DNA of 64,000 nt from assembly GCF_013283745.1 (NCBI RefSeq), contig NZ_JABSTZ010000001.1:1010406-1074405 (forward strand), in the 5' to 3' direction. Positions 1 through 64,000 of this stretch are shown here, in pieces. Made by a program: the position numbers and the translations under genes. The notes below the pieces were generated by a model, which saw nothing but the letters and a program-made list of their open reading frames with translations, was not told where the DNA came from and did not search any database. This DNA comes from Aeromicrobium stalagmiti (GTDB taxonomy: Bacteria; Actinomycetota; Actinomycetes; Propionibacteriales; Nocardioidaceae). Within the stretch, counting starts at the first letter, position 1, and every line of letters starts with the position of its first letter.

Positions 1-547
1 CGTTGACGAGCGTCGCGCCGACGGCACGGAAGGTCGGGAGCAGCAGCTTCTCGAGGGTCTCGACGAGGGTGTCGGCGCCGACGACGCCGACCATGCGGCC
101 GTGCGAGAAGACCGGCGTCGTCGACGTCATGACGTACTCGTCGGTGCAGACGAAGTCGACGTAGGGCCCCGTGACGTGGGGCTCGCCGGTGCGCTCGGGC
201 GTGCGGAACCACGGGTGGCGCGTGTAGTCGAGCGGTGCACCGGTGGCGGGTGCGTCCGGCTCGGCGAGCAGGTGCTGGTCGTCGCCCTGCCACCACGCGA
301 GGTAGAGCGGCTGGTCGTCGAGGGCGCCGCGCGCCGCGACGTAGCCGGCACCGACGATGTCGGACGTGGCGAGGAACGTGCGCACGAGCGGCTCGATGCT
401 GCTGCGGGCGGTGTCGGCGTCGACGGGCCCCCGGTCGAAGAGCCCGACCAAGGGGGCGCGCATCGACTCGAGCTGGTCGAGGATGTGGTGGAAGTGGGTC
501 TCGACCCGCTCGACGCACGCCGCGAGCTCCGCTGTCTGGACCGTCAT
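1..547 (-). CDS. Cache-domain sensor-like protein (3' end outside window)
   Basis: An open frame runs from an ATG at 547 off the left edge; 182 codons are visible. The translation opens MTVQTAELAACVERVETHF and carries a helical segment followed by a PDC/cache-like fold, with the typical stretches DYTRHPWFRTPERTGEPHVTGPY cut here to HPWFRTPE and VVGADTL. Cache domains bind small ligands such as amino acids and amines. No signal peptide or membrane segment is visible, so it would act in the cytoplasm, which is unusual for the fold. It lies 44 bases downstream of a GntR regulator on the same strand and opposite a polyamine-type importer, so a ligand-sensing partner in that circuit is a reasonable inference. 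Confidence 0.72.
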   Translation of the reverse strand, partial: MTVQTAELAACVERVETHFHHILDQLESMRAPLVGLFDRGPVDADTARSSIEPLVRTFLATSDIVGAGYVAARGALDDQPLYLAWWQGDDQHLLAEPDAPATGAPLDYTRHPWFRTPERTGEPHVTGPYVDFVCTDEYVMTSTTPVFSHGRMVGVVGADTLVETLEKLLLPTFRAVGATLVN

Positions 548-590
548 GCGGGGTGCTCCTTCGTCGTGAGCCGGGGCCGTATTTGGTTGA

Positions 591-1334
591 TCATTGCATC
601 GATGCGTGCACATCGGCCAGCCTTTCCAGGGCATCGCCGACGTGCTCCTTCACACAGGTCCGGGCCGTCGCGGCATCATGCTGCTCGATCGCGTCGACGA
701 GGGCGGCGTGCCGCGCGCACGTCTCGGTGCGGAAGTCCTCGTCGGCCAGGGGCATGCGCAGCAGCGCGCCGAAGTCGGCCTCGAGGCGGACGACCTCGCG
801 CGTCATCCGCGCCGACTGGGTGAGGGCCGCGACCGAGAGGTAGAGCTCGGAGTCGGCGTGGCGCCAGACCCCGACGTCGGGCTCCTCGGCCTCGACGAGC
901 AGCTGGCGCAGACCCTCGACGTCGGTGGGGTCGGAGCGCTCCGCGGCGAGCTCGGCGCACCCGGCGAGGATGACGCCGTAGATCGTGCCGCGGTCGCGCA
1001 GCTCGACCCGTGACATGGCCGTCAGGCGGCTGCCCAGCTCGTCGACGCTGCTCGGCTCGGGGCGGGTGACGAAGCTGCCGCCGCCCCGTCCGCGGGTCGT
1101 GGTGACGAGTCCCTGGGCGCGCAGGGCGACCAGCGCCTCGCGCGCGGTGACGGTGGCGACGCCGAGCATCGAGGCCAGCTCGGGCTCGCTCGGCAAGCGT
1201 TCGCCGTCGGCGAGGACGCCTGAGCGGATGGCCTCGGCAAGGCGGTTCTCGACGCGGACGGCGCGGCCTTCGTCACCGAGGGGGGCGAAGATCGCGGATC
1301 GTGCACGCGTGGCGGGACGTCGGACGGTCGCCAT
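591..1334 (-). CDS. GntR family regulator (FadR/FCD type)
   Basis: A transcriptional regulator with an N-terminal winged helix (RLPSEPELASMLGVATVTAREAL, in part SEPELASMLGVATVTAREA) and a C-terminal all-helical FCD ligand domain ending in the family-typical HAALVDAIEQHDAATARTCV. About 247 aa, normal for FadR-type GntR proteins. The ATG at 1334 is preferred because GGAGG sits five bases upstream; a GTG at 1340 would overlap that ribosome site. It is divergent from the Pot-type transport operon and is probably its local regulator, with amines or their aldehydes as the likely effector. That assignment is from context only. Confidence 0.88.
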   Translation of the reverse strand: MATVRRPATRARSAIFAPLGDEGRAVRVENRLAEAIRSGVLADGERLPSEPELASMLGVATVTAREALVALRAQGLVTTTRGRGGGSFVTRPEPSSVDELGSRLTAMSRVELRDRGTIYGVILAGCAELAAERSDPTDVEGLRQLLVEAEEPDVGVWRHADSELYLSVAALTQSARMTREVVRLEADFGALLRMPLADEDFRTETCARHAALVDAIEQHDAATARTCVKEHVGDALERLADVHASMQ

Positions 1335-1375
1335 CTGCACCTCCTCGGGATCGTCACCTGATCGTTACAGAGTGA

Positions 1376-1410
1376 GCCTAGCCATTTAATATCTGGTCCC
1401 ATATGATTTT
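1376..1410. promoter_or_regulatory. Divergent promoter/operator region between gntR and the Pot operon
   Basis: This is an A+T-rich patch in a GC-rich neighbourhood between the two divergent genes. TATGAT at 1402-1407 resembles a -10 box for the rightward operon. The segment contains ATATCTGGTCCCATAT (1390-1405), with ATAT flanking a TGGTCCC core. GntR/FadR proteins often use short TGGT-type dyads. No strong -35 is visible, so both the promoter and the operator are tentative. Confidence 0.35.
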
Positions 1411-1462
1411 GCCACCACGTGGCTCAGGTCACACCCACCGACCTCGAGGGGACCGCACACCG

Positions 1463-2536
1463 ATGGCTGTGAGCACGACCGACGAGACCTCCGCAGGGCT
1501 CACGGCGCCCTCCGGCACCGCGATCTCCCTGCGCGGGCTGAGCAAGCACTTCGGCGAGGTCAGGGCCGTCGACGACGTCGACCTCGACATCGCCGACGGC
1601 GAGTTCTTCTCGATGCTCGGCCCCTCGGGCTCCGGCAAGACCACGGTCCTGCGCCTGGTCGCCGGCTTCGAGCAGGCCACCAGCGGGACGATCGAGCTGG
1701 CCGGCGAGGACGTCACGTCCCGCGCGCCCTTCGACCGCGACGTCAACACCGTCTTCCAGGACTACGCCCTCTTCCCGCACATGAGCGTGCTCGACAACGT
1801 CGCGTACGGGCTGCGGGTCCGTGGGGTCAAGAAGTCCGTCCGTCGTCGCCAGGCCGAGGAGGCCCTCGGCACGGTGCAGCTCGCGCACCTCGCCGACCGC
1901 AGCCCCGGCCAGCTCTCCGGCGGTCAGCGCCAGCGCGTCGCCCTCGCCCGCTCGATCGTCGTCCAGCCCAAGGTGCTGCTGCTCGACGAGCCGCTCGGTG
2001 CGCTCGACCTCAAGCTCCGCGAGCAGATGCAGGTCGAGCTCAAGCAGCTGCAGCGCAACCTCGGCATCACCTTCGTCTTCGTGACCCACGACCAGGAGGA
2101 GGCGCTGACGCTGAGCGACCGGGTGGCCGTCTTCAGCGAGGGCAAGATCGTGCAGCTCGGCACCCCGCAGGAGATCTACGAGACGCCGACGTCGGAGTAC
2201 GTCGCGTCATTCGTCGGCACCTCCAACATCTTCGACAGCGCCACGTCCCAGCGGCTCCTCGGACGCGACGGCACCCACGCGCTGCGGCCCGAGAAGATCT
2301 CGATCAGCGCGTCGGGGACGTCGACCCGATCCGGTGGCGCGGGCGTCGTCCGCGCCGAGGGCGTCATCTCCGAGTCGATCTACCTCGGCACCGGCCACCG
2401 CATCCACGTCCTGCTCGACGACGGCACGCGCCTCGTCGTGCTCGAGCAGAGCACCGGCGCCCAGGCGCAGAGGGAGCAGCGCGGCGAGAAGGTCGTCGCC
2501 AGCTGGTCCCTCGACGACCTCGTGCCCCTCACCTGA
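1463..2536 (+). CDS. ABC transporter ATPase, polyamine type (PotA-like)
   Basis: The ATP-hydrolysing subunit of an importer, about 357 aa. Visible motifs: Walker A GPSGSGKTT at residues 53-61, Q-loop Q99, signature LSGGQ at 151-155, Walker B LLLDEP ending at 177, H-loop H209, then a C-terminal TOBE region (HALRPEKISIS onward) as in PotA/FbpC-type ATPases. The frame is open upstream to 1403, but the ATG at 1463 has a GAGGGG ribosome site and starts just before the conserved domain. It heads a run of a binding protein and two permeases. The Pot subfamily rather than another TOBE importer is inferred mainly from those neighbours. Confidence 0.92.
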   Translation: MAVSTTDETSAGLTAPSGTAISLRGLSKHFGEVRAVDDVDLDIADGEFFSMLGPSGSGKTTVLRLVAGFEQATSGTIELAGEDVTSRAPFDRDVNTVFQDYALFPHMSVLDNVAYGLRVRGVKKSVRRRQAEEALGTVQLAHLADRSPGQLSGGQRQRVALARSIVVQPKVLLLDEPLGALDLKLREQMQVELKQLQRNLGITFVFVTHDQEEALTLSDRVAVFSEGKIVQLGTPQEIYETPTSEYVASFVGTSNIFDSATSQRLLGRDGTHALRPEKISISASGTSTRSGGAGVVRAEGVISESIYLGTGHRIHVLLDDGTRLVVLEQSTGAQAQREQRGEKVVASWSLDDLVPLT

Positions 2537-2603
2537 CCCGACCCCCACCGAGCACCACTCCGCAAGGCACCACTCCCACCACCGAAGAGAGATGGAGACA
2601 CCG

Positions 2604-3791
2604 ATGAGAAGGACGACACACCGCAGGAGGGCCCTCGGAGCCCTCCTCGCCAGCAGCGCGCTCGTCGCCCTCGCCGCCTGTGGCGGGAGCGACTCCGGCA
2701 GTGCTGCCGAGGTCCCGACCAAGCTGGGGAAGATGGAGGGCAAGGTCTCCATCCTCGCGTGGCCCGGCTACGTCGAGGACGGCAGCAACGACCCCAAGGT
2801 CGACTGGGTCACCGCCTTCGAGAAGGAGACCAAGTGCGAGGTGACCTCCAAGACGTACGGCACCTCCGACGAGGCCTTCAACCTGGCCAAGACGGGTGAC
2901 TACGACGTCGTCGTCTCCTCGGGGGACCTCACGGCGCGGATGGTCGCGTCGAAGGAGGCCGTCGAGGTCAACACCGACCTGATCCCCAACTACGAGAAGG
3001 TCTTCGACTTCCTCAAGGACCAGGAGTGGAACACCTTCGACGGCAAGCACTACGGCGTCCCGCACGGCTACGGCGCCAACCTGCTGATGTACAACGAGGA
3101 CGAGGTCTCGCCCGCTCCCACCTCGTGGTCGGCCGTGTTCGAGCCCGAGGAGATGGCGAAGTACAAGGGCAAGATCACCTCGTACGACTCGCCGATCTAC
3201 ATCGCCGACGCGGCGCTGTACCTCATGAAGCACTCGCCGGAGCTCGGGATCAAGAACCCGTACGCCCTCGACGACAAGCAGTTCGCGGCGACGATCGACC
3301 TGCTCAAGGAGCAGCGCAAGAACGTCGGCGAGTACTGGTCGGACTACCTCAAGGAGATCTCCGCGTTCGAGACCGGCGACTCGGTCATCGGCACGACGTG
3401 GCAGGTCATCGTCAACTCGATCGACACCAAGAAGACCAAGGTCAAGGCCGTCCTGCCCGAGGAGGGTGCGACCGGCTGGTCGGACACCTGGATGATCTCG
3501 TCGCAGGCCAAGAGCCCCAACTGTGCGTACGCGTGGCTGAACTACATCGACTCGCCCCAGGCCAACGCCCAGGCGACCGAGTACTTCGGCGAGGCGCCGA
3601 ACAGCAAGGAGGCGTGTGACTTCGCGAGCGATCCCGGCTTCTGCGACTCCTACAAGGCCGGCGACGAGGACTTCGCGTCCAAGCTCTGGTACTGGCGCAC
3701 GCCGGTCGCCGAGTGCCTCGACGGCCGCACCGACGTCGAGTGCAAGGACTACTCGGAGTGGACCAAGGCCTGGACAGAGATCAAGGGCTGA
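2604..3791 (+). CDS. Spermidine/putrescine-type substrate-binding lipoprotein (PotD/PotF-like)
   Basis: The extracytoplasmic binding component, 395 aa. An Arg-rich N-terminus, a hydrophobic stretch and the lipobox LAAC place lipidation at Cys26. The mature part begins SILAWPGYVEDG and includes FDGKHYGVPHGYGANLL and YWRTPVAECLDGR, typical of PotD/PotF-like proteins in family 1 solute-binding folds. GGAGA upstream of ATG 2604 selects this start over ATG 2592. Together with the ATPase before it and the permeases after it, it would capture putrescine, spermidine or a related amine. The exact ligand cannot be read from the sequence. Confidence 0.9.
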   Translation: MRRTTHRRRALGALLASSALVALAACGGSDSGSAAEVPTKLGKMEGKVSILAWPGYVEDGSNDPKVDWVTAFEKETKCEVTSKTYGTSDEAFNLAKTGDYDVVVSSGDLTARMVASKEAVEVNTDLIPNYEKVFDFLKDQEWNTFDGKHYGVPHGYGANLLMYNEDEVSPAPTSWSAVFEPEEMAKYKGKITSYDSPIYIADAALYLMKHSPELGIKNPYALDDKQFAATIDLLKEQRKNVGEYWSDYLKEISAFETGDSVIGTTWQVIVNSIDTKKTKVKAVLPEEGATGWSDTWMISSQAKSPNCAYAWLNYIDSPQANAQATEYFGEAPNSKEACDFASDPGFCDSYKAGDEDFASKLWYWRTPVAECLDGRTDVECKDYSEWTKAWTEIKG

Positions 3792-3799
3792 TCTGATCC

Positions 3800-4705
3800 A
3801 TGTCGACTGACACCAGCCGTGCGGCCGTCCCCTCGCGGACGGCCGCACGGCGGGCCTCCTCCCTCCTCACCTCCAAGCCGTGGCTGAGGTTGACCCTCCT
3901 GCTCACCGCGCCCCTGACCTGGCTGGTGCTCGTCTACGTCGTCGCGCTCGCCGCGCTGCTCGTGACGGCGCTGTGGTCGGTCGACAGCTTCACCGGGGAG
4001 ATCACGCGCTCGCTGACGTTCGACAACATCAAGGAGATCGCGACCGAGTCGCTCTATCGCACCGTCACGCTGCGCACGATCGGCGTGGCCGCCGCGGTGA
4101 CGATCATCGACATCGCGATCGCCCTGCCCATCGCGTTCTACATGGCCAAGATCGCGTCGCGCCGCATGCAGCGCGTGCTCGTGATCGCGGTGCTGACGCC
4201 GCTGTGGGCGAGCTATCTCGTCAAGGCGTTCGCGTGGCGCTCGGTGCTGTCGGACGACGGCATCTTCGAGTGGGCCAGCAGCAAGATCGGCATGGGGACG
4301 CCGGGCTACGGCATCACGGCCGTCATCATCACGCAGGCCTACATCTGGCTCCCGTACGTCATCCTGCCGATCTTCGCCGGTCTCGAGCGCGTGCCCAACT
4401 CGCTGCTCGACGCGTCCGGCGACCTCGGCGCCTCCGCCTGGCAGACCCTGCGGACGGTGGTGTTCCCGCTCCTGAAGCCGGCCATCATCGCCGGGTCGAT
4501 CTTCAGCTTCTCGCTCACCCTCGGCGACTACATCACGGTCAACATCGTGGGCGGCGCCAACCAGATGCTCGGCAACCTCGTCTACACCAACGTCGGCGCG
4601 GCCAACAACCTGCCGCTCGCAGCGGCGGTCGCACTCATCCCCATCGTCATCATGATCGGCTACCTGACGGCTGTGCGCCGTACGGGTGCCCTCGAGAACC
4701 TGTGA
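3800..4705 (+). CDS. ABC transporter permease (PotB-like)
   Basis: First inner-membrane permease of the importer, 301 aa. A cytoplasmic N-terminal tail precedes a long hydrophobic segment (residues about 30-55), followed by further membrane helices. The EAA-type coupling loop reads DASGDLGASAWQTLRTVVFP, which contacts the ATPase. It begins eight bases after the binding-protein stop, consistent with one transcript. The size, two-permease arrangement and loop sequence match the BPD_transp_1 family of polyamine/opine importers. Confidence 0.9.
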   Translation: MSTDTSRAAVPSRTAARRASSLLTSKPWLRLTLLLTAPLTWLVLVYVVALAALLVTALWSVDSFTGEITRSLTFDNIKEIATESLYRTVTLRTIGVAAAVTIIDIAIALPIAFYMAKIASRRMQRVLVIAVLTPLWASYLVKAFAWRSVLSDDGIFEWASSKIGMGTPGYGITAVIITQAYIWLPYVILPIFAGLERVPNSLLDASGDLGASAWQTLRTVVFPLLKPAIIAGSIFSFSLTLGDYITVNIVGGANQMLGNLVYTNVGAANNLPLAAAVALIPIVIMIGYLTAVRRTGALENL

Positions 4706-4715
4706 GGTCGCAGCG

Positions 4716-5516
4716 ATGATCCTCGGCGCCGGAGTCAAGCGCATCCTGGCCACCCTGACCGCACTGACGTTGCTGGTCATGTACCTGCCGCTGATGCTGG
4801 TGGTGCTCAACTCGTTCAACACCAGCCGCTCGTTCGCGTGGCCGCCCAGCGGCCTGACGCTCGAGTGGTGGCGCCGGGCGTGGAGCTCGGACGGCGCGCG
4901 CGAGGCGGTCATGACGAGCGTCCAGGTCGCGCTGGCGTCCACGGCGATCGCCCTCGTGCTCGGCACGCTGATGTCGCTGGCGCTGCAGCGCTACTCGTTC
5001 TTTGGCAAGAACTCGGTCAACCTGCTGGTGATCCTGCCGATCGCGCTGCCCGGCATCGTCACGGGCATCGCGCTCAACAACGCGTTCCGCGGCGTCATGG
5101 GCATCCAGCTGGGCCTGCTCACGGTCATCGTCGCGCACGCGACGTTCTGCATCGTCACGGTCTTCAACAACGTGCAGGCGCGCCTGCGGCGGATGGGTGG
5201 ATCGTTCGAGGAGGCGTCCGCCGACCTCGGTGCGGGGGTCTGGACGACGTTCCGTCTCGTCACGTTCCCGCAGCTGCGCTCGGCGCTGCTGGCCGGTGGC
5301 CTGCTCGCGTTCGCACTCAGCTTCGACGAGATCATCGTGACGACGTTCACCGCCGGTGCGGGCACCACGACGTTGCCGATCTGGATCCTCAACAACCTCT
5401 TCCGACCCAACCAGGCGCCTATCGTCAACGTGGTGGCGGTCGTGCTGATCCTGCTGTCGATCGTCCCCATCTGGATCGCCCAGAAGATCAGCGGTGACGC
5501 CGAAGGAGTCCGATGA
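4716..5516 (+). CDS. ABC transporter permease (PotC-like)
   Basis: Second permease, 266 aa, with about six membrane helices. Its coupling loop reads EEASADLGAGVWTTFRLVTF, close to that of PotC. The ATG at 4716 follows a GAGG ribosome site that overlaps the end of the first permease; the frame is open slightly further upstream, but that would overlap the preceding gene. Its stop overlaps the start of the aminotransferase by four bases (ATGA at 5513), so transport and catabolism are translationally coupled. Confidence 0.9.
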   Translation: MILGAGVKRILATLTALTLLVMYLPLMLVVLNSFNTSRSFAWPPSGLTLEWWRRAWSSDGAREAVMTSVQVALASTAIALVLGTLMSLALQRYSFFGKNSVNLLVILPIALPGIVTGIALNNAFRGVMGIQLGLLTVIVAHATFCIVTVFNNVQARLRRMGGSFEEASADLGAGVWTTFRLVTFPQLRSALLAGGLLAFALSFDEIIVTTFTAGAGTTTLPIWILNNLFRPNQAPIVNVVAVVLILLSIVPIWIAQKISGDAEGVR

Positions 5517-6871
5517 GCACGATCGACCGGTCACGGCTGGAGGAGCTGCTCGTCCGCGAGCGGGCGCTGTTCGCCGAGCGCAACCCCGCGTCGGCGCGCC
5601 TCTACGCCGCGGCGACCCACCTGTTCGGGCGGGTGCCGATGACGTGGATGAACAAGAACGCCGCGGGCTTCCCGCTCTACGTCGACCGGGCGCGGGGCAA
5701 CCGCGTCTGGGACGTCGACGGTCACGAGTACATCGACTTCGCGCTCGGCGACACCGGGGCGATGGGTGGTCACTCGCCGCAGCCGACGCTCGACGCCGTC
5801 ACGCACCGCATGAGCGGGCTGGGGGGCCTGACCACGATGCTGCCGACCGCGGACGCCGAGTGGGTCGGGGCCGAGCTGACCCGTCGCTTCGGGCTGGGCC
5901 GCTGGAGCTTCTCCCTCACCGCGACCGATGCCAACCGCTGGGCCATCCGGCTGGTGCGGGCGCTGACGGGTCGACCCAAGATCCTGGTCAACGCCTACTG
6001 CTACCACGGCAGCGTCGACGAGTCGCTGATCGTCGTCGGCCCCGACGGCGAGGGCATGATGCGTCCGGGCAACGTCGGCGCGCCGGTCGACGTCACCGAG
6101 ACCAGCCGCGTCGCGGAGTTCAACGACCTCGCGGCGCTGGAGCGTCAGCTCGCCCACGGCGACGTCGCCGCGGTGCTGATGGAGCCGGCGCTGACCAACA
6201 TCGGCATCGTGCTGCCGGAGGAGGGCTATCTCGCGGGCGTCCGTGAGCTCTGCACCCGTACGGGCACGCTCCTGATCATCGACGAGACCCACACCTTCTC
6301 CGCCGGTCCCGGCGGGGCCACGGCCCTGTGGGGGCTCGAGCCCGACGTGCTGGTGATCGGCAAGGCGATCGGCGGCGGCATCCCGTGCGGCGCCTACGGC
6401 CTGTCCGACGCGCTCGCCGAGATGGCCGAGGGGCGTACCGACCTCGACCTCGTCGACATGGGCGGTGTCGGCGGGACGCTCGCCGGCAACCCCGTGTCGG
6501 TCGCGGCCATGCGGGCTACGCTCGAGAACGTGCTCACCGACGAGGCGTTCGAGGTCATGGTGCAGACCGCCACGGCCTTCACCGACGGGGTCCAGGCGGC
6601 GATCGACCGCCACGACCTGCCATGGTCGGTGAGCCAGCTCGGCGCACGCACGGAGTACCGCTTCGCGTCGCCGGCTCCGCGCAACGGCACCGAGTCGGCC
6701 GCCGCCCAGGACGACGACCTCGAGGACTATCTCCACGTGTTCCTCGCCAATCGCGGCATCCTGCTGACCCCGTTCCACAACATGGCGCTGATGTCGCCCG
6801 TGACGTCGATCGCCGACGTCGAGCGCCACCACGAGGTCTTTGCCGAAGCCCTCGCCGACCTGCTTGCCTGA
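5513..6871 (+). CDS. Class III PLP-dependent aminotransferase
   Basis: An aminotransferase of 452 aa. The PLP lysine is K284 in VIGKAIGGG and the cofactor-ring aspartate is D257 in IIDETHTFSAG. The fold is that of ornithine/GABA/glutamate-1-semialdehyde aminotransferases. It has an insert after residue 100 and a TATDANRW segment where many relatives have SGTEA, so its substrate may differ from textbook GABA transaminases. A GGAG site precedes the start. Placed directly after a polyamine-type importer and before an aldehyde dehydrogenase, it probably deaminates the imported amine or amino acid to an aldehyde. Confidence 0.88.
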   Translation: MSTIDRSRLEELLVRERALFAERNPASARLYAAATHLFGRVPMTWMNKNAAGFPLYVDRARGNRVWDVDGHEYIDFALGDTGAMGGHSPQPTLDAVTHRMSGLGGLTTMLPTADAEWVGAELTRRFGLGRWSFSLTATDANRWAIRLVRALTGRPKILVNAYCYHGSVDESLIVVGPDGEGMMRPGNVGAPVDVTETSRVAEFNDLAALERQLAHGDVAAVLMEPALTNIGIVLPEEGYLAGVRELCTRTGTLLIIDETHTFSAGPGGATALWGLEPDVLVIGKAIGGGIPCGAYGLSDALAEMAEGRTDLDLVDMGGVGGTLAGNPVSVAAMRATLENVLTDEAFEVMVQTATAFTDGVQAAIDRHDLPWSVSQLGARTEYRFASPAPRNGTESAAAQDDDLEDYLHVFLANRGILLTPFHNMALMSPVTSIADVERHHEVFAEALADLLA

Positions 6872-6896
6872 CCCCGCCACGACCACGAGGAGAACC

Positions 6897-8249
6897 ATGA
6901 CCAGCCCCACGTACCAGGTGACCGACCCGTCGACCGGCGAGGTCGTCGAGTCCTTCGAGCACGCGACCGATGCCGAGATCGAGTCGGCGTTGGCGGCGTC
7001 GGCCGGGGCGTACTCGGCGTGGAAGGACGTGCCGATCGCCGAGCGCGCCGTCGTCGTCAAGCGGGTTGCTGCCCTGTTCGCCGAGCGGGCCGACGAGCTC
7101 GCGGCGATCGCGACCCGGGAGATGGGCAAGCCTCTCGGCGAGGGGGTCGAGGAGGCCGAGTTCTGCCAGGCGATCTTCGACTACTTCGCCGACGAGGGTC
7201 CGACGCTGGCCGCCGACCAGGAGATCAAGAGCTTCTCCGGCGGCAAGGCGATCGTCCAGAAGCTGCCCGTGGGGCCGCTGCTCGGGGTCATGCCGTGGAA
7301 CTTCCCGTACTACCAGATCGCCCGGTTCGCGGCGCCCAACCTGATGCTGGGCAACACGATCATCCTCAAGCACGCCGAGTCGGTGCCGCGGTCGGCGCTC
7401 GCGGTCGAGCAGATCATGAAGGACGCCGGCGTGCCCGAGGGCGCCTACGTCAACGTGTTCGCGACGTTCGACCAGATCGAGACGATCATCGCCGACCCGC
7501 GGGTGGCCGGGGTGTCGCTGACGGGGTCGGAGCGGGCCGGGTCGGTGGTCGCCGCGCTGGCGGGCAAGAACCTCAAGAAGTGCGTGCTCGAGCTCGGCGG
7601 GTCCGACCCGATGGTCGTGCTCGACTCCGACGACCTCGACTCCGTGGTCGGTGACGCGTGGGACTTCCGGATGTACAACACGGGTCAGGCCTGCAACTCC
7701 AACAAGCGCATGATCGTCATGGACGACCTGTTCGACGACTTCGTCGCCAAGCTCACCGAGAAGGCCCTGGCGCTCGACACGTTCTCGCCGCTGTCGTCGC
7801 GCAAGGCCGCCGAGACGTTGGCCGAGCAGGTGCAGGACGCCGTCGACAAGGGCGCGACGCTGCATGCCGGCGGTGTGCTCGGCGAGGCCCCGGCGGCGTT
7901 CTACTCCCCGGCGGTGCTGACGGGCATCACCCAGGACATGCGGGCGTACTCCGAGGAGCTGTTCGGCCCCGTCGCGGTCGTCTACTCCGTGGGGTCCGAC
8001 GAGGAGGCGCTCGCGCTCGCCAACGACACGACGTACGGGCTGGGTGGCTCGGTGTTCAGCGCCGACCCGGAGCGGGCGCGGTCGCTGGCCGAGCGGCTCG
8101 AGGTCGGCATGGCCAACGTCAACTCCACGGCCGGTGAGGGTGCGGAGATCCCGTTCGGCGGCGTCAAGCGCTCCGGCTTCGGCCGCGAGCTCGGTCCCCT
8201 CGGCATGGACGAGTTCGTCAACAAGCGCATGTTCTACGTCGCCGACTGA
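6897..8249 (+). CDS. Aldehyde dehydrogenase (succinate-semialdehyde/aminoaldehyde type)
   Basis: A 450-aa NAD(P)-dependent aldehyde dehydrogenase. The cofactor-site sequence is PWNFP at 133-137, the general base E232 is in LELGGSDP, and the nucleophile C266 is in NTGQACNSNK. It is short for the superfamily and resembles the compact Sad/GabD2 type of succinate-semialdehyde dehydrogenases. AGGAGAACC precedes ATG 6897. It would oxidise the aldehyde made by the preceding aminotransferase. Gamma-aminobutyraldehyde and succinate semialdehyde are both plausible substrates, and a second, longer GabD lies just downstream. Confidence 0.88.
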   Translation: MTSPTYQVTDPSTGEVVESFEHATDAEIESALAASAGAYSAWKDVPIAERAVVVKRVAALFAERADELAAIATREMGKPLGEGVEEAEFCQAIFDYFADEGPTLAADQEIKSFSGGKAIVQKLPVGPLLGVMPWNFPYYQIARFAAPNLMLGNTIILKHAESVPRSALAVEQIMKDAGVPEGAYVNVFATFDQIETIIADPRVAGVSLTGSERAGSVVAALAGKNLKKCVLELGGSDPMVVLDSDDLDSVVGDAWDFRMYNTGQACNSNKRMIVMDDLFDDFVAKLTEKALALDTFSPLSSRKAAETLAEQVQDAVDKGATLHAGGVLGEAPAAFYSPAVLTGITQDMRAYSEELFGPVAVVYSVGSDEEALALANDTTYGLGGSVFSADPERARSLAERLEVGMANVNSTAGEGAEIPFGGVKRSGFGRELGPLGMDEFVNKRMFYVAD

Positions 8250-8258
8250 CCCCCTTTT

Positions 8259-8473
8259 CGGTTTACCACGGTCCCTACGCAAATTGAATGGGGCGGACGG
8301 TCCGCCCGAGGTAAACGTCGTCCGCCCGAGGGAGATCTCCCTGGGGCGGACGATGTTTGTGTGGGGGAGACGGTTGACCCGTTCGGTTTGCCCAGGGGAG
8401 ACGGTTGACCCGCTCGGTTTGCCCAGGGGAGACCGTCATCCCGTTCGGTTTGCGTAGGGACCGTGGTAAACCG
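8259..8473. repeat. 215-bp composite repeat element with perfect 25-bp inverted ends
   Basis: The ends 8259-8283 (CGGTTTACCACGGTCCC...) and 8449-8473 are exact reverse complements over 25 bp. Inside are a 17-bp palindrome (8291-8307, GGGCGGAC/GTCCGCCC around one base), a long near-perfect palindrome (8313-8358) and three tandem 31-bp units (8364-8394, 8395-8425, 8426-8456) containing GGTTGACCCG and CGGTTTGC. The last unit merges into the right inverted end. It fills the gap between two convergent genes and codes for nothing recognisable. It could be a MITE-like or REP-like element, or an elaborate bidirectional terminator. Confidence 0.9.
8313..8358. terminator. Large palindrome, possible bidirectional terminator
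   Basis: Two 23-base arms, 8313-8335 and 8336-8358, pair with two mismatches around a central AGATCT. An RNA copy from either strand would form a very stable hairpin. There is no T-run, so classic intrinsic termination is not shown. Its place between convergent operons suits a terminator or a transcription barrier. Confidence 0.45.
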
Positions 8474-8484
8474 TCGCCGGGGGA

Positions 8485-9915
8485 TCAGTCGGGCCAGGCG
8501 ACGCTGAGGTACTGGGTCTCCTGGAACTCCTCCAGGCCGGCGCGGGCGCCTTCACGGCCGATGCCGCTCTGCTTCATGCCGCCGAACGGTGCCGCCGGGT
8601 CGGACACGAGCCCCCGGTTGACGCCGACCATGCCGGCCTCGATCGCCTCGCCGAGGCGCAGGCCGCGCTGGAGCTCGCCGGCATAGACGTACGCCGCGAG
8701 GCCCATCTCGGTGTCGTTGGCGTAGCCGATGACCTCCTCGTCGGTCGTCCACGTGACGATCGGCGCGATGGGGCCGAAGATCTCCTCGTGGACGATCTCG
8801 GCGTCGGCCGGGACGTTGCTGAGCACGGTCGGCGCGAACCAGAAGCCCTTGCTGTCAGCAGGGACGGGAGCCTGGTGAGCGATCCGGGCACCGGCCTCGA
8901 TCGCCCCGGCGAGCAGCGCGTGCGTCGAGTCGACGGCCTTGGCGTTGATGAGGGGCCCGATGTCGGAGCCCTCGGCGGCCGGGCCGACGGTCAGGGCCTC
9001 GACCTTGGCGCCGAGCTTGGCGGTGAACTCCTCGGCGACGTCGGCGTGGACGTACAGCCGGTTGGCCGCCGTGCAGGCCTGACCTCCACCGCGGAACTTC
9101 GCGACCATCGCGCCCTCGACCGCGGCGTCGATGTCGGCGTCCTCGGTGACGATGAAGGGAGCGTTGCCGCCGAGCTCCATCGACGAGTTCACGACGCGGT
9201 CGGCGGCCTGCTTCAGGAGCACCTGACCGATCGCGGTCGAGCCGGTGAACGAGATCTTGCGGACGCGCGCGTCCTCCATCCACGCGCCGACGATCTTGCC
9301 CGCCGACGACGACGGCACGATGTTGACGACGCCCTCGGGCAGCCCGGCCTCGACCATGAGCCTCGCGATGGCGAACGCCGTCAGGGGCGTCTCCGACGCG
9401 GGCTTGAGCACCACGGTGCATCCGGCGGCGAGCGCCGGGGCGATCTTGCGGGCGGCCATGGCGGCCGGGAAGTTCCACGGCGTCACGAGCGCGGCGACAC
9501 CCACGGGGTGGTGGGTGACGAGCGTACGGGTGCCGCCGGCGGGCGCGGAGCCGTAGTCGCCCCCCATGCGGACGCCCTCCTCGGCGAACCAGCGGAAGAA
9601 CTCCGCGGAGTACGTCACCTCGCCCTTGGCGTCGGTCAGGGACTTGCCGTTCTCGGCGGCGATCAGCGCGCCGAGCTCGTCACGGTCGCGGATCATCAGC
9701 TCGAACGTCCGGCGCAAGATCTCGCCGCGCTCGCGCGGGGCGACCCGGCGCCAGCTCTTCAGGGCGGTGGCGGCCGCGTCGACGGCCGCCGTGGCGTCGG
9801 AGACGCCGCCGTTGGACACGGCGCGGATGGCCTCGCCGGTCGAGGGGTCGACGACGTCGAACTCCCCGTCGGCGCCGGGCAGCCAGGCGTTGTTGATGAA
9901 GACGTCAGAGCTCAT
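8485..9915 (-). CDS. gabD: Succinate-semialdehyde dehydrogenase
   Basis: A 476-aa enzyme oxidising succinate semialdehyde to succinate with NAD(P), the last step of GABA catabolism. Visible features: PWNFP at 146-150, the base E247 in MELGGNAPF, the nucleophile C281 in GGQACTAANR, and the C-terminal FGGMKQSGIGREG. Length and sequence match GabD-type dehydrogenases. Its ATG at 9915 overlaps the gabT stop (ATGA), so it is coupled to gabT. It is the second aldehyde dehydrogenase of this locus, and the two may handle successive aldehydes. Confidence 0.93.
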   Translation of the reverse strand: MSSDVFINNAWLPGADGEFDVVDPSTGEAIRAVSNGGVSDATAAVDAAATALKSWRRVAPRERGEILRRTFELMIRDRDELGALIAAENGKSLTDAKGEVTYSAEFFRWFAEEGVRMGGDYGSAPAGGTRTLVTHHPVGVAALVTPWNFPAAMAARKIAPALAAGCTVVLKPASETPLTAFAIARLMVEAGLPEGVVNIVPSSSAGKIVGAWMEDARVRKISFTGSTAIGQVLLKQAADRVVNSSMELGGNAPFIVTEDADIDAAVEGAMVAKFRGGGQACTAANRLYVHADVAEEFTAKLGAKVEALTVGPAAEGSDIGPLINAKAVDSTHALLAGAIEAGARIAHQAPVPADSKGFWFAPTVLSNVPADAEIVHEEIFGPIAPIVTWTTDEEVIGYANDTEMGLAAYVYAGELQRGLRLGEAIEAGMVGVNRGLVSDPAAPFGGMKQSGIGREGARAGLEEFQETQYLSVAWPD

Positions 9916-11246
9916 GAGGTGGCCTCCTTGAAGATGTCGGTCAGGATGTCGAGCGCCTCGGTGAGCAGCTCGTCGCTGATCGCGAGCGGCGGCAGGAACC
10001 GGAGCACGTTGCCGTACGTCCCGCACGTCAAGACAATCACGCCGGCCTGGTGGGCGCTCGTGGCGACGATCCTGGCGAGGTCGGCGTCGGGCTCGTCGGT
10101 GCCGGACCTCACGAGCTCGACCGCGATCATCGCGCCGCGGCCACGGACGTCGCCGAGGCGGTCGTCGTCGGCCTGCAGGCGGTGGAGCCGGTCGAGCATG
10201 AGTCGCTCGATCTGCGCCGCGCGCTCGACCAGCCCGTCGGCCTCGATGGTCTCGATCGTGGCCAGGGCCGCGGCGCACGCCAGGGGGTTGCCGCCGTACG
10301 TGCCGCCGAGGCCGCCGACGTGCGAGGCGTCCATGATGTCGGCGCGACCGGTGACCGCCGAGAGCGGCAGGCCGCCGGCGATGCCCTTGGCCGTGACGAT
10401 GAGGTCGGGGACGACACCCTCGTGGTCGCACGCGAACAGCGCGCCGGTGCGGGCGAAGCCGGTCTGCACCTCGTCGGCGATGAACACGACGCCGTTGGCG
10501 GTGCACCACTGCGCGATGGCCGGCAGGAAGCCGTCGGCCGGGACGATGAAGCCGCCCTCGCCCTGGATCGGCTCGATCACGACGGCCGCGAGGTTGCCGG
10601 CGCCGACCTGCTTCTCGATGACGGTGATCGCGCGGCGCGCCGCGACGGTGCCGTCGACGTCCTTCTCGTCCCGGTAGGGATAGGACAGGGGCGCGCGGTA
10701 GACCTCGGGGGCGAACGGCCCGAAGCCGCTCTTGTAGGGCATCGACTTGGCCGTCATGGCCATCGTCAGGTTGGTGCGACCGTGATAGGCGTGGTCGAAC
10801 ACGACGACGGCCTGCTTGTTGGTGTGGACGCGGGCGATCTTGATGGCGTTCTCGACCGCCTCGGCGCCGGAGTTGAACAGCGCCGACCGCTTCTCGTGGT
10901 CGCCGGGCGTGAGCCGGTTGAGGGCCTCGGCGACGGCCACGTAGCCCTCGTAGGGCGTCACCATGAAACAGGTGTGCGTGAAGGCGGCCACCTGCTGCTG
11001 GACGGCCTCGACGACGCGGGGCGCGCTGTTGCCGACGGTGGTCACGGCGATGCCGGAGCCGAGGTCGATGAACGAGTTGCCGTCGACGTCCTTGACGACG
11101 CCGCCTCCGGCCTCGACGGCGAACACGGGCATCGTGGTCCCGATGCCGTGGGCGACCGCAGCGCTCTTGCGTGCCATGAGCTCGACGGAGCGGGGACCGG
11201 GGATCGCCGTGACGAGGTGACGGCGTTGCTCGAGAGAGGCAGACAT
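9912..11246 (-). CDS. gabT: 4-aminobutyrate aminotransferase
   Basis: A 444-aa class III aminotransferase converting GABA and 2-oxoglutarate to succinate semialdehyde and glutamate. The sequence shows NSGAEAVENAIKIAR, the cofactor aspartate D258 (FIADEVQTGFARTG) and the PLP lysine K287 (TAKGIAGGLP), all typical of actinobacterial GabT. ATG 11246 with an upstream AGGA is preferred over the longer open frame to 11282. It leads a gabT-gabD pair transcribed toward the Pot operon and is divergent from a LysR gene. Confidence 0.93.
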   Translation of the reverse strand: MSASLEQRRHLVTAIPGPRSVELMARKSAAVAHGIGTTMPVFAVEAGGGVVKDVDGNSFIDLGSGIAVTTVGNSAPRVVEAVQQQVAAFTHTCFMVTPYEGYVAVAEALNRLTPGDHEKRSALFNSGAEAVENAIKIARVHTNKQAVVVFDHAYHGRTNLTMAMTAKSMPYKSGFGPFAPEVYRAPLSYPYRDEKDVDGTVAARRAITVIEKQVGAGNLAAVVIEPIQGEGGFIVPADGFLPAIAQWCTANGVVFIADEVQTGFARTGALFACDHEGVVPDLIVTAKGIAGGLPLSAVTGRADIMDASHVGGLGGTYGGNPLACAAALATIETIEADGLVERAAQIERLMLDRLHRLQADDDRLGDVRGRGAMIAVELVRSGTDEPDADLARIVATSAHQAGVIVLTCGTYGNVLRFLPPLAISDELLTEALDILTDIFKEATS

Positions 11247-11266
11247 GCCCCCATCCTCCCGCGCTG

Positions 11267-11307
11267 GGACTATGCCGTCCAATACTCATCTCTGATCAGG
11301 ACTATGC
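11267..11307. promoter_or_regulatory. Repeated GGACTATGC sites between gabT and the LysR gene
   Basis: GGACTATGC occurs exactly at 11267-11275 and 11299-11307, three helical turns apart, in the 70-base gap between divergent gabT and the LysR gene. LysR regulators usually bind two sites in such gaps. The right copy lies only about ten bases before the regulator's ATG, which fits autoregulation. The functional role is inferred. Confidence 0.45.
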
Positions 11308-11316
11308 TCTGCAGGC

Positions 11317-12207
11317 ATGGAGCTGCGCACCCTCGGATACTTCGTCGCGGTCGCCGAGACGGGCTCGGTGAGCGCCGCTGCTGACGTCGTCCACGTGACC
11401 CAGCCGGCGATCTCACGTCAGCTCCGCCAGCTCGAGACCGAGCTGGGCGTCGACCTGTTCTCCCGCTCCGCCGGACGGCTGCGGCTGAGTGCGGCAGGTC
11501 GGGAGTTCCTGCCGCACGCGCAGGACGTCCTGCGGCGCGCGGACGGCGCGCGGGCCGCCGCGCGATCATCCGCAGCGGGACGGCTGGAACGTCTGACGAT
11601 CGCCGCGCCGACCACGACCCTCACCGACGTCATCGCGCCGTTCCTTGCGACCCTGGGCGCCGACGACCCGATGCCGACGGTGTTCGAGTCGGACCCGCAC
11701 GAGGCCTACGCCTCGCTGCGGCACGGCGCCGACCTCGCGATCGTCACGGAGCCGCCGCGACCACCGCTGGCGAGCGCACCGATCGCGGTGCTGCCGGTGT
11801 GGGCCTACGTGCCGGCGGGGCACCCGTGGGGCTCGGCCTCCACGGTCCGGCTGAAGGCGCTGGTTGACGAGACGCTGCTGGTGCTGACGCCCGGGTTCAG
11901 GCCGCGGCAGATCCTCGACCTCGCGATCGACCGCGCCGGGCTCGGCCCCGCCACGGTGGTGGAGTGCAGCAACCCCCAGGTCGCCCAGGCGCTCGCCGCG
12001 GCTGGTCGGGGCGTGGCCGTGGTGACCGACGACCCGCGGTTCGACCTGCACGGCCTCGAGGTCATCGGACGTGACGGGCCGCTGCGCATCGAGCTGTTCG
12101 CGGCGTGGGAGCCCGAGCACCACGCGGCGTCTACGCTCGAGGCGTTCACCGGACGCCTGCGCGACTTCTGCGTCGAGCGCTACGGCGCCGAGGTCGCGCC
12201 CGTCTGA
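11317..12207 (+). CDS. LysR family regulator of the gab genes
   Basis: A 296-aa LysR-type regulator. The N-terminal winged helix covers residues 1-60 (ISRQLRQLETELGVDLFSRS), followed by a linker helix and a periplasmic-binding-like effector domain. It is divergent from gabT with a 70-base gap, the classic arrangement for a LysR activator. The inducer is probably GABA, succinate semialdehyde or a polyamine breakdown product. Its last 28 bases overlap the 3' end of the next gene on the other strand. Confidence 0.9.
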   Translation: MELRTLGYFVAVAETGSVSAAADVVHVTQPAISRQLRQLETELGVDLFSRSAGRLRLSAAGREFLPHAQDVLRRADGARAAARSSAAGRLERLTIAAPTTTLTDVIAPFLATLGADDPMPTVFESDPHEAYASLRHGADLAIVTEPPRPPLASAPIAVLPVWAYVPAGHPWGSASTVRLKALVDETLLVLTPGFRPRQILDLAIDRAGLGPATVVECSNPQVAQALAAAGRGVAVVTDDPRFDLHGLEVIGRDGPLRIELFAAWEPEHHAASTLEAFTGRLRDFCVERYGAEVAPV

Positions 12208-12530
12208 GATGCGACGGCCAGCCGGCCCGTGCGGTCGGCCCAGGTCTCGAACCAGATGGTGAAGAACGGCGGGATGCTCGACGCCAGCGCCAGCAGCGTC
12301 GTCCTGACGTCCCAGCGGAAGCGGCTGCGGGCGACCAGGCACATGACGACGTAGAGGACGAAGATCGTGCCGTGGATGGGGCCCATGATCGGCACGCCGC
12401 CCTCGGCCCCGGTGTGCGGGTCGTCCGCGATGACCCACTTGAACAGCATCGCGATCAGCAGGCCCAGCCAGGAGATGGCTTCGGCGATGGCGACGTAGCG
12501 GAACACGGTGCGGGTGGTGGTGGGATTCAC
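12180..12530 (-). CDS. DUF3817 small membrane protein
   Basis: A 116-aa integral membrane protein with about three hydrophobic helices. It has family-typical AIAEAISWLGLL near the start and PIMGPIHGTIFVLYVV in the middle. The start is a GTG at 12530. The family is common in actinobacteria and has no assigned function; it is sometimes described as integral-membrane/YnfA-like. The gene is monocistronic and convergent with the LysR gene. Confidence 0.82.
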   Translation of the reverse strand: MNPTTTRTVFRYVAIAEAISWLGLLIAMLFKWVIADDPHTGAEGGVPIMGPIHGTIFVLYVVMCLVARSRFRWDVRTTLLALASSIPPFFTIWFETWADRTGRLAVASQTGATSAP

Positions 12531-12585
12531 GCCACCACGCTACCCGCGTAACCGCAATGAAATGCCGGCCGGTGACAATGGTCAT

Positions 12586-13230
12586 ATGGCATTCCTGCTG
12601 CGCGTCGAGCTTCCTGACGTGCCCGGATCACTCGGCGCGCTGGCGACGGCGCTCGGTGGTGCGGGCGCCGACATCGAGGCGATCGAGATCGTCGAGCGGC
12701 GCTCTGACGGCAAGGTCGTCGACGACGTCCTGCTCGAGCTGCCTCCGCGCGTCATGCCCGACGCGCTGATCACGGCGTGCCACCAGCTCGAGGGCGTCAA
12801 GGTCGACTGGATCTCGCGCTACAACGCCGGTGCCAACCTCAGCATGGACCTCGAGGCGGTCGAACGGTTCACCGACGACCCGGCGCGCGCGATCGCCCGG
12901 CTCGTCGACGTCATCCCCGAGACGTTCCGCACCGACTGGGCGATGGCCCTGGAACGTGTCGACGGCGAGGCGCACGTGATGGCGAAGTCGTCGACCGCGC
13001 CGAAGCTCGTCGAGGGTGCCACCGAGTGGCTCGGCATCCGCAAGGCCAAGGTGCTGCGCGAGGTGCCGGAGTGGGACTCCATGGTGCTGGCGGCCTGCCC
13101 GGCGCGCGATCGTCGCGGCAACGGCCTGGTCGTCGTGGTCGGACGCCACGGCGGCCCGGAGTTCCTCAACTCCGAGGTCGCCCGGCTCGGCCACATGGTG
13201 TCGCTGGCCGCGTCGGTGCAGACGGTCTGA
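12586..13230 (+). CDS. ACT-domain amino-acid-binding protein
   Basis: A 214-aa protein whose first 75 residues form an ACT domain (LRVELPDVPGSLGALATALG, the classic ligand-binding start). The remainder is unassigned and may hold a second regulatory domain. ACT domains sense amino acids allosterically. No ribosome site precedes ATG 12586. GACAAT lies about seven bases upstream, the spacing expected for a -10 box of a leaderless mRNA, which is common in actinobacteria. The start is therefore position-based. Neighbours do not reveal the partner enzyme. Confidence 0.82.
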   Translation: MAFLLRVELPDVPGSLGALATALGGAGADIEAIEIVERRSDGKVVDDVLLELPPRVMPDALITACHQLEGVKVDWISRYNAGANLSMDLEAVERFTDDPARAIARLVDVIPETFRTDWAMALERVDGEAHVMAKSSTAPKLVEGATEWLGIRKAKVLREVPEWDSMVLAACPARDRRGNGLVVVVGRHGGPEFLNSEVARLGHMVSLAASVQTV

Positions 13231-13264
13231 GACCGCGGCGGTCTGAGGCCGCGACGGTCCGAGG

Positions 13265-14146
13265 TCAGTCGGCCGGCTTGGTCTCGGGGACGTGGGAGTG
13301 GTGGAAGCGTCCGAGGGCGTCGACCTCGCGCTCGAGCCCGGGCACGGTCTTCTTGGCGATGCGTCGCAGCACCGGCCACGCCACGGGTGAGTTGGTGAGC
13401 GCCTTGGTCCAGCTCGCGAGCATCACGCCCTTGGGGACGTAGACCCGGCTCTTGCGCTTGGCGAAGCCGCGCAGGATCAGGGCGACGCAGTCCTCGACGC
13501 TCGTCGTGCTGTTGGCGGGGTAGGGCAGCTTCTGGCGCACCTCGCGGAACGACGGCAGGTCCTTCTCGGCGTTGCGGACGATGTCGGTGTCGATCCACGA
13601 CGGGTGGCAGATGCCGACGTCGATGCCGAGGTGGGCGACCTCCTGCTTGTAGGCCAGCGCGAGCGACTCGGCGCCGGCCTTGCTCGCGTTGTACGACGCG
13701 AGGCCGGCGAGGGCGGTGAACGAGGCGAGCGAGGCGACCACGAGGGCATAGCCGTGGGTGGTCGCGAGGTGCGGGGTCGTGTGCTTGAGCGTGCGGAAGA
13801 CACCGTTGATGTTGATGTCGACGACGCGCTCGAACGCGGTGTCGTCGATCTGGCGGACCGTGCCGTACGACGCGATGCCGGCATTGGCCAGCACGAAGTC
13901 GATGCGCCCGAAGTGGGCCGCTGCGGCGTCGACCGCCGTCTTGACCGCGGCACTGTCGCGGACGTCGGCCTCCCACCAGGCGGCCGCGTCGCCGAGCTCG
14001 TCTGCCAGCTCGGCGAGCATCTCGGGCTCCAGGCCGACGAGCGCGACCCTGCCGCCGCCCTCGACGAAGCCCCGGGCGACGCCGGCGCCGATCCCGCGCG
14101 CAGCGCCGGTAACGAGTGCGACCTTGCCTGCAAATGTGTCAGCCAT
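13265..14146 (-). CDS. Short-chain dehydrogenase/reductase
   Basis: A 293-aa SDR with TGAARGIG at residues 13-20 for NAD(P) binding, NAG at 88-90, and catalytic S139, Y152 and K156 (SYNASK). The C-terminal 80 residues, rich in basic and hydrophobic residues, are longer than in a minimal SDR and resemble lipid/steroid-active family members. ATG 14146 is preferred over a short upstream extension. A palindrome sits 11 bases upstream, so it is probably repressor-controlled. The substrate is unknown. Confidence 0.88.
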   Translation of the reverse strand: MADTFAGKVALVTGAARGIGAGVARGFVEGGGRVALVGLEPEMLAELADELGDAAAWWEADVRDSAAVKTAVDAAAAHFGRIDFVLANAGIASYGTVRQIDDTAFERVVDININGVFRTLKHTTPHLATTHGYALVVASLASFTALAGLASYNASKAGAESLALAYKQEVAHLGIDVGICHPSWIDTDIVRNAEKDLPSFREVRQKLPYPANSTTSVEDCVALILRGFAKRKSRVYVPKGVMLASWTKALTNSPVAWPVLRRIAKKTVPGLEREVDALGRFHHSHVPETKPAD

Positions 14147-14156
14147 GATCGTCAAC

Positions 14157-14169
14157 ATACCGTCGGTAT
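14157..14169. promoter_or_regulatory. Palindromic operator ATACCGTCGGTAT
   Basis: A perfect palindrome (ATACCG and CGGTAT around one T) lies 11-23 bases upstream of the SDR start. Short ATACCG-type dyads are typical of TetR-family repressors of lipid-related genes in actinobacteria. No tetR gene is adjacent. Confidence 0.5.
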
Positions 14170-14203
14170 CTGGAATGCGCCATGCCCCGCGGCGTCCGGA
14201 CGA

Positions 14204-14590
14204 TCAGCTGGGCGCAGGAGCCCGGCGGTCGAGGCGGGTCTTGAGGTCGTCGAAGGTCGGGCAGAACCACAGGTCCTTGCCCGTGTTGGCCTCCGCGACC
14301 CACGCGCTGAGCGAATCGCTCTCGCCGACCCGGCGGCCGATGTCGCCGACGATCGCCAGGCGCATGCGGTAGTTGGCGAACTTCTGGACGATCTCGCTGG
14401 CCACCTGCGTGCGCAGGTCGAAGAAGTCGTCGGTCAGTCGCTCGGCCGGGATGACGACCATCTCGGCCTTCAGGCTGAAGGCCTCGCCGAGGAGCTCGAC
14501 GGCCGCGCCCTCGGTGTCGAGAGGAAAGCCCTCGGGCGCACAGATCATCATCGAGGTGCCGTAGACCGTGACGAGATGCTCAGGGCTCAT
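14204..14590 (-). CDS. DUF4180 protein
   Basis: A 128-aa soluble protein matching the DUF4180 pattern: RLTDDFFDLRTQVASEIVQK in the middle and FANYRMRLAIVGD before the C-terminus, ending in a small alpha/beta domain. These proteins are often encoded beside transcription regulators and resemble a STAS/SpoIIAA-like fold; no reaction is known. Here it stands alone between the SDR and menB, on the opposite strand to menB. Confidence 0.85.
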   Translation of the reverse strand: MSPEHLVTVYGTSMMICAPEGFPLDTEGAAVELLGEAFSLKAEMVVIPAERLTDDFFDLRTQVASEIVQKFANYRMRLAIVGDIGRRVGESDSLSAWVAEANTGKDLWFCPTFDDLKTRLDRRAPAPS

Positions 14591-14687
14591 GCGTCGACCC
14601 TAGCGACAGGGAGACGCTGTGTCTGCGCGAGTCGCGGCCACGGACGGCTCGGATGGCCGTCGTCGCGCCAGGCGATAGCCTGCCGAC

Positions 14688-15623
14688 ATGAGCGCCCTGG
14701 ACCACGTCTCCGACACCTTCGACCCTGCCGCCTGGGAGGCCGTCCCCGGGTTCGAGGGCCTCACCGACCTCACCTACCACCGGGCCGTCGACCACGGGAC
14801 GGTGCGCGTGGCGTTCGACCGGCCGGACATCCTCAACGCCTTCCGGCCCCACACCGTCGACGAGCTGCTGACGACGCTCGAGCACGCCCGCACGTCGGCC
14901 GACGTCGGCTGCGTCATCCTCACCGGCAACGGCCCGAGCCCCAAGAACGGCAAGCACTCGTTCTGCACCGGCGGCGACCAGCGCATCCGCGGCAAGGCCG
15001 GCTACCAGTACGAGGAGGCCGGCCACGACGAGGAGGCGGCGCCCCCCAACCCGATCGACCGGGCGAAGCTCGGGCGCCTGCACATCCTCGAGGTGCAGCG
15101 CCTCATCCGGTTCATGCCCAAGATCGTGCTGTGCGTCGTACCGGGCTGGGCGGTCGGCGGTGGGCACAGCCTGCACGTCGTCGCCGACCTGACGCTCGCC
15201 AGCGCCGAGCACGCCCGCTTCAAGCAGACCGACGCCGACGTCGGCAGCTTCGACGGCGGCTACGGCTCGGCCTACCTCGCCCGGCAGGTGGGCCAGAAGT
15301 TCGCCCGCGAGATCTTCTTCCTCGGTCAGGAGTACTCGGCCGAGGACGGCGTCCGCATGGGCACCGTCAACCGGGCCGTCCCGCACGCCGAGCTCGAGGC
15401 CACGGCCCTGGAGTGGGGCCGGCTCATCAACGCCAAGAGCCCGACGGCCCAGCGCATGCTCAAGTACTCCTTCAACATGATCGACGACGGCCTGGTCGGC
15501 CAGCAGGTGCTCATGGGCGAGACGACGCGGCTCGCGTACATGACGGACGAGGCCCAGGAGGGCCGCGACCAGTTCCTGGAGAAGCGCGACCCCGACTGGT
15601 CCGCCTACCCCTGGTACTACTGA
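14688..15623 (+). CDS. menB: 1,4-dihydroxy-2-naphthoyl-CoA synthase
   Basis: A 311-aa crotonase-fold enzyme that cyclises o-succinylbenzoyl-CoA in menaquinone synthesis. Diagnostic MenB segments are present: DILNAFRP, FCTGGDQRIRG, GWAVGGGHSLHVV with the oxyanion-hole glycines, TDADVGSFDGGYGSAYLARQ, and the conserved C-terminus RDPDWSAYPWYY. The N-terminal extension is normal for actinobacterial MenB. No other men gene is visible in the window. Confidence 0.95.
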   Translation: MSALDHVSDTFDPAAWEAVPGFEGLTDLTYHRAVDHGTVRVAFDRPDILNAFRPHTVDELLTTLEHARTSADVGCVILTGNGPSPKNGKHSFCTGGDQRIRGKAGYQYEEAGHDEEAAPPNPIDRAKLGRLHILEVQRLIRFMPKIVLCVVPGWAVGGGHSLHVVADLTLASAEHARFKQTDADVGSFDGGYGSAYLARQVGQKFAREIFFLGQEYSAEDGVRMGTVNRAVPHAELEATALEWGRLINAKSPTAQRMLKYSFNMIDDGLVGQQVLMGETTRLAYMTDEAQEGRDQFLEKRDPDWSAYPWYY

Positions 15624-15750
15624 TCCCCGCCTGAACCCACCGCCCCCGAGGTACGCTGGAGGAGCCGAGGGTTCCCAGCACGAGAGTCTTTTTGCTCCGT
15701 CATTCTTGGATGCACATCGGCCCTGTGGGCCGGGGACGAGCCGGTTGTCG

Positions 15751-16437
15751 ATGGTCACCACTCACGAAGCTGCGGCGCCTGCCGCCAGATCCACCCGCCT
15801 GCCGCACCTGCGCGACATCGTCAAGCGGGTCGCGCTGAGCCTGCTGGCCGCCGTGGTCGCGCCGGCCGTCCTGTTCGCGACGGTCCTGGTGCTCGTCAAC
15901 GTGACAGCGGCGATGATCGCGGCGCTCGGCTGGACGGCGGGCGTCGTCGCCTGGCGAGCCGCCACCGGTCGGTGCGTGTCGGTGCTCCTGCTGCTGACCG
16001 GCGGGATCATGACGGTGAAGACCGGCATCACCCTCGCGACCGGCAACACCTTCATCTACTTCGTGCAGCCGGTCTTCGTCGATCTGGTCGTCGCGCTGCT
16101 CTTCCTCGGGTCGCTGTGGTCAGCCCGGCCCCTCGTGGCGCGGCTCGCGCCGGACTTCTGCCCCATGGACAGCGAGCTGGCGGCGCATCCGGAGATCCGC
16201 CGGCTGCTCCACCGGCTGACGCTGATGTGGGGCCTGGTCATCCTGGTCAAGGGCAGCGTGACCCTCTGGCTGCTGCTCTCGCTGTCGACCGTCGACTTCG
16301 TGCTGGTCAAGAGCGGGGCGATCATGACGTTGACCGTCACGGCCGTCGCCGCGACCATCGTGTGGGCGACCGCCGTGGGCCGCCGGGAAGGCCTGCTCGG
16401 CCTGCCGCAGGGGAGCCGTACACCGGCGCCCTGGTGA
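15751..16437 (+). CDS. Integral membrane protein, VC0807-like
   Basis: A protein of about 228 aa with five to six hydrophobic helices and a conserved tract around TGGIMTVKTGITLATGNTF, resembling the VC0807/DUF3159-type family of uncharacterised inner-membrane proteins. The frame is open from 15706. ATG 15751 is chosen because the first 15 residues of the longer form are not family-like, but no strong ribosome site separates the two. It stands alone between menB and pntA. Confidence 0.6.
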   Translation: MVTTHEAAAPAARSTRLPHLRDIVKRVALSLLAAVVAPAVLFATVLVLVNVTAAMIAALGWTAGVVAWRAATGRCVSVLLLLTGGIMTVKTGITLATGNTFIYFVQPVFVDLVVALLFLGSLWSARPLVARLAPDFCPMDSELAAHPEIRRLLHRLTLMWGLVILVKGSVTLWLLLSLSTVDFVLVKSGAIMTLTVTAVAATIVWATAVGRREGLLGLPQGSRTPAPW

Positions 16438-16454
16438 TTCACATACTCAAAGGA

Positions 16455-16470
16455 TGAGACGCGTGTCTCA
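16455..16470. promoter_or_regulatory. Inverted repeat TGAGAC-GCGT-GTCTCA upstream of pntA
   Basis: Six-base arms around GCGT lie 43 bases upstream of the pntA start and 18 bases after the preceding gene's stop. It could be an operator for pntAB or a weak terminator of the membrane-protein gene. No T-run follows, which favours an operator slightly. Confidence 0.4.
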
Positions 16471-16512
16471 CAGGGTGGTCGGCCTAGGTGACGAACAGAT
16501 AACGTTCGCCGA

Positions 16513-18057
16513 ATGAGCGTCGTCGGAGTAGTCACTGAGTCGGTAGCGGGTGAGACCCGTGTCGCCGCCACACCGGAGACGGTGGGCAAACTGATCGGTC
16601 TCGGGTACGAGGTCGTGGTCGAGTCGGGTGCGGGCGAGAAGGCATCGTTCACCGACGAGGCGTACGCCGCTGCGGGTGCCACGATCGGCGCCACGGCCGA
16701 CGTGTGGCGCAGCGACATCGTGTTCAAGGTCAACGCGCCCTCCGAGGCGGAGATCGGCCTGCTCGCGGACGGCGCGACGCTCGTCAGCCTCATCAGCCCG
16801 GCGCTCAACCCCGATCTCGTCGAGCAGCTGTCGGCCCGTCCGATCACGGTGCTCGCGATGGACGCCGTCCCGCGCATCTCGCGCGCACAGTCGATGGACG
16901 TCCTGAGCTCGATGGCCAACATCGCCGGCTACCGCGCCGTCGTCGAGGCCGCCAACGTCTTCGGCCGGTTCTTCACCGGCCAGATCACCGCCGCCGGCAA
17001 GGTCCCGCCGGCCAAGGTGCTCGTCGCGGGTGTCGGCGTCGCCGGTCTCGCCGCGATCGGCACCGCCAACAGCCTCGGTGCGATCGTCAAGGCGACCGAC
17101 CCGCGCGCGGAGGTCGCCGACCAGGTCAAGAGCCTGGGTGGTGAGTACATCGCGGTCGACGTCGAGACCGAGCAGTCGACCGACGGCTACGCCAAGGCGA
17201 CGACGGACGCCTACAACGCGCGCGCCGCGGAGATCTACTCCGAGCAGGCCGCGGACGTCGACATCATCATCACGACGGCACTCATCCCGGGCCGCGCCGC
17301 CCCGATCCTCATCACCGAGGCCGACGTCGCGTCGATGAAGGCCGGCTCGGTCATCGTCGACATGGCCGCAGCCAACGGTGGCAACGTCGTCGGGTCGAAG
17401 CCCGGCGAGGCCGTCGTCACCCCCAACGGCGTCACGATCCTCGGCTACACCGACCTGGCCGGTCGCCTGCCCACGCAGGCCTCGCAGCTCTACGGCACCA
17501 ACCTGGTCAACCTGATGAAGCTGCTGACGCCCGGCAAGGACGGCCGGCTCGTCCTCGACTTCGAGGACGTCGTGCAGCGCACCATCACGGTCGTGCGCGA
17601 CGGCGAGACGACGTGGCCCCCGCCGCCGGTGCAGGTGTCGGCGGCCCCCGCGGCAGCGCCGGTCGAGAAGGCCGAGCCCCAGCCGCCCAAGGCGGTGATG
17701 ACGCAGCGCGCCAAGCTCGGGCTCGTCGGTCTCGGCATCCTCGCGCTGTTCCTGGTCAACGCCTACGCCCCGCCGCCGCTGCCCGAGCACTTCACGGTGC
17801 TCGTGCTCGCGATCGTCATCGGCTACTACGTCATCGGCAAGGTGCACCACGCGCTGCACACGCCGCTGATGTCGGTCACCAACGCGATCAGCGGCATCAT
17901 CGTCGTCGGCGCGATGCTGCAGATCGGCATCGACGGGGACGCCGAGAACGGCACCGTCATCCAGGTGCTCGCGTTCATCGCGATCCTGCTCGCGTCCATC
18001 AACGTCTTCGGCGGATTCGCCGTGACCCGCCGCATGCTCAGCATGTTCTCCAAGTAA
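16513..18057 (+). CDS. pntA: NAD(P) transhydrogenase subunit alpha
   Basis: A 514-aa subunit of the proton-translocating transhydrogenase, which moves hydride between NADH and NADP+. The alanine-dehydrogenase-like N-domain contains [20 protein letters not shown], the NAD-binding domain contains [13 protein letters not shown], and a proline-rich linker leads to about four C-terminal membrane helices (residues 395-505). This is the long, unsplit form of PntA. The start lacks a ribosome site and may be leaderless. It is followed nine bases later by pntB. Confidence 0.95.
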
Positions 18058-18066
18058 GGGCTGATC

Positions 18067-19455
18067 ATGGATTCCGCAAGCATCGCCACCGCGGCGTACA
18101 TCGTCGCCTCGCTCCTGTTCATCCTGTCGCTGGCCGGGCTCTCCAAGCACGAGACGGCGTCGCAGGGTGTCCTGTTCGGCATCTCCGGCATGACGATCGC
18201 GCTCGTCGCGACGTTCGTGCTGGTCGCCGACCTGGGCAGCACGACGTCGGTCGTGCTGCTGATCATCGCCGTCGCGATCGGCGCCGCGATCGGCCTGTGG
18301 CGCGCGCGGGTCGTCGAGATGACCGGCATGCCCGAGCTCATCGCGCTGCTGCACTCGTTCGTGGGTCTCGCCGCCGTGCTCGTCGGCTGGAACGGCTACC
18401 TCGAGCACGGCTACTTCGAGCTGCAGTCGCTCGAGGACATCCACAACGCCGAGGTCTTCATCGGCGTCTTCATCGGCGCGGTGACGTTCACCGGCTCGAT
18501 CGTCGCGTTCCTCAAGCTGTCGGCGCGCATCAAGTCGAGCCCCCTGATGCTGCCGGGCAAGAACTACATCAACCTCGGCGCGCTCGTGCTGTTCGTCGCG
18601 CTGACGATCTGGTTCGTCATCAGCCCCGCGCTGTGGCTGCTGGTCGCGGTGACGGTCGTGGCGCTCGCACTCGGCTGGCACCTCGTCGCCTCGATCGGCG
18701 GCGGCGACATGCCGGTCGTCGTGTCGATGCTCAACTCCTACTCCGGCTGGGCCGCGGCGGCGTCGGGCTTCCTGCTCAACAACGACGCGCTGATCGTCAC
18801 CGGCGCGCTCGTCGGCTCCTCGGGCGCCTACCTGTCCTACATCATGTGCCAGGCGATGAACCGCTCGTTCATCTCCGTGATCGCCGGTGGCTTCGGCATC
18901 GAGGCCGGACCGGCCGACGACAAGGACTACGGCGAGCACCGCGAGATCAACGCCGAGGACACCGCCGAGCTGCTCAAGAACGCCTCGAGCGTCATCATCA
19001 CGCCGGGCTACGGCATGGCCGTCGCGCAGGCGCAGTACCCGGTCGCCGACCTCGTCCGCAAGCTCCGCGAGCGCGGCATCGACGTGAAGTTCGGCATCCA
19101 CCCGGTCGCCGGTCGTCTGCCCGGTCACATGAACGTGCTGCTGGCCGAGGCCAAGGTGCCCTACGACATCGTGCTCGAGATGGACGAGATCAACGACGAC
19201 TTCAAGGACACCTCGGTCGTCCTGGTCATCGGCGCCAACGACACCGTCAACCCCGCCGCGACCGAGGACCCGTCCAGCCCGATCGCCGGCATGCCGGTGC
19301 TCACGGTCTGGGAGGCCACCGACGTCGTGGTGTTCAAGCGCTCGATGGCCACGGGCTACGCCGGCGTCCAGAACCCGCTGTTCTTCCGCGAGAACTCGCA
19401 GATGCTCTTCGGAGACGCCAAGGAGCGGGTCGAGGACATCCTCAAGGCGCTGTGA
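18067..19455 (+). CDS. pntB: NAD(P) transhydrogenase subunit beta
   Basis: A 462-aa partner of PntA. The N-terminal half carries about nine membrane helices that form the proton path. The C-terminal third is the NADP(H)-binding domain III, with [34 protein letters not shown] and NDTVNPAA. Length and order of domains are normal. AAGG upstream of ATG 18067 and the nine-base gap from pntA support one transcript. With pntA it would balance NADPH supply against the proton gradient. Confidence 0.95.
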
Positions 19456-19581
19456 CCACGGCGCGCCGACCTCGGGACCGGGGTCCGGGCGCGCTGCACG
19501 TCACAGGCGGTGGGCGTGTCCCACGGCGGCCTCGGTCGTTAGTGCTGGCGAGGGACCGTCAGCCCGACATTGGAGCACGCC

Positions 19582-19701
19582 GTGGACAAGTCCGAGTACG
19601 ACCGCCCCGAGGACCAGGAGAGCAAGGGCAACCGCGCCCTGATCTTCGTGGGTCTGGCCATCGTCGTCGTGGGAGTCTTCTACTTCGGCTACTACCGCTG
19701 A
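19582..19701 (+). CDS. 39-aa single-pass membrane microprotein
   Basis: A short reading frame from GTG 19582 with GGAG six bases upstream. The product has a charged N-terminal 18 residues (MDKSEYDRPEDQESKGNR) and one hydrophobic helix (LIFVGLAIVVVGVFYFGYY). It ends at 19701, immediately before a hairpin terminator. Codon use is strongly GC3 and the ribosome site is good, so it is probably real. It lies 126 bases after pntB on the same strand and could be an accessory membrane peptide, but no family is recognised. Confidence 0.65.
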   Translation: MDKSEYDRPEDQESKGNRALIFVGLAIVVVGVFYFGYYR

Positions 19702-19704
19702 GGC

Positions 19705-19738
19705 CTGCCCGGCACCGCACGATCGCGGCACCGGGCAG
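19705..19738. terminator. Hairpin between convergent genes
   Basis: CTGCCCGG (19705-19712) pairs with CCGGGCAG (19731-19738) around an 18-base loop that itself can fold. It lies four bases after the microprotein stop and before the stop of the convergent GH78 gene, so it may end transcription from both sides. No T-run follows. Confidence 0.6.
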
Positions 19739-19746
19739 ACCAGCCG

Positions 19747-21801
19747 TCAGCGGCGTGCGGCCGAGCTGACGATCGAGTGCTTGCCCGCCGTCAGGCCTGA
19801 CACGCGGACGTACCCGTCCTCGAGGCTGACGCCCGACGCCTTCGCGCGGCGGCCGTCCCAGACCGTCCTGCCGTCGACCTTCACGGTGACGCGTCGTCCG
19901 AACGTCGGGACGCCCGCGGTGCCCGTCGTGCGTCGCGGCGCCGACACCGTCGCCCGGTAGGTGCCCTTGCGGACGCTCCACCCGGCCGTGACGGCACCGT
20001 GGGTCGTGGTGATGCGACCCTGGGCGAAGGTGAGGTCGGCCGTGTGCGGCACGAACGACCACGCGTCGCCGCCCGCGGTCGTGGGCTCCAGGCCGAGCAC
20101 GTAGCTCGTCAGGGCCGGTGTCGGACCCGCTGCCCAGCCGTGGGCGAGGCTCACGTACGTGCTGCAGAAGACGCAGTCCTCGCCGTTGCGGTAGGACTCC
20201 CAGAACGTGCTCTTGGTGCCGGCCGGGTGGTCGAGCATGTAGCCCCACTGGCGCCGGATGATGTCGACGCCCGCCTGGTCGGCCTCGGGGTTGCCCGCGG
20301 CGAAGTGCGCGTTGACCTCCATCGACCCGGAGAAGACGCCGGGGTTGCCCTTGTTCTCCGGTGCCGTCGAGGCGATCGGCGACCAGTTGCCCTTGAGCTC
20401 CTGGCTGATGGTCCGGGCCTGGTCGGCGTCGGTCATGCCGTACCAGACGGCGAGCGAGTTGCCGTCCTGCGGATGGATCGTCGAGTCGGGGTAGAACGTG
20501 TAGGCACCCGCAGCCCGATCCCACAGCCGGTCGTTGATCGCGGTGCGCAGCGACCCGGCCTGCGAGGCGTACGTGCGGGCGGTCGCGTCGTCGCCGATGC
20601 TGCGGGCGAGCGTCGCGCCCTTGTCGAGCGAGCGCCACAGCAGCACGTTGGCGATGAGGTTCTCGCCCTTGGCCAGGATGCGCACCGAGTCGGACGTCCC
20701 GGTGATCGAGAGCAGGCCGTTCTGGCTCATCTTGGCCCGGCTGAAGTCGATCGCCGAGCGGTACGCCGACCAGTGGTCGCGCAGCCACGCCGTGTCGTCG
20801 GTGTAGAGCATGTAGTCGTACGTCGCCGCCAGCGTCCACAGGTGATAGGTGTCAGACCCCCACTTGTCGAGCTCGGGGCCGGCGTACGGGAGCTCGCCCG
20901 TCGGCCGCTGCTCCTGGTAGATCGTCGTCAGGGCGTTGCGGGCCGACGTCGTGTCGTTGAACGCCGCGTAGGCCGCGGGGATCTGGATGCCGAGGTCGCC
21001 GGGCCACACCGTGCGGTCGCGCTTGGCGCCGTCGACCAGGATCGTGTCGCCGACCCCGACGTCACCCGTGTTGTCCCACAGGGTCGCCGGCGGCTCCCAG
21101 ATGCGGCCGCTCTTGGGGTCGATCGTGTTGAGCTGGGTCGTGTAGGCGCCGGCGTACCAGATCCGGTTGAGCAGGTCGTCGCTGGAGTAGAAGTAGTTGG
21201 CATAGTCGTCGAGCTTCTTCATCGCGGGTGCGGCGGTGAAGTGCAGCGAGATCTTGTCGAGGTCGACGTGGCCGCCCGACTCCAGGTAGATCGTCAGGTA
21301 GCGAAAGCCGCCGCGCTGGTAGGCCTGGGGCATCCGGTAGCGGGTGCGGCCGTCGACGTCGGCGATGAGCGAGCCGTCGCGGCTGCGGGGACCGCCCGTG
21401 GAGGCGTCGGAGGAGGTGCCGACGTACATCGACGACTCGCTGAACGCGAGGCCCACCTGCTGCGGGCCCGACGACCCGGTGAAGTCGAGGCTGACGATGC
21501 CGCCGACCTCCTTGCCGAAGTCGACCGTGACGGCCGACCCGGCCCCGGAGATCCGCGTCGTGCGGTGCTTGAGCACGGCCGACGGCCGCGAGACGTCGCC
21601 GACCGTGGAGTGGATCGCCGTCGGCGCGACGGTCCGCGAGCTGGGTGAGTAGTTGTAGGCCTGCCACGGGCGGGCGGACGATGCGGAGTGTGCCGGCTTG
21701 TCGGGCTGCCGCGGGCTGGCGGCGACCCAGGCGGGCACCAGGGCCACGGAGGTCGCGGTGGCGATCACCACGACCGGCCTGCTGAGGAGTCTTCGGATCA
21801 C
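19747..21801 (-). CDS. Secreted glycoside hydrolase, alpha-L-rhamnosidase-like (GH78)
   Basis: A 684-aa exported enzyme. The signal peptide has basic MIRRLLSR, then a hydrophobic core ending near AWVAASP. An N-terminal beta-sandwich region precedes an (alpha/alpha)6-barrel with LWDNTGDVGVGDTILVDGAKRD and WPGDLGIQIPAAYAAF, resembling the acid-rich active-site region of GH78 rhamnosidases. A C-terminal beta domain follows (WSFVPHTADLTFAQG). It probably removes rhamnose from plant or polysaccharide material outside the cell. It is a lone gene with a LacI-type dyad upstream. Confidence 0.78.
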   Translation of the reverse strand: MIRRLLSRPVVVIATATSVALVPAWVAASPRQPDKPAHSASSARPWQAYNYSPSSRTVAPTAIHSTVGDVSRPSAVLKHRTTRISGAGSAVTVDFGKEVGGIVSLDFTGSSGPQQVGLAFSESSMYVGTSSDASTGGPRSRDGSLIADVDGRTRYRMPQAYQRGGFRYLTIYLESGGHVDLDKISLHFTAAPAMKKLDDYANYFYSSDDLLNRIWYAGAYTTQLNTIDPKSGRIWEPPATLWDNTGDVGVGDTILVDGAKRDRTVWPGDLGIQIPAAYAAFNDTTSARNALTTIYQEQRPTGELPYAGPELDKWGSDTYHLWTLAATYDYMLYTDDTAWLRDHWSAYRSAIDFSRAKMSQNGLLSITGTSDSVRILAKGENLIANVLLWRSLDKGATLARSIGDDATARTYASQAGSLRTAINDRLWDRAAGAYTFYPDSTIHPQDGNSLAVWYGMTDADQARTISQELKGNWSPIASTAPENKGNPGVFSGSMEVNAHFAAGNPEADQAGVDIIRRQWGYMLDHPAGTKSTFWESYRNGEDCVFCSTYVSLAHGWAAGPTPALTSYVLGLEPTTAGGDAWSFVPHTADLTFAQGRITTTHGAVTAGWSVRKGTYRATVSAPRRTTGTAGVPTFGRRVTVKVDGRTVWDGRRAKASGVSLEDGYVRVSGLTAGKHSIVSSAARR

Positions 21802-21902
21802 GGGGTTCTCATCTCTGTGCTCGGAGGTGATCCGGCGGACGGGAGATGAAGACGGACGTGCAGAGCTGCTGGGTGATGCGGTGTGCCCCCGATGGCGCCG
21901 GA

Positions 21903-21922
21903 ATATTGAAACGATTCAATAT
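21903..21922. promoter_or_regulatory. LacI-type operator upstream of the GH78 gene
   Basis: ATATTGAAACGATTCAATAT has perfect 8-base arms (ATATTGAA/TTCAATAT) around ACGA, with a central CG step as in LacI-family operators. It lies about 100 bases before the GH78 start, in an AT-rich patch of the promoter region. No lacI gene is in the window. Confidence 0.6.
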
Positions 21923-22010
21923 CTGGTGCGACCGACACTTCCACGGTGCGTGGGGTGTGTCAACGGTCACACGTGGCCGGAACCGGCAACCGGCGGTGGG
22001 GCCGGGTCGG

Positions 22011-22652
22011 TCAGTCGGCGACGCCGTAGAGGCGGTCGCCGGCGTCGCCGAGCCCCGGCACGATGTAGCCCAGCTCGTTGAGCTTCTCGTCGAGCGCGGC
22101 GGTCACGAGCGTGACGGGCACGCCGACGTCGGCGAGGTCGGCCTCGATGCGCGCGATGCCCTCGGGTGCGGCCAGCAGCGTGATCGCCGTGATGTGGTTG
22201 GCTCCCCGCTTGACCAGGAAGTCGATCGCCGCGGCGAGCGATCCGCCGGTCGCGAGCATCGGGTCGAGCACGTAGCACTGGCGGCCGGTCAGGTCGTCGG
22301 GCAGGCGCTCGGCGTAGGTGACGGCCTCGAACGTCTCCTCGTTGCGGACCATGCCGAGGAAGCCGACCTCGGCCGTCGGGAGCAGCCGCTGCATGCCCTC
22401 GAGCATGCCGAGACCGGCCCGCAGGATCGGGACGACGAGGGGACGCGGATCGGTCAGGCGTACGCCCTTGGCCATCGCGACCGGGGTCTTGACGTCGACC
22501 TCCTGCACGCGCACGTCGCGGGTGGCCTCGTAGGTCAGCAGCGTCACGAGCTCGTCGACCAGGCGACGGAACGTCGGCGAGTCGGTGGTCTCGTCGCGCA
22601 GCAGCGTCAGCTTGTGCGAGATGAGCGGGTGGTCGGCGACGTGTACCTGCAT
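22011..22652 (-). CDS. upp: Uracil phosphoribosyltransferase
   Basis: A 213-aa enzyme that makes UMP from uracil and PRPP in pyrimidine salvage. The PRPP-binding loop reads [16 protein letters not shown] at about residues 128-143, and the C-terminal uracil site region ends in [15 protein letters not shown]. The length is standard. It is divergent from the tadA pair, a common actinobacterial neighbourhood. Confidence 0.96.
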
Positions 22653-22758
22653 GTCACGAGACTAGCGGCGAGTCGATGCCGTCTGTCACCATCGCAGAGG
22701 AGACGTTGCCTACAGGTGGCGTTCCGCACCGGACTTGTTCCGTACAGGAGGCACGACC

Positions 22759-23226
22759 GTGGCCGAGGACGATGTCGACTTCGCCGTTGCCGCCTATCAC
22801 GACGAAGGACGCTGGCAGGTCGTGGAGCTGCTGCCCGGGCTGGGCGAGGACGTCGACGAGCTGAGCGCCGCGCTCGGACGATTCCCGTCCGACGTCGGGG
22901 TGCTGGGGATCGTGTCGATCCAGGACGACTTCTTCGTGATCGTCCGCCGGTCGGGCACCGACATCCGCGCGATGCTGTCCGACGTCACGGCGGTCGACGA
23001 CTTCCCGCTCGCCGGCGGCGTGGTCGAGCTGCTCGACATCGTCGACACCGGTGGCGACGACGACCCGATCGCCGTCGGAGACCTCGCGCTGCTCGCCGAC
23101 CTCGGCATGTCGGCGCACGACCTCGGTGCGCTGTGCGAAGAGGTCGAGCTCTACCCCGAGGACATGCTGATGGACGTCGCGGAGCGGCTCGGCTTCGGCT
23201 CCGAGCTCGAGGCCGTCATCCGGTGA
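22759..23226 (+). CDS. tRNA adenosine deaminase-associated protein
   Basis: A 155-aa acidic protein that in actinobacteria is found immediately before tadA. The sequence shows the family-like VAAYHDEGRWQVVELLPGL and DDFFVIVRRSG. The GTG at 22759 is chosen because AGGAGG lies seven bases upstream; a longer frame back to 22735 would overlap that site. Its TGA overlaps the tadA GTG (GTGA). A role as tadA partner is inferred from constant gene pairing; no biochemical function is known. Confidence 0.88.
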   Translation: MAEDDVDFAVAAYHDEGRWQVVELLPGLGEDVDELSAALGRFPSDVGVLGIVSIQDDFFVIVRRSGTDIRAMLSDVTAVDDFPLAGGVVELLDIVDTGGDDDPIAVGDLALLADLGMSAHDLGALCEEVELYPEDMLMDVAERLGFGSELEAVIR

Positions 23227-23672
23227 CGTACGACCAGCTGATGGGTGAGGCTCTCGACCTCGCCCGCTCCGCCGTGGCCGAGGGGGACGTGCCGGTCGGC
23301 GCCCTCGTCGTCGACCCGTCGGGCGTCGTCATCGGGCGGGGGCGCAACACCCGCGAGCGCGACGGCGACCCGACCGGGCACGCGGAGGTCGTGGCGATCC
23401 GCGAGGCGGCGGCAGCGCGGGGGGAGTGGCGGCTCGAGGGCTGCACGCTCGTCGTCACGCTGGAGCCGTGCACGATGTGCGCCGGCGCGATCGTCGCGGC
23501 GCGGGTCGAGCGGCTCGTCTTCGGGGCGTTCGACGACAAGGCCGGCGCGGTCGGGTCGCTGTGGGACGTCGTGCGCGACCGCCGGCTCAACCACCGGCCC
23601 GAGGTGCTCAGCGGCGTACGGGCTGCGGAGTCGACGGCGCTGCTCCAGGAGTTCTTCGCCGCCCACCGGTGA
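23223..23672 (+). CDS. tadA: tRNA-specific adenosine deaminase
   Basis: A 149-aa zinc deaminase that converts A34 to inosine in tRNA-Arg(ACG). The active site has H53 and E55 (GHAEVVA) and the zinc cysteines C83 and C86 (EPCTMCAGA). The C-terminal part includes FGAFDDKAGAVGS and ends in a short helix. The GTG at 23223 overlaps the previous stop and implies coupled translation. An ATG at 23241 is possible but would remove the first helix. Confidence 0.92.
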   Translation: MTYDQLMGEALDLARSAVAEGDVPVGALVVDPSGVVIGRGRNTRERDGDPTGHAEVVAIREAAAARGEWRLEGCTLVVTLEPCTMCAGAIVAARVERLVFGAFDDKAGAVGSLWDVVRDRRLNHRPEVLSGVRAAESTALLQEFFAAHR

Positions 23673-23686
23673 CCCCCCGCCCCGGG

Positions 23687-23898
23687 AGGTGGATCTGCAA
23701 CGTCACGCGGTGCCCCTCCCGCCCGGCAGGTGGATCTGCAACGTCATTCGGCCGGATGAGGTTGCGGATCCACCCGGGCCGCGGGTGTGAGGTTGAGGAT
23801 CCACCCGGGTCGCGGGTGTGAGGTTGAGGATCCACCCGGGCCGCGGGTGTGAGGTTGCGGATCCACCCGGGTCCCGGGTGTGAGGTTGCCGATCCACC
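23687..23898. repeat. Intergenic array: four 31-bp tandem repeats plus inverted-phrase copies
   Basis: Four exact-length 31-bp units start at 23758, 23789, 23820 and 23851, with a partial fifth at 23882. Each has the core GAGGTTG-C/A-GGATCCACCCGGG and ends GGGTGT; only a few positions vary. Upstream, AGGTGGATCTGCAACGTCA occurs twice (23687-23705, 23728-23746) and is largely the reverse complement of the unit start, so RNA could fold across the array. Because 31 is not a multiple of three, the open frames through it are not coding. There are no spacers, so it is not CRISPR. Confidence 0.92.
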
Positions 23899-23961
23899 GC
23901 ACGGTATGGGGTGAGATGCGGTCGGGGAACATCCGGACGCCTGTGGACGGTTGACCCAGGT

Positions 23962-24948
23962 GTGAGGCTCTCGATCCTGGACCGTTCGCGGACGCGGGCC
24001 GGCCGTCCCGAGGCGGAGGGGCTGACCGGCTCGGTCGAGCGCGCCGTGCAGGCCGAGGCGCTCGGCTACGACCGGTTCTGGGTCGCCGAGCACCACGCCG
24101 TCCCGGGCATCGCCAGCGGCTCGCCCGCGGTCCTGCTCGCCGCGATCGGCGCGACGACCGACCGCATCCGCATCGGGTCGGGCGGGGTGATGCTGCCCAA
24201 CCACCAGCCGCTCGTGGTCGCCGAGCAGTTCCTGATGCTGGAGGCGTTGCACCCCGGCCGGGTCGACCTCGGCATCGGCCGATCGCTCGGCTTCACCCCG
24301 GCCGTACGGGCGGCGCTCCGGCACGACCTCGACGGTCCCGACACGTTCGAGGACGACCTCGACGAGCTGCGCCGGCTGCTGGCCGGCGAGGCGGCAGTCA
24401 CCGCCCATCCGGTCGCGCCGGCACCGGTGCCGATCTCGCTGCTGGCGACCGGGCGTGGCATGGAGATCGCCGCCCGGCTCGGCCTGCCGGTCGTGGTCGG
24501 CGGGCCGGTCCTGCTCGAGGACGCCGGCGTCGAGGCGCTGGCGTCCTATCGCCGCGACTTCCGTCCCAGCAAGCAGGCCGCCGACCCCCACGTCACGATC
24601 TCGCTCGACGTGACGGTCGCCGATGACGACGCGACTGCCCGGGAGCTGGCGCTGCCGGAGGCGTGGGCGATGGCCCGGTCGCGGCAGACAGGGGAGTTCC
24701 CTCCGCTGGAGGCGGTCGAGTCGATCCGCGCCCAGGCCTGGACGTCACAGCTCCGGCAGCGGGTCGAGGCCTCGCTCGACGCGGCCGTCGCGGGGTCGCC
24801 TGCGACCGTCCGCGCCAGTCTCGACGAGCTGGTGACCCGCACCGGCGCCGACGAGCTCATGGCGTCGACCTCGACGTACGACCGCGAGGCTCTCCTGGCG
24901 TCCGACGCCCTGCTGCGCGAGATCGTCGGCGGCGACCGGAACATCTGA
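23962..24948 (+). CDS. LLM-class flavin-dependent oxidoreductase
   Basis: A 328-aa luciferase-like (beta/alpha)8 monooxygenase-type protein. Typical segments: YDRFWVAEHHAVPGIASGSP, GSGGVMLPNHQPLVVAEQF and LHPGRVDLGIGRS, as in the MsnO8/alkanal-monooxygenase-like group that uses reduced FMN or F420. The start at GTG 23962 is the first in-frame codon next to the conserved LSILDRSRT; the ribosome site is weak. It borders the repeat array upstream and a quinone oxidoreductase downstream. Confidence 0.85.
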   Translation: MRLSILDRSRTRAGRPEAEGLTGSVERAVQAEALGYDRFWVAEHHAVPGIASGSPAVLLAAIGATTDRIRIGSGGVMLPNHQPLVVAEQFLMLEALHPGRVDLGIGRSLGFTPAVRAALRHDLDGPDTFEDDLDELRRLLAGEAAVTAHPVAPAPVPISLLATGRGMEIAARLGLPVVVGGPVLLEDAGVEALASYRRDFRPSKQAADPHVTISLDVTVADDDATARELALPEAWAMARSRQTGEFPPLEAVESIRAQAWTSQLRQRVEASLDAAVAGSPATVRASLDELVTRTGADELMASTSTYDREALLASDALLREIVGGDRNI

Positions 24949-24971
24949 CCGCTGTGCGTGTTGCACCTGAC

Positions 24972-25997
24972 ATGAGAGCAGTCGTCTACAGCAGTGCAGG
25001 GGACCCCTCGGTCCTGGACGTCGTCGACCGTGAGCCCGGAGTGCCGGGCGACGGTGAGGTGCGGGTGCGCATCGTCGTCTCCGGCGTCAACCCGACCGAC
25101 TGGAAGGCCCGCGCGGGCGCGACCGGACAGACCGTGGCCTTTCCCGAGGTCGTGCCGAACCAGGACGGCGCCGGCGTGATCGACGCGGTCGGCCCCGGCG
25201 TCGAGGGGCTTGCCGTCGGTGACCGGGTCTGGCTGCTGCTCGCGCAGCACCAGCGGCCGACCGGCACGGCGCAGGAGCTCACGGTCGTCCCGACCGACCG
25301 GGTCGTCAAGCTGCCTGACAGCGCGTCGTTCGACCTCGGCGCCACGCTGGGCGTGCCGGCCGTGACGGCCCACCGCGCCCTGACCGTCGCCGAGGGTGGG
25401 CCGTCGAGGCTGTCGCCCGGGGCCCTCGCCGGACGGACGGTGCTCGTCGCCGGTGGGGCGGGGGCGGTCGGCCACGCCGCGATCCAGCTCGCGCGCTGGG
25501 CCGGTGCCACCGTCATCACCACGATCAGCAGCCCTGAGAAGGCCGCGCTCGCGACCGCGGCCGGGGCCCACCACACGGTCGACTACACGACAGGAGATCC
25601 GGCCCAGGCGATCCGCGCGCTCGCGCCCGCCGGTGTCGATGTCGTCGTCGAGGTGTCGCCGGCGGTCAACGCAGGTCTCAACCATGCCGTCATCGCCAAC
25701 CACGGCACCGTCGCGGTCTACGCCAACAACGGCGGCGACCAGATGACGCTCGACGTGCGGGCGCACTTCGCGCTCAACATCCGCTACCAGTTCCTGCTGC
25801 TCTACACGCTCGCCCCCGAGGCGCTGCGGGCCGCGACGCAGGACATCACGTCGGCGCTCGTCGACGGCGCGCTGCCGGTGGGCGAGGGCGCGGGTCTGCC
25901 GCTCGTGCGCTTCCCGCTCGAGCAGACCGCCGAGGCGCACGCCGCGGTCGAGAACGGGGTCGTGGGCAAGGTGCTCATCGACGTGACCGCACCCTGA
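24972..25997 (+). CDS. NADPH:quinone oxidoreductase-like, zinc-independent MDR
   Basis: A 341-aa medium-chain dehydrogenase/reductase. The N-terminal catalytic GroES fold reads MRAVVYSSAGDPSVLDVVDR, with VSGVNPTDWKARAG, and the Rossmann domain has VLVAGGAGAVGHAAIQLAR. The catalytic zinc cysteine of alcohol dehydrogenases is absent (N-P-T-D at that place), which favours a quinone oxidoreductase. It starts 24 bases after the LLM gene and may share its transcript. Confidence 0.88.
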   Translation: MRAVVYSSAGDPSVLDVVDREPGVPGDGEVRVRIVVSGVNPTDWKARAGATGQTVAFPEVVPNQDGAGVIDAVGPGVEGLAVGDRVWLLLAQHQRPTGTAQELTVVPTDRVVKLPDSASFDLGATLGVPAVTAHRALTVAEGGPSRLSPGALAGRTVLVAGGAGAVGHAAIQLARWAGATVITTISSPEKAALATAAGAHHTVDYTTGDPAQAIRALAPAGVDVVVEVSPAVNAGLNHAVIANHGTVAVYANNGGDQMTLDVRAHFALNIRYQFLLLYTLAPEALRAATQDITSALVDGALPVGEGAGLPLVRFPLEQTAEAHAAVENGVVGKVLIDVTAP

Positions 25998-26037
25998 CGG
26001 GTCGACGCGGCGCGGCCGCGAACGATAGGTGTGGGGG

Positions 26038-27108
26038 ATGACCTTCGCGATCGACGAGCTGCAGATGCCGGAGTCGCTGGACGCGCCGGGCGGTGCCGAG
26101 TTCACGGAGTACGCCACCGTTCGCAATGCGATCGAGGCCGACACCCTCGGCACCGACCTGCTGGTCATGGGGGTACCGGAGCTGCTCGCGGAGTACCGCA
26201 GCAACCCGCATCGCGTGCGGCGGCACTTCGTCGTCCGCGAGAGCTGCGCGGTGATCGGCCGGGCCCTAGTCACCACGCGGCCGCACACGCCCGAGACGGG
26301 TGCCCACCTCATGGTCGACGTGCTGCCACAGCACCGTCGCCGCGGCGTCGGGCGCGCACTGCTCGATCGGGCCGAGGGCGCCGCGCGGGAGGCGGGTGCC
26401 CCGGTGCTCAAGGTCGCGGTCACCCACTCCGTCCGGCCCGGAGGCGAGCGCGTGGAGCCGCCGACCGGGTTCGGCGACCTGTCGGCGGACGACGACGGGG
26501 CGCGGTTCCTGCTGCGGCACGGCTTCGCGCTCGAGCAGGTGACCCGCATCAGCCTGCTCGACGTCCGCGGCCTGCCGGAACGGCTGACATCCCTGCGGGA
26601 CGCCGCAGCCGCCGTGGCCGGCGACGGCTACCGGCTGGTGACGTGGACGGGTGCGACGCCGGATCGATGGGTCGCCGACCTTGCCGCGCTGCGCACGCGC
26701 ATGAGCACGGACGCCCCGATGGCCGGCATGGTGATGACCGAGGACGTGTGGGACGCCGGCCGGGTCCGCGAGCACGACGAGCGCATCACCTCCAGCGGCC
26801 GCGACCTGGTGACGGCGGCGGTGGAGCACGTCGCGTCGGGCACGCTGGCGGGCTTCTCCGAGATCGTCGTGGCGAGCGGCGATCCGGTCGCGGTGCAGGA
26901 GGACACCCTCGTGCTGCGCGACCACCGGGGACGACGCCTCGGGATGCTCCTCAAGGCGGCGACGGCCGAGCTGCTGGCGACGTCGGTCCCCGGGGTCGAG
27001 ATGATCGTGACGTGGAACGCCGAGGAGAACCGGCCGATGCTCGACGTCAACGAGGCGATGGGCTTTCGGCCGATCGGCTCCGAGGGAGGATGGCAGAAGC
27101 GGGTCTGA
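26038..27108 (+). CDS. Tandem-domain GNAT acetyltransferase
   Basis: About 356 aa with two GNAT folds. The first has the acetyl-CoA loop HRRRGVGRALLDRAEGAARE; the second ends WNAEENRPMLDVNEAMGFRP, a typical C-terminal GNAT signature. Such two-domain proteins resemble mycothiol synthase-like or self-resistance acetyltransferases, but no substrate can be named. ATG 26038 follows a GGGG stretch; a GTG nine bases upstream is the alternative. Confidence 0.85.
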   Translation: MTFAIDELQMPESLDAPGGAEFTEYATVRNAIEADTLGTDLLVMGVPELLAEYRSNPHRVRRHFVVRESCAVIGRALVTTRPHTPETGAHLMVDVLPQHRRRGVGRALLDRAEGAAREAGAPVLKVAVTHSVRPGGERVEPPTGFGDLSADDDGARFLLRHGFALEQVTRISLLDVRGLPERLTSLRDAAAAVAGDGYRLVTWTGATPDRWVADLAALRTRMSTDAPMAGMVMTEDVWDAGRVREHDERITSSGRDLVTAAVEHVASGTLAGFSEIVVASGDPVAVQEDTLVLRDHRGRRLGMLLKAATAELLATSVPGVEMIVTWNAEENRPMLDVNEAMGFRPIGSEGGWQKRV

Positions 27109-27150
27109 CCGTCCCGTGGGCGTGCGGGGAATAGGGCGCGTGCTAATCTA

Positions 27151-27164
27151 GTTTAAGATTCAAC
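27151..27164. promoter_or_regulatory. MarR-type dyad before the monooxygenase operon
   Basis: GTTTAAGATTCAAC is an imperfect palindrome with GTT and AAC ends in an AT-rich patch 29 bases upstream of the flavin monooxygenase start. It overlaps a possible promoter and resembles MarR-family sites. No marR gene lies in the window. Confidence 0.4.
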
Positions 27165-27193
27165 AAGGCCATTCGGCTTGGTGAAGGAGAACC

Positions 27194-28312
27194 ATGAGCA
27201 GCATGCAGTTCGGCATCTTCAGCGTCGGCGACCTCACGGTCGACCCGACCAACGGATCGATCCCGACCGAGAACGAGAAGTTCAAGGCACTGGTCGCGAT
27301 CGCCAAGAAGGTCGAGGACATCGGTGGCGACGTCTTCGCCGTCGGCGAGCACCACGACGCGGGCTTCGTCCCGCCGTCCATCAGCACGCTCCACGCTTTC
27401 ATTGCGGCGCAGACCGAGCGACTCATCCTGTCGACGTCGATCGCGCACATCACGACCAACGACCCGGTCAAGATGGCGGAGGACTACGCGACTCTCCAGC
27501 ACCTGTCGGACGGTCGCGTCGACCTCGTGCTCGGCCGCGGCAACACCGCGCAGGTCTATCCGTGGTTCGGCAAGGACCCGTCCAAGGGTGTCGAGCTGAC
27601 GATCGAGAACTACCAGCTGCTGCGCCGCCTCTGGGACGAGGACCTCGTCAACTGGGAGGGCAAGTTCCGCACCCCGCTGCAGAGCTTCACGTCGATCCCG
27701 CGCCCCCTCGACGGCGTCGCGCCGTTCGTGTGGCACGGCTCGATCCGTACGCCCGAGGTCGCCGAGATCGCGGCCTACTACGGCGACGGCTACTTCGCCA
27801 ACAACATCTTCTGGCCCAAGGAGCACTACATCCGGCTGATCAACTTCTACCGGCAGCGATACGCCCACTACGGGCACGGCGAGCCGGAGCAGGCGATCGT
27901 CGGACTCGGCGGCCAGTTCTTCATGCGCAAGAACAGCCAGGACGCCGTCAACGAGTTTCGCCCCTACTTCGACAACGCGCCCGTCTATGGGCACGGCCCG
28001 TCGCTCGAGGACTTCCAGGCGCAGACTCCGCTGACGGTCGGCAGCCCGCAGGAGGTCATCGAGAAGACCCTGTCGTTCGCCGACTACTTCGGTGACTACC
28101 AGCGGCAGATGTTCCTCGTCGACCACGCCGGCCTGCCGCTCAAGGTCGTCCTCGAGCAGCTCGACCTGCTCGGCGAGATCCTGCCGACCCTGCGCGCCGA
28201 GTTCGACGCACGGCGTCCGGCCAACGTCCCCGACGCCCCGACGCACGCCAACAGGGTCGCCGCCCGCGATGCCGCGCTGGCCGCCGAGTCCAGTGTGGAG
28301 GTGGACGCATGA
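27194..28312 (+). CDS. CE1758-type FMN-dependent luciferase-like monooxygenase
   Basis: A 372-aa LLM protein. The sequence opens MQFGIFSVGDLTVDPTNG and contains AVGEHHDAGFVPPSISTL and GRVDLVLGRGNTAQVYPWFG, matching the CE1758-type group that is paired with its own FMN reductase. AAGGAGAACC precedes ATG 27194. Its stop overlaps the reductase start (ATGA), so the two products are made together. The reaction is probably an oxygenation of a small organic compound with reduced flavin; the substrate is unknown. Confidence 0.9.
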   Translation: MSSMQFGIFSVGDLTVDPTNGSIPTENEKFKALVAIAKKVEDIGGDVFAVGEHHDAGFVPPSISTLHAFIAAQTERLILSTSIAHITTNDPVKMAEDYATLQHLSDGRVDLVLGRGNTAQVYPWFGKDPSKGVELTIENYQLLRRLWDEDLVNWEGKFRTPLQSFTSIPRPLDGVAPFVWHGSIRTPEVAEIAAYYGDGYFANNIFWPKEHYIRLINFYRQRYAHYGHGEPEQAIVGLGGQFFMRKNSQDAVNEFRPYFDNAPVYGHGPSLEDFQAQTPLTVGSPQEVIEKTLSFADYFGDYQRQMFLVDHAGLPLKVVLEQLDLLGEILPTLRAEFDARRPANVPDAPTHANRVAARDAALAAESSVEVDA

Positions 28313-28929
28313 CCACCGTCGTCGCCCTCTCCGCGGGGCTCAGCGAGACGTCCAGCACGCGGCTGCTGGCCGACCGGCTCGTCGAGTCGTTCGGTCGGCA
28401 GTTCGGTGACGCCTCGGTCGAGGTCGTCACGCTGCGCGAGCTCGCGCACGACATCGTCGATGCGACGCTGACCGGCTTCGCGTCGCCGCGCCTGCAGGAC
28501 GTCCTCGACAAGGTGACGGCCGCCGACGGGCTGATCGTCGCGACGCCGATCTACAAGGCGTCGTTCCCGGGTCTGTTCAAGTCGTTCATCGACGCGCTCG
28601 ACGCCGACGCCGTCATCGGCAAGCCGGTGCTGCTGGGCGCGACCGGCGGGACGGCGCGGCACTCGCTCGCGATCGACCACGCCCTGCGGCCGCTGTTCGG
28701 CTACCTGCAGGCGCTGGTCGTGCCGACCGGCGTCTTCGCGTCGACCCACGACTGGGGCGCCGACGGTGCTCAGGCGCTGGAGCAGCGCATCGACCGGGCC
28801 GCAGGCGAGCTCGCGAGCCTGCTCAAGGGCGCCGGCACGGGCCGGGCCCGCGACGACGAGTTCGACCTGTTCAGCGACACGTTCCTGTCGATCTCCAACC
28901 CGGGCGGGGCGGCCGACGACCGGTCGTAG
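28309..28929 (+). CDS. CE1759-type NAD(P)H-dependent FMN reductase
   Basis: A 206-aa flavodoxin-fold reductase. It shows VALSAGLSETSSTRLLADRL for phosphate binding and ATPIYKASFPGLFKSFIDAL, as in SsuE/MsuE and the CE1759-type group. It would supply reduced FMN to the monooxygenase encoded immediately upstream, with which it shares a four-base overlap. The acidic C-terminal tail after residue 180 is variable in the family. Confidence 0.9.
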   Translation: MTTVVALSAGLSETSSTRLLADRLVESFGRQFGDASVEVVTLRELAHDIVDATLTGFASPRLQDVLDKVTAADGLIVATPIYKASFPGLFKSFIDALDADAVIGKPVLLGATGGTARHSLAIDHALRPLFGYLQALVVPTGVFASTHDWGADGAQALEQRIDRAAGELASLLKGAGTGRARDDEFDLFSDTFLSISNPGGAADDRS

Positions 28930-28940
28930 GGCTGGCCCGG

Positions 28941-29573
28941 TCAGTCCTCGCTGACGACCAGGTCGGCGGTGTCGCGCCGGGCGACGACGCGCTGGGCGTT
29001 GGGCTCGTCGACCCGGTCGACCCACTCCTGCGCCTCGTCGCGGGTCTTGCCGAACTTCACGTGCCGGTCGACGAGCCGTGCCCGGCGGCGGCCGTCGTCG
29101 AGGTCGACGAACCACACCTCGTCGAGCGCGGCGCGCACCCGGGGCCACGGCTCGTCGGCGTCGAGCAGGTAGTTGCCCTCGGTGACGACGACGCGGATCT
29201 CGGGGTCGACGGCGATCGCGGCGGCGATGGGCTGCTCCAGCGTCCGCTCGAACCCGGGGGCATAGACAGGGTGGTCGGTCTCGGTGCGGAGGCGATCGAG
29301 CAGGGCGAGGTAGCCGTACGCGTCGAACGTCTCGGGGGCTCCCTTGACGTCGAGCAGCCCTCGCAGCGTCAGCGCGTCGTCGGACAGGTGGAACCCGTCC
29401 ATCGGCACCCGCGTCGCCGGGGTGCCGGCGGCGGTGAGGCGCGAGGCGAGCTGCTTGGCGAGTGTCGTCTTGCCTGATCCGGGGCTCCCGCAGATGCCCA
29501 GGACGACGCGTCCGTCGGCAGGAACCAGCTGCTGCGCGCGGGTCACGAGGGTGTCGGTCGAGGCAAAGGGCAC
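28941..29573 (-). CDS. P-loop nucleoside/nucleotide kinase family protein
   Basis: A 210-aa kinase with Walker A GSPGSGKT at residues 29-36, PMDGFHLSDDAL as substrate loop, and VVTEGNYLLDADEPW as Walker B region, as in uridine kinase/pantothenate kinase-like small P-loop kinases, including the YfdX/FrcK-like fructose-kinase group. The start is GTG 29573; the open frame extends upstream through the tRNA and is not coding there. It is convergent with the FMN reductase. The substrate is unknown. Confidence 0.85.
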   Translation of the reverse strand: MPFASTDTLVTRAQQLVPADGRVVLGICGSPGSGKTTLAKQLASRLTAAGTPATRVPMDGFHLSDDALTLRGLLDVKGAPETFDAYGYLALLDRLRTETDHPVYAPGFERTLEQPIAAAIAVDPEIRVVVTEGNYLLDADEPWPRVRAALDEVWFVDLDDGRRRARLVDRHVKFGKTRDEAQEWVDRVDEPNAQRVVARRDTADLVVSED

Positions 29574-29638
29574 GTCCCCAGTGTCCCGGGCCGACCGCGG
29601 ATTCGGAGCGCCGACACCGGTCCGGTAATGTACCCGGC

Positions 29639-29725
29639 GGTGGCGTGTCCGAGCGGCCGAAGGTGCAACACTCGAAATGTTGTGTGGGTTCACGCCCACC
29701 GTGGGTTCAAATCCCACCGCCACCG
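29639..29725 (+). tRNA. tRNA-Ser(CGA)
   Basis: A class II tRNA. The acceptor stem GGTGGCG pairs with CGCCACC (29718-29724) with discriminator G; CCA is not encoded. The anticodon stem CAACA/TGTTG encloses the loop CTCGAAA, anticodon CGA, reading UCG serine codons. The long variable arm is TGTGGGTTCACGCCCA and the T-arm GGGTTCAAATCCC. Its 3' end is the integration site of the island that follows. Confidence 0.97.
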
Positions 29726-29733
29726 CACGATGA
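29705..29733 (+). repeat. attL: left copy of the 29-bp attachment core
   Basis: These 29 bases, starting GTTCAAATCCCACC inside the T-arm of tRNA-Ser and running eight bases past the tRNA end (…GCACGATGA), recur exactly at 52752-52780. They restore the tRNA 3' end, as usual for tyrosine-recombinase islands. A degenerate third copy is at 55561-55586. Confidence 0.92.
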
Positions 29734-29736
29734 AGA

Positions 29737-29773
29737 CCCCCGATTTTCACTGGAATCACAGTGATATCGGGGG
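29737..29773 (+). terminator. Intrinsic terminator after tRNA-Ser
   Basis: CCCCCGAT (29737-29744) pairs with ATCGGGGG (29766-29773), with an inner CACTG/CAGTG stem, followed by TTTTC. It ends transcription of the tRNA and lies just inside the island. Confidence 0.85.
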
Positions 29774-29794
29774 TTTTCTCAATTGCACAAGCGT

Positions 29795-29819
29795 CTTCGT
29801 GGGCACATTTTGGGCACAC
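29795..29819. repeat. Left copy of a 25-bp island-end repeat with TGGGCAC arm-like motifs
   Basis: CTTCGTGGGCACATTTTGGG plus CACAC (25 bp) is exactly repeated at 52622-52646 near attR. It holds TGGGCACA-type words twice, 11 bases apart, and another lies at 52846-52853. Repeated short words near att cores are typical of integrase arm-binding sites. Confidence 0.65.
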
Positions 29820-30120
29820 ATTTCTCACTATGCGGATGAGATTGAGCGGCGAAACGCGATCTCCTCGGCCCTACCCTCGGGCTGTCCCGAAACCGCCACT
29901 TTTGATTCTGGCCCCACTTCGCTTCTGCCCATTGCGGTGCGCGATTTCCGCCCAGGAAGGACTTGTTGGGCGGTCTCAGCACCAAGTCGCGAAGATGTCG
30001 TACCGAGCATCTACAGTCCGAACTTGGATGCCACTGGGGCTTCTAGGCGGGTCCTTTCAGCACAAGCCGCGCTGCCGCAGCCAGCCAGTGGGGCACTGAC
30101 ATTCTCATTTAGGAGAGCTC
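29820..30120. other. Non-coding stretch inside the left island end
   Basis: About 300 bases of lower GC than the flanking chromosome. Open frames cross it, but they begin in the tRNA or lack ribosome sites, and none resembles a protein. It presumably carries the promoter of the next gene; a clear AGGAGAG ribosome site appears only at its right end. Confidence 0.6.
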
Positions 30121-31977
30121 GTGGGCGCTGACCAGAACGAACAAGAGTCGCCGCCCGATACGCCGACGATGGAAGACGTCCGGGCAAGTGGGTGGGAAGA
30201 AGTCATCGCATCTGTCGACCACGATGATCCTGACTTGGCGAACCTCGGAATGGCGTTCTGGCAGGCTGCGGAAGTCGCCGATGAACCCACTACGAGCCGG
30301 GTATTTGAACTGTTCGCCCTCGCAGCGTCGGCCACCCTAGACGCCGAAAGCTGGAACGAACCGTTCAAGCCGTTCATGACAATGGCCGGGAAGCGATCAG
30401 TCATCCCAAGTGACCTGCACCCGATCGAGGTTGCGTTCCTTGGCGAAGCAGCCGGATTAGTGGCAGGCGCCCCTGCCCTGCAAGCACGCCTGTACGACAT
30501 CGCTTGGACACACGGTTCGCCGCGCCGTATCGAACACGCTTTAAGAGCTATAGAGGCGTACACCGGCGAGCCGCTTACTAACGACGCATGGATTGGTGAT
30601 GCTGAGGAGGCTTGGCGACGGGCTATATTTCTAAGCCGCCGGCTAGGAAAAGCCACTGCAACCCAGCTAGCGGGCATTGAGGCCACGGTCGTCGACACCC
30701 TTCTCAGCTCCTCGGCCTCTGATGGTTTCCTCGCCGTGTGGCTAAGCGATCTGCTCGAACACTTCGGTCTGGCACGTGGCTCGGCCATCAAGATCGCGGC
30801 ACACCTGCGAGCACTAGCGGATCTCGACCGTGCTGCCGACGATCATCATCGCAGCCAAGAGGAGTATCGCGCTGCTGCGAGGTGGTTCGAACGCGGTGAC
30901 GAGAACGACCGAGCGTACGCATGCGCAGCTGACCTCGCCGAGTCATACGTCGCTCAGGCCGACAACCCTCGCAGCAGCGCGAATGTGTCCAATATCGTGG
31001 CAAGCAGTCACCTGGAAAAGGCTGTCGCAACCCTTCGATCACTTCCAAAGGATTACCGAACCGCGCAATCGCTCGACAAACGGCTCGAACATCTCCAGCA
31101 ACGACTTCGGCAGTCCCGCAAGGATTCACTCAGGGAGATGGCGCGGATTGAGTCCGACCCCATCGATATTAGTGCCTACGTGCAGAGCGCGAAGCAACTC
31201 GTGTCTGGGCACGAACTGCCCGAGGCGCTGCTTCGGTTCGCGCTTGTCCTTCCACTCGTAGACGTACAGTCGCTGCGCGAAAACACCATCGATGCAATGA
31301 GGACGTTCCGCCTCTCCAGTCTATTCGGAGGAGCGACCCTGTCAGCCGATGGTCGAAAGGTCGCCGCCACGCCGGGAGGCACGTTTTCCGCCGACGACAA
31401 CGCAGCGATCTTCAACCGGATGGTCCGCGATCATCAGAGCACTGCGGGGCTCGGCGCTCAGGCGCGAATCATTCCGGCGCTAGACGTCCTCAAGACTGAA
31501 CACTGCATCAGCCGAGAGGTCGTGCGACAGATCTGTGGCGAGTCCCCGGTCATCCCACCGGATCGAAGCAACCTGTGGGCTGCCGGTCTGTTCGCCGGCT
31601 TTGACGGTGACTACGCGACCGCTTTGCACATTTTGGTCCCGCAATTGGAAGCCCTCATCCGCGCCCATCTCAACGATCAGGGTGTTTCGACTCTGCTTTT
31701 CGGCGAAAACGGAGTTGAGACCGAAAAGAGCCTAGGTCCATTGCTTGCACTCGAGGAGACGGCGGCGATATTTACGCCGTCGTTCCGGTTCGAATTGCAG
31801 GCACTCTTGACCGAGAGTCACGGCCCAAATTTGCGCAACTCTGTCGCGCATGGGCAAATGACTGACGAAACATCTTGGACCACTGTGACTCTGTACGTTT
31901 GGTGGTTGATGCTCAGGCTCTGCTACCTGCCGTTCTGGAACATGCATTCGGATCAAGCTCCCGTCGGCAAAGAATGA
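30121..31977 (+). CDS. DUF4209 protein with RN-x3-H motif, putative defence gene
   Basis: A 618-aa cytoplasmic protein from GTG 30121 with AGGAGAG upstream. The long N-terminal part is helical. The C-terminal part (about 500-590) reads LVPQLEALIRAHLN and later NLRNSVAHG at 570-578, the RN-x3-H motif of DUF4209, which resembles the R-x4-6-H motif of HEPN ribonucleases. DUF4209 genes are frequent in mobile and defence islands. Codon use is less GC-biased than in the chromosome. An RNA-cleaving or stress role is inferred, not shown. It leads a run of three same-strand genes ending with a Shedu-like nuclease. Confidence 0.75.
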   Translation: MGADQNEQESPPDTPTMEDVRASGWEEVIASVDHDDPDLANLGMAFWQAAEVADEPTTSRVFELFALAASATLDAESWNEPFKPFMTMAGKRSVIPSDLHPIEVAFLGEAAGLVAGAPALQARLYDIAWTHGSPRRIEHALRAIEAYTGEPLTNDAWIGDAEEAWRRAIFLSRRLGKATATQLAGIEATVVDTLLSSSASDGFLAVWLSDLLEHFGLARGSAIKIAAHLRALADLDRAADDHHRSQEEYRAAARWFERGDENDRAYACAADLAESYVAQADNPRSSANVSNIVASSHLEKAVATLRSLPKDYRTAQSLDKRLEHLQQRLRQSRKDSLREMARIESDPIDISAYVQSAKQLVSGHELPEALLRFALVLPLVDVQSLRENTIDAMRTFRLSSLFGGATLSADGRKVAATPGGTFSADDNAAIFNRMVRDHQSTAGLGAQARIIPALDVLKTEHCISREVVRQICGESPVIPPDRSNLWAAGLFAGFDGDYATALHILVPQLEALIRAHLNDQGVSTLLFGENGVETEKSLGPLLALEETAAIFTPSFRFELQALLTESHGPNLRNSVAHGQMTDETSWTTVTLYVWWLMLRLCYLPFWNMHSDQAPVGKE

Positions 31978-32085
31978 CGGCCTGCCAGCGCATGAACCTC
32001 TGCCGCACCCCTAATTAGGGTCCTGGTCGTATGAAACCGCGTCGGCGGGCACCGACTGTCGGCTCCGGCCTCTAGGCTCCAATCT

Positions 32086-33165
32086 GTGCGATCGAACGCT
32101 CAGGTCCTGTGGGTTCCTCTGCGTTCGAACGCGCACTCTCTCGTCGCCGGCGCTCCCATCGCGTCGCTGAGGCGCCGTCTCAAACAAGCGGCAATCTTCT
32201 ACGAGGAAATACTTCTCGAGAGCGGCGCACTCAGCATCACGGCCGGTCCAGGTGGCTGGATTGAGATGCCGCTTCCCAACGACCAGAAAAGTTCGTTCCA
32301 GAGTCCAAGGCACCGGCATGTCGCGGGTGGGCAGCGGTTTCGCGTTAGTTTCGGACCCGAGTCCGAAGTCGGTGTACCCGCACGAGAATTGCAACAGTTC
32401 ATCAACTCCGAAACATCTATCATTTGGTTCCCCACACTCGCGCCATTCGCTGCTGAGTTGCCATCCACGGTGGACTGGATGAAGTTCGTCACGACTGAGC
32501 GGTCATCAGAGGTCAAGACCATTGCCGACGAGTGGCGACGCCGCGACGGCCGCAACGAGGCGTTGCGCCAGATGATTCCGCAGACTTTCGTTCGAGAAGT
32601 GGTCGTCAGGCACGCGGATACCGACCTCGCGGTCGCCGCGCAAGCCGGGGTTTCCGTAATGCAGGATTCGCGGCACCAGGCCGTGCTTCAAGCACGGTTC
32701 GAGGTGAACTCGCCGTGGTTCGCCACCGGCTTTGCACTCCCGATCCTGCTGCTGGCAGTTGGACATCTCGACTGGGAGACTGTTGCGGCCATCCGGTCAC
32801 ATAAGTCAATTAAGGATCTCCGCCGAATCCTTCGCGAAATCGAAGCGACTGCCCTCGAGGAGGCTCAGGGTGGCGACGTGGAGCGCGCAGTGAGGCAAGC
32901 GATGGAGAGCTACCTCATCCGGGCAAATGGGAGGGTGGAGAGCCTCGGATCCGTTCCGAAGCATGCTGTTGTCGACTTCGGCGTCGGCTCGATGACAGGC
33001 GTGCTGACCGCCGGATTCGTCGGTCCAGCGGCGATCTTGGGCGGGGCTGCTCTGGGTGCAGGGATAACCGCCACACGTGCAACCGTCGCCGCCATCAAAG
33101 GAAAGCGGAACAGAGGCTGGATGTCGGCTTACACCGAGCTCCGCGCCGCTGCGAGCGTGAACTGA
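32086..33165 (+). CDS. Hypothetical protein with C-terminal membrane hairpin
   Basis: A 359-aa protein of no recognised family, from a GTG at 32086. The first 270 residues are soluble; WETVAAIRSHKSIKDLRRIL is a basic helical tract. Residues about 305-345 are Gly/Ala-rich and hydrophobic (GVLTAGFVGPAAILGGAALG), forming one or two membrane helices, followed by basic KGKR. It lies between the DUF4209 and Shedu-like genes on the same strand. A membrane-linked part of a defence module is possible from context only. The start is not certain. Confidence 0.65.
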   Translation: MRSNAQVLWVPLRSNAHSLVAGAPIASLRRRLKQAAIFYEEILLESGALSITAGPGGWIEMPLPNDQKSSFQSPRHRHVAGGQRFRVSFGPESEVGVPARELQQFINSETSIIWFPTLAPFAAELPSTVDWMKFVTTERSSEVKTIADEWRRRDGRNEALRQMIPQTFVREVVVRHADTDLAVAAQAGVSVMQDSRHQAVLQARFEVNSPWFATGFALPILLLAVGHLDWETVAAIRSHKSIKDLRRILREIEATALEEAQGGDVERAVRQAMESYLIRANGRVESLGSVPKHAVVDFGVGSMTGVLTAGFVGPAAILGGAALGAGITATRATVAAIKGKRNRGWMSAYTELRAAASVN

Positions 33166-33430
33166 GCCGCTTCCGTTGCGCCATGCCGGACTTTGAATGC
33201 CGGGAACTTGGCCCGCTCAACCATTGCACAACAACGTCACCCAATTGACCGAGTCGCATATGCCGAACCGCCGCAGGTTCCGCTCTCCAGCGATACCGCC
33301 TGGGCGCGTACGCCGCTGGGGCCTGTGCGCTGCTGATGACGAGGCCCGTGGTGCGTAATTGCGCCGCGACACGTGCTGGCCGTTGGGCGCGCGTGCGGGA
33401 AATGACCTTTGACGGGCCTACGCTCCCGAT

Positions 33431-34726
33431 ATGGAGCTTGATCTCGAGTGGGATCGCCAGATCTGGTGGCGTCGAGGAGCGCCCCAACGGCTCTGCGGTA
33501 TCTCGGTGTTCTACGACTTCGCTTGGCTTGACGTATTCGCGGATGAGCGCACCCACTTCAGGCACGGGCAGAGGCTCGCTGAGGGCGTGCAGGAGCGCTG
33601 TCCGGAAGGCCTTGAGGCGGCGTTGCTCCTCACTCGACGCACTGACGTCGCGCAAGGCCTCCGAACCACCCCAAACCACTTCATTTATGTGCTCAACATT
33701 GACGAATGGTTGGCTGCCGAAGACGACTTCTCATTGGCCTATCTCGCTACGCACTTGTCGGTCGAGCCCGAGGATCTCAGCCAGTACGCGGATCTCAGCC
33801 TGATCGGGGACCCGGCCGAGGTCAGCAAGGTTCTCGACCAACAACTGACAGTCGATCGTGTCGCTGAGTGGTTGCAGCAGGATGGAGAACGTATCGAGCG
33901 CCTGGCGGGCCTCGTGGATTTCCGGCTCGCCGCGCCAACCGACGTTGATCACGCTTTGGATGTAATAGAAGCGCTGGGCGACCTCGACGAGCGCCAGATC
34001 CAGAAGCTAGTTGATTTCGTATCACGTCTCACCGACGCGGATCAACGAGCGGCGCTCATCCGGGGTGCGACGACTGACCAGCCCGGGCGCGCGGCTGCCG
34101 CAGTCGTGCTGCACGAAAGAGTCGCCGAGCGTGTCGCCGATGCCGGCCGAGACCTCGAGGCGTATCGCACGCTCCTGAACAACCCCTTGGCCAGCGAAAC
34201 CAACATGCAAGACTTCCTCGCCACTCACCCGCTCCTCTTTGGGCTCGAGTACGCCAGCATCCGGCCGCAACAATCCGGCCCTAGCGGCTCGATGGACTTC
34301 CTCCTCGAGCGCTTTGACGGCTACAACGACGTGGTTGAATTGAAAGGCCCAAACGAGCCTATCCTCCGCTCTCGCCAGCAAACGCCGGGCTCAGCCGTCC
34401 CGACTCCGCATCACTACCGTCTGGGGAAGGAACTCGCTCACGCACTTCCCCAGGCACTTGCATACCGTGATCGCCTAAGTCGCCATCCCGGCGCGGCCGA
34501 GGAGTTTCATGGGATCCGAAATGCGCGGGAGCCGAGACTTCTCATCATCCTGGGCCGACAGTCAGCCCTTGCCGATCACGAGCGTCTGGTCTTGCTGGAG
34601 CTCAATCGTTCCCTGCACCGTGCTGAGGTCGTGCCCTACGACGTCATCGCCCAGCGGGCCGAAGTAACGCTCACCAACATCTCGTCCTACTTGGGTTTAA
34701 CCGAAGGCTCAGAACAACCAACGTGA
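33431..34726 (+). CDS. Shedu-type immune nuclease (SduA, DUF4263)
   Basis: A 431-aa protein. The C-terminal part matches the SduA nuclease domain: LLNNPLASETNMQDFLATHP at 248-267, then MDF with D289, and VVELKGP with E303 and K305, forming a PD-(D/E)xK-like site, followed by a helix with Q341 and Y345. The N-terminal 240 residues are variable, as usual in Shedu proteins where they sense phage. Shedu is a known single-gene anti-phage system. ATG 33431 has no clear ribosome site and 265 non-coding bases precede it, so it may have its own promoter. Confidence 0.82.
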   Translation: MELDLEWDRQIWWRRGAPQRLCGISVFYDFAWLDVFADERTHFRHGQRLAEGVQERCPEGLEAALLLTRRTDVAQGLRTTPNHFIYVLNIDEWLAAEDDFSLAYLATHLSVEPEDLSQYADLSLIGDPAEVSKVLDQQLTVDRVAEWLQQDGERIERLAGLVDFRLAAPTDVDHALDVIEALGDLDERQIQKLVDFVSRLTDADQRAALIRGATTDQPGRAAAAVVLHERVAERVADAGRDLEAYRTLLNNPLASETNMQDFLATHPLLFGLEYASIRPQQSGPSGSMDFLLERFDGYNDVVELKGPNEPILRSRQQTPGSAVPTPHHYRLGKELAHALPQALAYRDRLSRHPGAAEEFHGIRNAREPRLLIILGRQSALADHERLVLLELNRSLHRAEVVPYDVIAQRAEVTLTNISSYLGLTEGSEQPT

Positions 34727-34767
34727 GGCCTCCTGAGCCCGACCTGTTGAGACAGGCACGCAGTTCG

Positions 34768-35316
34768 TTAGATCATCCGGATGCTGTGATGACAGTTCGG
34801 GCCGGAGGGAACTGAGAAGGCACGTCGATCGCCCGGAGGGGGGTGATAACGGACTCGGTGACCAGCGAGCACGTCACAGACTGGGATCTCCTGATCTTCC
34901 CAGGCGGAGCATTCCGAGCGTGGAACGTAGGCTTCGTCCGCGCGATAGACCATGCACATGTCGGCTCCACGGGACTGCAGCACCGTGGCCACGCCACGGA
35001 TGTACGCGATATTGAACTCACCGAGCGTGAGCTTCTGAATCGCGTCGGGTTTGTTGTACTCGACCAGCTTCCCTTGCCGGAGAAGATGAGGGTCCCAAAA
35101 GGATGAGTCTGTCATTTGGGAGCGAAGCCACTCGTCGTCGTGCGCCTCGAGAGCTTGAGGCATGACGACTTTGAATGCGTTCCATCCGGCCTCGGTGAGC
35201 TGTTTTCCGTAGCACGCATCGACAGTCCAGTGGCTCTCGAATTCCGCGAGCTCATCAAGCCACAGAGACTTCATCGTCCGCCGTACGTCAGCATCGTCTA
35301 GATGGTGATAGTTCAT
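34768..35316 (-). CDS. Hypothetical protein with Cys/His-rich C-terminus
   Basis: A 182-aa protein from ATG 35316 (a GTG at 35322 with GGAGG upstream is an alternative, and the frame is open to 35454). The sequence MNYHHLDDADVRRTMKSLW is followed by a helical middle with GEFNIAYIRGVATVL and a C-terminus ending GPNCHHSIRMI. Five cysteines and the terminal CHH could bind metal. I do not recognise the family, although the well-conserved look suggests a real gene. It lies 20 bases downstream of the integrase on the same strand and is convergent with the Shedu gene. Confidence 0.65.
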   Translation of the reverse strand: MNYHHLDDADVRRTMKSLWLDELAEFESHWTVDACYGKQLTEAGWNAFKVVMPQALEAHDDEWLRSQMTDSSFWDPHLLRQGKLVEYNKPDAIQKLTLGEFNIAYIRGVATVLQSRGADMCMVYRADEAYVPRSECSAWEDQEIPVCDVLAGHRVRYHPPPGDRRAFSVPSGPNCHHSIRMI

Positions 35317-35473
35317 TCCCACCGCACGTCCACCTCCAGGAGCGACTGACATGGGCTCGACAACTCGATGGTATTCCTGCTCGGGCCACGCTGGGTAGGG
35401 ACTACGAACATGCTTTCGCGTTTGCCGACGCGCCTTGATTGGAACTTTCGTCAAAGTGGCTTCGAGGTTGTTT

Positions 35474-36565
35474 TCACGGCTCGAGGGCTCGAAGAGCCGC
35501 TTGGTTCATGGCAACCGCAACTGCGTCAAGGTCGTCCTCAAAGAGGTCGGCATACACGTCAAGAGTCATCGCGGCCGACTTGTGGCCGAGCATCCGTTGG
35601 ACTGCCTTGGCGTTCGCGCCGGATGAGATGGCCAGCGACGCTGCTGTGTGGCGGAGGTCGTGGGGCGTGACGCGGGGGATGCCTGCGCGGCGTACGGCGC
35701 CGGCGAACCAGCCGCCGGATGAGCCGTCGGTACGGGTGCGGCGGCGGACCCCGCCGTCGGGTCCGGGGAAGAGGAGCCTGTCGGGCGGCTTGCCGGCGCT
35801 GGCCTTCTCGATGACGGGGTCGAGCATCTGGATGTAGGGGACGGACCGGCGTTCGTGGTTCTTGGGTGAGCCGACGTGGATCTGGGTGCCGACCTCGACG
35901 GCGTTGCGTTCGATCGAGAGGCGGCGTCGGTTGGTGTCGACGTCGCGCACGCGGAGCGCGATCATCTCGCCCCAGCGGATGCCGGTGTACGCGAGTACCA
36001 GGACGACCCCGGCGGAGTCGCCGGCCTCGCGAGCGAGGCGGTCGACCTGGTGGTGGTTGAGGTAGACGCGTCCGCGCATCTCCTTGCGCTTGGTCTTCAC
36101 GCCCTTGGCCGGGTTAGCGATGATGCGGCGGTCGTCGACGGCGTCGTCGAGGATCGATGAAAGGACGCCGTAGGCGCGCTTGACCGTGGTGGCCGAGCGG
36201 TTCTTGCCGAGGGTTGCAACCCAGTCTTGAATGATCGTGCGGCTGATGTCGGTGACCCGGACGTCGCGCCAGCGCGGCTCGACGTGGACTCGCCAGCCGA
36301 CCTCGAGCGCGAGCAACGACGACGGTTTCAGGTGGGCGCTCTGGCGTACGAGCCACGGTGGTCCGAGCTCGCCGATCGTCGCTTGGCCGGCTTGGTGAGA
36401 GACGTACTCGCCGCGGTACTTCTGGACCTCGACCGATGCCGCGTACTCCTGTGCCTCGCGCTTGGTCTTGAAGCCGCGCTTCTTGGTCTGCTTGCGGTCA
36501 GGGGTGCGGTAGCGGACTTGGTAGCGCTTGCCAGTGGTCGTCTCGTACGACTCGATCGTCGCCAC
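35474..36565 (-). CDS. int: Tyrosine recombinase (island integrase)
   Basis: A 363-aa phage-type integrase. An N-terminal arm-binding domain (YRTPDRKQTKKRGFKTKREA) precedes a core-binding SAM-like domain (residues 65-155) and the catalytic domain with R197 (TGIRWGE), K235, H302 and R305 (HDLRHTAA), H328 (LGHKS) and nucleophile Y338 (DVYADLFED). All catalytic residues are intact. The start is a GTG with GGAGGTGACCC upstream. It would drive excision at the 29-bp att sites with the adjacent excisionase. A decayed relative lies at 52915-53150. Confidence 0.95.
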   Translation of the reverse strand: MATIESYETTTGKRYQVRYRTPDRKQTKKRGFKTKREAQEYAASVEVQKYRGEYVSHQAGQATIGELGPPWLVRQSAHLKPSSLLALEVGWRVHVEPRWRDVRVTDISRTIIQDWVATLGKNRSATTVKRAYGVLSSILDDAVDDRRIIANPAKGVKTKRKEMRGRVYLNHHQVDRLAREAGDSAGVVLVLAYTGIRWGEMIALRVRDVDTNRRRLSIERNAVEVGTQIHVGSPKNHERRSVPYIQMLDPVIEKASAGKPPDRLLFPGPDGGVRRRTRTDGSSGGWFAGAVRRAGIPRVTPHDLRHTAASLAISSGANAKAVQRMLGHKSAAMTLDVYADLFEDDLDAVAVAMNQAALRALEP

Positions 36566-36676
36566 GGGTCACCTCCTTCTGTGACTGGCCTATCGCCGAA
36601 CCGGCGTCCGCCGTTATCGAGGTCGGGCTGGGTGTGGAGAACCTCGGTCAGGGAGGTCGCCTGTGGATGGCGGTGC

Positions 36677-36871
36677 TCACGTTTGGGAGCGGCGGTGCTC
36701 GGTCAGCCAGGTCTGCACGTCGGACAGCGCGTACCGGACGCGCGTGCCGACCTTGACGTATTGCGGGCCGGTTCCGAGGTAGCGCATCTGGGCCAGCTGG
36801 CCGGTGGTCACCGAGAGCATCGCGGCGAGGTCGTCCGGTGCAACGAGCCGCTCCATCATCTGGTCAGTCAT
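36677..36871 (-). CDS. Excisionase-like helix-turn-helix protein
   Basis: A 64-aa AlpA/MerR-like winged helix protein with LVAPDDLAAMLSVTTGQLAQ and YVKVGTRVRYALSDVQTWL, the usual excisionase pattern. A GGAGG site precedes ATG 36871. It is upstream of the integrase on the same strand with a 111-base gap and would direct excision. Confidence 0.88.
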   Translation of the reverse strand: MTDQMMERLVAPDDLAAMLSVTTGQLAQMRYLGTGPQYVKVGTRVRYALSDVQTWLTEHRRSQT

Positions 36872-36933
36872 TTCAGTCCTCCGTATACATGGGCATCACG
36901 CTTATTCACGGCCGTTCTTCCGGCGTTGGTGGC

Positions 36934-36978
36934 GGGGGAACGTTCGAACTTTCGGGGGAACGTCGGTAGGTAACGTTC
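36934..36978. promoter_or_regulatory. GGGGGAACGT repeats in the divergent xis/HTH gap
   Basis: GGGGGAACGT occurs at 36934-36943 and 36954-36963, exactly 20 bases apart (two helical turns). The first forms the palindrome GAACGTTC, and AACGTTC recurs at 36972-36978. The sites lie between divergent excisionase and HTH genes. They are probably operators for one of these small DNA-binding proteins. Confidence 0.5.
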
Positions 36979-37044
36979 ACCGCGCGGGAGGGCGAGGCGT
37001 TCGCAGGGTTTGGCCGTGTTGTGTTTGTTGTGTTTAATAGTGGT

Positions 37045-37542
37045 ATGGAGTCGGTGCTATTGAAGACGGGCGAGGTCGCCGAGATGCTCGGCGTCTCGCG
37101 TCAGCACGTCGTGAACCTGGCTGACCGCGGCGACGTCGCGTCCGTCAGGGTGGGCTCGCACCGGCGCATTCCTCGCTCCGAGGTCGACCGGCTCAGGGGC
37201 TACGCGCAGCTCTCTTCTGAGCGGCTCAAGTCCCTTCGCCTGCACCAGGCGTTGATCGCCGATCTGCTTGTTGATCCTGAAGGTGTCATCAGCAAGGCGC
37301 GCAGCAACATCGAGCGTTGGCTGCCCGAGCAGCGAGTCGACGGCATGACCGCCGCCTACCTGCGGGATTGGGAATCGGTCCTGGTCGGCGGCGTGGATCA
37401 GATCATCCATGTCATCACCTCGCTCGATGAGCGATCGGCTGATCTGCGTGAGAACTCGCCGTTCGCCGGTGTCATGTCACCCGAGCGCCGTACGAAGATC
37501 CTGCGAACGATCCGCGAGCAGCAGGCGGCAGCGCTCCGGTGA
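37045..37542 (+). CDS. Helix-turn-helix DNA-binding protein, antitoxin-like
   Basis: A 165-aa protein with an excisionase-family helix-turn-helix at its N-terminus (LKTGEVAEMLGVSRQHVVNL, then VGSHRRIPRSEVDRL) and a helical C-terminal domain of about 100 residues. It probably lacks a leader: TTTAATAG lies at the -10 distance before ATG 37045. Its TGA overlaps the GTG of the nucleotidyltransferase-like gene (GTGA). Such HTH/DUF6036-like pairs behave as toxin-antitoxin-type modules in islands. Here that is inference from architecture. Confidence 0.75.
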   Translation: MESVLLKTGEVAEMLGVSRQHVVNLADRGDVASVRVGSHRRIPRSEVDRLRGYAQLSSERLKSLRLHQALIADLLVDPEGVISKARSNIERWLPEQRVDGMTAAYLRDWESVLVGGVDQIIHVITSLDERSADLRENSPFAGVMSPERRTKILRTIREQQAAALR

Positions 37543-38084
37543 ACCGCACTCAGCTCGCTCACGTGTTGCGTAGTGCGTCCCGCATCGCGAACGACCGTGA
37601 TGTGCTGGTGGTCGGCTCGCAAGCGATCCTCGGATCTCGTGACGAGGACGAACTGCCAGCAGAGGCGACCGCCTCGATGGAGGCCGACATCGCGTTCCTC
37701 GACGATGTAGACCGCGCCAAGGCCGACGAGGTCGAAGGTGGCATCGGTGAGTTCTCGGCGTTCCATGAGCAGTTCGGCTACTACGCCGAGGGAGTCCACG
37801 TCGACACGGTGACGCTCCCGTCGGGCTGGGCGGAACGGCTGCTCAGGCCCGAGCTGCCCGATTCGGAGCCAGCGCAGGCGGCGTTTCTCGAGCCGCACGA
37901 TCTGGTGGCGTCCAAACTGGTGGCTGGGCGCATGAAGGACCTGGCATTTGCCGGTGCGCTCGTTCGCGCCGGCCTGATCGATCTGGACGTTCTTGTCGAG
38001 CGGATCCTTGCGCTCCCGGACGAGACACAGCAATCCGTCATTGACCGCTTGATCGGCTGGGTCGAGTCGCAGCGAACGCCGTAG
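37539..38084 (+). CDS. Nucleotidyltransferase-like protein (DUF6036 type), possible toxin
   Basis: A 181-aa protein. VLVVGSQAILGSR followed by EADIAFLDD resembles the GS...DxD core of minimal nucleotidyltransferases, and EPHDLVASKLVAGRMKDLAF resembles the helical tract of AbiEii/DUF6036-type proteins. Translation is coupled to the HTH protein upstream by a four-base overlap. Some relatives are toxins that modify tRNA. The second acidic residue pair is not certain from sequence alone. Confidence 0.7.
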   Translation: MNRTQLAHVLRSASRIANDRDVLVVGSQAILGSRDEDELPAEATASMEADIAFLDDVDRAKADEVEGGIGEFSAFHEQFGYYAEGVHVDTVTLPSGWAERLLRPELPDSEPAQAAFLEPHDLVASKLVAGRMKDLAFAGALVRAGLIDLDVLVERILALPDETQQSVIDRLIGWVESQRTP

Positions 38085-38135
38085 GCCTGAGGCGTTACCG
38101 GAGAGCCACACACCTGGTGCACTGCCGGACAGAGG

Positions 38136-38571
38136 TTGCGTCCGTACGAAACGTTCGCTCACCACCGAGACCTCGTGGGCGGGTTGAGCGCGTGGATCAG
38201 ACCGACCAGTGCTGTCCGCGTGGACTCCCACTTCGGGTCCGCGCGGAGTGATCCATCTCGTGCTCGTTCGGTCAGCGCGAGAATCATCCGCCGGCAACCG
38301 ACCGGTGATGCGATGGCGCGGTCCACGCACTCGGCAGTGGTGTGCTCGCGAGTCTCGATACGTTCCACGACCTCGACGGCAATCGCGCCTCGAGCTGCCG
38401 CTCGACGTTCCTCGTACGCAGCTCGTCGGCACTCCTGGGAGCACCAGATCGGCGGCCGCCCCGTCGGCTTGCGCCCGACGGGCTCGCCGCAGCGCGGGCA
38501 GGTTGCCTCTGTGTCGGTCGTCTGCTCGTTGGGATTGTTCATGCGTCCGAAGGTCTTTCGTACGGACGCAA
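38136..38571. repeat. Perfect 16-bp inverted repeats bracketing the zinc-finger ORF
   Basis: TTGCGTCCGTACGAAA at 38136-38151 is matched exactly in reverse at 38556-38571. The 436-bp interval contains one gene (38159-38542, minus strand), ending eight bases from the left repeat and starting 14 bases from the right one. It may be a small cassette or a pair of operators. No transposase is present. Confidence 0.85.
38159..38542 (-). CDS. Small zinc-ribbon-like protein
   Basis: A 127-aa protein with CPRCGEPVGRKPTGRPPIWC then SQECRRAAYEERRAA: two CxxC-like pairs that could bind one zinc, followed by basic helices. Similar small ORFs occur in actinobacterial integrative elements next to integrases. 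The start ATG 38542 lacks a clear ribosome site but lies behind a dyad (GCGTCCG … CGGACGC) that includes the right inverted repeat, suggesting autoregulation. Function unknown. Confidence 0.65.
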   Translation of the reverse strand: MNNPNEQTTDTEATCPRCGEPVGRKPTGRPPIWCSQECRRAAYEERRAAARGAIAVEVVERIETREHTTAECVDRAIASPVGCRRMILALTERARDGSLRADPKWESTRTALVGLIHALNPPTRSRW

Positions 38572-38595
38572 GTGGTCACCGGCGGTGCATGAGGT

Positions 38596-39324
38596 GTGTG
38601 GCAGTTCGTCGGTGAGCGGCCGACCGGGATGTCGCTGAGGGTGTGGGTGTCGGCGATGACAACGGCGCGCGCATCTGACAAGCGGGTCGAGGACTTGTCG
38701 AAGCGGACCGAGACGACGCGCACGTTCGCGAACCCTGACGGAACGTTGACCGATGAGCAGTTCGGTGCCTCGGTGCGGGTGATGGATGAGACCGATGGCA
38801 CCTGGCAGGACGTCGACAGTGACCTGACCCGGCAGGCTGACGGGTCGTGGGTGCCGAAGGTTTCGCCGGTAGATGTTCGGATCAATGGCGGCGGTGCGCA
38901 GGAAGCGTCGCAACCTACGAGTTGTCGGAGTCGGCTGGCCTGCTGGTCACGCTGACCGGTGAGGGGCTGACGACGCGCATCCGTATGAACGAGCAGCCCG
39001 CTGCGGACGATCCTGTGCACACGTTGGGTCTTCGCGCCGATGGTTTAGGTGTTGACGAGCTGGGTAACGGGAGCCTGGAGATCGCCGCCGGCGGCGACAC
39101 GGTCGCCAAGACCTCGACATTGGTGGCGTGGGACGTCGCGACCACTGACGCCGGTGAACCAGTCAGCGTGGTGGCGCTGGAGAGCAACCTCGAGGAGCCG
39201 CGCTGTCCTTGCCACGCTGACCGCCCAGGGCAAGATCCGGCGGGACTATGGCTCCTTCGGTCCTGATGCCGTCGTCCGTGAACTGAGCAACCTTTCCCCG
39301 CAGCCCTGGGAGGTCGATTCGTGA
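38596..39324 (+). pseudogene. Broken N-terminal part of an Rhs/polymorphic-toxin-like gene
   Basis: The first frame reads SKRTETTRTFANPDGTLTDE and DETDGTWQDVDSDLTRQADG, typical of the start of large Rhs/LamG-type actinobacterial surface toxins. Near 38905-38912 the reading shifts to another frame that continues TYELSESAGLLVTLTGEGL and AGEPVSVVALESNLEE. After about 39200 a third frame ends with RELSNLSPQPWEVDS. The several thousand bases expected downstream are missing. It is a frameshifted, truncated relic. Confidence 0.7.
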
Positions 39325-39812
39325 CCCCCGAGGAGGCGGCTCGCCACCGCTATTAGGAAGGTGGTCGATCAAGGGGCCCCTTGTGGGTGGCAGCTCTGGC
39401 CGACTTGCCCTGGCCGATGCTCGCCCTGGCCGATGCGGCCAACGAAGATTGAGCTCGTCATTACTTGGCGCAGAAATAGCGTTGATCGCCCCGCGGTTGC
39501 GGGGTGAGCCGCATCGATCGCTGCAAGACAGTGATGATACAGAAACATCTAGTCTGTTGTTTCGTTGACAAAAACGGCAAAGTGTCTCAGGATGGGGAGC
39601 GTGGTAGCGCTTGGGAATCGAGTCGTCGCAAAGGGGCTTCCGGTGGCGGATCTGGGGTTGCCCAGCCCCTCGTTGCCTCGCCCGGGGGCTACGGAAGCCT
39701 GGCGCCTGACACGGTGGGGAGTGCCCAGCTGCCTTGGGACTCGCAGCATGCATCTGAACCGGGCTCGGCGTCAGGCCTTGACATCAGGGTCGCAGAGCGG
39801 CTTGGTCTGTCG
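39325..39812 (+). promoter_or_regulatory. Non-coding leader of the lipid operon
   Basis: No credible gene is seen. The stretch holds a perfect palindrome CAAGGGGCCCCTTG (39370-39383), a duplicated CCCTGGCCGATGC, a CCCCGC/GCGGGG hairpin (39491-39506), a GAAACA…TGTTTC dyad (39542-39563) and a consensus -35 box TTGACA (39565-39570). The dyad overlapping the -35 box suits a repressor site for the operon. An open frame continues upstream from 39813, but its product is low-complexity and not family-like. Confidence 0.5.
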
Positions 39813-40532
39813 GTGAGTCCGACGCACGGAGCACTCCTTGGCGCAACCGAGTTCCTTGACACCGAACACGAAGCAGTGCGCGACTTCGTCACGACCGCGG
39901 TCGTAGGTGCGAACACCGATCGCGAAAAGGCGGTGCGACTGTTCACCGCTGTCCGAGATCAAATTTGGTACGACCCTTACCAGGTGTCAGACGATCCCGC
40001 TCATTACCGAGCGAGTCATGTCGTGAAGACTGGGCGTGCCTATTGCGTTCCCAAGGCGGTGCTGCTGACTGCGGCCTGCCGCTCGGCCGGTATTCCGGCG
40101 CGCCTGGGTTTCGCTGATGTGCGCAACCATCTTCAGACCGATTCGCTGCGTGAGTTGATGAGCGGGTCAGATCTCTTCGTCTTCCACGGTTACAGCTCCC
40201 TGTACATCGACGGACAATGGGTCAAGGCCACCCCGGCATTCAACCGCGAGTTGTGTGCTCGATTTGGAGTGCCACCCGTTGAGTTCGACGGCGAGAACGA
40301 CGCGCTGATGCACGCATTTACCCCTGACGGCACCCAGCACATGGAGTACGTACGAGACCGTGGCGTCTTCGACGACCTGCCGTTGACCGAGATCCTGACG
40401 GAACTCCAACTTCACTACGGACTGCTGATGGGGGCCTCGATCCCCGCGGTCTCCGATGCCTTCACCGACGTGCTCAGCGCCGAACATGCCGAAAACACTC
40501 GAACAACGCCCTCGACGTCGGAGATCCCATGA
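39813..40532 (+). CDS. Transglutaminase-like protein, first gene of the lipid operon
   Basis: A 239-aa protein of the transglutaminase/cysteine-protease fold. The nucleophile would be C78 (GRAYCVPKAVLLTAACRSAG, as in transglutaminase cores) and the histidine H125 (FVFHGYSSLYIDGQW). The third residue is unusual: VKATPAFN stands where an Asp is expected, so T140 replaces it. GTG 39813 is the first start near the conserved region; the frame is open upstream to 39504. It overlaps the next gene by ATGA. It may make or break an amide bond, possibly on a lipid or peptide carrier. Confidence 0.75.
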   Translation: MSPTHGALLGATEFLDTEHEAVRDFVTTAVVGANTDREKAVRLFTAVRDQIWYDPYQVSDDPAHYRASHVVKTGRAYCVPKAVLLTAACRSAGIPARLGFADVRNHLQTDSLRELMSGSDLFVFHGYSSLYIDGQWVKATPAFNRELCARFGVPPVEFDGENDALMHAFTPDGTQHMEYVRDRGVFDDLPLTEILTELQLHYGLLMGASIPAVSDAFTDVLSAEHAENTRTTPSTSEIP

Positions 40533-42058
40533 CCATTGCGAGCATTGCGGCAGCCCTGGACGTCCGCAACCCGTCAGATGGACGTTCGGTCGCGACCGTC
40601 AAGGTGAACGATCGCGAGTCGGTGAACGCCATCGCGGGTGGGCTCCGAGTTGCGCAAGGTGCGTGGGCAGAAACGGCCCCCCGCGAGAGAGCGAGATGGA
40701 TGCATCGCTGGCGCGACTGGATCCTGGCACACACTGACGAGCTCACTGACCTGTTGCAGGCCGAGACTGGCAAGGTCCGCCCCGACGCACTGGTGGAGAC
40801 GACAGCGTCATGCGAGTTCATCACCTACTACGCCGATCACGCGGAGCAGTTCCTCGCCGACAATAAAGTGAAGTCGTCTGGTCTTCTGAGCCTACCGAAG
40901 CGACTGTCCACGTCCTACCACCCCTACCCGCTGGTGGGACTGATCACGCCGTGGAACTTCCCGATCACCCTCTTCCTTATGGACGCCGCCCCGGCACTCG
41001 CCGCCGGGTGTGCAGTCCTGGCCAAGTCGTCCGAGGAGACCCCCTTGACGTGCGCGCGCGTCGTCGAGGGCTGGAATGAGATCGGGGCACCTCCGGTTCT
41101 TGCCCACGTCGTCGGTGCCGGCAGCACGGGAGCAGCTGTGGTCGATGCCGTTGACTACGTGCAATTCACGGGCTCAACGGCTACTGGTCGCGCGGTCGCA
41201 ATCCGTTGCGCGGAGCTTCTCAAACCGCTGAGCCTGGAATTGGGCGGAAAAGACCCGGCAATAGTGCTCGAGGACGCCGACTTGCCGCGGGCGGTGGAGG
41301 GCATCGCGTGGGGCGGCCTCTTCAACGCCGGCCAGGTCTGTATCTCGGTCGAACGCGTGTACGTCGTCGCCGAGATCTACGACGATTTCGTGGCTCGACT
41401 CACCCAGCGCGTGCAGTCCCTGTCTCAGGGGTCGGGGCTAGGCAATGACGTGGGGGCAATGGTCACCGAGAATCAGGTCGACATCGCAGATCGTCATGTC
41501 AGCGAGGCCGTTCTCGCCGGAGCGCGCGTCGCGGCTGGCGGAACGCGCGGTGCTTTGGGCAACTACTACGCTCCGACGATACTCGTCGATGTCGATCACA
41601 CGATGGCGTGCATGACCGAAGAGACGTTCGGCCCGACCATTCCGGTGATGCGTGTTGCCGACGAAGATGAGGCCATCCGGTTGGCCAACGACTCGACGTA
41701 CGGTCTGTCTGCAACGGTCTGGACCCGCGACCACGCGCGAGCGCGACGTGTCGCGCGGCGACTGCAGGCGGGCGCGGTCAACATCAACGACGTCTTCAGC
41801 AACCTCTTCGCCACAACGTTGCCCCACAGCGGTTGGAAGTCGTCAGGGATCGGTGCGCGGTTAGGTGGCGCACAGGGGATGCGCAAATACTGCCGCGTCC
41901 AAGCCGTGACGGAGCCGCGCGTGCCTGTACTGGCGCGTGAAGTCACCTGGTATCCGTACACCTCCCGGCGTACGGCCATCGCTGGACGGGTGTTGCGAGT
42001 GGCAGCTGGTCGCGGTGTGAAGCAACGACTCGGACTGAACAAGGAGCAGAGCAGATGA
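40529..42058 (+). CDS. Aldehyde dehydrogenase of the lipid operon
   Basis: A 509-aa NAD(P)-dependent dehydrogenase with PWNFP at 141-145, base E237 (LELGGKDP) and nucleophile C271 (NAGQVCISVERVYV). A basic, hydrophobic C-terminal extension of about 35 residues (TAIAGRVLRVAAGRGVKQR) could attach to membranes as in fatty aldehyde dehydrogenases. It overlaps both neighbours by ATGA. It probably oxidises a fatty aldehyde to a fatty acid, after the P450 and an alcohol dehydrogenase. Confidence 0.88.
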   Translation: MTIASIAAALDVRNPSDGRSVATVKVNDRESVNAIAGGLRVAQGAWAETAPRERARWMHRWRDWILAHTDELTDLLQAETGKVRPDALVETTASCEFITYYADHAEQFLADNKVKSSGLLSLPKRLSTSYHPYPLVGLITPWNFPITLFLMDAAPALAAGCAVLAKSSEETPLTCARVVEGWNEIGAPPVLAHVVGAGSTGAAVVDAVDYVQFTGSTATGRAVAIRCAELLKPLSLELGGKDPAIVLEDADLPRAVEGIAWGGLFNAGQVCISVERVYVVAEIYDDFVARLTQRVQSLSQGSGLGNDVGAMVTENQVDIADRHVSEAVLAGARVAAGGTRGALGNYYAPTILVDVDHTMACMTEETFGPTIPVMRVADEDEAIRLANDSTYGLSATVWTRDHARARRVARRLQAGAVNINDVFSNLFATTLPHSGWKSSGIGARLGGAQGMRKYCRVQAVTEPRVPVLAREVTWYPYTSRRTAIAGRVLRVAAGRGVKQRLGLNKEQSR

Positions 42059-42891
42059 CGAACAGCAGCACACGAACCATGCCCAAGACAGTGGCGATCA
42101 CTGGAGGGGCTCGTGGGATCGGGTATCAAACCGCCAAGGAGTTGATCCGCCGTGGCCACCGTGTCGCCATCGGTGATGTCGACGAAGTTCGGGCCAAGGA
42201 GGCCGCTGACGAGCTCGGGGTGACAGTGGTGACCCACCTCGACGTGACCGATCCCGAATCATTCCGGGCCTTCTTGGACCTGGTCGAGGCCGAGCTCGGT
42301 CCTCTCGACGTGCTGATCAACAACGCCGGCATCATGCCCACCGGGTACGCGCATGAAGAGGAAGACGCAATCACTCGCCGGCAGGTCGAGATCAACATCC
42401 TCGGTGTCATCTTTGGGACCAAGCTTGCGCTCCAGCGGATGCTGCCGCGGCGTACAGGTCACATCATCAACACTGCCTCGTTGGCTGGCGAGCTTGCCGT
42501 CCCAGGCTTGGCGACGTACTGCGCCACCAAGTTCGCGGTGATCGGTTTCACGGAGGCAGCGCGCCAGGAGTACCGCAAGTCGGGAGTTCAGCTCTCCACG
42601 GTTCGGCCAACCTTCACCAACACCGAGCTCGTCGCGGGCACCGCTGGGGCGAAGGGGCTCCGGAACGCTGAGCCGGAGGAGATCGGACGAGCCACGGCAG
42701 ATCTGATCGAGCACCCTCGACCATTCGTGCGCGTCACGCGGCTCGCTGGTGGCGTGATCGCGGCCATGAAGTTCGTTCCAGGCCGGCTCGCAACGGGCCT
42801 CGGCTCGGCACTTGGCGCTGACTCAGTGTTCCTCACCGATGTCGACATCGGCGCCCGCCAGACCTACTTGGACCGAATCAGAGACAACTGA
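42055..42891 (+). CDS. Short-chain dehydrogenase/reductase of the lipid operon
   Basis: A 278-aa SDR. NAD(P) site TGGARGIG at 16-23, NNAG at 89-92, and catalytic S142, Y155, K159. The hydrophobic C-terminal region (VTRLAGGVIAAMKFVPGRLA) is like that of lipid-active SDRs. It is translationally coupled to the aldehyde dehydrogenase. It could oxidise the alcohol made by the P450 on the opposite strand, or reduce an acyl product. Confidence 0.88.
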   Translation: MTNSSTRTMPKTVAITGGARGIGYQTAKELIRRGHRVAIGDVDEVRAKEAADELGVTVVTHLDVTDPESFRAFLDLVEAELGPLDVLINNAGIMPTGYAHEEEDAITRRQVEINILGVIFGTKLALQRMLPRRTGHIINTASLAGELAVPGLATYCATKFAVIGFTEAARQEYRKSGVQLSTVRPTFTNTELVAGTAGAKGLRNAEPEEIGRATADLIEHPRPFVRVTRLAGGVIAAMKFVPGRLATGLGSALGADSVFLTDVDIGARQTYLDRIRDN

Positions 42892-42935
42892 CCTCCGGAT
42901 CTCCGCCAACCCTGCCATCGCTCGAAGGAATTCAC

Positions 42936-44003
42936 ATGCCGCATACGACCCTCCTACAGGACTACCCGCATCAGATGGGAGGGCACTGCGGATCCGGCGC
43001 CATGCGCGACCTGCTGCACTGGCATGGTCTCGGGTGGGACGGACCTCCTAGTGAGGGTCTGGTGTTCGCCCTAGGAGGGGCTCTGGGGCTCTCATATGTT
43101 CGATCGAGCGGTCTCATCCCCCCGATTTATCTGGTCGGGCGTGGTGCGGATTTCGAAGTAGATCTGCCCACGCGCCTCGGCGGGGACGTTGAGATGCTCA
43201 CCACCGACGACGCCGACGAGGGGTGGTCCTGGGTGCGCCAAGAGGTCGACGCGGGGCGACCCAGCTTGGTGTGGGGTGACATCGCCGAACTGCCATACTT
43301 GAGGGTCAAGCTGCAGATGAGTCGCCATGACATCGTCGTGATCGGCTACGACGAAGATCAGGGTGTGGCCTTCGTCGTGGATAACGACCGCGCTGACGTG
43401 CAGGAGGTCCCGCTTGACGCACTGGCGCGCGCGCGGTCATCCAAGTCGTTCCCCGAGCCGACCCGCCACTGCACCTATCGAATCGAGTGGCCCGATGAAC
43501 TGCCGGACCTCGCCGAGGCCGCATCCACTGCGTTCCAGCAGTCGGCGGAAAGCATGCGCCACCCCTCAGGAGGGGGGATCGTGAACCTCAAGGGAGCAAC
43601 GAGCGGAGCCGAAGGTCTGGCTGCCGTCACCCTCCTGGCGTCCGATGTCGAGACCTGGGCTGGGCTCCCGCTCGATGAGCTCGAGATTCTGCTGTTCAGT
43701 TTGAGTGCCTTCATCGAGAAGGCAGGGACCGGCGGAGGACTCTTCCGCCGGCTGCTCGCGGACGGTTCTGACGACGTCGCTCGGCTGACCGGAGACGTCG
43801 CCACCACGGAACTCGCCGACGTTGCCGGCCGATGTGCCCAAGCGTGGACGAAGGCCGCACGTGCCGGTGTCCAGCGAGACGTCGACGTGCGGACTCGCGT
43901 GAACTCGGTGGTCGCGGCGGTCAGCCTGCTGCCGCAGCTCGAGACAGAGGTGGTCGGCGCCCTGGAGGCAGCAGCAACGTCGCTGTCTCGCTCTCGTGCC
44001 TGA
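42936..44003 (+). CDS. BtrH-like acyltransferase (BtrH_N and DUF4872 regions)
   Basis: A 355-aa protein resembling butirosin protein BtrH, which moves an acyl group from a carrier to an amine. It starts HQMGGHCGSGAMRDLLHWHG with the likely nucleophile C18. H131 (RHDIVVIGYD) and D149 (FVVDND) complete a C39-peptidase-like triad. The C-terminal region (about 190-350) is the helical DUF4872 part. It starts 45 bases after the SDR. In this operon it may acylate an acceptor with the fatty acyl group made by the neighbouring ligase. Confidence 0.78.
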   Translation: MPHTTLLQDYPHQMGGHCGSGAMRDLLHWHGLGWDGPPSEGLVFALGGALGLSYVRSSGLIPPIYLVGRGADFEVDLPTRLGGDVEMLTTDDADEGWSWVRQEVDAGRPSLVWGDIAELPYLRVKLQMSRHDIVVIGYDEDQGVAFVVDNDRADVQEVPLDALARARSSKSFPEPTRHCTYRIEWPDELPDLAEAASTAFQQSAESMRHPSGGGIVNLKGATSGAEGLAAVTLLASDVETWAGLPLDELEILLFSLSAFIEKAGTGGGLFRRLLADGSDDVARLTGDVATTELADVAGRCAQAWTKAARAGVQRDVDVRTRVNSVVAAVSLLPQLETEVVGALEAAATSLSRSRA

Positions 44004-44061
44004 TTGCGGAACTGATCTCAGGGACAACGACTTTTGAAAGCATCACAGACAGAGGAGTCTC

Positions 44062-45693
44062 ATGCGGAGCACGATGATGGACGTTGCCCTCACCACAGCG
44101 GGCATACTGCGCCATGGATCGACCGTGCACGGCGCGGCTACCGTGCGGACGCTGCAGCCCGACGGGAGCGTGAAAGTTGGAACGTTTGCCGAGGTCGGGC
44201 GGAGGTCGGCCCAGCTCGCGAATGCCCTCCGAGGGTGCGGAGTTGACGGGGACGATCGTGTGGCGACGTTCATGTGGAACAACCAGGAGCACGTGGAAGC
44301 GTACTGCGCCGTACCGTCGATGGGTGCGGTGCTGCACACCCTCAACTTGCGCCTGACAGCGGATCAGATCAACTACATCGCGAACCACGCCGATGACCAG
44401 GTCGTCATCGCGGATGGGAGCGTTGTGCCCCTTCTCGCCCCGGTGTTGCCACAACTCGCTGCTGTCCACACAGTTGTCGTGACAGGTGGGGCGGACCTCA
44501 CTCCGCTGCGCCGCGACGGTCTCACGGTCGTGGGCTACGAGGACTTCATCGCAGGTCAGCCTGAGACGTTCGACTGGCCCGCGCTGGATGAACGCTCAGC
44601 TGCGGCGATGTGCTACACCTCTGGCACCACTGGGAATCCGAAGGGCGTCGCCTACAGCCACAGATCGACATATTTGCACTCGATGGCCGCATGCGCTGCC
44701 GACGGGCTGCGAGTCAGCAGTGACGACCGAGTTCTCGCCATCGTGCCGATGTTCCATGCCAACGCGTGGGGGTTGGTCTACGCCGCGTTGATGGCTGGTG
44801 CAGACCTGCTCATGCCTGAGCGCTTCCTGCAGGCTGAGCCGCTGGTCCGGCTCATCGACAGCGAGAAGCCGACCATTGCCGGCGCAGTCCCGACGATCTG
44901 GAACGACGTCCTTCATTTCTTGGAGGCTCACCCGAGTTTCGACGTCACCTCCCTCGATCTGGTTGCATGCGGTGGTTCCGCCGTGCCTCTCCACCTGATG
45001 CAGGCATTCGAGGAGAAGTACGGCATCAACGCGGTGCAGGCGTGGGGCATGACCGAGACTTCCCCTTTGGCGTCGATTGCCCGGCCATCGACATCACTCG
45101 ACGCTGACGAGCAATGGCGACTTCGAGCCACGCAGGGTCGGCCGGTCGCAGGGGTGGAATTGAGGATTGTTGACGACGCGGGGCACGATCTCCCGCACGA
45201 CGACGAATCGGTCGGCGAGATACAGCTCCGCGGCCCATGGATCACTGGATCGTACGTCGGCGAGGAAGCGGACGACGAGAAGTTCCACGAGGGCTGGTTG
45301 CGAACCGGCGACATCGGTCGGATCGATGAACACAGCTTCGTCACGCTGACCGACCGGACCAAGGACGTGATCAAGTCCGGCGGAGAGTGGATCTCCTCAG
45401 TTGAGCTCGAGCTTCTGCTCGCCGGCCACCCAGACGTGCTCGAGGCCTCGGTGATCGGTGTGCCGGACGAAAAGTGGCAGGAACGGCCCCTGGCAGTCAT
45501 CGTCGTACGGGACGGTCGTGAGCCATCGCCTGAAGACCTGCGGAGGTTCCTCGACGGTAGGGTCGCGAAGTGGTGGCTGCCTGAACGGTGGTGCTTCGTC
45601 TCCGAGGTGCCTAAGACTTCGGTCGGCAAGTTTGACAAGAAGCGTTTGAGGGCCCTCCACGCTGACGGAGAGTTGAGCGTCGTCGAGATCTAG
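44062..45693 (+). CDS. Long-chain fatty-acid-CoA ligase (AMP-forming)
   Basis: A 543-aa adenylate-forming enzyme. The P-loop TSGTTGNPKG is at 186-195, the A5 motif WGMTETSPLA follows, and the hinge TDRTKDVIKSGGEWIS and catalytic K523 (SVGKFDKK) are intact. It resembles the FadD group acting on medium and long chains. GAGGAG precedes ATG 44062. It would activate the fatty acid from the aldehyde dehydrogenase, feeding beta-oxidation or the acyltransferases in the same operon. Confidence 0.92.
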   Translation: MRSTMMDVALTTAGILRHGSTVHGAATVRTLQPDGSVKVGTFAEVGRRSAQLANALRGCGVDGDDRVATFMWNNQEHVEAYCAVPSMGAVLHTLNLRLTADQINYIANHADDQVVIADGSVVPLLAPVLPQLAAVHTVVVTGGADLTPLRRDGLTVVGYEDFIAGQPETFDWPALDERSAAAMCYTSGTTGNPKGVAYSHRSTYLHSMAACAADGLRVSSDDRVLAIVPMFHANAWGLVYAALMAGADLLMPERFLQAEPLVRLIDSEKPTIAGAVPTIWNDVLHFLEAHPSFDVTSLDLVACGGSAVPLHLMQAFEEKYGINAVQAWGMTETSPLASIARPSTSLDADEQWRLRATQGRPVAGVELRIVDDAGHDLPHDDESVGEIQLRGPWITGSYVGEEADDEKFHEGWLRTGDIGRIDEHSFVTLTDRTKDVIKSGGEWISSVELELLLAGHPDVLEASVIGVPDEKWQERPLAVIVVRDGREPSPEDLRRFLDGRVAKWWLPERWCFVSEVPKTSVGKFDKKRLRALHADGELSVVEI

Positions 45694-45733
45694 CACCTCA
45701 TCTTCGCTGGGCCCACATCGAACGGAGTAGAAA

Positions 45734-46315
45734 TTGTCAGGCCAGACCGAGCCGCAAGGTCGTGGCGACGACCAGGCAGGCATCGCCGGTGACGCGAACA
45801 ACCGCGAGCGCGCGGACGTCATCTCCCGGTGGTCCGATCACCTTGTCTTGCTGGACGCTGTAGAGGTAGGGCAGGTGCTGCCTCCGCACTCGCTGAACTG
45901 CGCAGGCTGCGGTCCAGATAATCCGTCTGGACTGGGGATGCAGGTAATTCGCACAGCGAACGGCGTCGGGTCGACCCATAGCTTCGGTGACGGCCAGGTC
46001 GGTGCGCCAGGTATCGCGCACGGGGGAGCGGTGGCGCTCGCTTTCGACGACCTCTTCGGGTTCGCGCTGTACACGGTGGGCACGCTCGCCGTCACACGAA
46101 GTCTGACAGTCGAGTATCAAGCGCCGTTCCGGCTGCACCAGCCCTATAAGTTCAACGCAGAGGTCGTCGAGCGTACGGGACGTCGGCTCCTGCTCCACGC
46201 CGATGGCTGGGACTCAGCAGGTCGAAAGGCAGGCTCGGCCGACGCCACCTTCGTGGTGGTCGAGTCGGCCCACTTTGCGGCGGCCCCACCGGATCATGAA
46301 GTGGGCGGTTTGTGA
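45734..46315 (+). CDS. PaaI-like hotdog thioesterase
   Basis: A 193-aa acyl-CoA thioesterase-like protein. The hotdog core has HSLNCAGCGPDNPSGLGMQV and GIAHGGAVALAFDDLFGFA with the family's Gly-rich loop and acidic residue. The start is a rare TTG at 45734 supported by GGAG seven bases before it. It ends by overlapping the plsC-like start (GTGA). It would release or edit acyl-CoA made by the ligase. Confidence 0.85.
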   Translation: MSGQTEPQGRGDDQAGIAGDANNRERADVISRWSDHLVLLDAVEVGQVLPPHSLNCAGCGPDNPSGLGMQVIRTANGVGSTHSFGDGQVGAPGIAHGGAVALAFDDLFGFALYTVGTLAVTRSLTVEYQAPFRLHQPYKFNAEVVERTGRRLLLHADGWDSAGRKAGSADATFVVVESAHFAAAPPDHEVGGL

Positions 46316-46989
46316 TCGCGATACCGCGACGGGGAGTGGCGTGGTGGACTGCGTACATAGTCTGCAAGCCCGTTCTGGTCGCTGTCCGTCGTCGCGACTG
46401 GCGTGACGTGGACAGGATTCCTTCGCGCGGTGGTGCAGTGCTCGCCGTGAACCACGTCTCTGAGATCGACCCGTTGCTGATCGCCGAACTGGTACTGGCG
46501 AGGGGGCGAACTCCTGCCTTCCTCGCCAAGACCAGTCTCTTCAGTCGGGGCCTGGTAGGAACCTGGTTTCGTGCGGCCGGACATGTCGAAGTCGATCGCG
46601 ATCACGGCGGTGATGGCTTCGGCGCAGCGTTGAGGGCGCTACGGGGAGGCGCGCTTCTCGTGGTCTACCCCGAGGGCTCGATCACGGTAGACCAGCGCGG
46701 GCGTCCGATGCCTCTGAAGACAGGAGCGGTACGGCTAGCACTCGAGTCTGGGGCTCCGCTCATTCCGGTGGCGCAGTGGGGGGCGCAAGAAATTCTTCCG
46801 GCTTACAGCCGCCGTCCGAGCCTCCTGGGGCGACCCAAAGTCAGCATCCACATCGGGCTTCCGCTCGGTCTAGCCGACCTCGCGGAGGGAATGTCTCCTT
46901 CGGATGCCGTGACCGCGGGCACCCGTCAACTCCATGAAGCTCTGACGCGAATGGTGGACAAGTTGGCGCGTGAGCGAATCCCGCAGTGA
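46312..46989 (+). CDS. 1-acyl-glycerol-3-phosphate acyltransferase-like (PlsC)
   Basis: A 225-aa membrane-associated acyltransferase. The catalytic H-x4-D motif is NHVSEID (H48, D53) and the substrate motif VYPEGS lies near 119-124. It starts with a hydrophobic amphipathic helix. The GTG start overlaps the thioesterase stop. It would transfer the activated fatty acyl group to a glycerol-phosphate or other acceptor. It is the last gene of the operon and faces the FAD reductase gene; a short ATCCCGTGGGAT palindrome lies between them. Confidence 0.88.
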   Translation: MIAIPRRGVAWWTAYIVCKPVLVAVRRRDWRDVDRIPSRGGAVLAVNHVSEIDPLLIAELVLARGRTPAFLAKTSLFSRGLVGTWFRAAGHVEVDRDHGGDGFGAALRALRGGALLVVYPEGSITVDQRGRPMPLKTGAVRLALESGAPLIPVAQWGAQEILPAYSRRPSLLGRPKVSIHIGLPLGLADLAEGMSPSDAVTAGTRQLHEALTRMVDKLARERIPQ

Positions 46990-47040
46990 CGGCAGCATCC
47001 CGTGGGATCAAGCGACGCACAGGTCCATCCTGGAGTCAGG

Positions 47041-48243
47041 TCAGTTGGCAGGTGCACTCATGAGGTCGGAACGCTCGACCGGTGTTCGCTGCGTGATGAC
47101 CTTCTTGCTGAACATGAAGTCGCGAGGACGGTTGACGCAATCGGCCGCAATGAGTTCGCCCTGCCGCAGGTAGAAGCAGGTGAAGTCGCGGTCACGACTG
47201 GGATCGCCACTGAAGATGACCTCGTCGTAGTCGGTGTTGAGGCCCGCTATCTGAAGTTTGAGGTCGTACTGGTCCGACCAGAACCATGGCAACGCAGCGA
47301 TCTCCTTGGACTTCCCGCACATCGTCGCGGCGGCCACCTTCGCCTGCTCGCCGGCGCTGGGCACAGATTCCAGACGTATCCGACGGCCGTAACGCGCAAA
47401 GTCGTGGCTGGCGCAGTCGCCAGCGGCGACAATGTGTGGGTCGCTCGTGCGTGCTTGGGCGTCGATCAGTACGCCGTTGTCCACGACCAGACCTGCGGCA
47501 GCGGCCAACTCGGTGTTTGGCTCGACGCCGATGCCGACGATGACGATGTCGGCGGGGATGGACTCGCCGTTGGCCAAGACCACCGCTCGGACCCGGCTCT
47601 CACCCGTGAGCGCCTGGACGAGAGCGCCCGTCCTGATGCTGACTCCCGCCTCCTCGTGGATACGGTGGAAGAACGCCGAGACTTCGGGGGCCGTCACGCG
47701 CTGGAGGACTCGCTCGGTCGCTTCCAGCACGGTGACTTCCAAGCCGAGGGCGCGCAACGAGGAGGCTGTCTCCAGCCCGATGTAGCCGCCACCCACGATC
47801 ACAGCCGTGCCTGCAGTTGTGGCGGCTTCGCGGATCAGCTCGACGTCGGCTGCCGTGCGGAGGTAAAAGACCCCGGCCAAGTCAGCGCCGGGCGTGGGGA
47901 GCCTTCGGGCGCGGGCACCCGTGCAGAGCGCGAGCTTGTTGTAGCGCACGGTCTCACCGTTGCTCAGGGCGACGAGCCCAGCCGAGCGGTCGATCGCGTC
48001 CACCGTCGCGTCGAAGAGCTGGATGTTCTGTTTCGCGTAGAACTCGACATTACGGATCGCCAGTTCCTCCAGTGTGCTCCTCCCTGCGAGATACGCCTTG
48101 GAGAGCGGAGGGCGTTGATATGGCACCGCGGACTCATTCCCGATGAGGAGGATCTCCCCGTCCCACTTCTCCTGCCGCAGGCTGGCTGCAAGCTGTGCGC
48201 CAGCATGACTTGCGCCAATGATGACCGCCTGCGAGATAGTCAC
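47041..48243 (-). CDS. Ferredoxin reductase (FAD/NAD-dependent) for the P450
   Basis: A 400-aa class I ferredoxin reductase. FAD-binding IIGASHAGAQLAASLR begins near residue 8, the NAD site reads VIVGGGYIGLETASSL, and DIVIVGIGVEPNTEL and VAAGDCASHD are typical of putidaredoxin-reductase-like enzymes. The GTG at 48243 overlaps the P450 stop, so it is coupled to it; the frame is open further upstream through the P450 end but is not coding there. It delivers electrons from NADH to the ferredoxin at 49654-49974. Confidence 0.92.
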   Translation of the reverse strand: MTISQAVIIGASHAGAQLAASLRQEKWDGEILLIGNESAVPYQRPPLSKAYLAGRSTLEELAIRNVEFYAKQNIQLFDATVDAIDRSAGLVALSNGETVRYNKLALCTGARARRLPTPGADLAGVFYLRTAADVELIREAATTAGTAVIVGGGYIGLETASSLRALGLEVTVLEATERVLQRVTAPEVSAFFHRIHEEAGVSIRTGALVQALTGESRVRAVVLANGESIPADIVIVGIGVEPNTELAAAAGLVVDNGVLIDAQARTSDPHIVAAGDCASHDFARYGRRIRLESVPSAGEQAKVAAATMCGKSKEIAALPWFWSDQYDLKLQIAGLNTDYDEVIFSGDPSRDRDFTCFYLRQGELIAADCVNRPRDFMFSKKVITQRTPVERSDLMSAPAN

Positions 48244-49628
48244 TCGTTGGACTTCGGGGTGAGTCGGACCATCAGTTTGCTGATGCCACGCACGAAGTTG
48301 GACTGCACATATTCGGGCTCGCCAACTACCTCGATGTTCTCGAAACGCGGGAGCAGCTCCTCCCAGAGGATCTTCAGCTGCAGCTCTGCCAGTCGGTTGC
48401 CCATGCAACGGTGAACGCCGAACCCGAAGGCAATGTGGTTGCGTGCGTTTGAACGATCGATGATCAGCTCGTCGGCCCGTTCGAACAGGGTTTCGTCGCG
48501 ATTGCCTGACGCATACCACATCACAACCTTGTCACCCTTGCGGATGAACTGACCGTTCAGGACGACGTCCTTCTTGGCGATGCGACGCATGTATGCGAGA
48601 GGTGTCTGCCACCGGATGATCTCCGAGACCATATTGGGAATCAGGTCTGGGTTGGCCTTCAGCTTCTCGAACTGGTCGGGAAAGCGATTGAGCGCCAGGA
48701 CGCCGCCGCTCATGGAGTTCCGAGTCGTGTCGTTGCCCCCGACGATCAGCAGAGTCAGGTTGCCGATGAACTCCATGGGGCGGTCGATCAGGTCCTTGGT
48801 GTCCTCGTTGCTCTGCAGCATGGTGATCAGGTCGAAGCCGGGTGCTTCTCCTGCCGCGGTCCGTGCTGCCTTGTCGCGCCAGAGGGCGCTCAGGCCCAAC
48901 GCCGCGTCACGCATTCCACGAAACACCTCGTCGTTGTCGGACGGTCCACCGTTGGCCTGTTCCATCGATGACGCAAGGTCCGACCACTCGACAAGCTTGT
49001 GTCGCTGCTCGTACGGGAAGTCCAGCAGGGTGGCGAGCATCCGGGCGGTGAGCTCGACCGACACGTTGCTGACCCAGTCGAACGGTTGGTCGACCGGCAG
49101 GTCGTCCAGGACCTCACGGACACGTGATCGGATCAGGCCCTCCATCTCACGCAAGTTCTTGGGGGCGACCACACCTTGGACGGCCGCCCGCTGGAGGTCG
49201 TGCCGAGGCGGATCCATCGCAATGAACATCGCAACATCGAGGAAGCGGGGAGGAGTGCCGATGATGATGAATGGCTCGGCCGAAAAGGCATCGTGGTTCT
49301 TGTCCACGGCCACGATGTCGGCGTGACGCGTGACGGACCAGAACGGGCCGAAGGGGCTGTTCGCCTGGTAGTGGACCGGGGCCTCCTGACGCAGCCGCTC
49401 GAAGTAGGAGAGCCAGCGTCCCTGCCGATACATGAACGGGTTACTCATGTCGATGTCAGTGAGCTCGACATCCTCGACGGGAGGAATCGGCTTCTCGACG
49501 AAGAGCTTCTGACCGTTCGTGCCCGTCACCCATCGACGCGTCTTGTCGTAGAGATGGGCGCCTTGGATCTGACGGTCCACCGGAATGGCCGACTGAGCTT
49601 TGTTGGTGATCGCTTCGGAAATCTTCAT
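48240..49628 (-). CDS. Cytochrome P450, CYP153 family (alkane/fatty acid terminal hydroxylase)
   Basis: A 462-aa P450. Heme ligand C408 is in FGFGVHRCMGNRLAE, the E-x-x-R pair is E336/R339, and the I-helix oxygen site is GGNDTTRN (D300). NDTTRNSMSGGVLALN, PNMVSEIIRWQTPLAYMRR and FIAMDPPRHD are hallmarks of CYP153, which hydroxylates the terminal carbon of medium-chain alkanes and fatty acids. It lies 26 bases after the ferredoxin gene, and the reductase follows, so the full three-component system is present. Confidence 0.92.
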   Translation of the reverse strand: MKISEAITNKAQSAIPVDRQIQGAHLYDKTRRWVTGTNGQKLFVEKPIPPVEDVELTDIDMSNPFMYRQGRWLSYFERLRQEAPVHYQANSPFGPFWSVTRHADIVAVDKNHDAFSAEPFIIIGTPPRFLDVAMFIAMDPPRHDLQRAAVQGVVAPKNLREMEGLIRSRVREVLDDLPVDQPFDWVSNVSVELTARMLATLLDFPYEQRHKLVEWSDLASSMEQANGGPSDNDEVFRGMRDAALGLSALWRDKAARTAAGEAPGFDLITMLQSNEDTKDLIDRPMEFIGNLTLLIVGGNDTTRNSMSGGVLALNRFPDQFEKLKANPDLIPNMVSEIIRWQTPLAYMRRIAKKDVVLNGQFIRKGDKVVMWYASGNRDETLFERADELIIDRSNARNHIAFGFGVHRCMGNRLAELQLKILWEELLPRFENIEVVGEPEYVQSNFVRGISKLMVRLTPKSNE

Positions 49629-49653
49629 AGTGAGGTGTCCTGGTCTCTCGTCG

Positions 49654-49974
49654 TCACATCTGGAATTCGGGAAGGTCGACGGTCAAGCCGTCCCATGCCG
49701 CGGATACCGCCATCTGGCACGAAAGGCGAGAGGTCGGTTGACGCTCAGGGTTCATCGAGAGCATCTCCTCTTCTTCTGGGCTCGAGAGGCCGACCGTCTC
49801 GGACCACTGCGGGTCAACCACCACGTGGCAGGTGCCGCACGCCGCCTCCCCGCCACAGTCTCCATCGATTCCGGGAATGGCTTCGTTGACCGCGACCTGC
49901 ATCAATGACTGGCCCTCCTTCAGGGGAGCATCGAACTTCTCGCCGTCGTGCGACACAAAGGTCACAACTGCCAT
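49654..49974 (-). CDS. [2Fe-2S] ferredoxin, electron donor to the CYP153 P450
   Basis: A 106-aa adrenodoxin/putidaredoxin-type ferredoxin. The cluster cysteines are C40, C46, C49 and C86 (DCGGEAACGTCHV and RLSCQ). AGGAG precedes ATG 49974. It is the first gene of the ferredoxin-P450-reductase run. Confidence 0.95.
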   Translation of the reverse strand: MAVVTFVSHDGEKFDAPLKEGQSLMQVAVNEAIPGIDGDCGGEAACGTCHVVVDPQWSETVGLSSPEEEEMLSMNPERQPTSRLSCQMAVSAAWDGLTVDLPEFQM

Positions 49975-50041
49975 GTCAAACTCCTGATGTGATTTCCGGC
50001 GTACAAGGACCTTCCTTAAGTGTTGCCATCCGCGTCGCGTG

Positions 50042-50062
50042 TGACTAGGGTCACCCGGGTCA
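50042..50062. promoter_or_regulatory. TGAC…GTCA dyad and GGGTCA repeats in the AraC/ferredoxin gap
   Basis: TGACTAGGGTCA (50042-50053) is a dyad, and GGGTCA recurs ten bases later (50048-50053 and 50057-50062). The block lies between the divergent ferredoxin and AraC genes, nearer the AraC start. It is a candidate AraC-family binding site. Confidence 0.45.
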
Positions 50063-50069
50063 GTATGTT

Positions 50070-51116
50070 GTGAATTCGGCTCAGCCGGGGATGGGGTTGG
50101 TGATGATCTGCGACGACGTAGGCGTCCCGCCTCTGGCGTTTGCCCAACTTCTGGCAAGCGAGGCGATCGACCCAGCGGCGGTCGCGCGGTTCGACACCGT
50201 CATGGCTCGCGAAGGGTTGGATGCCGCATCTCTTGTCGAGCGGGATGTCCAAGCACCGTTGCGATGGTTCCGCGAGGTGTACCCCAAACTCGATGCAGAC
50301 AAAGCAACGCGCCTGGGACTCGCGTGCGCGGACCAGGCTCAACTGACGTCCTTCGGGCCGCTGAGCCTGCCCCTGGTCAGTGCGGGCTCAGTGTCTGAGA
50401 TCGTGGAACTGTTGACCTACCTACCGCTGATCACGACGGCCCTTAGTCCGCAGATGCACTCAAGTGACCAAGGGCTCACGGTCGGACTGACCGGACTTGC
50501 AGGCGACCCGGACTTGGACCGCTTGGCCATCACCTACTGCGGCTCGGCACTCGTTCGCCTGCTTGAACTGCTCGTCGGTGACATGTCCACGATCACCCTT
50601 CACTTGGACTGGCCAACGCCACCGTCGATGATTGATCATGATGACGTTCGTGCTAGCCGGCTGATATTTGACTCTCCGATCTCGTTTCTCCGCATTCCCG
50701 CCGAGACGCTCAACGAGGTGTGCCGATTCTCTGACCCGATCGCGTACCGACACGCGATAGGAGACCTCGAGAAGGACCTCGAGCAGCGCCGGGGGGCAAG
50801 GACATTCTCGCGGGCTGTGAGGAACTTGCTAGACGAAAAGACCGTGCTGAGAAGCAGTCAGTCAGTTGCGGCGGAACTTTCGATGTCTGTCAGTACTCTT
50901 AAGCGGCGACTCGCGGGTGAAGGGATGACTTTCCGCGACCTACGTGAGGCCTCGCTCAAAGAACGCGCAACGTTGCTCCTGCTCGAGCGGTCGGCATCGG
51001 TCAGCGAGATTGCCACTGACCTCGGCTACAGCGATGTGGCCAACTTCTCTCATGCTTTCAAGCGATGGACCGGCCAGTCCCCAAGCGAATTTCGGCTCAT
51101 TCAGGAAGGTCGATGA
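50070..51116 (+). CDS. AraC family regulator, OruR-like
   Basis: A protein of up to 348 aa. The N-terminal 200 residues are an arabinose-binding-like sensor of the OruR/ArgR-type, and the C-terminal 95 carry two helix-turn-helices (SQSVAAELSMSVSTLKRRLA, then VSEIATDLGYSDVANFSHAF). The true start may be GTG 50070, ATG 50091 or ATG 50103; none has a clear ribosome site. Divergent from the ferredoxin-P450 operon, it probably activates it in response to alkanes or an oxidation product, as AlkR/MmoR-like AraC proteins do. Confidence 0.85.
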   Translation: MNSAQPGMGLVMICDDVGVPPLAFAQLLASEAIDPAAVARFDTVMAREGLDAASLVERDVQAPLRWFREVYPKLDADKATRLGLACADQAQLTSFGPLSLPLVSAGSVSEIVELLTYLPLITTALSPQMHSSDQGLTVGLTGLAGDPDLDRLAITYCGSALVRLLELLVGDMSTITLHLDWPTPPSMIDHDDVRASRLIFDSPISFLRIPAETLNEVCRFSDPIAYRHAIGDLEKDLEQRRGARTFSRAVRNLLDEKTVLRSSQSVAAELSMSVSTLKRRLAGEGMTFRDLREASLKERATLLLLERSASVSEIATDLGYSDVANFSHAFKRWTGQSPSEFRLIQEGR

Positions 51117-51150
51117 CGCGAAACTGGCCCGGATCCAGGCAGTACAGGCC

Positions 51151-51786
51151 TCACAGCGATGGTGCTTCGGACCGCTGAAGGCCCAGGTACCGAAGTGCCA
51201 CCTCGGAGACCTGCTGGCCGGTGGCCTTTGCGTCTGCTCCGGGGAGTGCAAGATGGCTGACCGTTAGACGCACCAACGCGTCTGTCGCGTTCTGAACGTC
51301 CGTCTCGTCGAGCTGAGGAAATTGTTGGTGAAGCCAGGCGCCAAGTGTCTCGCTCGCGACGTCGAGGAGTCTTCCCGACGTCGTGATCAGCGGCAGCATC
51401 CCCTTTCGTGTGTCGACGGCCCCGGGATTGAGCGTCGGGTCGCGGTAGGACACCAAGACAGCCCGGAGCAGGGGGCTCTTCTCAGACTCGGCCAACGTGA
51501 AGTGAACTGAAGCCTGAATCCCGCCAGCTGCATCGGTTGGAAAGCCCGCAAGGACTTCCTTGATGCCGGCGAGGAATCGCTCAGCCTCGTGGAGAACAAG
51601 TGCCTCACCCAGACCCTGTTTGTCTCCAAACTCCTTGTAAAGCATCGCCCTTGAGGCTCCGATAGAGGTAGCAATCTGCCCGACCCTCACTTTGTCCCAT
51701 CCCTTGTCGACGGTTTCGCCGTAGGCAGCTTCCAGTGCTAGCTGCCGAAGATGGGCCCGGTAGGACTGCCTCAGCGATGTCGTCAC
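51151..51786 (-). CDS. TetR family regulator
   Basis: A 211-aa repressor-type protein with an N-terminal TetR helix-turn-helix (VRVGQIATSIGASRAMLYKE, then FGDKQGLGEALVL) and a helical ligand domain. The start is GTG 51786. A dyad lies seven bases before it, indicating autoregulation. It is convergent with the AraC gene and may repress part of the lipid/P450 locus; which genes cannot be told. Confidence 0.88.
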   Translation of the reverse strand: MTTSLRQSYRAHLRQLALEAAYGETVDKGWDKVRVGQIATSIGASRAMLYKEFGDKQGLGEALVLHEAERFLAGIKEVLAGFPTDAAGGIQASVHFTLAESEKSPLLRAVLVSYRDPTLNPGAVDTRKGMLPLITTSGRLLDVASETLGAWLHQQFPQLDETDVQNATDALVRLTVSHLALPGADAKATGQQVSEVALRYLGLQRSEAPSL

Positions 51787-51791
51787 ACACG

Positions 51792-51805
51792 AATCTTACG
51801 AGATT
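51792..51805. promoter_or_regulatory. AATCT-TACG-AGATT dyad at the TetR start
   Basis: Five-base arms around TACG form a palindrome immediately upstream of the TetR GTG. The spacing and position suit an autoregulatory operator. A similar AATCT…AGATT word exists elsewhere only as part of AT-rich promoters. Confidence 0.5.
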
Positions 51806-52035
51806 GTCTCGATCGGAACAGCAGCCCGGATGAAGGCCGGAAGAGAACCTCCAATCGAAAGGGCCGACCACGTCCCGGGGTTGCTGCTTGCTCATCTGGA
51901 AAGCAGAGTGCAGGCACAGCAGGACTTTTCGAGAGATGCCTTTACGTGAACGTGAAAATCTCTACATCCCTGCCCGGTGGCGCCACTACCTGTCCCACAT
52001 TTGGGCGATGCAAGCACGAGACCCGCGGAGGACGA

Positions 52036-52239
52036 ATGCCTGATGGGCGACCAGAACCGAAATGGTTCCTTCTGACACGCATCCTTGTGGCAATAGGTGG
52101 CCTGGGTAGCCTGATTCTGGCGGAAGTAGCCAGCGAGCTGTTCTTCATCGCTGCATCGGGTTTGTTCGTCATCTCGGTCGCACTGCCCATGGCGTTTGAG
52201 GCGTTGTCTCGCCGACCGGGCTCTGGCCACCACCAGTGA
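52036..52239 (+). CDS. 67-aa membrane protein
   Basis: A small protein with two hydrophobic helices (FLLTRILVAIGGLGSLILAE and FFIAASGLFVISVALPMAF) and basic ends. GGAGG lies just before ATG 52036. The longer open frame to 51751 is not coding. No family is recognised. It is the last intact gene of the island, near attR. Confidence 0.6.
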   Translation: MPDGRPEPKWFLLTRILVAIGGLGSLILAEVASELFFIAASGLFVISVALPMAFEALSRRPGSGHHQ

Positions 52240-52621
52240 GATTCGATCGAACGGGACTGCTGCACGATCGGGTCTGTGCCGGATTCTGGGTAGGTGACGA
52301 GGTGCGGCCTTCCCATCGGGGGTTCGGGGCGAGCCCGTCAGCATGTCCCGCCGGCGTCCCTCCCACAGTGGCATCAGCGCAACGGAAACACTGATGGGGA
52401 CTGCAATAGCGGTGAGGAATGTGAATCAGAAGCCTCTCGTGTTGAAAAGGTTGCCGAGCGCTTAGGTTGGATGCGTAGTCGCTTGACGGTGGCATGTCGT
52501 GGGACCGCACCGTGGCGTGGGCATAAGCGCGGCGCCGGTTATGGTCGTCGCGTTCCCCGAGAGGTATTTGATGTGCTAGCGCTTCGCTGCCTAGCTCGCG
52601 TGATGCTGAGTGCGCCGCGTC
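52240..52621. other. Non-coding right end of the island
   Basis: A stretch of about 380 bases with a few small open frames but no ribosome sites or family-like products. It ends in the 25-bp arm-like repeat and the attR region. It looks like degraded island sequence. Confidence 0.55.
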
Positions 52622-52646
52622 CTTCGTGGGCACATTTTGGGCACAC
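52622..52646. repeat. Right copy of the 25-bp island-end repeat
   Basis: An exact direct copy of 29795-29819, including both TGGGCAC words. It lies 105 bases left of attR, while the left copy lies 61 bases right of attL. A weaker relative (GTGGGCACGTTCTG) is near 55450, by the third att copy. Confidence 0.7.
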
Positions 52647-52751
52647 TCTGCCGTGATCTGGCGGGATTCGAACGTATCGGCAGTGATGTGAAGTCACTGG
52701 AATAGCAGCGTATTCGGGCATCTTCGCAGGTCGGAGAGTGCGGAACTTCGA

Positions 52752-52780
52752 GTTCAAATCCCACCGCCACCGCACGATGA
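52752..52780 (+). repeat. attR: right copy of the 29-bp attachment core
   Basis: Identical over 29 bp to 29705-29733. It reconstructs the T-arm 3' half and acceptor end of tRNA-Ser but no complete tRNA, so it is the island's right junction. Confidence 0.9.
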
Positions 52781-52781
52781 G

Positions 52782-52821
52782 AACCCTCGACATCACTGAA
52801 GTATCAGTGGTACCGGGGGTT
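52782..52821 (+). terminator. Imperfect hairpin right of attR
   Basis: The sequence resembles the tRNA-Ser terminator: AACCC/GGGTT outer and CACTG/CAGTG inner arms, followed by TTTTC. It has probably been carried along with each att copy. Confidence 0.6.
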
Positions 52822-52914
52822 TTCGCTTTGCCGCAGTGTCGCTTCTGGGCACACCTTTCCTCAATGGGTCTCTGCGGCTTTCGCTGTGACAGCTCGTGCA
52901 ATCGCGGTCGGGTC

Positions 52915-53150
52915 TCAACCGCCGTCGAGCGCTCGCACCGCAGCCTCGTTCAAGGCGACTGCGACTGCGTCGAGGTCGTCTTCGAAGAGGTCGGCCTAGA
53001 CGACCGGGGTCATGGCGGCGCAGCTCGCCTTCGGGGTCTGGGAAGAGGAGGCCGTCGGGCTCTCCACAGTCTTCATCGGTGGGCAGACCGTGGGCATGCC
53101 TGTTCAGGATCTCGTCGCGCTTCGGCGAACAGCCGACGGACGGGAGTGAC
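52915..53150 (-). pseudogene. Integrase remnant of a second tRNA-Ser element
   Basis: The minus strand encodes ADLFEDDLDAVAVALNEAAV followed by RALDGG and a stop, nearly identical to the intact integrase C-terminus (ADLFEDDLDAVAVAMNQAAL). About 110 bases upstream another frame gives PDGLLFPDPEGELRR, matching PDRLLFPGPDGGVRRR of the intact protein. The part containing H302-Y338 is deleted between them. It is a frameshifted, internally deleted tyrosine integrase that points toward the att copy at 52752, the orientation usual for such genes. Confidence 0.85.
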
Positions 53151-53239
53151 ATCGTGTCTACTTGGTCGGGCAGGGTGAAGCAGACCGCCCCGAAGCATCA
53201 TCGCGGCATCAGTGCGGCGCGTCACGATAGGCACTTCAC

Positions 53240-55270
53240 ATGTTCGTTCGTTCGTGGTCGGCCGTCCTGGTCCTGAGCATGGGAGCTCTCACGGTGACCG
53301 CAGGGCCAGCGCGGGCCGCAGGCCAGCACACCGTCAACGGAACCGTCGTCGGTGACGCGCACCAGCCGCTCCAGGGCGTGCGCGTGACAGTGGAGGGCGT
53401 CGAGACGTCGTCCTCGAGAACGGTCCAGGCGGACCGAAGCGGCGCGTGGAGCGTCTCGGTCCTGGACGGTCGGTACAGAGTCAGGTTTGCGGATCCGCGC
53501 GGGATCTACCTCGGGGAGACGTTCGACAACCAGCTGGAGGCGCGGACGACCAACGGCGCGATCGAGGTGAGGGTGACCGGTCATGATGTCCCCGCAGTGG
53601 ACTCGCAACTGATCAGGGTCGCCTCGATCAGCGGGCGAGTCGTGGATGGAGCGACACCCGTGGCAGGCTCCGGGATCACGCTCGAGCCGGTGATCGCGGG
53701 CGATCTGCAGCACGCGAGGTCGGGGTCGGACGGCCGCTTCAGCCTGTCCGACGTGATTCCGGGCACGTACCAGGTGATCGTCAAGGATCCGCTGCCGGAC
53801 TTCGGTCTGATCGCTACGAGGACCACGATCACGATCAGGTCCGGGGCTCGTGTCGTCCTGCCTGATAGCCAGGTCCTTGGCGATGCAGATCTGGGCCGGA
53901 TGAGTGTGGACGTGGCAGCTCACTCGGGCAGCGAGTCGGCGAGCATCAATGTCTGGTCGGTCAACGACCCCGTGGCGCCGATCAGCCAAGCCACGATGGG
54001 CCCTCCAGGCGAACCGGTGGACTTCCTGTCCGTGCTTCCGGGTCGCTACCGGGTGTCCCTCGGTGACAACAGCTGGGTGGGTGGGACGGCGTTCGAGAAC
54101 GCCACGACCTACACGGTCAAGGCAGGGGAGACGACGAAGGTCGAGGCGACCCCGGCCGAGCAGACGGAGCTGCTTGGCTACGTGAGCACGGACCGCGGAC
54201 AGGTCCTCCGTGGCGCGCTGGTCCTGGTGCACCGCATGGACGACCCGAAGACGATCGTGGCGTCGGCGGTGAGCTTCGAGAGTCCGGGGTTCAGGATCCA
54301 AGGACTCCCGAGGACGAGTTACGGCATCACGGTCATCGACCCAGGCGGCAAATACCGCACCACGACGGTCGACAACGTCGATCCCGACTTCCAGGTCGTG
54401 ACGATGCCTCATTCACCGAAGCTTGCGACCTTCGACGAGCACGACAGCTCCGCCACCTTCACCGCGACGGGACGAGGGGCTCGGGCGGCGACCTACGGGG
54501 TGCTCTACAGGGCGGACGACGGTGAGGCCATCGCCAGCGTCGCCGCCAACCCCGGGGCGTTCGACCAGCATGCGCCGCCCGGGACCTACAAGGTCAGGAT
54601 CGGAGAGCACTCGTGGTACGGCGGCCGATCGTTCGCGACGGCCAAGACGATTACGCTCAGGCGCGGCAGGACGACCCACGTCGCGCTCGGTGGTCTGCCG
54701 GCCAACGGCGACCTGGTCGGTTCAGCCGTCACGTCGAGCGGGTTGGTACTGCATCGCGCGTTCGCCACGATCTACGCCGCTGACAACTCACACGAGGTGA
54801 TCGGCCGAGTGCCCGTCGATGGGACGTTCCGATTCGACGGGCTGCCTGTCCGTTCGTACAAGATCCGGATCAGCGATCCACTCGGACGATTCGCGACTCG
54901 GTGGTTCGGAGGGGGAGGATCGTTCGCATCAGCGCGTGCTGTGACCCCGGAGGTGTCCGAGGAGAGACTCGTCGGCACGACCGTGCTGCCGGTCGCCTTC
55001 ACTGTGATGAAGCCGCCGACGATCACCGGCACGGCCAAGGTCGGTCGTCGGCTCACCGCGTCCGATCCGACGTTCAGCCGGGCCGGTGCGTCGATGAGCC
55101 GCCTCTGGTATCGCGACGGTCGACGGATCCGCGGTGTCACCAAGACGACGTACCTGCTCCTGGCCAAGGACGAGGGTCATCGGATCACAGTGAAGGTCAC
55201 AGCCCGCAAGCAGGACGAGAAGACCCTCGTGGTGAGCTCGAAGAGCACGCCGCGCGTCGCAGGCCGTTGA
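53240..55270 (+). CDS. Secreted multi-domain protein with carboxypeptidase-regulatory-like repeats
   Basis: A 676-aa exported protein. The signal peptide ends near GPARAAG. Several beta-sandwich repeats of the CarboxypepD_reg/SdrD-B type follow: HTVNGTVVGDAHQPLQGVRV, ISGRVVDGATPVAGSGITL, and later units with LPGRYRVSLGDNSWVGG and PPGTYKVRIGEHSWYGG. The C-terminus (ITGTAKVGRRLTASDPTF onward) resembles an Ig-like cell-surface module. It may bind polysaccharide or decorate the cell wall. GC and codon use are chromosomal. It lies between two att copies and may be cargo of the decayed element. Confidence 0.78.
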   Translation: MFVRSWSAVLVLSMGALTVTAGPARAAGQHTVNGTVVGDAHQPLQGVRVTVEGVETSSSRTVQADRSGAWSVSVLDGRYRVRFADPRGIYLGETFDNQLEARTTNGAIEVRVTGHDVPAVDSQLIRVASISGRVVDGATPVAGSGITLEPVIAGDLQHARSGSDGRFSLSDVIPGTYQVIVKDPLPDFGLIATRTTITIRSGARVVLPDSQVLGDADLGRMSVDVAAHSGSESASINVWSVNDPVAPISQATMGPPGEPVDFLSVLPGRYRVSLGDNSWVGGTAFENATTYTVKAGETTKVEATPAEQTELLGYVSTDRGQVLRGALVLVHRMDDPKTIVASAVSFESPGFRIQGLPRTSYGITVIDPGGKYRTTTVDNVDPDFQVVTMPHSPKLATFDEHDSSATFTATGRGARAATYGVLYRADDGEAIASVAANPGAFDQHAPPGTYKVRIGEHSWYGGRSFATAKTITLRRGRTTHVALGGLPANGDLVGSAVTSSGLVLHRAFATIYAADNSHEVIGRVPVDGTFRFDGLPVRSYKIRISDPLGRFATRWFGGGGSFASARAVTPEVSEERLVGTTVLPVAFTVMKPPTITGTAKVGRRLTASDPTFSRAGASMSRLWYRDGRRIRGVTKTTYLLLAKDEGHRITVKVTARKQDEKTLVVSSKSTPRVAGR

Positions 55271-55560
55271 TACACCGGGAGTCCTCGGTCCCCCTCGATC
55301 GCGACGAGTCGTCGGACCCGGGCTGTCTGCCGAATAGGCCGTCGGCGAGGTCTGCCGTGAGGTCAGGCGTGTCGCGGAGGATGCGCGTCATCAGACGCCG
55401 GATGTCGCCAAGGCCAAGGAGCCGATAGGGCGTGCAGCGGCCATCCGTGGGCACGTTCTGTGTGATCTGGCGGGGTTCGGCTGCATCACGATAAGACGAA
55501 CTCTTCTGGAATCGCAGAGTTTTTGCTCCTCCTCGGGTCTCGGCCTGGCCGATTTTCGCG
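55271..55560. other. Non-coding right end of the decayed second element
   Basis: No gene is supported. From about 55446 the text (GTGGGCACGTTCTGTGTGAT, then CTGGCGGGGTTCGG) resembles the sequence left of attR (52626-52670), so it is the right-end region of a related element. Confidence 0.6.
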
Positions 55561-55586
55561 GTCAAATTCCACCGCCACCGCCATGA
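55561..55586 (+). repeat. Third, degenerate att copy
   Basis: GTCAAATTCCACCGCCACCG then CCATGA matches the 29-bp core with a few substitutions and small gaps. A hairpin-like CCCCCGATT…GGTCGGGGGTG follows, as after the other two copies. It marks the outer end of an older element integrated in the same tRNA. Confidence 0.75.
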
Positions 55587-55700
55587 GCTGGCCCCCGATT
55601 CTGGTGAGATATCAGCGAGGTCGGGGGTGTTCTCGTTCGTGCTGCCGGCGTGGGGCCCGCTTCTGCTGCGTCTGGAGACGGCCCGACAGGTTGCGACGGT

Positions 55701-56693
55701 TCACACCTGGCCACGTTGCCGAAGGTTCACCTCGTGCGCCGACGGCTCGCCAGTCGGCCGGGGGGTTGCGGTGGTCGGGACGTAGCGGGTGAGGAAGTCG
55801 ACCTGGTCGGCGACGACGGTCTCGAACAGCGGCTCGACGTAGGGATCGAAGTGGCCACCGGGATAGAGCTTGACGGTGGAGTGCCTGATCTTGGCTGCCG
55901 TGGCCTCGGCGACCCGTCGTGGCGTGATGGTGTCGTCGGTGACGATCTGCACCAGGGCGGGGCACTGGACGCGACCGGCCCATCGTCTCGGCGAGTAGGT
56001 GCCGATGGTCAGCGCGATGCGCGCCGCCACGGTCTGTGGGTAGCTGCCTTCGGACAGGCCGGATTCACGAATCAGCTTGAGCATTCCCGGCCGGGCGTCC
56101 GGCGTCGTCATCATCCCCACGTGTCCCGGCGTGCTGACGCTGTCGATGCGCACGGGCTCACGTCCAAGCCATGAACCCACCAGGTCGCGGACGGCGGGAG
56201 TCGCCACCTTCGCGGCCGCCCGCAGGCCGGTCGACCGCACCGCGGCGGGTCCGCTGACGTGGGGGACCTGGGCGATGATCGCTGCCAACGGCTCGCCGCT
56301 GCCGGCCATCGTGATGACATGCCCACCGGCGAACGAGGTGCCCCACGCCACGACCTTCTGCGGATCGACCCCGTCCAGGGAGCGGGCGTAGCGCAGTGCG
56401 GCTCGCCAGTCCTCGTGCTGCATACGGACACTCAGCAGCTGACGGGGCTCCCCCTCGCTCTCGCCGAATCCGCGGTAGTCGAACACCACGACCACGTAGC
56501 CCTCCCCGGCGAAGCGCTCGGCATAGGCGTACAGGCGCAGTGCCCGCACGCCGCCGAACCCGTGGGCCATGACGACGACGGGTCGCTGCGCGCCTGCGTC
56601 GGCGGGCCGATAGACGCGAGCTGCGCAGCTGACGCCGCTGGAGTCGAACCGCTCCTCCGAGAACGTGAACAGGTGGTCGCTCGGCTCGGCCAT
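55701..56693 (-). CDS. Alpha/beta hydrolase
   Basis: A 330-aa serine hydrolase of the dienelactone/peptidase S15-like type. MAHGFGGVRALRLYAYAERF carries the oxyanion region, the nucleophile S120 is in WGTSFAGG, and the acid/histidine pair is in VTDDTITP and YPGGHFDPY. AAGGAG precedes ATG 56693. It is divergent from a TetR gene, and the shared gap holds a 9-bp-arm palindrome. It is probably repressed by that TetR; the substrate ester is unknown. Confidence 0.88.
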   Translation of the reverse strand: MAEPSDHLFTFSEERFDSSGVSCAARVYRPADAGAQRPVVVMAHGFGGVRALRLYAYAERFAGEGYVVVVFDYRGFGESEGEPRQLLSVRMQHEDWRAALRYARSLDGVDPQKVVAWGTSFAGGHVITMAGSGEPLAAIIAQVPHVSGPAAVRSTGLRAAAKVATPAVRDLVGSWLGREPVRIDSVSTPGHVGMMTTPDARPGMLKLIRESGLSEGSYPQTVAARIALTIGTYSPRRWAGRVQCPALVQIVTDDTITPRRVAEATAAKIRHSTVKLYPGGHFDPYVEPLFETVVADQVDFLTRYVPTTATPRPTGEPSAHEVNLRQRGQV

Positions 56694-56740
56694 CAGCTTC
56701 TCCTTCGAGTCCCGGGCGACGCAAGAGACTTCTTGGACGC

Positions 56741-56770
56741 CGATCAAGAAGGTACCGATTATCTTGATCG
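56741..56770. promoter_or_regulatory. Palindromic operator shared by hydrolase and tetR genes
   Basis: CGATCAAGA (56741-56749) and TCTTGATCG (56762-56770) are perfect 9-base arms separated by 12 bases, about two helical turns centre to centre. The site sits between the divergent starts, 22 bases before tetR. A strong candidate TetR operator. Confidence 0.7.
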
Positions 56771-56791
56771 CCATGCAAGATAAGGTGACGT

Positions 56792-57331
56792 ATGCCTCGA
56801 AATCGACGTCCCCGTGACCGCGAGGAGAAGTCTGCGGAGATCGTCGCCTCAGCCGCCGCCCTCTTCACCGAGGTGGGTTATGAGAAGACCTCGCTGACCA
56901 GCGTCGCGAGCGCCGCCGGCGTCACGACCAACACGATCTATTGGTACTTCGAGAGCAAGGAGGCGCTGCTCGTCGCGGCGCTCGACCACGTGCTTGCCGA
57001 CGCCATGGGGAGTGTGGACGAGCAGGATGGGACGCCGTGGGTCGACCGACTCGTCTGGGTCGTCGATCGCCTGCAGCAGCAGGCCAAGCTCGTCACGACC
57101 GTCCACGCACTGGCCGCCACGTCGCCGATCGTCGAGTCCTGGCACGACGGCTTCCACGCCGTCACCAACGAGATCCTCGCCGAGGGCCTGCGGCATTCAG
57201 GCGTGCCCGAGGAGCAGGTCCTTCCCATGACCAGGCTGGGTGTCTTCGCCATCGAGGGCCTCCTGATGCACCCCCTGCCCGAGCCGGAGCAGCGCGCCGT
57301 CCTCAGCCTCGTCATGAACGGCGCTCGTTGA
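56792..57331 (+). CDS. TetR family regulator
   Basis: A 179-aa regulator. The N-terminal helix-turn-helix reads LTSVASAAGVTTNTIYWYFE and is followed by a short helical ligand domain. AAGGTG precedes ATG 56792. It is divergent from the alpha/beta hydrolase with the palindrome at 56741-56770 between them, so it probably controls both genes. Confidence 0.92.
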   Translation: MPRNRRPRDREEKSAEIVASAAALFTEVGYEKTSLTSVASAAGVTTNTIYWYFESKEALLVAALDHVLADAMGSVDEQDGTPWVDRLVWVVDRLQQQAKLVTTVHALAATSPIVESWHDGFHAVTNEILAEGLRHSGVPEEQVLPMTRLGVFAIEGLLMHPLPEPEQRAVLSLVMNGAR

Positions 57332-57399
57332 AGTATGTCCCGCTGACGATCCGGCTCTCACCAAGAAGCCCGGCTTCCACCGGAAGGTAGCGTGCCCGC

Positions 57400-58452
57400 A
57401 TGAAGCTGAGTCGCGTCCTCGCCAGCGCCCTGGCTGTCGTCGTCCTGGCCGGGTGCGGCAGCGAAGGGGGCAGCAGCACCGGTGGCGCCCCGTTCACGCT
57501 GCCAGTGGGGAAGAGCTCGTGGGATGCCGTCACGGCACCGGCCTGGCTGAACGACGGGACCCTCCACGTGGGCGACCAGACCGTCAGGCTCGGCAAGCGG
57601 GTCGACGAGTTCGTGCTCGGTGCCACGGGCGTCTACTGGCTGCGCGGTGGCACGTTGTGGTTCACCGACACCGCTGGCGACACCCAGAAGGTCCACACGG
57701 TGGGCCAGAGCAACGTCGCGGTGTCCGCCGACCGGTCGGTGCTCGCAACCGTCGACCAGTCGCGGGGTCCGACCGACGAGTACGGCACCCACGTCATCCA
57801 GGCGGCTGCCTTCGACACCCGCACGGGACAGCAGCTCTATCGGACGCCCGACAAGGCCCCGGACAAGGGCGCCGACCTGACTGACCTCTACTCCGAGATC
57901 ATGCCGCTGCTGCACGGCGTGAGCGACGAGCGGCTGTTCTTCGAGAACCGGACCATCGACCTGCGCGACGGGTCGTCCACGCCGTCGCGGCAGGACTCGG
58001 ACGGGCTGGACGTCTATGAGGGCTTCGTCGACACCGTGTTCCCCGACGGCTACCGGGTGTCCTTGTCGGGCGAGGGCAAGACCCGCCAGCTCTCGGAGTC
58101 GTCGATGTTCGCGATCGGACGACAGTCTCCCGACCGCACGACTCTGTTCGACGTCGGCACGTGGCCGACAGATGCGGTCGTCTATGACGCGAGGTCGGGT
58201 CGGCAGTCCGACATCGGTGCCCCGTGGGACCACTTCACGCTGGTCGGATGGCAGGACGAGGACACCTTCTTCGGGGTCGCCGAGCGCATCGACGAGGACA
58301 ACGTCATGAATGTGCTCCGAGCGCGCCAGGTCGTCACGTGCGAGCTGCGCACCTTGGCGTGCGATCCAGTGAGTCCGGTCATCAGGACGGACGATGACGA
58401 GGACGGTCAGTATCCGACGTTCCTGACCGAGGGGGATGCCAGCACCATGTAG
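57400..58452 (+). CDS. Lipoprotein with beta-propeller-like repeats
   Basis: A 350-aa lipoprotein: MKLSRVLASALAVVVLAGC places lipidation at Cys19. The body consists of short beta-rich repeats (VYWLRGGTLWFTDTAGDTQK, SVLATVDQSRG), like TolB/WD-type propellers, with acidic character. No enzyme motif is seen. It is convergent with another lipoprotein gene. It may act as a surface scaffold; nothing further can be said. Confidence 0.72.
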   Translation: MKLSRVLASALAVVVLAGCGSEGGSSTGGAPFTLPVGKSSWDAVTAPAWLNDGTLHVGDQTVRLGKRVDEFVLGATGVYWLRGGTLWFTDTAGDTQKVHTVGQSNVAVSADRSVLATVDQSRGPTDEYGTHVIQAAAFDTRTGQQLYRTPDKAPDKGADLTDLYSEIMPLLHGVSDERLFFENRTIDLRDGSSTPSRQDSDGLDVYEGFVDTVFPDGYRVSLSGEGKTRQLSESSMFAIGRQSPDRTTLFDVGTWPTDAVVYDARSGRQSDIGAPWDHFTLVGWQDEDTFFGVAERIDEDNVMNVLRARQVVTCELRTLACDPVSPVIRTDDDEDGQYPTFLTEGDASTM

Positions 58453-58475
58453 GCGGCAGCGGATGAGCTCGGCCC

Positions 58476-58504
58476 ATGACTCGAGCTCCTATGACTCGAG
58501 CTCC
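58476..58504. repeat. 14-bp tandem duplication between convergent lipoprotein genes
   Basis: ATGACTCGAGCTCC occurs at 58476-58489 and 58491-58504, with a 15-bp period. The second copy includes the stop of a small minus-strand ORF fragment. Confidence 0.75.
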
Positions 58505-58650
58505 AGGGACCCCAGTGTCTGCTGGAAGGCATCGAGTTGCTCCTGCGGGGCGGCGGCCTCGAACTGGTCGCCCAAGAGTGCCTGGATCGAGATCCGGAAG
58601 GTGCTCGTCAGCGCTGCATGCCCGGGTGGCGTCGCTGGAGGGTCACCGTG
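58489..58650 (-). pseudogene. Orphan C-terminal ORF fragment
   Basis: The minus strand is open from just after the neighbouring lipoprotein stop and encodes a protein-like tail with ISIQALLGDQFEAAAPQEQL, DAFQQTLGSLELES and a stop. No start codon lies in frame. It is probably the remnant of a deleted gene whose 5' part was replaced by the lipoprotein gene. Weakly supported. Confidence 0.3.
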
Positions 58651-58653
58651 CGA

Positions 58654-59361
58654 TCACGGTGCGAGGACGGGTCGGAGCGTCACGAAGGAGTCGGCTCCCC
58701 GCTCCTGGAGGATCGACTGCGTCTCGGCATCGAGGTCGACCGTCGTTGAAGCCTGCGGCTTCACCTCGACGGTTGCGACGTCCCTGATCAGCGACGCCTG
58801 CTGAGGCTCGCCGCCCTGCGGGGCCTGCAGGACCAGCAGCACGATGCGGACCTTCGCGCTGTCGGTGTTGGGATTGTCCAGCCGCACCTGTCGGGCGTCC
58901 ATGTCGTCGTCGAGGTCACTCCCGTCGGCGCCGACCGGCGTCAGCTCGACCGGATTAGGCAGGACGGCGCCCGCCACCTGCTTCACCTCGACGTCCTCGA
59001 ACGTGATCGCTCGGACCTGGTCCGCGCCCGTGCCGCGAAGCTGGACGAAGTCGACGGACCCGCCGGGCGTCACCACGGCGCGTCCCTTGTCGGTCTCGAA
59101 CGCGGTGTTGATCTGGACGTCGGGCACCTCGGCGTCGTCCCCGTCGCGAGCGATCAACCGGCCGCGAAGGGTGACCGACTGGTCGGTGGGGTTGTCGAAG
59201 TCAAGACTCATGTCGATGTAGCCGCTGGCCGCGATCCGGGTGAAGGTCGTCGTGAAATCGGTGGAAGGCGCGTCGCCCTGATCGGACTCTGTCGAGCATC
59301 CCGCCAGGACGAACGCAAGACTCGCTACCCCGCACATGATCCTTCGTGCCAGCCCATTCAT
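58654..59361 (-). CDS. Secreted lipoprotein of unknown function
   Basis: A 235-aa lipoprotein: LAFVLAGC places the lipid cysteine at about residue 22. The body has Asp-rich segments (DGDDAEVPDVQ, DGSDLDDDMDARQVRLDNPN) and a beta-rich repeat-like structure, possibly an Ig-like or DUF4352-like fold for envelope functions. ATG 59361 is preferred over a longer frame to 59406. No catalytic motif is visible. Confidence 0.7.
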   Translation of the reverse strand: MNGLARRIMCGVASLAFVLAGCSTESDQGDAPSTDFTTTFTRIAASGYIDMSLDFDNPTDQSVTLRGRLIARDGDDAEVPDVQINTAFETDKGRAVVTPGGSVDFVQLRGTGADQVRAITFEDVEVKQVAGAVLPNPVELTPVGADGSDLDDDMDARQVRLDNPNTDSAKVRIVLLVLQAPQGGEPQQASLIRDVATVEVKPQASTTVDLDAETQSILQERGADSFVTLRPVLAP

Positions 59362-59418
59362 CGTGTCATCCTGCCCGACCCGTTCGGGATGCGTCCAACC
59401 CGGCATGGCGCTCCGCGC

Positions 59419-60238
59419 TCAGGCCCGGATCGGCCAACCGATCTCGGTGACGCCGTCGCCACCGGGCACCCCTGCGACGTACGACTCGCGTATCGGGCCC
59501 GCGACGCTGACCTCGTGCTGGGCGACGTGTCGGCCGAGGTCGGCGTGGACCTGCCCGATCGTCGCGTCGGGGCCGGAGTGCGTGGCGACAGCGAGCATCG
59601 TCGCGGGTAGCACCTCGTACTGCACCCGACCTGCCTGCACGGTCTGTCGATGGGGCTCGACGGGATGGGGCTCGACCGGGCGGAAGAGGGCAACGTCGCC
59701 CGACTCGTCGAGGAACAGCTCGGTCGACCACAGGCCCCCCAACGGCCCGGCTGAGGTGGACCCGGTCGCCGTCAGGGCGCGGTCGAGGTCGACCTGCGCG
59801 GTGGTGAACCACGGCCCGAGATCGGACAGGTCGATGTGGTCGCGGATCACGAGCACGGGGGGTCTCCTCGACCCACCGGCGCTCGACGACCGCCGAGACG
59901 TGGTCCGACTCCAGCAGGCTCCGCAGGGCGGTCACGGCGTCCCGCGTCTCGGCCAGTCGTTGCTCCATGCGCCGCAGGTGCTCGGCGATGAGCTCGGTCC
60001 GGTCCTCCGGGCGGTCGACGGCGAGCACCTGGCCGATGACGTCGAGCGGCATGTCCAACGACCGGAAGCGCCTGATCAGGTGGGCGTCGTCGACCTGCTC
60101 GACGCCGTACGACCGGTAGCCGGTGAAGGGGTCCACCTCGACCGGCTCCAGCAGGCCGAGCCGGTGGTAGTGGCGCAGCGCCTTGGCGCTGAGGCGCGTC
60201 GCTCGGCTGAAGTCGCCGATGGTCATGGTCGCGGTCAC
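59419..60238 (-). pseudogene. MerR-GyrI regulator with a -1/+1 frameshift
   Basis: The first 125 codons give a MerR protein: MTIGDFSRATRLSAKALRHY, then GYRSYGVEQVDDAHLIRRF and a coiled coil. At the run of six G/C pairs (59857-59862) the frame is lost; one base fewer would join VERRWVEETP directly to VLVIRDHIDLSDLGPWFTTA of the second frame, which carries a complete GyrI-like effector domain to 59419. MerR-GyrI (BmrR-like) proteins bind drugs or other ligands. A true frameshift, phase variation or a sequencing error are possible. The start is GTG 60238 or ATG 60226. Confidence 0.8.
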
Positions 60239-60250
60239 GACCGCATCCTC

Positions 60251-60327
60251 GACCTTCCCCCTGGGGGAGAGTCCACCCCCTTCGAGGCAGCCATCCGCGG
60301 AGCGCTTGACCTTCCCCCCAGGGGAAG
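60251..60327. promoter_or_regulatory. Two MerR-type dyads between the MerR and SDR genes
   Basis: GACCTTCCCCCTGGGGGAGA (60251-60270) and CTTCCCC/GGGGAAG (60311-60327) are close relatives, each a C-run/G-run dyad. The second directly follows a -35-like TTGACC (60306-60311), the arrangement MerR proteins use in long-spacer promoters. Each dyad serves one of the divergent genes. Confidence 0.6.
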
Positions 60328-60384
60328 CCGGACGGTGAGTCTTGTCAGCGCCACCGGGCGCAACCCGTCGTCGAGAGGCTCGTC

Positions 60385-61167
60385 ATGATCTATCCACCAG
60401 CACTGTCCCTGACCGGACGCCAGGCGCTCGTCGTCGGCGGCACCCGAGGCCTCGGGGACGCCGTCGTGCGCCGCCTCGTCGAGGCCGGAGCGCGGGTCAT
60501 CGCCGTGGGGCGCACCGCACCTGAAGAGTCCGTGGCGGCGCGGGTCGTCCTTGCCGACAGCACGCAGACCGATGCCGCGGCTGCCATCGCGGCGGCCGTC
60601 GAGGAGGAAGGCGGCCTCGACATCCTCGTGCACGTCGCCGGCGGGTCGAGCTCGCCGGGCGGAGGCCACGGCGCCGTGTCGGATGCCGACTGGGACGCCG
60701 AGCTCGCGCTCAACCTGCTCTCGGCGGTCCGGATCGACCGTGCTCTCACCCCGCTGCTGCTGAGCCGGGGGCGCGGAGCGATCGTGTACGTCGGATCGAT
60801 CCAGGGGCGGATGCCGCTCCACGACGGGACGTTGGGCTACGCGGCGGCGAAGGCCGCCCTGCGCACGTACAGCAAGGGGCTCGCGAACGAGCTCGCCCCG
60901 CAGGGCGTCCGCGTCAACACCGTGTCGCCCGGGGGCATCGCCAGCCCCGGCGCCAGAGCACTGGCCCAGCGCATCGCCACTGCCCGCGGCACCAGCGAGG
61001 AGGCCGGCATGCAGACGCTGATGGACTCCCTCGGTGGCATCCCCGACGGGCGTTTCGCGCCCGCGGAGGAGATTGCCGAGGTCATCGGCTTCCTGGTGTC
61101 GGACGCCGCTGCGTCGGTGGTAGGCGCCGACATCATCGTCGACGGCGGAACCGTCAAGACCATCTGA
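60385..61167 (+). CDS. Short-chain dehydrogenase/reductase under MerR-type control
   Basis: A 260-aa SDR with GGTRGLG at 18-24, VHVAGG, and catalytic S138, Y152 and K156. It ends VVGADIIVDGGTVKTI, the usual classical SDR C-terminus. Divergent from the MerR-GyrI gene and followed 41 bases later by a SnoaL-like gene, it may form a small detoxification operon. Confidence 0.88.
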   Translation: MIYPPALSLTGRQALVVGGTRGLGDAVVRRLVEAGARVIAVGRTAPEESVAARVVLADSTQTDAAAAIAAAVEEEGGLDILVHVAGGSSSPGGGHGAVSDADWDAELALNLLSAVRIDRALTPLLLSRGRGAIVYVGSIQGRMPLHDGTLGYAAAKAALRTYSKGLANELAPQGVRVNTVSPGGIASPGARALAQRIATARGTSEEAGMQTLMDSLGGIPDGRFAPAEEIAEVIGFLVSDAAASVVGADIIVDGGTVKTI

Positions 61168-61208
61168 TCCGGACGTCACCCGAGCCCCACACCAACCCAG
61201 GAGAACCC

Positions 61209-61544
61209 ATGAACACGCACACCCTGCCCGCAGCTGTCGAGACCTACTTCGCCGTCATCGACGGCGACGCGCGGGAGAAGGCGATCGACTCGTTCGCCGC
61301 CGACCCCCACGTCACCGACGACGGCAGCACCTACCGCGGTCGCGACGAAGTCCTGTCCTGGCTCACCGGAGCGGCCTCGGAGTGGGAGACCACCTCGACC
61401 AGGCTCTCAGTGAACACGGAGGGCCAGGTCATCACGGTCGCGACCCGCATCGTCGGCAGCTTCCCGGGTGGTCAGGTCGACCTGCGACAGGAGTTCGTCC
61501 TCGACGACGAGGGGCTGATCCAGCGGCTCATGATCGCGGTGTAG
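61209..61544 (+). CDS. SnoaL/NTF2-like protein
   Basis: A 111-aa protein of the cone-like NTF2 fold: AVETYFAVIDGDAREKAIDS, then YRGRDEVLSWLTG and VDLRQEFVLDDEGLIQRLMI. The family includes hydrolases, isomerases and carriers. AGGAGAACCC precedes the ATG. It is probably co-transcribed with the SDR; function unknown. Confidence 0.82.
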   Translation: MNTHTLPAAVETYFAVIDGDAREKAIDSFAADPHVTDDGSTYRGRDEVLSWLTGAASEWETTSTRLSVNTEGQVITVATRIVGSFPGGQVDLRQEFVLDDEGLIQRLMIAV

Positions 61545-61632
61545 CCGTCGCGGGACCACCGTCTTCGTGTGTTGTCCACAGGCTGTGATCGCGGGGGGAA
61601 GGGGTGTCGGTGGTGGTGTCTAGGTTGGATGT

Positions 61633-62781
61633 ATGGCCACCTTGATGCTTGCTTCGACTGACGTCTTGACTGACGTTGTTCGTGAGCGGGCGCGGGCTGA
61701 GGCGCGTGAGGTGGTGGCGATGCTGGACTTCCGTGACCGGGAGCTGGAGCGGATCGCTTTGGTCGAGTCGCCGATGCGGCGGCTGGTGGAGCGTGGTGCG
61801 GTTGCGTTGGCGATCGGTGAGGCGATGGGGTTCAGCGAGGGTCAGGTCCAGCACCGGTTGTCAGTGGCTGACACGGTGCGGGACCAGTCGCCGTTGACGT
61901 GGTTGGCGTTCGGTGAGGGCCGGATCGATCTGGCGAGGGTCCGCGAGATCGGGCACACGATCGGCCGGTTGAAGCGGGCTGACTCGGTGCACCGTCTCGA
62001 TCAGCGGGTGGTTGGTTATGCGGAGTCCCACACGGTGGGTGAGCTGAGGGCGTGGTTGCGGTCGTTCGTGCGGCGGGTCGAGGCCGACCTGGCTGTTGGG
62101 CGTGCCGATGACGAACGAGCCCGGCGGCACGTGTCGGTCTCCCATGGTGATGACTGCATGGGGTGGCTCAACGCCTATCTGCCGTCGCACGAGCTCGCAG
62201 CGATCGAGGCCCGCCTCCGCGACCAGGCCCGCCGCGGCACCGATCCCGACGACGGCCGGACGGTGGGTGAGCGGGAGGCTGATCTGCTGGTCGCCTGGTG
62301 CCTTTCGACCAGCTCAAGGGACGGGGAAGCGGCTGCGACCTCGGCGGTCGACGCGAACATTGCCGTCACCATCGGTGCGGACGTCCTGGCCGGCGCCGTG
62401 CCGGGGTTCGCCGAATCGAGCGATGGTCAGTGGGCGGTTCCGGCGCGGTGGATCGCGGAGATCGCCGCCACCGGGAGCACGTTCTGGCACCGGATCATCA
62501 CCGACCCCGTCACCGACGATGTCCTGGCCCATGAGTATCTGGGCCGGTTCGCCCCTGACATCCTGGCCATCGCGTTGAGGTTCCTGCACGGGACGTGTCA
62601 GGGGCCCGGCTGCATGGTCCCGGCCGAACGATGCGACATCGATCACCGACAACCATTCCCCGAGGGCCCCACCCAGGGTGACAACCTCGGCCCGTTCTGC
62701 AGGCGACATCACGGCTACAAGGGCCACGGCCTCCTGCACTGGACCACCCGACCCCAGCCAGAAGGCGTGCGGGCGATCTAG
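61633..62781 (+). CDS. DUF222/HNH endonuclease-type protein (13E12 repeat family)
   Basis: A 382-aa protein. The N-terminal 250 residues form the helical DUF222 region (LAIGEAMGFSEGQVQHRLSV). The C-terminal HNH nuclease motif is intact: CDIDHRQPFPEGPTQGDNLG, then PFCRRHHGYKGHG with zinc-type cysteines and histidines. These proteins occur in many copies in actinobacteria and are viewed as homing- or mobile-element-like. The 5' part uses more GTG/TGG-rich text than its surroundings. Confidence 0.88.
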   Translation: MATLMLASTDVLTDVVRERARAEAREVVAMLDFRDRELERIALVESPMRRLVERGAVALAIGEAMGFSEGQVQHRLSVADTVRDQSPLTWLAFGEGRIDLARVREIGHTIGRLKRADSVHRLDQRVVGYAESHTVGELRAWLRSFVRRVEADLAVGRADDERARRHVSVSHGDDCMGWLNAYLPSHELAAIEARLRDQARRGTDPDDGRTVGEREADLLVAWCLSTSSRDGEAAATSAVDANIAVTIGADVLAGAVPGFAESSDGQWAVPARWIAEIAATGSTFWHRIITDPVTDDVLAHEYLGRFAPDILAIALRFLHGTCQGPGCMVPAERCDIDHRQPFPEGPTQGDNLGPFCRRHHGYKGHGLLHWTTRPQPEGVRAI

Positions 62782-62790
62782 AGTCGTGGC

Positions 62791-63087
62791 ATGTGCCGAA
62801 ACATCAGGGTGCTCCACAACTTCGACCCGCCGACGACCGATGACGAGGTCCGCGAGGCCGCTGTGCAGTTCGTGCGCAAGGTCAGCGGATCGACCCGTCC
62901 CTCCCAGGCCAACACCGAGGCGTTCGACCGCGCCGTCGACGAGATCGCCCTCGCGACGCGCCGCCTGCTCGACGACCTGGTGACCAAGGCGCCGCCGAAG
63001 AGCCGCGAGCTCGAGGCGATCAAGGGTCGCGAGCGGCACGAGAAGCGCATGGAGCGTGAGGTGCGCATCCGCACCGCGGATGGGTGA
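62791..63087 (+). CDS. DUF2277 protein
   Basis: A 98-aa helical protein that begins MCRNIRVLHNFDPPTTDDEV, the hallmark of DUF2277, with later FVRKVSGSTRPSQAN. The family is conserved in actinobacteria and has no known function. It follows the HNH gene by nine bases. Confidence 0.92.
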   Translation: MCRNIRVLHNFDPPTTDDEVREAAVQFVRKVSGSTRPSQANTEAFDRAVDEIALATRRLLDDLVTKAPPKSRELEAIKGRERHEKRMEREVRIRTADG

Positions 63088-63121
63088 AGGCCCGCGTCAG
63101 CGGCCGGTCTGATCCGTTGCC

Positions 63122-63913
63122 TCAGGCGGCGTTGTGTGATGGCTCGATCCGGTGCCGGCGCGAGACGACGACGATCGCGATGATGACGTAGGCGAGCACC
63201 GCGGCGAACGAGCCGATGTAGCCCTTCTGGTCGACGAGGATCGCGGTGCCGGTGAGGATCGAGAAGTCGAACAGGCCGTGGATGACGGAGTTCAGGGCGT
63301 TGGATCCGGTGCGGCGGCGGATCAGATAGAAGAAGTAGCCGGCGAAGCTCACGATGATGGCCTGCGGGACGGCGCCGACGCCCCGGGTGATGGCGTTGGA
63401 GAGGTGCACGAGCCCGAAGATGATGCTGGAGTAGAGGGCGACCTTGCCCTCGGTGAGTCCATGCTCGCGCAGCATGGTGACGCCGAGCCCGCGGAACATG
63501 CCCTCCTCGCCCCAGCCGACGAGCTGTGTGGCGATCAGCAGCAGGATGATGAAGGTGCCGGTCTTCTGCGAGAGCGCGTCGTAGTCGATGGCGACGAGGA
63601 TGCACGCGATGAAGATGATCGGGACGACGATGAGCCACTTCTGCACCGGCCGGTCGTCGCGCAGGACTGGTCGTAGCCGGCCGAGCGCGGCGACGGTCGC
63701 GTAGACGAACACGAGGGCGACCGTCAGCGGCATGATCAGCACCCAGATCACGACCTCGTTGGTGGCCATGGCATCGCCCTGGGCGTCTGCATCGGCGATG
63801 GTGCCGCCGATCAGTCCCCCGAGCTGGATGATCGCGAGGTAGATCACGACGATCGCGACGAACATCCAGTACGGAAGCGGTCGTGCTGTGGTCGTGCCAG
63901 ATCGGTCGGTCAC
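63122..63913 (-). CDS. CPBP family intramembrane glutamic endopeptidase
   Basis: A 263-aa membrane protein with about seven to eight helices. The CPBP/Abi motifs are present: GEEGMFRG with E136, E137 and R141, H170 in FGLVHLSN, and a second conserved His/Asn region (NALNSVIHGLFDF). Homologues process prenylated or signal substrates, or act in bacteriocin immunity. The start is the ATG at 63913, behind weak ribosome signals. The 87 bases to the window end contain no gene. Confidence 0.88.
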   Translation of the reverse strand: MTDRSGTTTARPLPYWMFVAIVVIYLAIIQLGGLIGGTIADADAQGDAMATNEVVIWVLIMPLTVALVFVYATVAALGRLRPVLRDDRPVQKWLIVVPIIFIACILVAIDYDALSQKTGTFIILLLIATQLVGWGEEGMFRGLGVTMLREHGLTEGKVALYSSIIFGLVHLSNAITRGVGAVPQAIIVSFAGYFFYLIRRRTGSNALNSVIHGLFDFSILTGTAILVDQKGYIGSFAAVLAYVIIAIVVVSRRHRIEPSHNAA

Positions 63914-64000
63914 CCGTGGTCTCCCTCGTCACGTCATGGTCGAGCAGCCATCATTTCAGCGACGCCATGTCATGACAATGCGTCACCGAGGGTTTCCGAT

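Follow-up and report, generated by a model that had tools for sequence, protein, structure and literature searches.

A dispersed palindromic repeat family of Aeromicrobium and its putative AbiEi/DUF559-like partner gene

In the genome of Aeromicrobium stalagmiti, two convergent aldehyde dehydrogenase genes (PF00171) are separated by a compact element with inverted ends, nested palindromes and short tandem units. What is this element, and how could such a structure have come to lie between the stop codons of ordinary genes? Below, these questions are addressed starting from the window, i.e., the whole 64,000-nucleotide stretch of DNA that was analysed, and proceeding to the remaining genome, the genus (49 genomes) and the bacterial family (341 genomes). 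Genomes are denoted by G numbers (G000 being that of the window), contigs by C numbers and individual loci by L numbers.

Layout, folding and dispersal of the element

The features of the locus are as follows (window coordinates).

6840..8249, + strand: aldehyde dehydrogenase (PF00171), convergent neighbour, stop 9 bp before the element
8259..8473, no strand: whole element with both ends, measuring 213 bp (GG to CC) or 215 bp when the outer C and G are included
8259..8283, + strand: left end, made of the outer portion of box A (GGTTTACCACGGTCCC type); its exact reverse complement is found at 8449..8473
8291..8307, no strand: 17-bp palindrome, which coincides with the region's only terminator-like match (- strand)
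8312..8359, no strand: box B, a palindrome with its centre at 8335/8336
8355..8447, + strand: three 31-bp units (8355-8385, 8386-8416 and 8417-8447)
8449..8473, - strand: right end, made of the outer portion of box A' and exactly complementary, in reverse, to 8259..8283
8485..9915, - strand: aldehyde dehydrogenase (PF00171), convergent neighbour, stop 11 bp after the element

The preliminary description of this DNA had reported perfect 25-bp inverted ends, two central palindromes, three 31-bp tandem units running into the right end and a location at a convergent junction. All these elements of the layout were found again, the third unit meeting the right end and the two stop codons lying as listed. 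The extended 34-nt arms of the element are 91% complementary, and the 39-nt arms of the palindrome centred at 8335/8336 are 77% complementary. RNA folding of 8245-8490 yielded -172.2 kcal/mol as compared with -105.8 kcal/mol (sd 5.0) in 200 shuffles (z -13.2), the other strand of the same interval gave z -10.0, and on each strand none of the 200 shuffles folded as low as the element. The terminator scan of 8200-8540 returned a single match, on the - strand and inside the element (0.2 expected), and the Rfam search over the whole window returned one tRNA and no match at the element. The position between convergent stops fits the suggestion of an antisense-blocking RNA.

The structure was also said to be beyond chance, and the search of the own genome (3.68 Mb in 20 contigs) agrees with the folding in this respect: the 20-bp end, with at most three mismatches allowed, occurs at 18 places, 14 of them exact, and the reversed pattern at none. 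A DNA search with the element retrieved 31 matching pieces. Hence, the end sequence, for which a genome-wide search had been proposed, is not unique; the repeat is present at ten loci, comprising six two-ended elements (119 to 213 bp, the window's included), three one-ended copies (C12:351095, C1:147954 and C1:1248996) and one pair bracketing a gene on C15, in a count that leaves out C14:7622, an end match with three mismatches. Elsewhere in the genome, the window element finds its best match in the flank of the C15 gene (C15:64986-65080, 87% identity). Across the genus, 13 of the 49 genomes contain the 17-bp end when up to one mismatch is allowed. A looser 16-base pattern was found in 17 of the 341 genomes of the bacterial family: 14 of the same genus, two of one other genus, with A-B-type copies, and one apparently by chance. 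The two genomes of the other genus (G350 and G351, L202-L205) harbor related A-B elements with the ends GGTTTACCACGGGCCC, some of them in longer alternating arrays. The exact 17-mer occurred in 23 stretches of named genome contigs, 19 of them in Aeromicrobium assemblies; the other four may be chance. The window element is one gene-free copy of a dispersed palindromic repeat family.

The smallest form of the repeat measures 88 bp and consists of box A (26 bp), box B (36 bp) and box A' (26 bp). Elements of 88, 118-120, 151, 172-173 and 213 bp were seen; most of these lengths match steps of 31 bp, and 172-173 bp do not. Box A is often palindromic in itself in G018, G005, G052 and G042; in the window's species, the inner half of box A is altered and its complement sits in A'. 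In an alignment of 39 elements of 88 bp (A2; L127 and L149 excluded), pairing along the whole length held in 86.4% of cells, as against 80.8% under a model of three separate hairpins, and it dropped to 37-49% when the partners were slid by one to three columns. Cells changed on both sides numbered 152 versus 75.6 in shuffles, a covariation which is no proof of selection on RNA, since template-switch correction of palindromes can yield the same pattern. Columns 1-2 and 5-12 show no variation among the 39 elements, partly by construction, because the copies were found via their ends.

The bracketed gene and its flanks

The gene-bearing pair of the own genome has the layout A-B, gene, B-A' and lies between acpS and a TetR-like gene (neighbours named by eye).

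G000:C15:63901-64875, - strand: AbiEi_4 + DUF559-like gene, 326 aa, between inverted A-B copies

Such copies bracket the same type of gene next to acpS in G013, in G047 and, with a more diverged box, in G043; beside the same TetR-like gene in G062; between tuf and the rpsJ region in G052; and at another place in G018. In the gene-bearing units read, the ends enclose no known transposase gene but one for an AbiEi/DUF559-like nuclease. On reading L093, no gene for an AbiEii toxin was noticed between acpS and the next gene. Hairpins with TTGAGCTTGTCGAAAGGGG or CCTGAGCCTGTCGAAGGGG follow the aldehyde dehydrogenase and acpS genes at L173 (G062) and L308 (G010); they look like another common repeat type.

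The C15-type protein contains an AbiEi_4 domain (PF13338, E 9.3e-9); this domain is detected in 8/10 members of the profile A1, and the AbiEi profiles of PADLOC match 10/10. Comparison of A1 with nine DUF559 proteins by hhalign gave a probability of 99.3% (E 1.5e-20), and the Pfam model of DUF559 did not match the A1 proteins. The DUF559-like domain is taken as a PD-(D/E)XK-type nuclease. Of 13 residues inspected in the nuclease half, nine are invariant in 47/47 proteins (E205, D238, E249, D251, K255, E273, K274, R276 and E277). They presumably form the catalytic site of the nuclease, and their conservation is as expected of what would be a working enzyme. Searches of PDB sequences with A1, of NCBIfam with two proteins and of a plasmid collection with the own-genome protein (tblastn) returned no match; an AlphaFold model of the L089 protein, built without an alignment, was set aside (mean pLDDT 31.6).

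A profile of the subfamily, built from ten such proteins, detected it in 36 of the 49 genomes; 24 of the 36 have a single such gene, and the own genome likewise has one. Of the 50 rows listed, 47 were scored for inverted flanks by reverse-complementing the right flank and aligning it to the left one; two pieces of a split G040 gene and a contig-end fragment of G015 were dropped. Inverted similar flanks were found in 47/47 genes, with scores of 17.5-71.5, whereas 56 acpS and aldehyde dehydrogenase genes taken as a control scored 10.8 on average and 15.5 at most. In 400 random windows drawn from the loci, some of which probably contain elements, the 95th and 99th percentiles were 15.5 and 28.1 and the maximum was 69.0. 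Mis-paired flanks (543 pairs) had a mean of 13.4, 95th and 99th percentiles of 19.4 and 59.0 and a maximum of 180.5; 46/47 genes lie above the former percentile and 9/47 above the latter, the few above the 99th being due to the mixing of related loci into this control, and therefore other genes were taken as the control. Most of the flank alignments span boxes A and B; L332, L335 and L349 are among those with A alone. A strict palindrome scan found at least two centres in 17/94 gene flanks versus 0/94 coding control stretches, and 8 of the 21 spacings were 30-31 bp. In the wider DUF559 group (L261-L290, 14 genomes), inverted hairpin-like flanks of other sequence are often present: with a heuristic choice of ORF, the score was at least 18.5 in 19 of the 29 loci scored out of 30 (L286 omitted).

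The boxes vary by lineage around a common look, G-TTT-CC ... GG-AAA-C, and G052 possesses three genes with three different boxes. Box classes mostly track the protein clades, and protein identity correlates with flank similarity (Spearman 0.47 over 1075 pairs; 0/500 permutations as high), an agreement that could stem from linked inheritance alone. The window's box also belongs to the gene of G018, which in a tree with unresolved forks is placed away from the other genes with that box.

In six box families, the window's included, the box of the gene recurs without the gene. The box that brackets the genes of G003 and G040 matched 63 pieces of G003 and 14 of G040, and among these 14 one falls within the neighbouring gene; the box of G046 and G048 is gene-free at the acpS junction, the gene being elsewhere. 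For three of the six families, the gene-free boxes come from blind 400-kb samples of G005 and G060, the boxes being known beforehand only from gene flanks. In the G005 sample, the first box of this genome had 22 matches versus 2 for the reversed control; 12 of the 22 make up six palindromes at two loci, at one of which four A boxes form an array with a spacing of 61-62 bp, and chance apparently accounts for the remaining 10. The second box yielded one palindrome (control 0), and the G060 and G003 boxes yielded 0 matches. In the G060 sample, the own box had 7 matches at three loci (control 0), and the other four boxes had 1, 2 (control 1), 0 and 1, apparently by chance. A second dispersed family of the same A-B-A' layout has the ends GATTCCCAGGAGAACCCC and the central palindrome CCCTGTTGCAACAGGG (L166, L221-L234 in G003 and L235-L239 in G040).

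Taken with the matching flanks and the gene-free boxes, the element probably belongs to dispersed palindromic repeats tied to the AbiEi/DUF559-like gene, repeats and enzyme perhaps forming a mobile system. We infer that the protein may bind, cut and mobilise the repeats. The AbiEi part would bind the A and B palindromes and the nuclease part would cut at or near them, upon which repair or replication would copy A-B-A' units to new places. The step of 31 bp, about three helical turns, would let bound proteins sit on the same face of the helix. Copies would persist best between convergent stop codons, since a hairpin on both strands is proposed to be harmless there or to help stop transcription.

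Sites of the copies and competing readings

At ten places of the own genome (C1:1248996 left out), the distance from the copy to a stop codon is 1-49 bp on one side or on both, and a crude GC3 reading of 60 loci placed convergent neighbours on both sides at 38, on one side at 20 and on neither at 2. The window's junction carries the element in G008, G013 and G056 as well. In G003 it is occupied by another repeat family, namely the one with the GATTCCCAGGAGAACCCC ends, and in G012, G040, G047, G050 and G011 plain hairpins are seen there by eye.

Such placement favours the reading of the elements as two-way terminators or polymerase barriers under selection between convergent genes, the nuclease gene being merely flanked by hairpins and its protein perhaps only regulating itself. 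The strong folding of both strands, the different hairpins at the window's junction in other species and the single terminator-like match on the - strand speak for it too, as does the self-regulation of AbiEi antitoxins through inverted repeats described in the accessible part of PMC7319586. Still, we regard it as unlikely: fixed ends are not needed by a terminator, yet they are common across species (partly by construction); the gene's two flanks resemble each other, a match that 56 other genes lack; and some orthologous junctions have no element and few bases between the stops. Ordinary terminators beside some copies were also considered and dropped, the scans giving 0 at L210 and L136.

Presence and absence can be compared at four junctions that carry an element of the window's type and have an orthologous junction without it in another species (L134/L399, L140/L407, L117/L372 and L158/L388). 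A short palindrome is left at the element-free junction L407. At a further pair (L136/L404), the window's family is present in G018 and the own family of G060 in G060. No target-site duplication was seen by eye in the pairs of filled and empty junctions, the flanks of which have diverged, and no excision product or movement was seen.

Sister species offer a contrast for the proposed tie between repeats and gene. End sites number 17 in G018, which has the gene, and 5 in G042, which lacks it; they number 15 in G052, again with the gene, versus 6 in G005 and 1 in G057, which possess only genes with other boxes. The three loci of G042, the three of G005 and the one of G057 all recur in the richer sister. 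There are two exceptions: no gene was found in G056 (genome 87% complete) despite its 15 end sites, and G047 has the gene and 2 end sites. The tuf-rpsJ region was dropped as a clean empty site; it shows only absence in the sister species, because about 8 kb of other DNA lies there in G005 and G057.

It is also conceivable, if quite improbable, that the nuclease gene is a homing-type passenger inserting into palindromic repeats which exist already and spread otherwise, by gene conversion or by a transposase acting in trans. The gene does lie within repeats at the acpS junction, in the tuf-rpsJ region and at an aldolase junction of G040, several gene lineages are found at the acpS junction, and inverted flanks are frequent in the wider DUF559 group as well. 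However, the box tracks the protein lineage down to three genes with three boxes in one genome, and each of the sampled genomes disperses the box of its own gene, not those of others. A role as an ordinary MITE of a known insertion sequence, with the autonomous copy lost or unassembled, would suit the inverted ends, small size, several copies and presence or absence at orthologous junctions, but is highly improbable, as the gene-bearing units read with these ends carry the AbiEi/DUF559-like gene, neither an IS transposase partner nor a duplicated target site was found in the units and junctions read, and the length varies through the inner units.

Known systems and wider relevance

The nearest known system is REPIN/RAYT, in which, according to the accessible parts of PMC3116915 and PMC3733652, paired short palindromic repeats form hairpins outside genes and one enzyme gene is bracketed by them. 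The Aeromicrobium repeats resemble it in being inverted, hairpin-forming pairs dispersed outside genes, with several families per species group as far as these sources describe, and in bracketing an enzyme gene, here of an unrelated enzyme. They differ in the protein, which is AbiEi/DUF559-like instead of a Y1 tyrosine transposase, and in the A-B-A' layout tending to grow by 31 bp. Hence, the repeats work like REPIN/RAYT but are no member of it, membership being excluded because the Y1 transposase (PF01797) was found in 0/49 genus genomes, as compared with 5/14 control genomes. The earlier suggestion of a MITE-like element or REP-type family comes close in both parts, given the dispersed ends and the differing presence at orthologous junctions; a RAYT-linked REP it is not.

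CGTC-tagged palindromic repeats, reported from Proteobacteria and some other phyla in the accessible text of PMC3733652, are likewise dispersed short palindromes without a dedicated RAYT; they are set apart here by description, not base by base, and the word "Actinobacteria" is absent from that text. The third likeness is to AbiE type IV toxin-antitoxin systems, known members of which recognise 23-bp inverted repeats close to the gene that encodes them: in the accessible part of PMC7319586, AbiEi of S. agalactiae binds two such repeats and Rv2827c of M. tuberculosis four. The protein described here shares the AbiEi_4 domain, but has a nuclease-like second half, and its repeats lie on both sides of the gene and are dispersed. 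In the open-access literature, mostly titles and abstracts, no tie between AbiEi or DUF559 proteins and palindromic repeats was found.

A broader generalisation, for which confidence and doubt are evenly balanced, would make AbiEi/DUF559-like nucleases the enzymes behind a class of bacterial mobile DNA yet to be described: each nuclease lineage would recognise its own palindrome, keep its gene between inverted copies and seed gene-free arrays at the 3' ends of genes throughout its genome. If so, the wider DUF559 group would represent a large pool of systems of this kind. As far as the accessible text of PMC3733652 goes, the tie between short palindromic repeats and one enzyme gene is known from REPIN/RAYT, some families (the CGTC type) being left enzyme-less; a second, unrelated type of enzyme with such repeats, if true, would imply more than one origin of this way of life and would suggest a role for proteins known only by the labels AbiEi and DUF559. 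The sister species with and without the gene allow the link between gene and repeat to be tested.

Two minor observations concern individual sites. The gene beside L017 (G000:C1:147951) faces the element, and in L146 (G052) it is reversed between two inverted copies, as if the segment between the copies had been inverted. The junction before a small gene starting MTNLFGEPPA holds the repeat in G000 (L097, C1:1248996), G013 and G056 (L087 and L076), and in G040 (L238) it holds the nuclease gene in a different repeat family; this junction is a second hot spot beside that at acpS.
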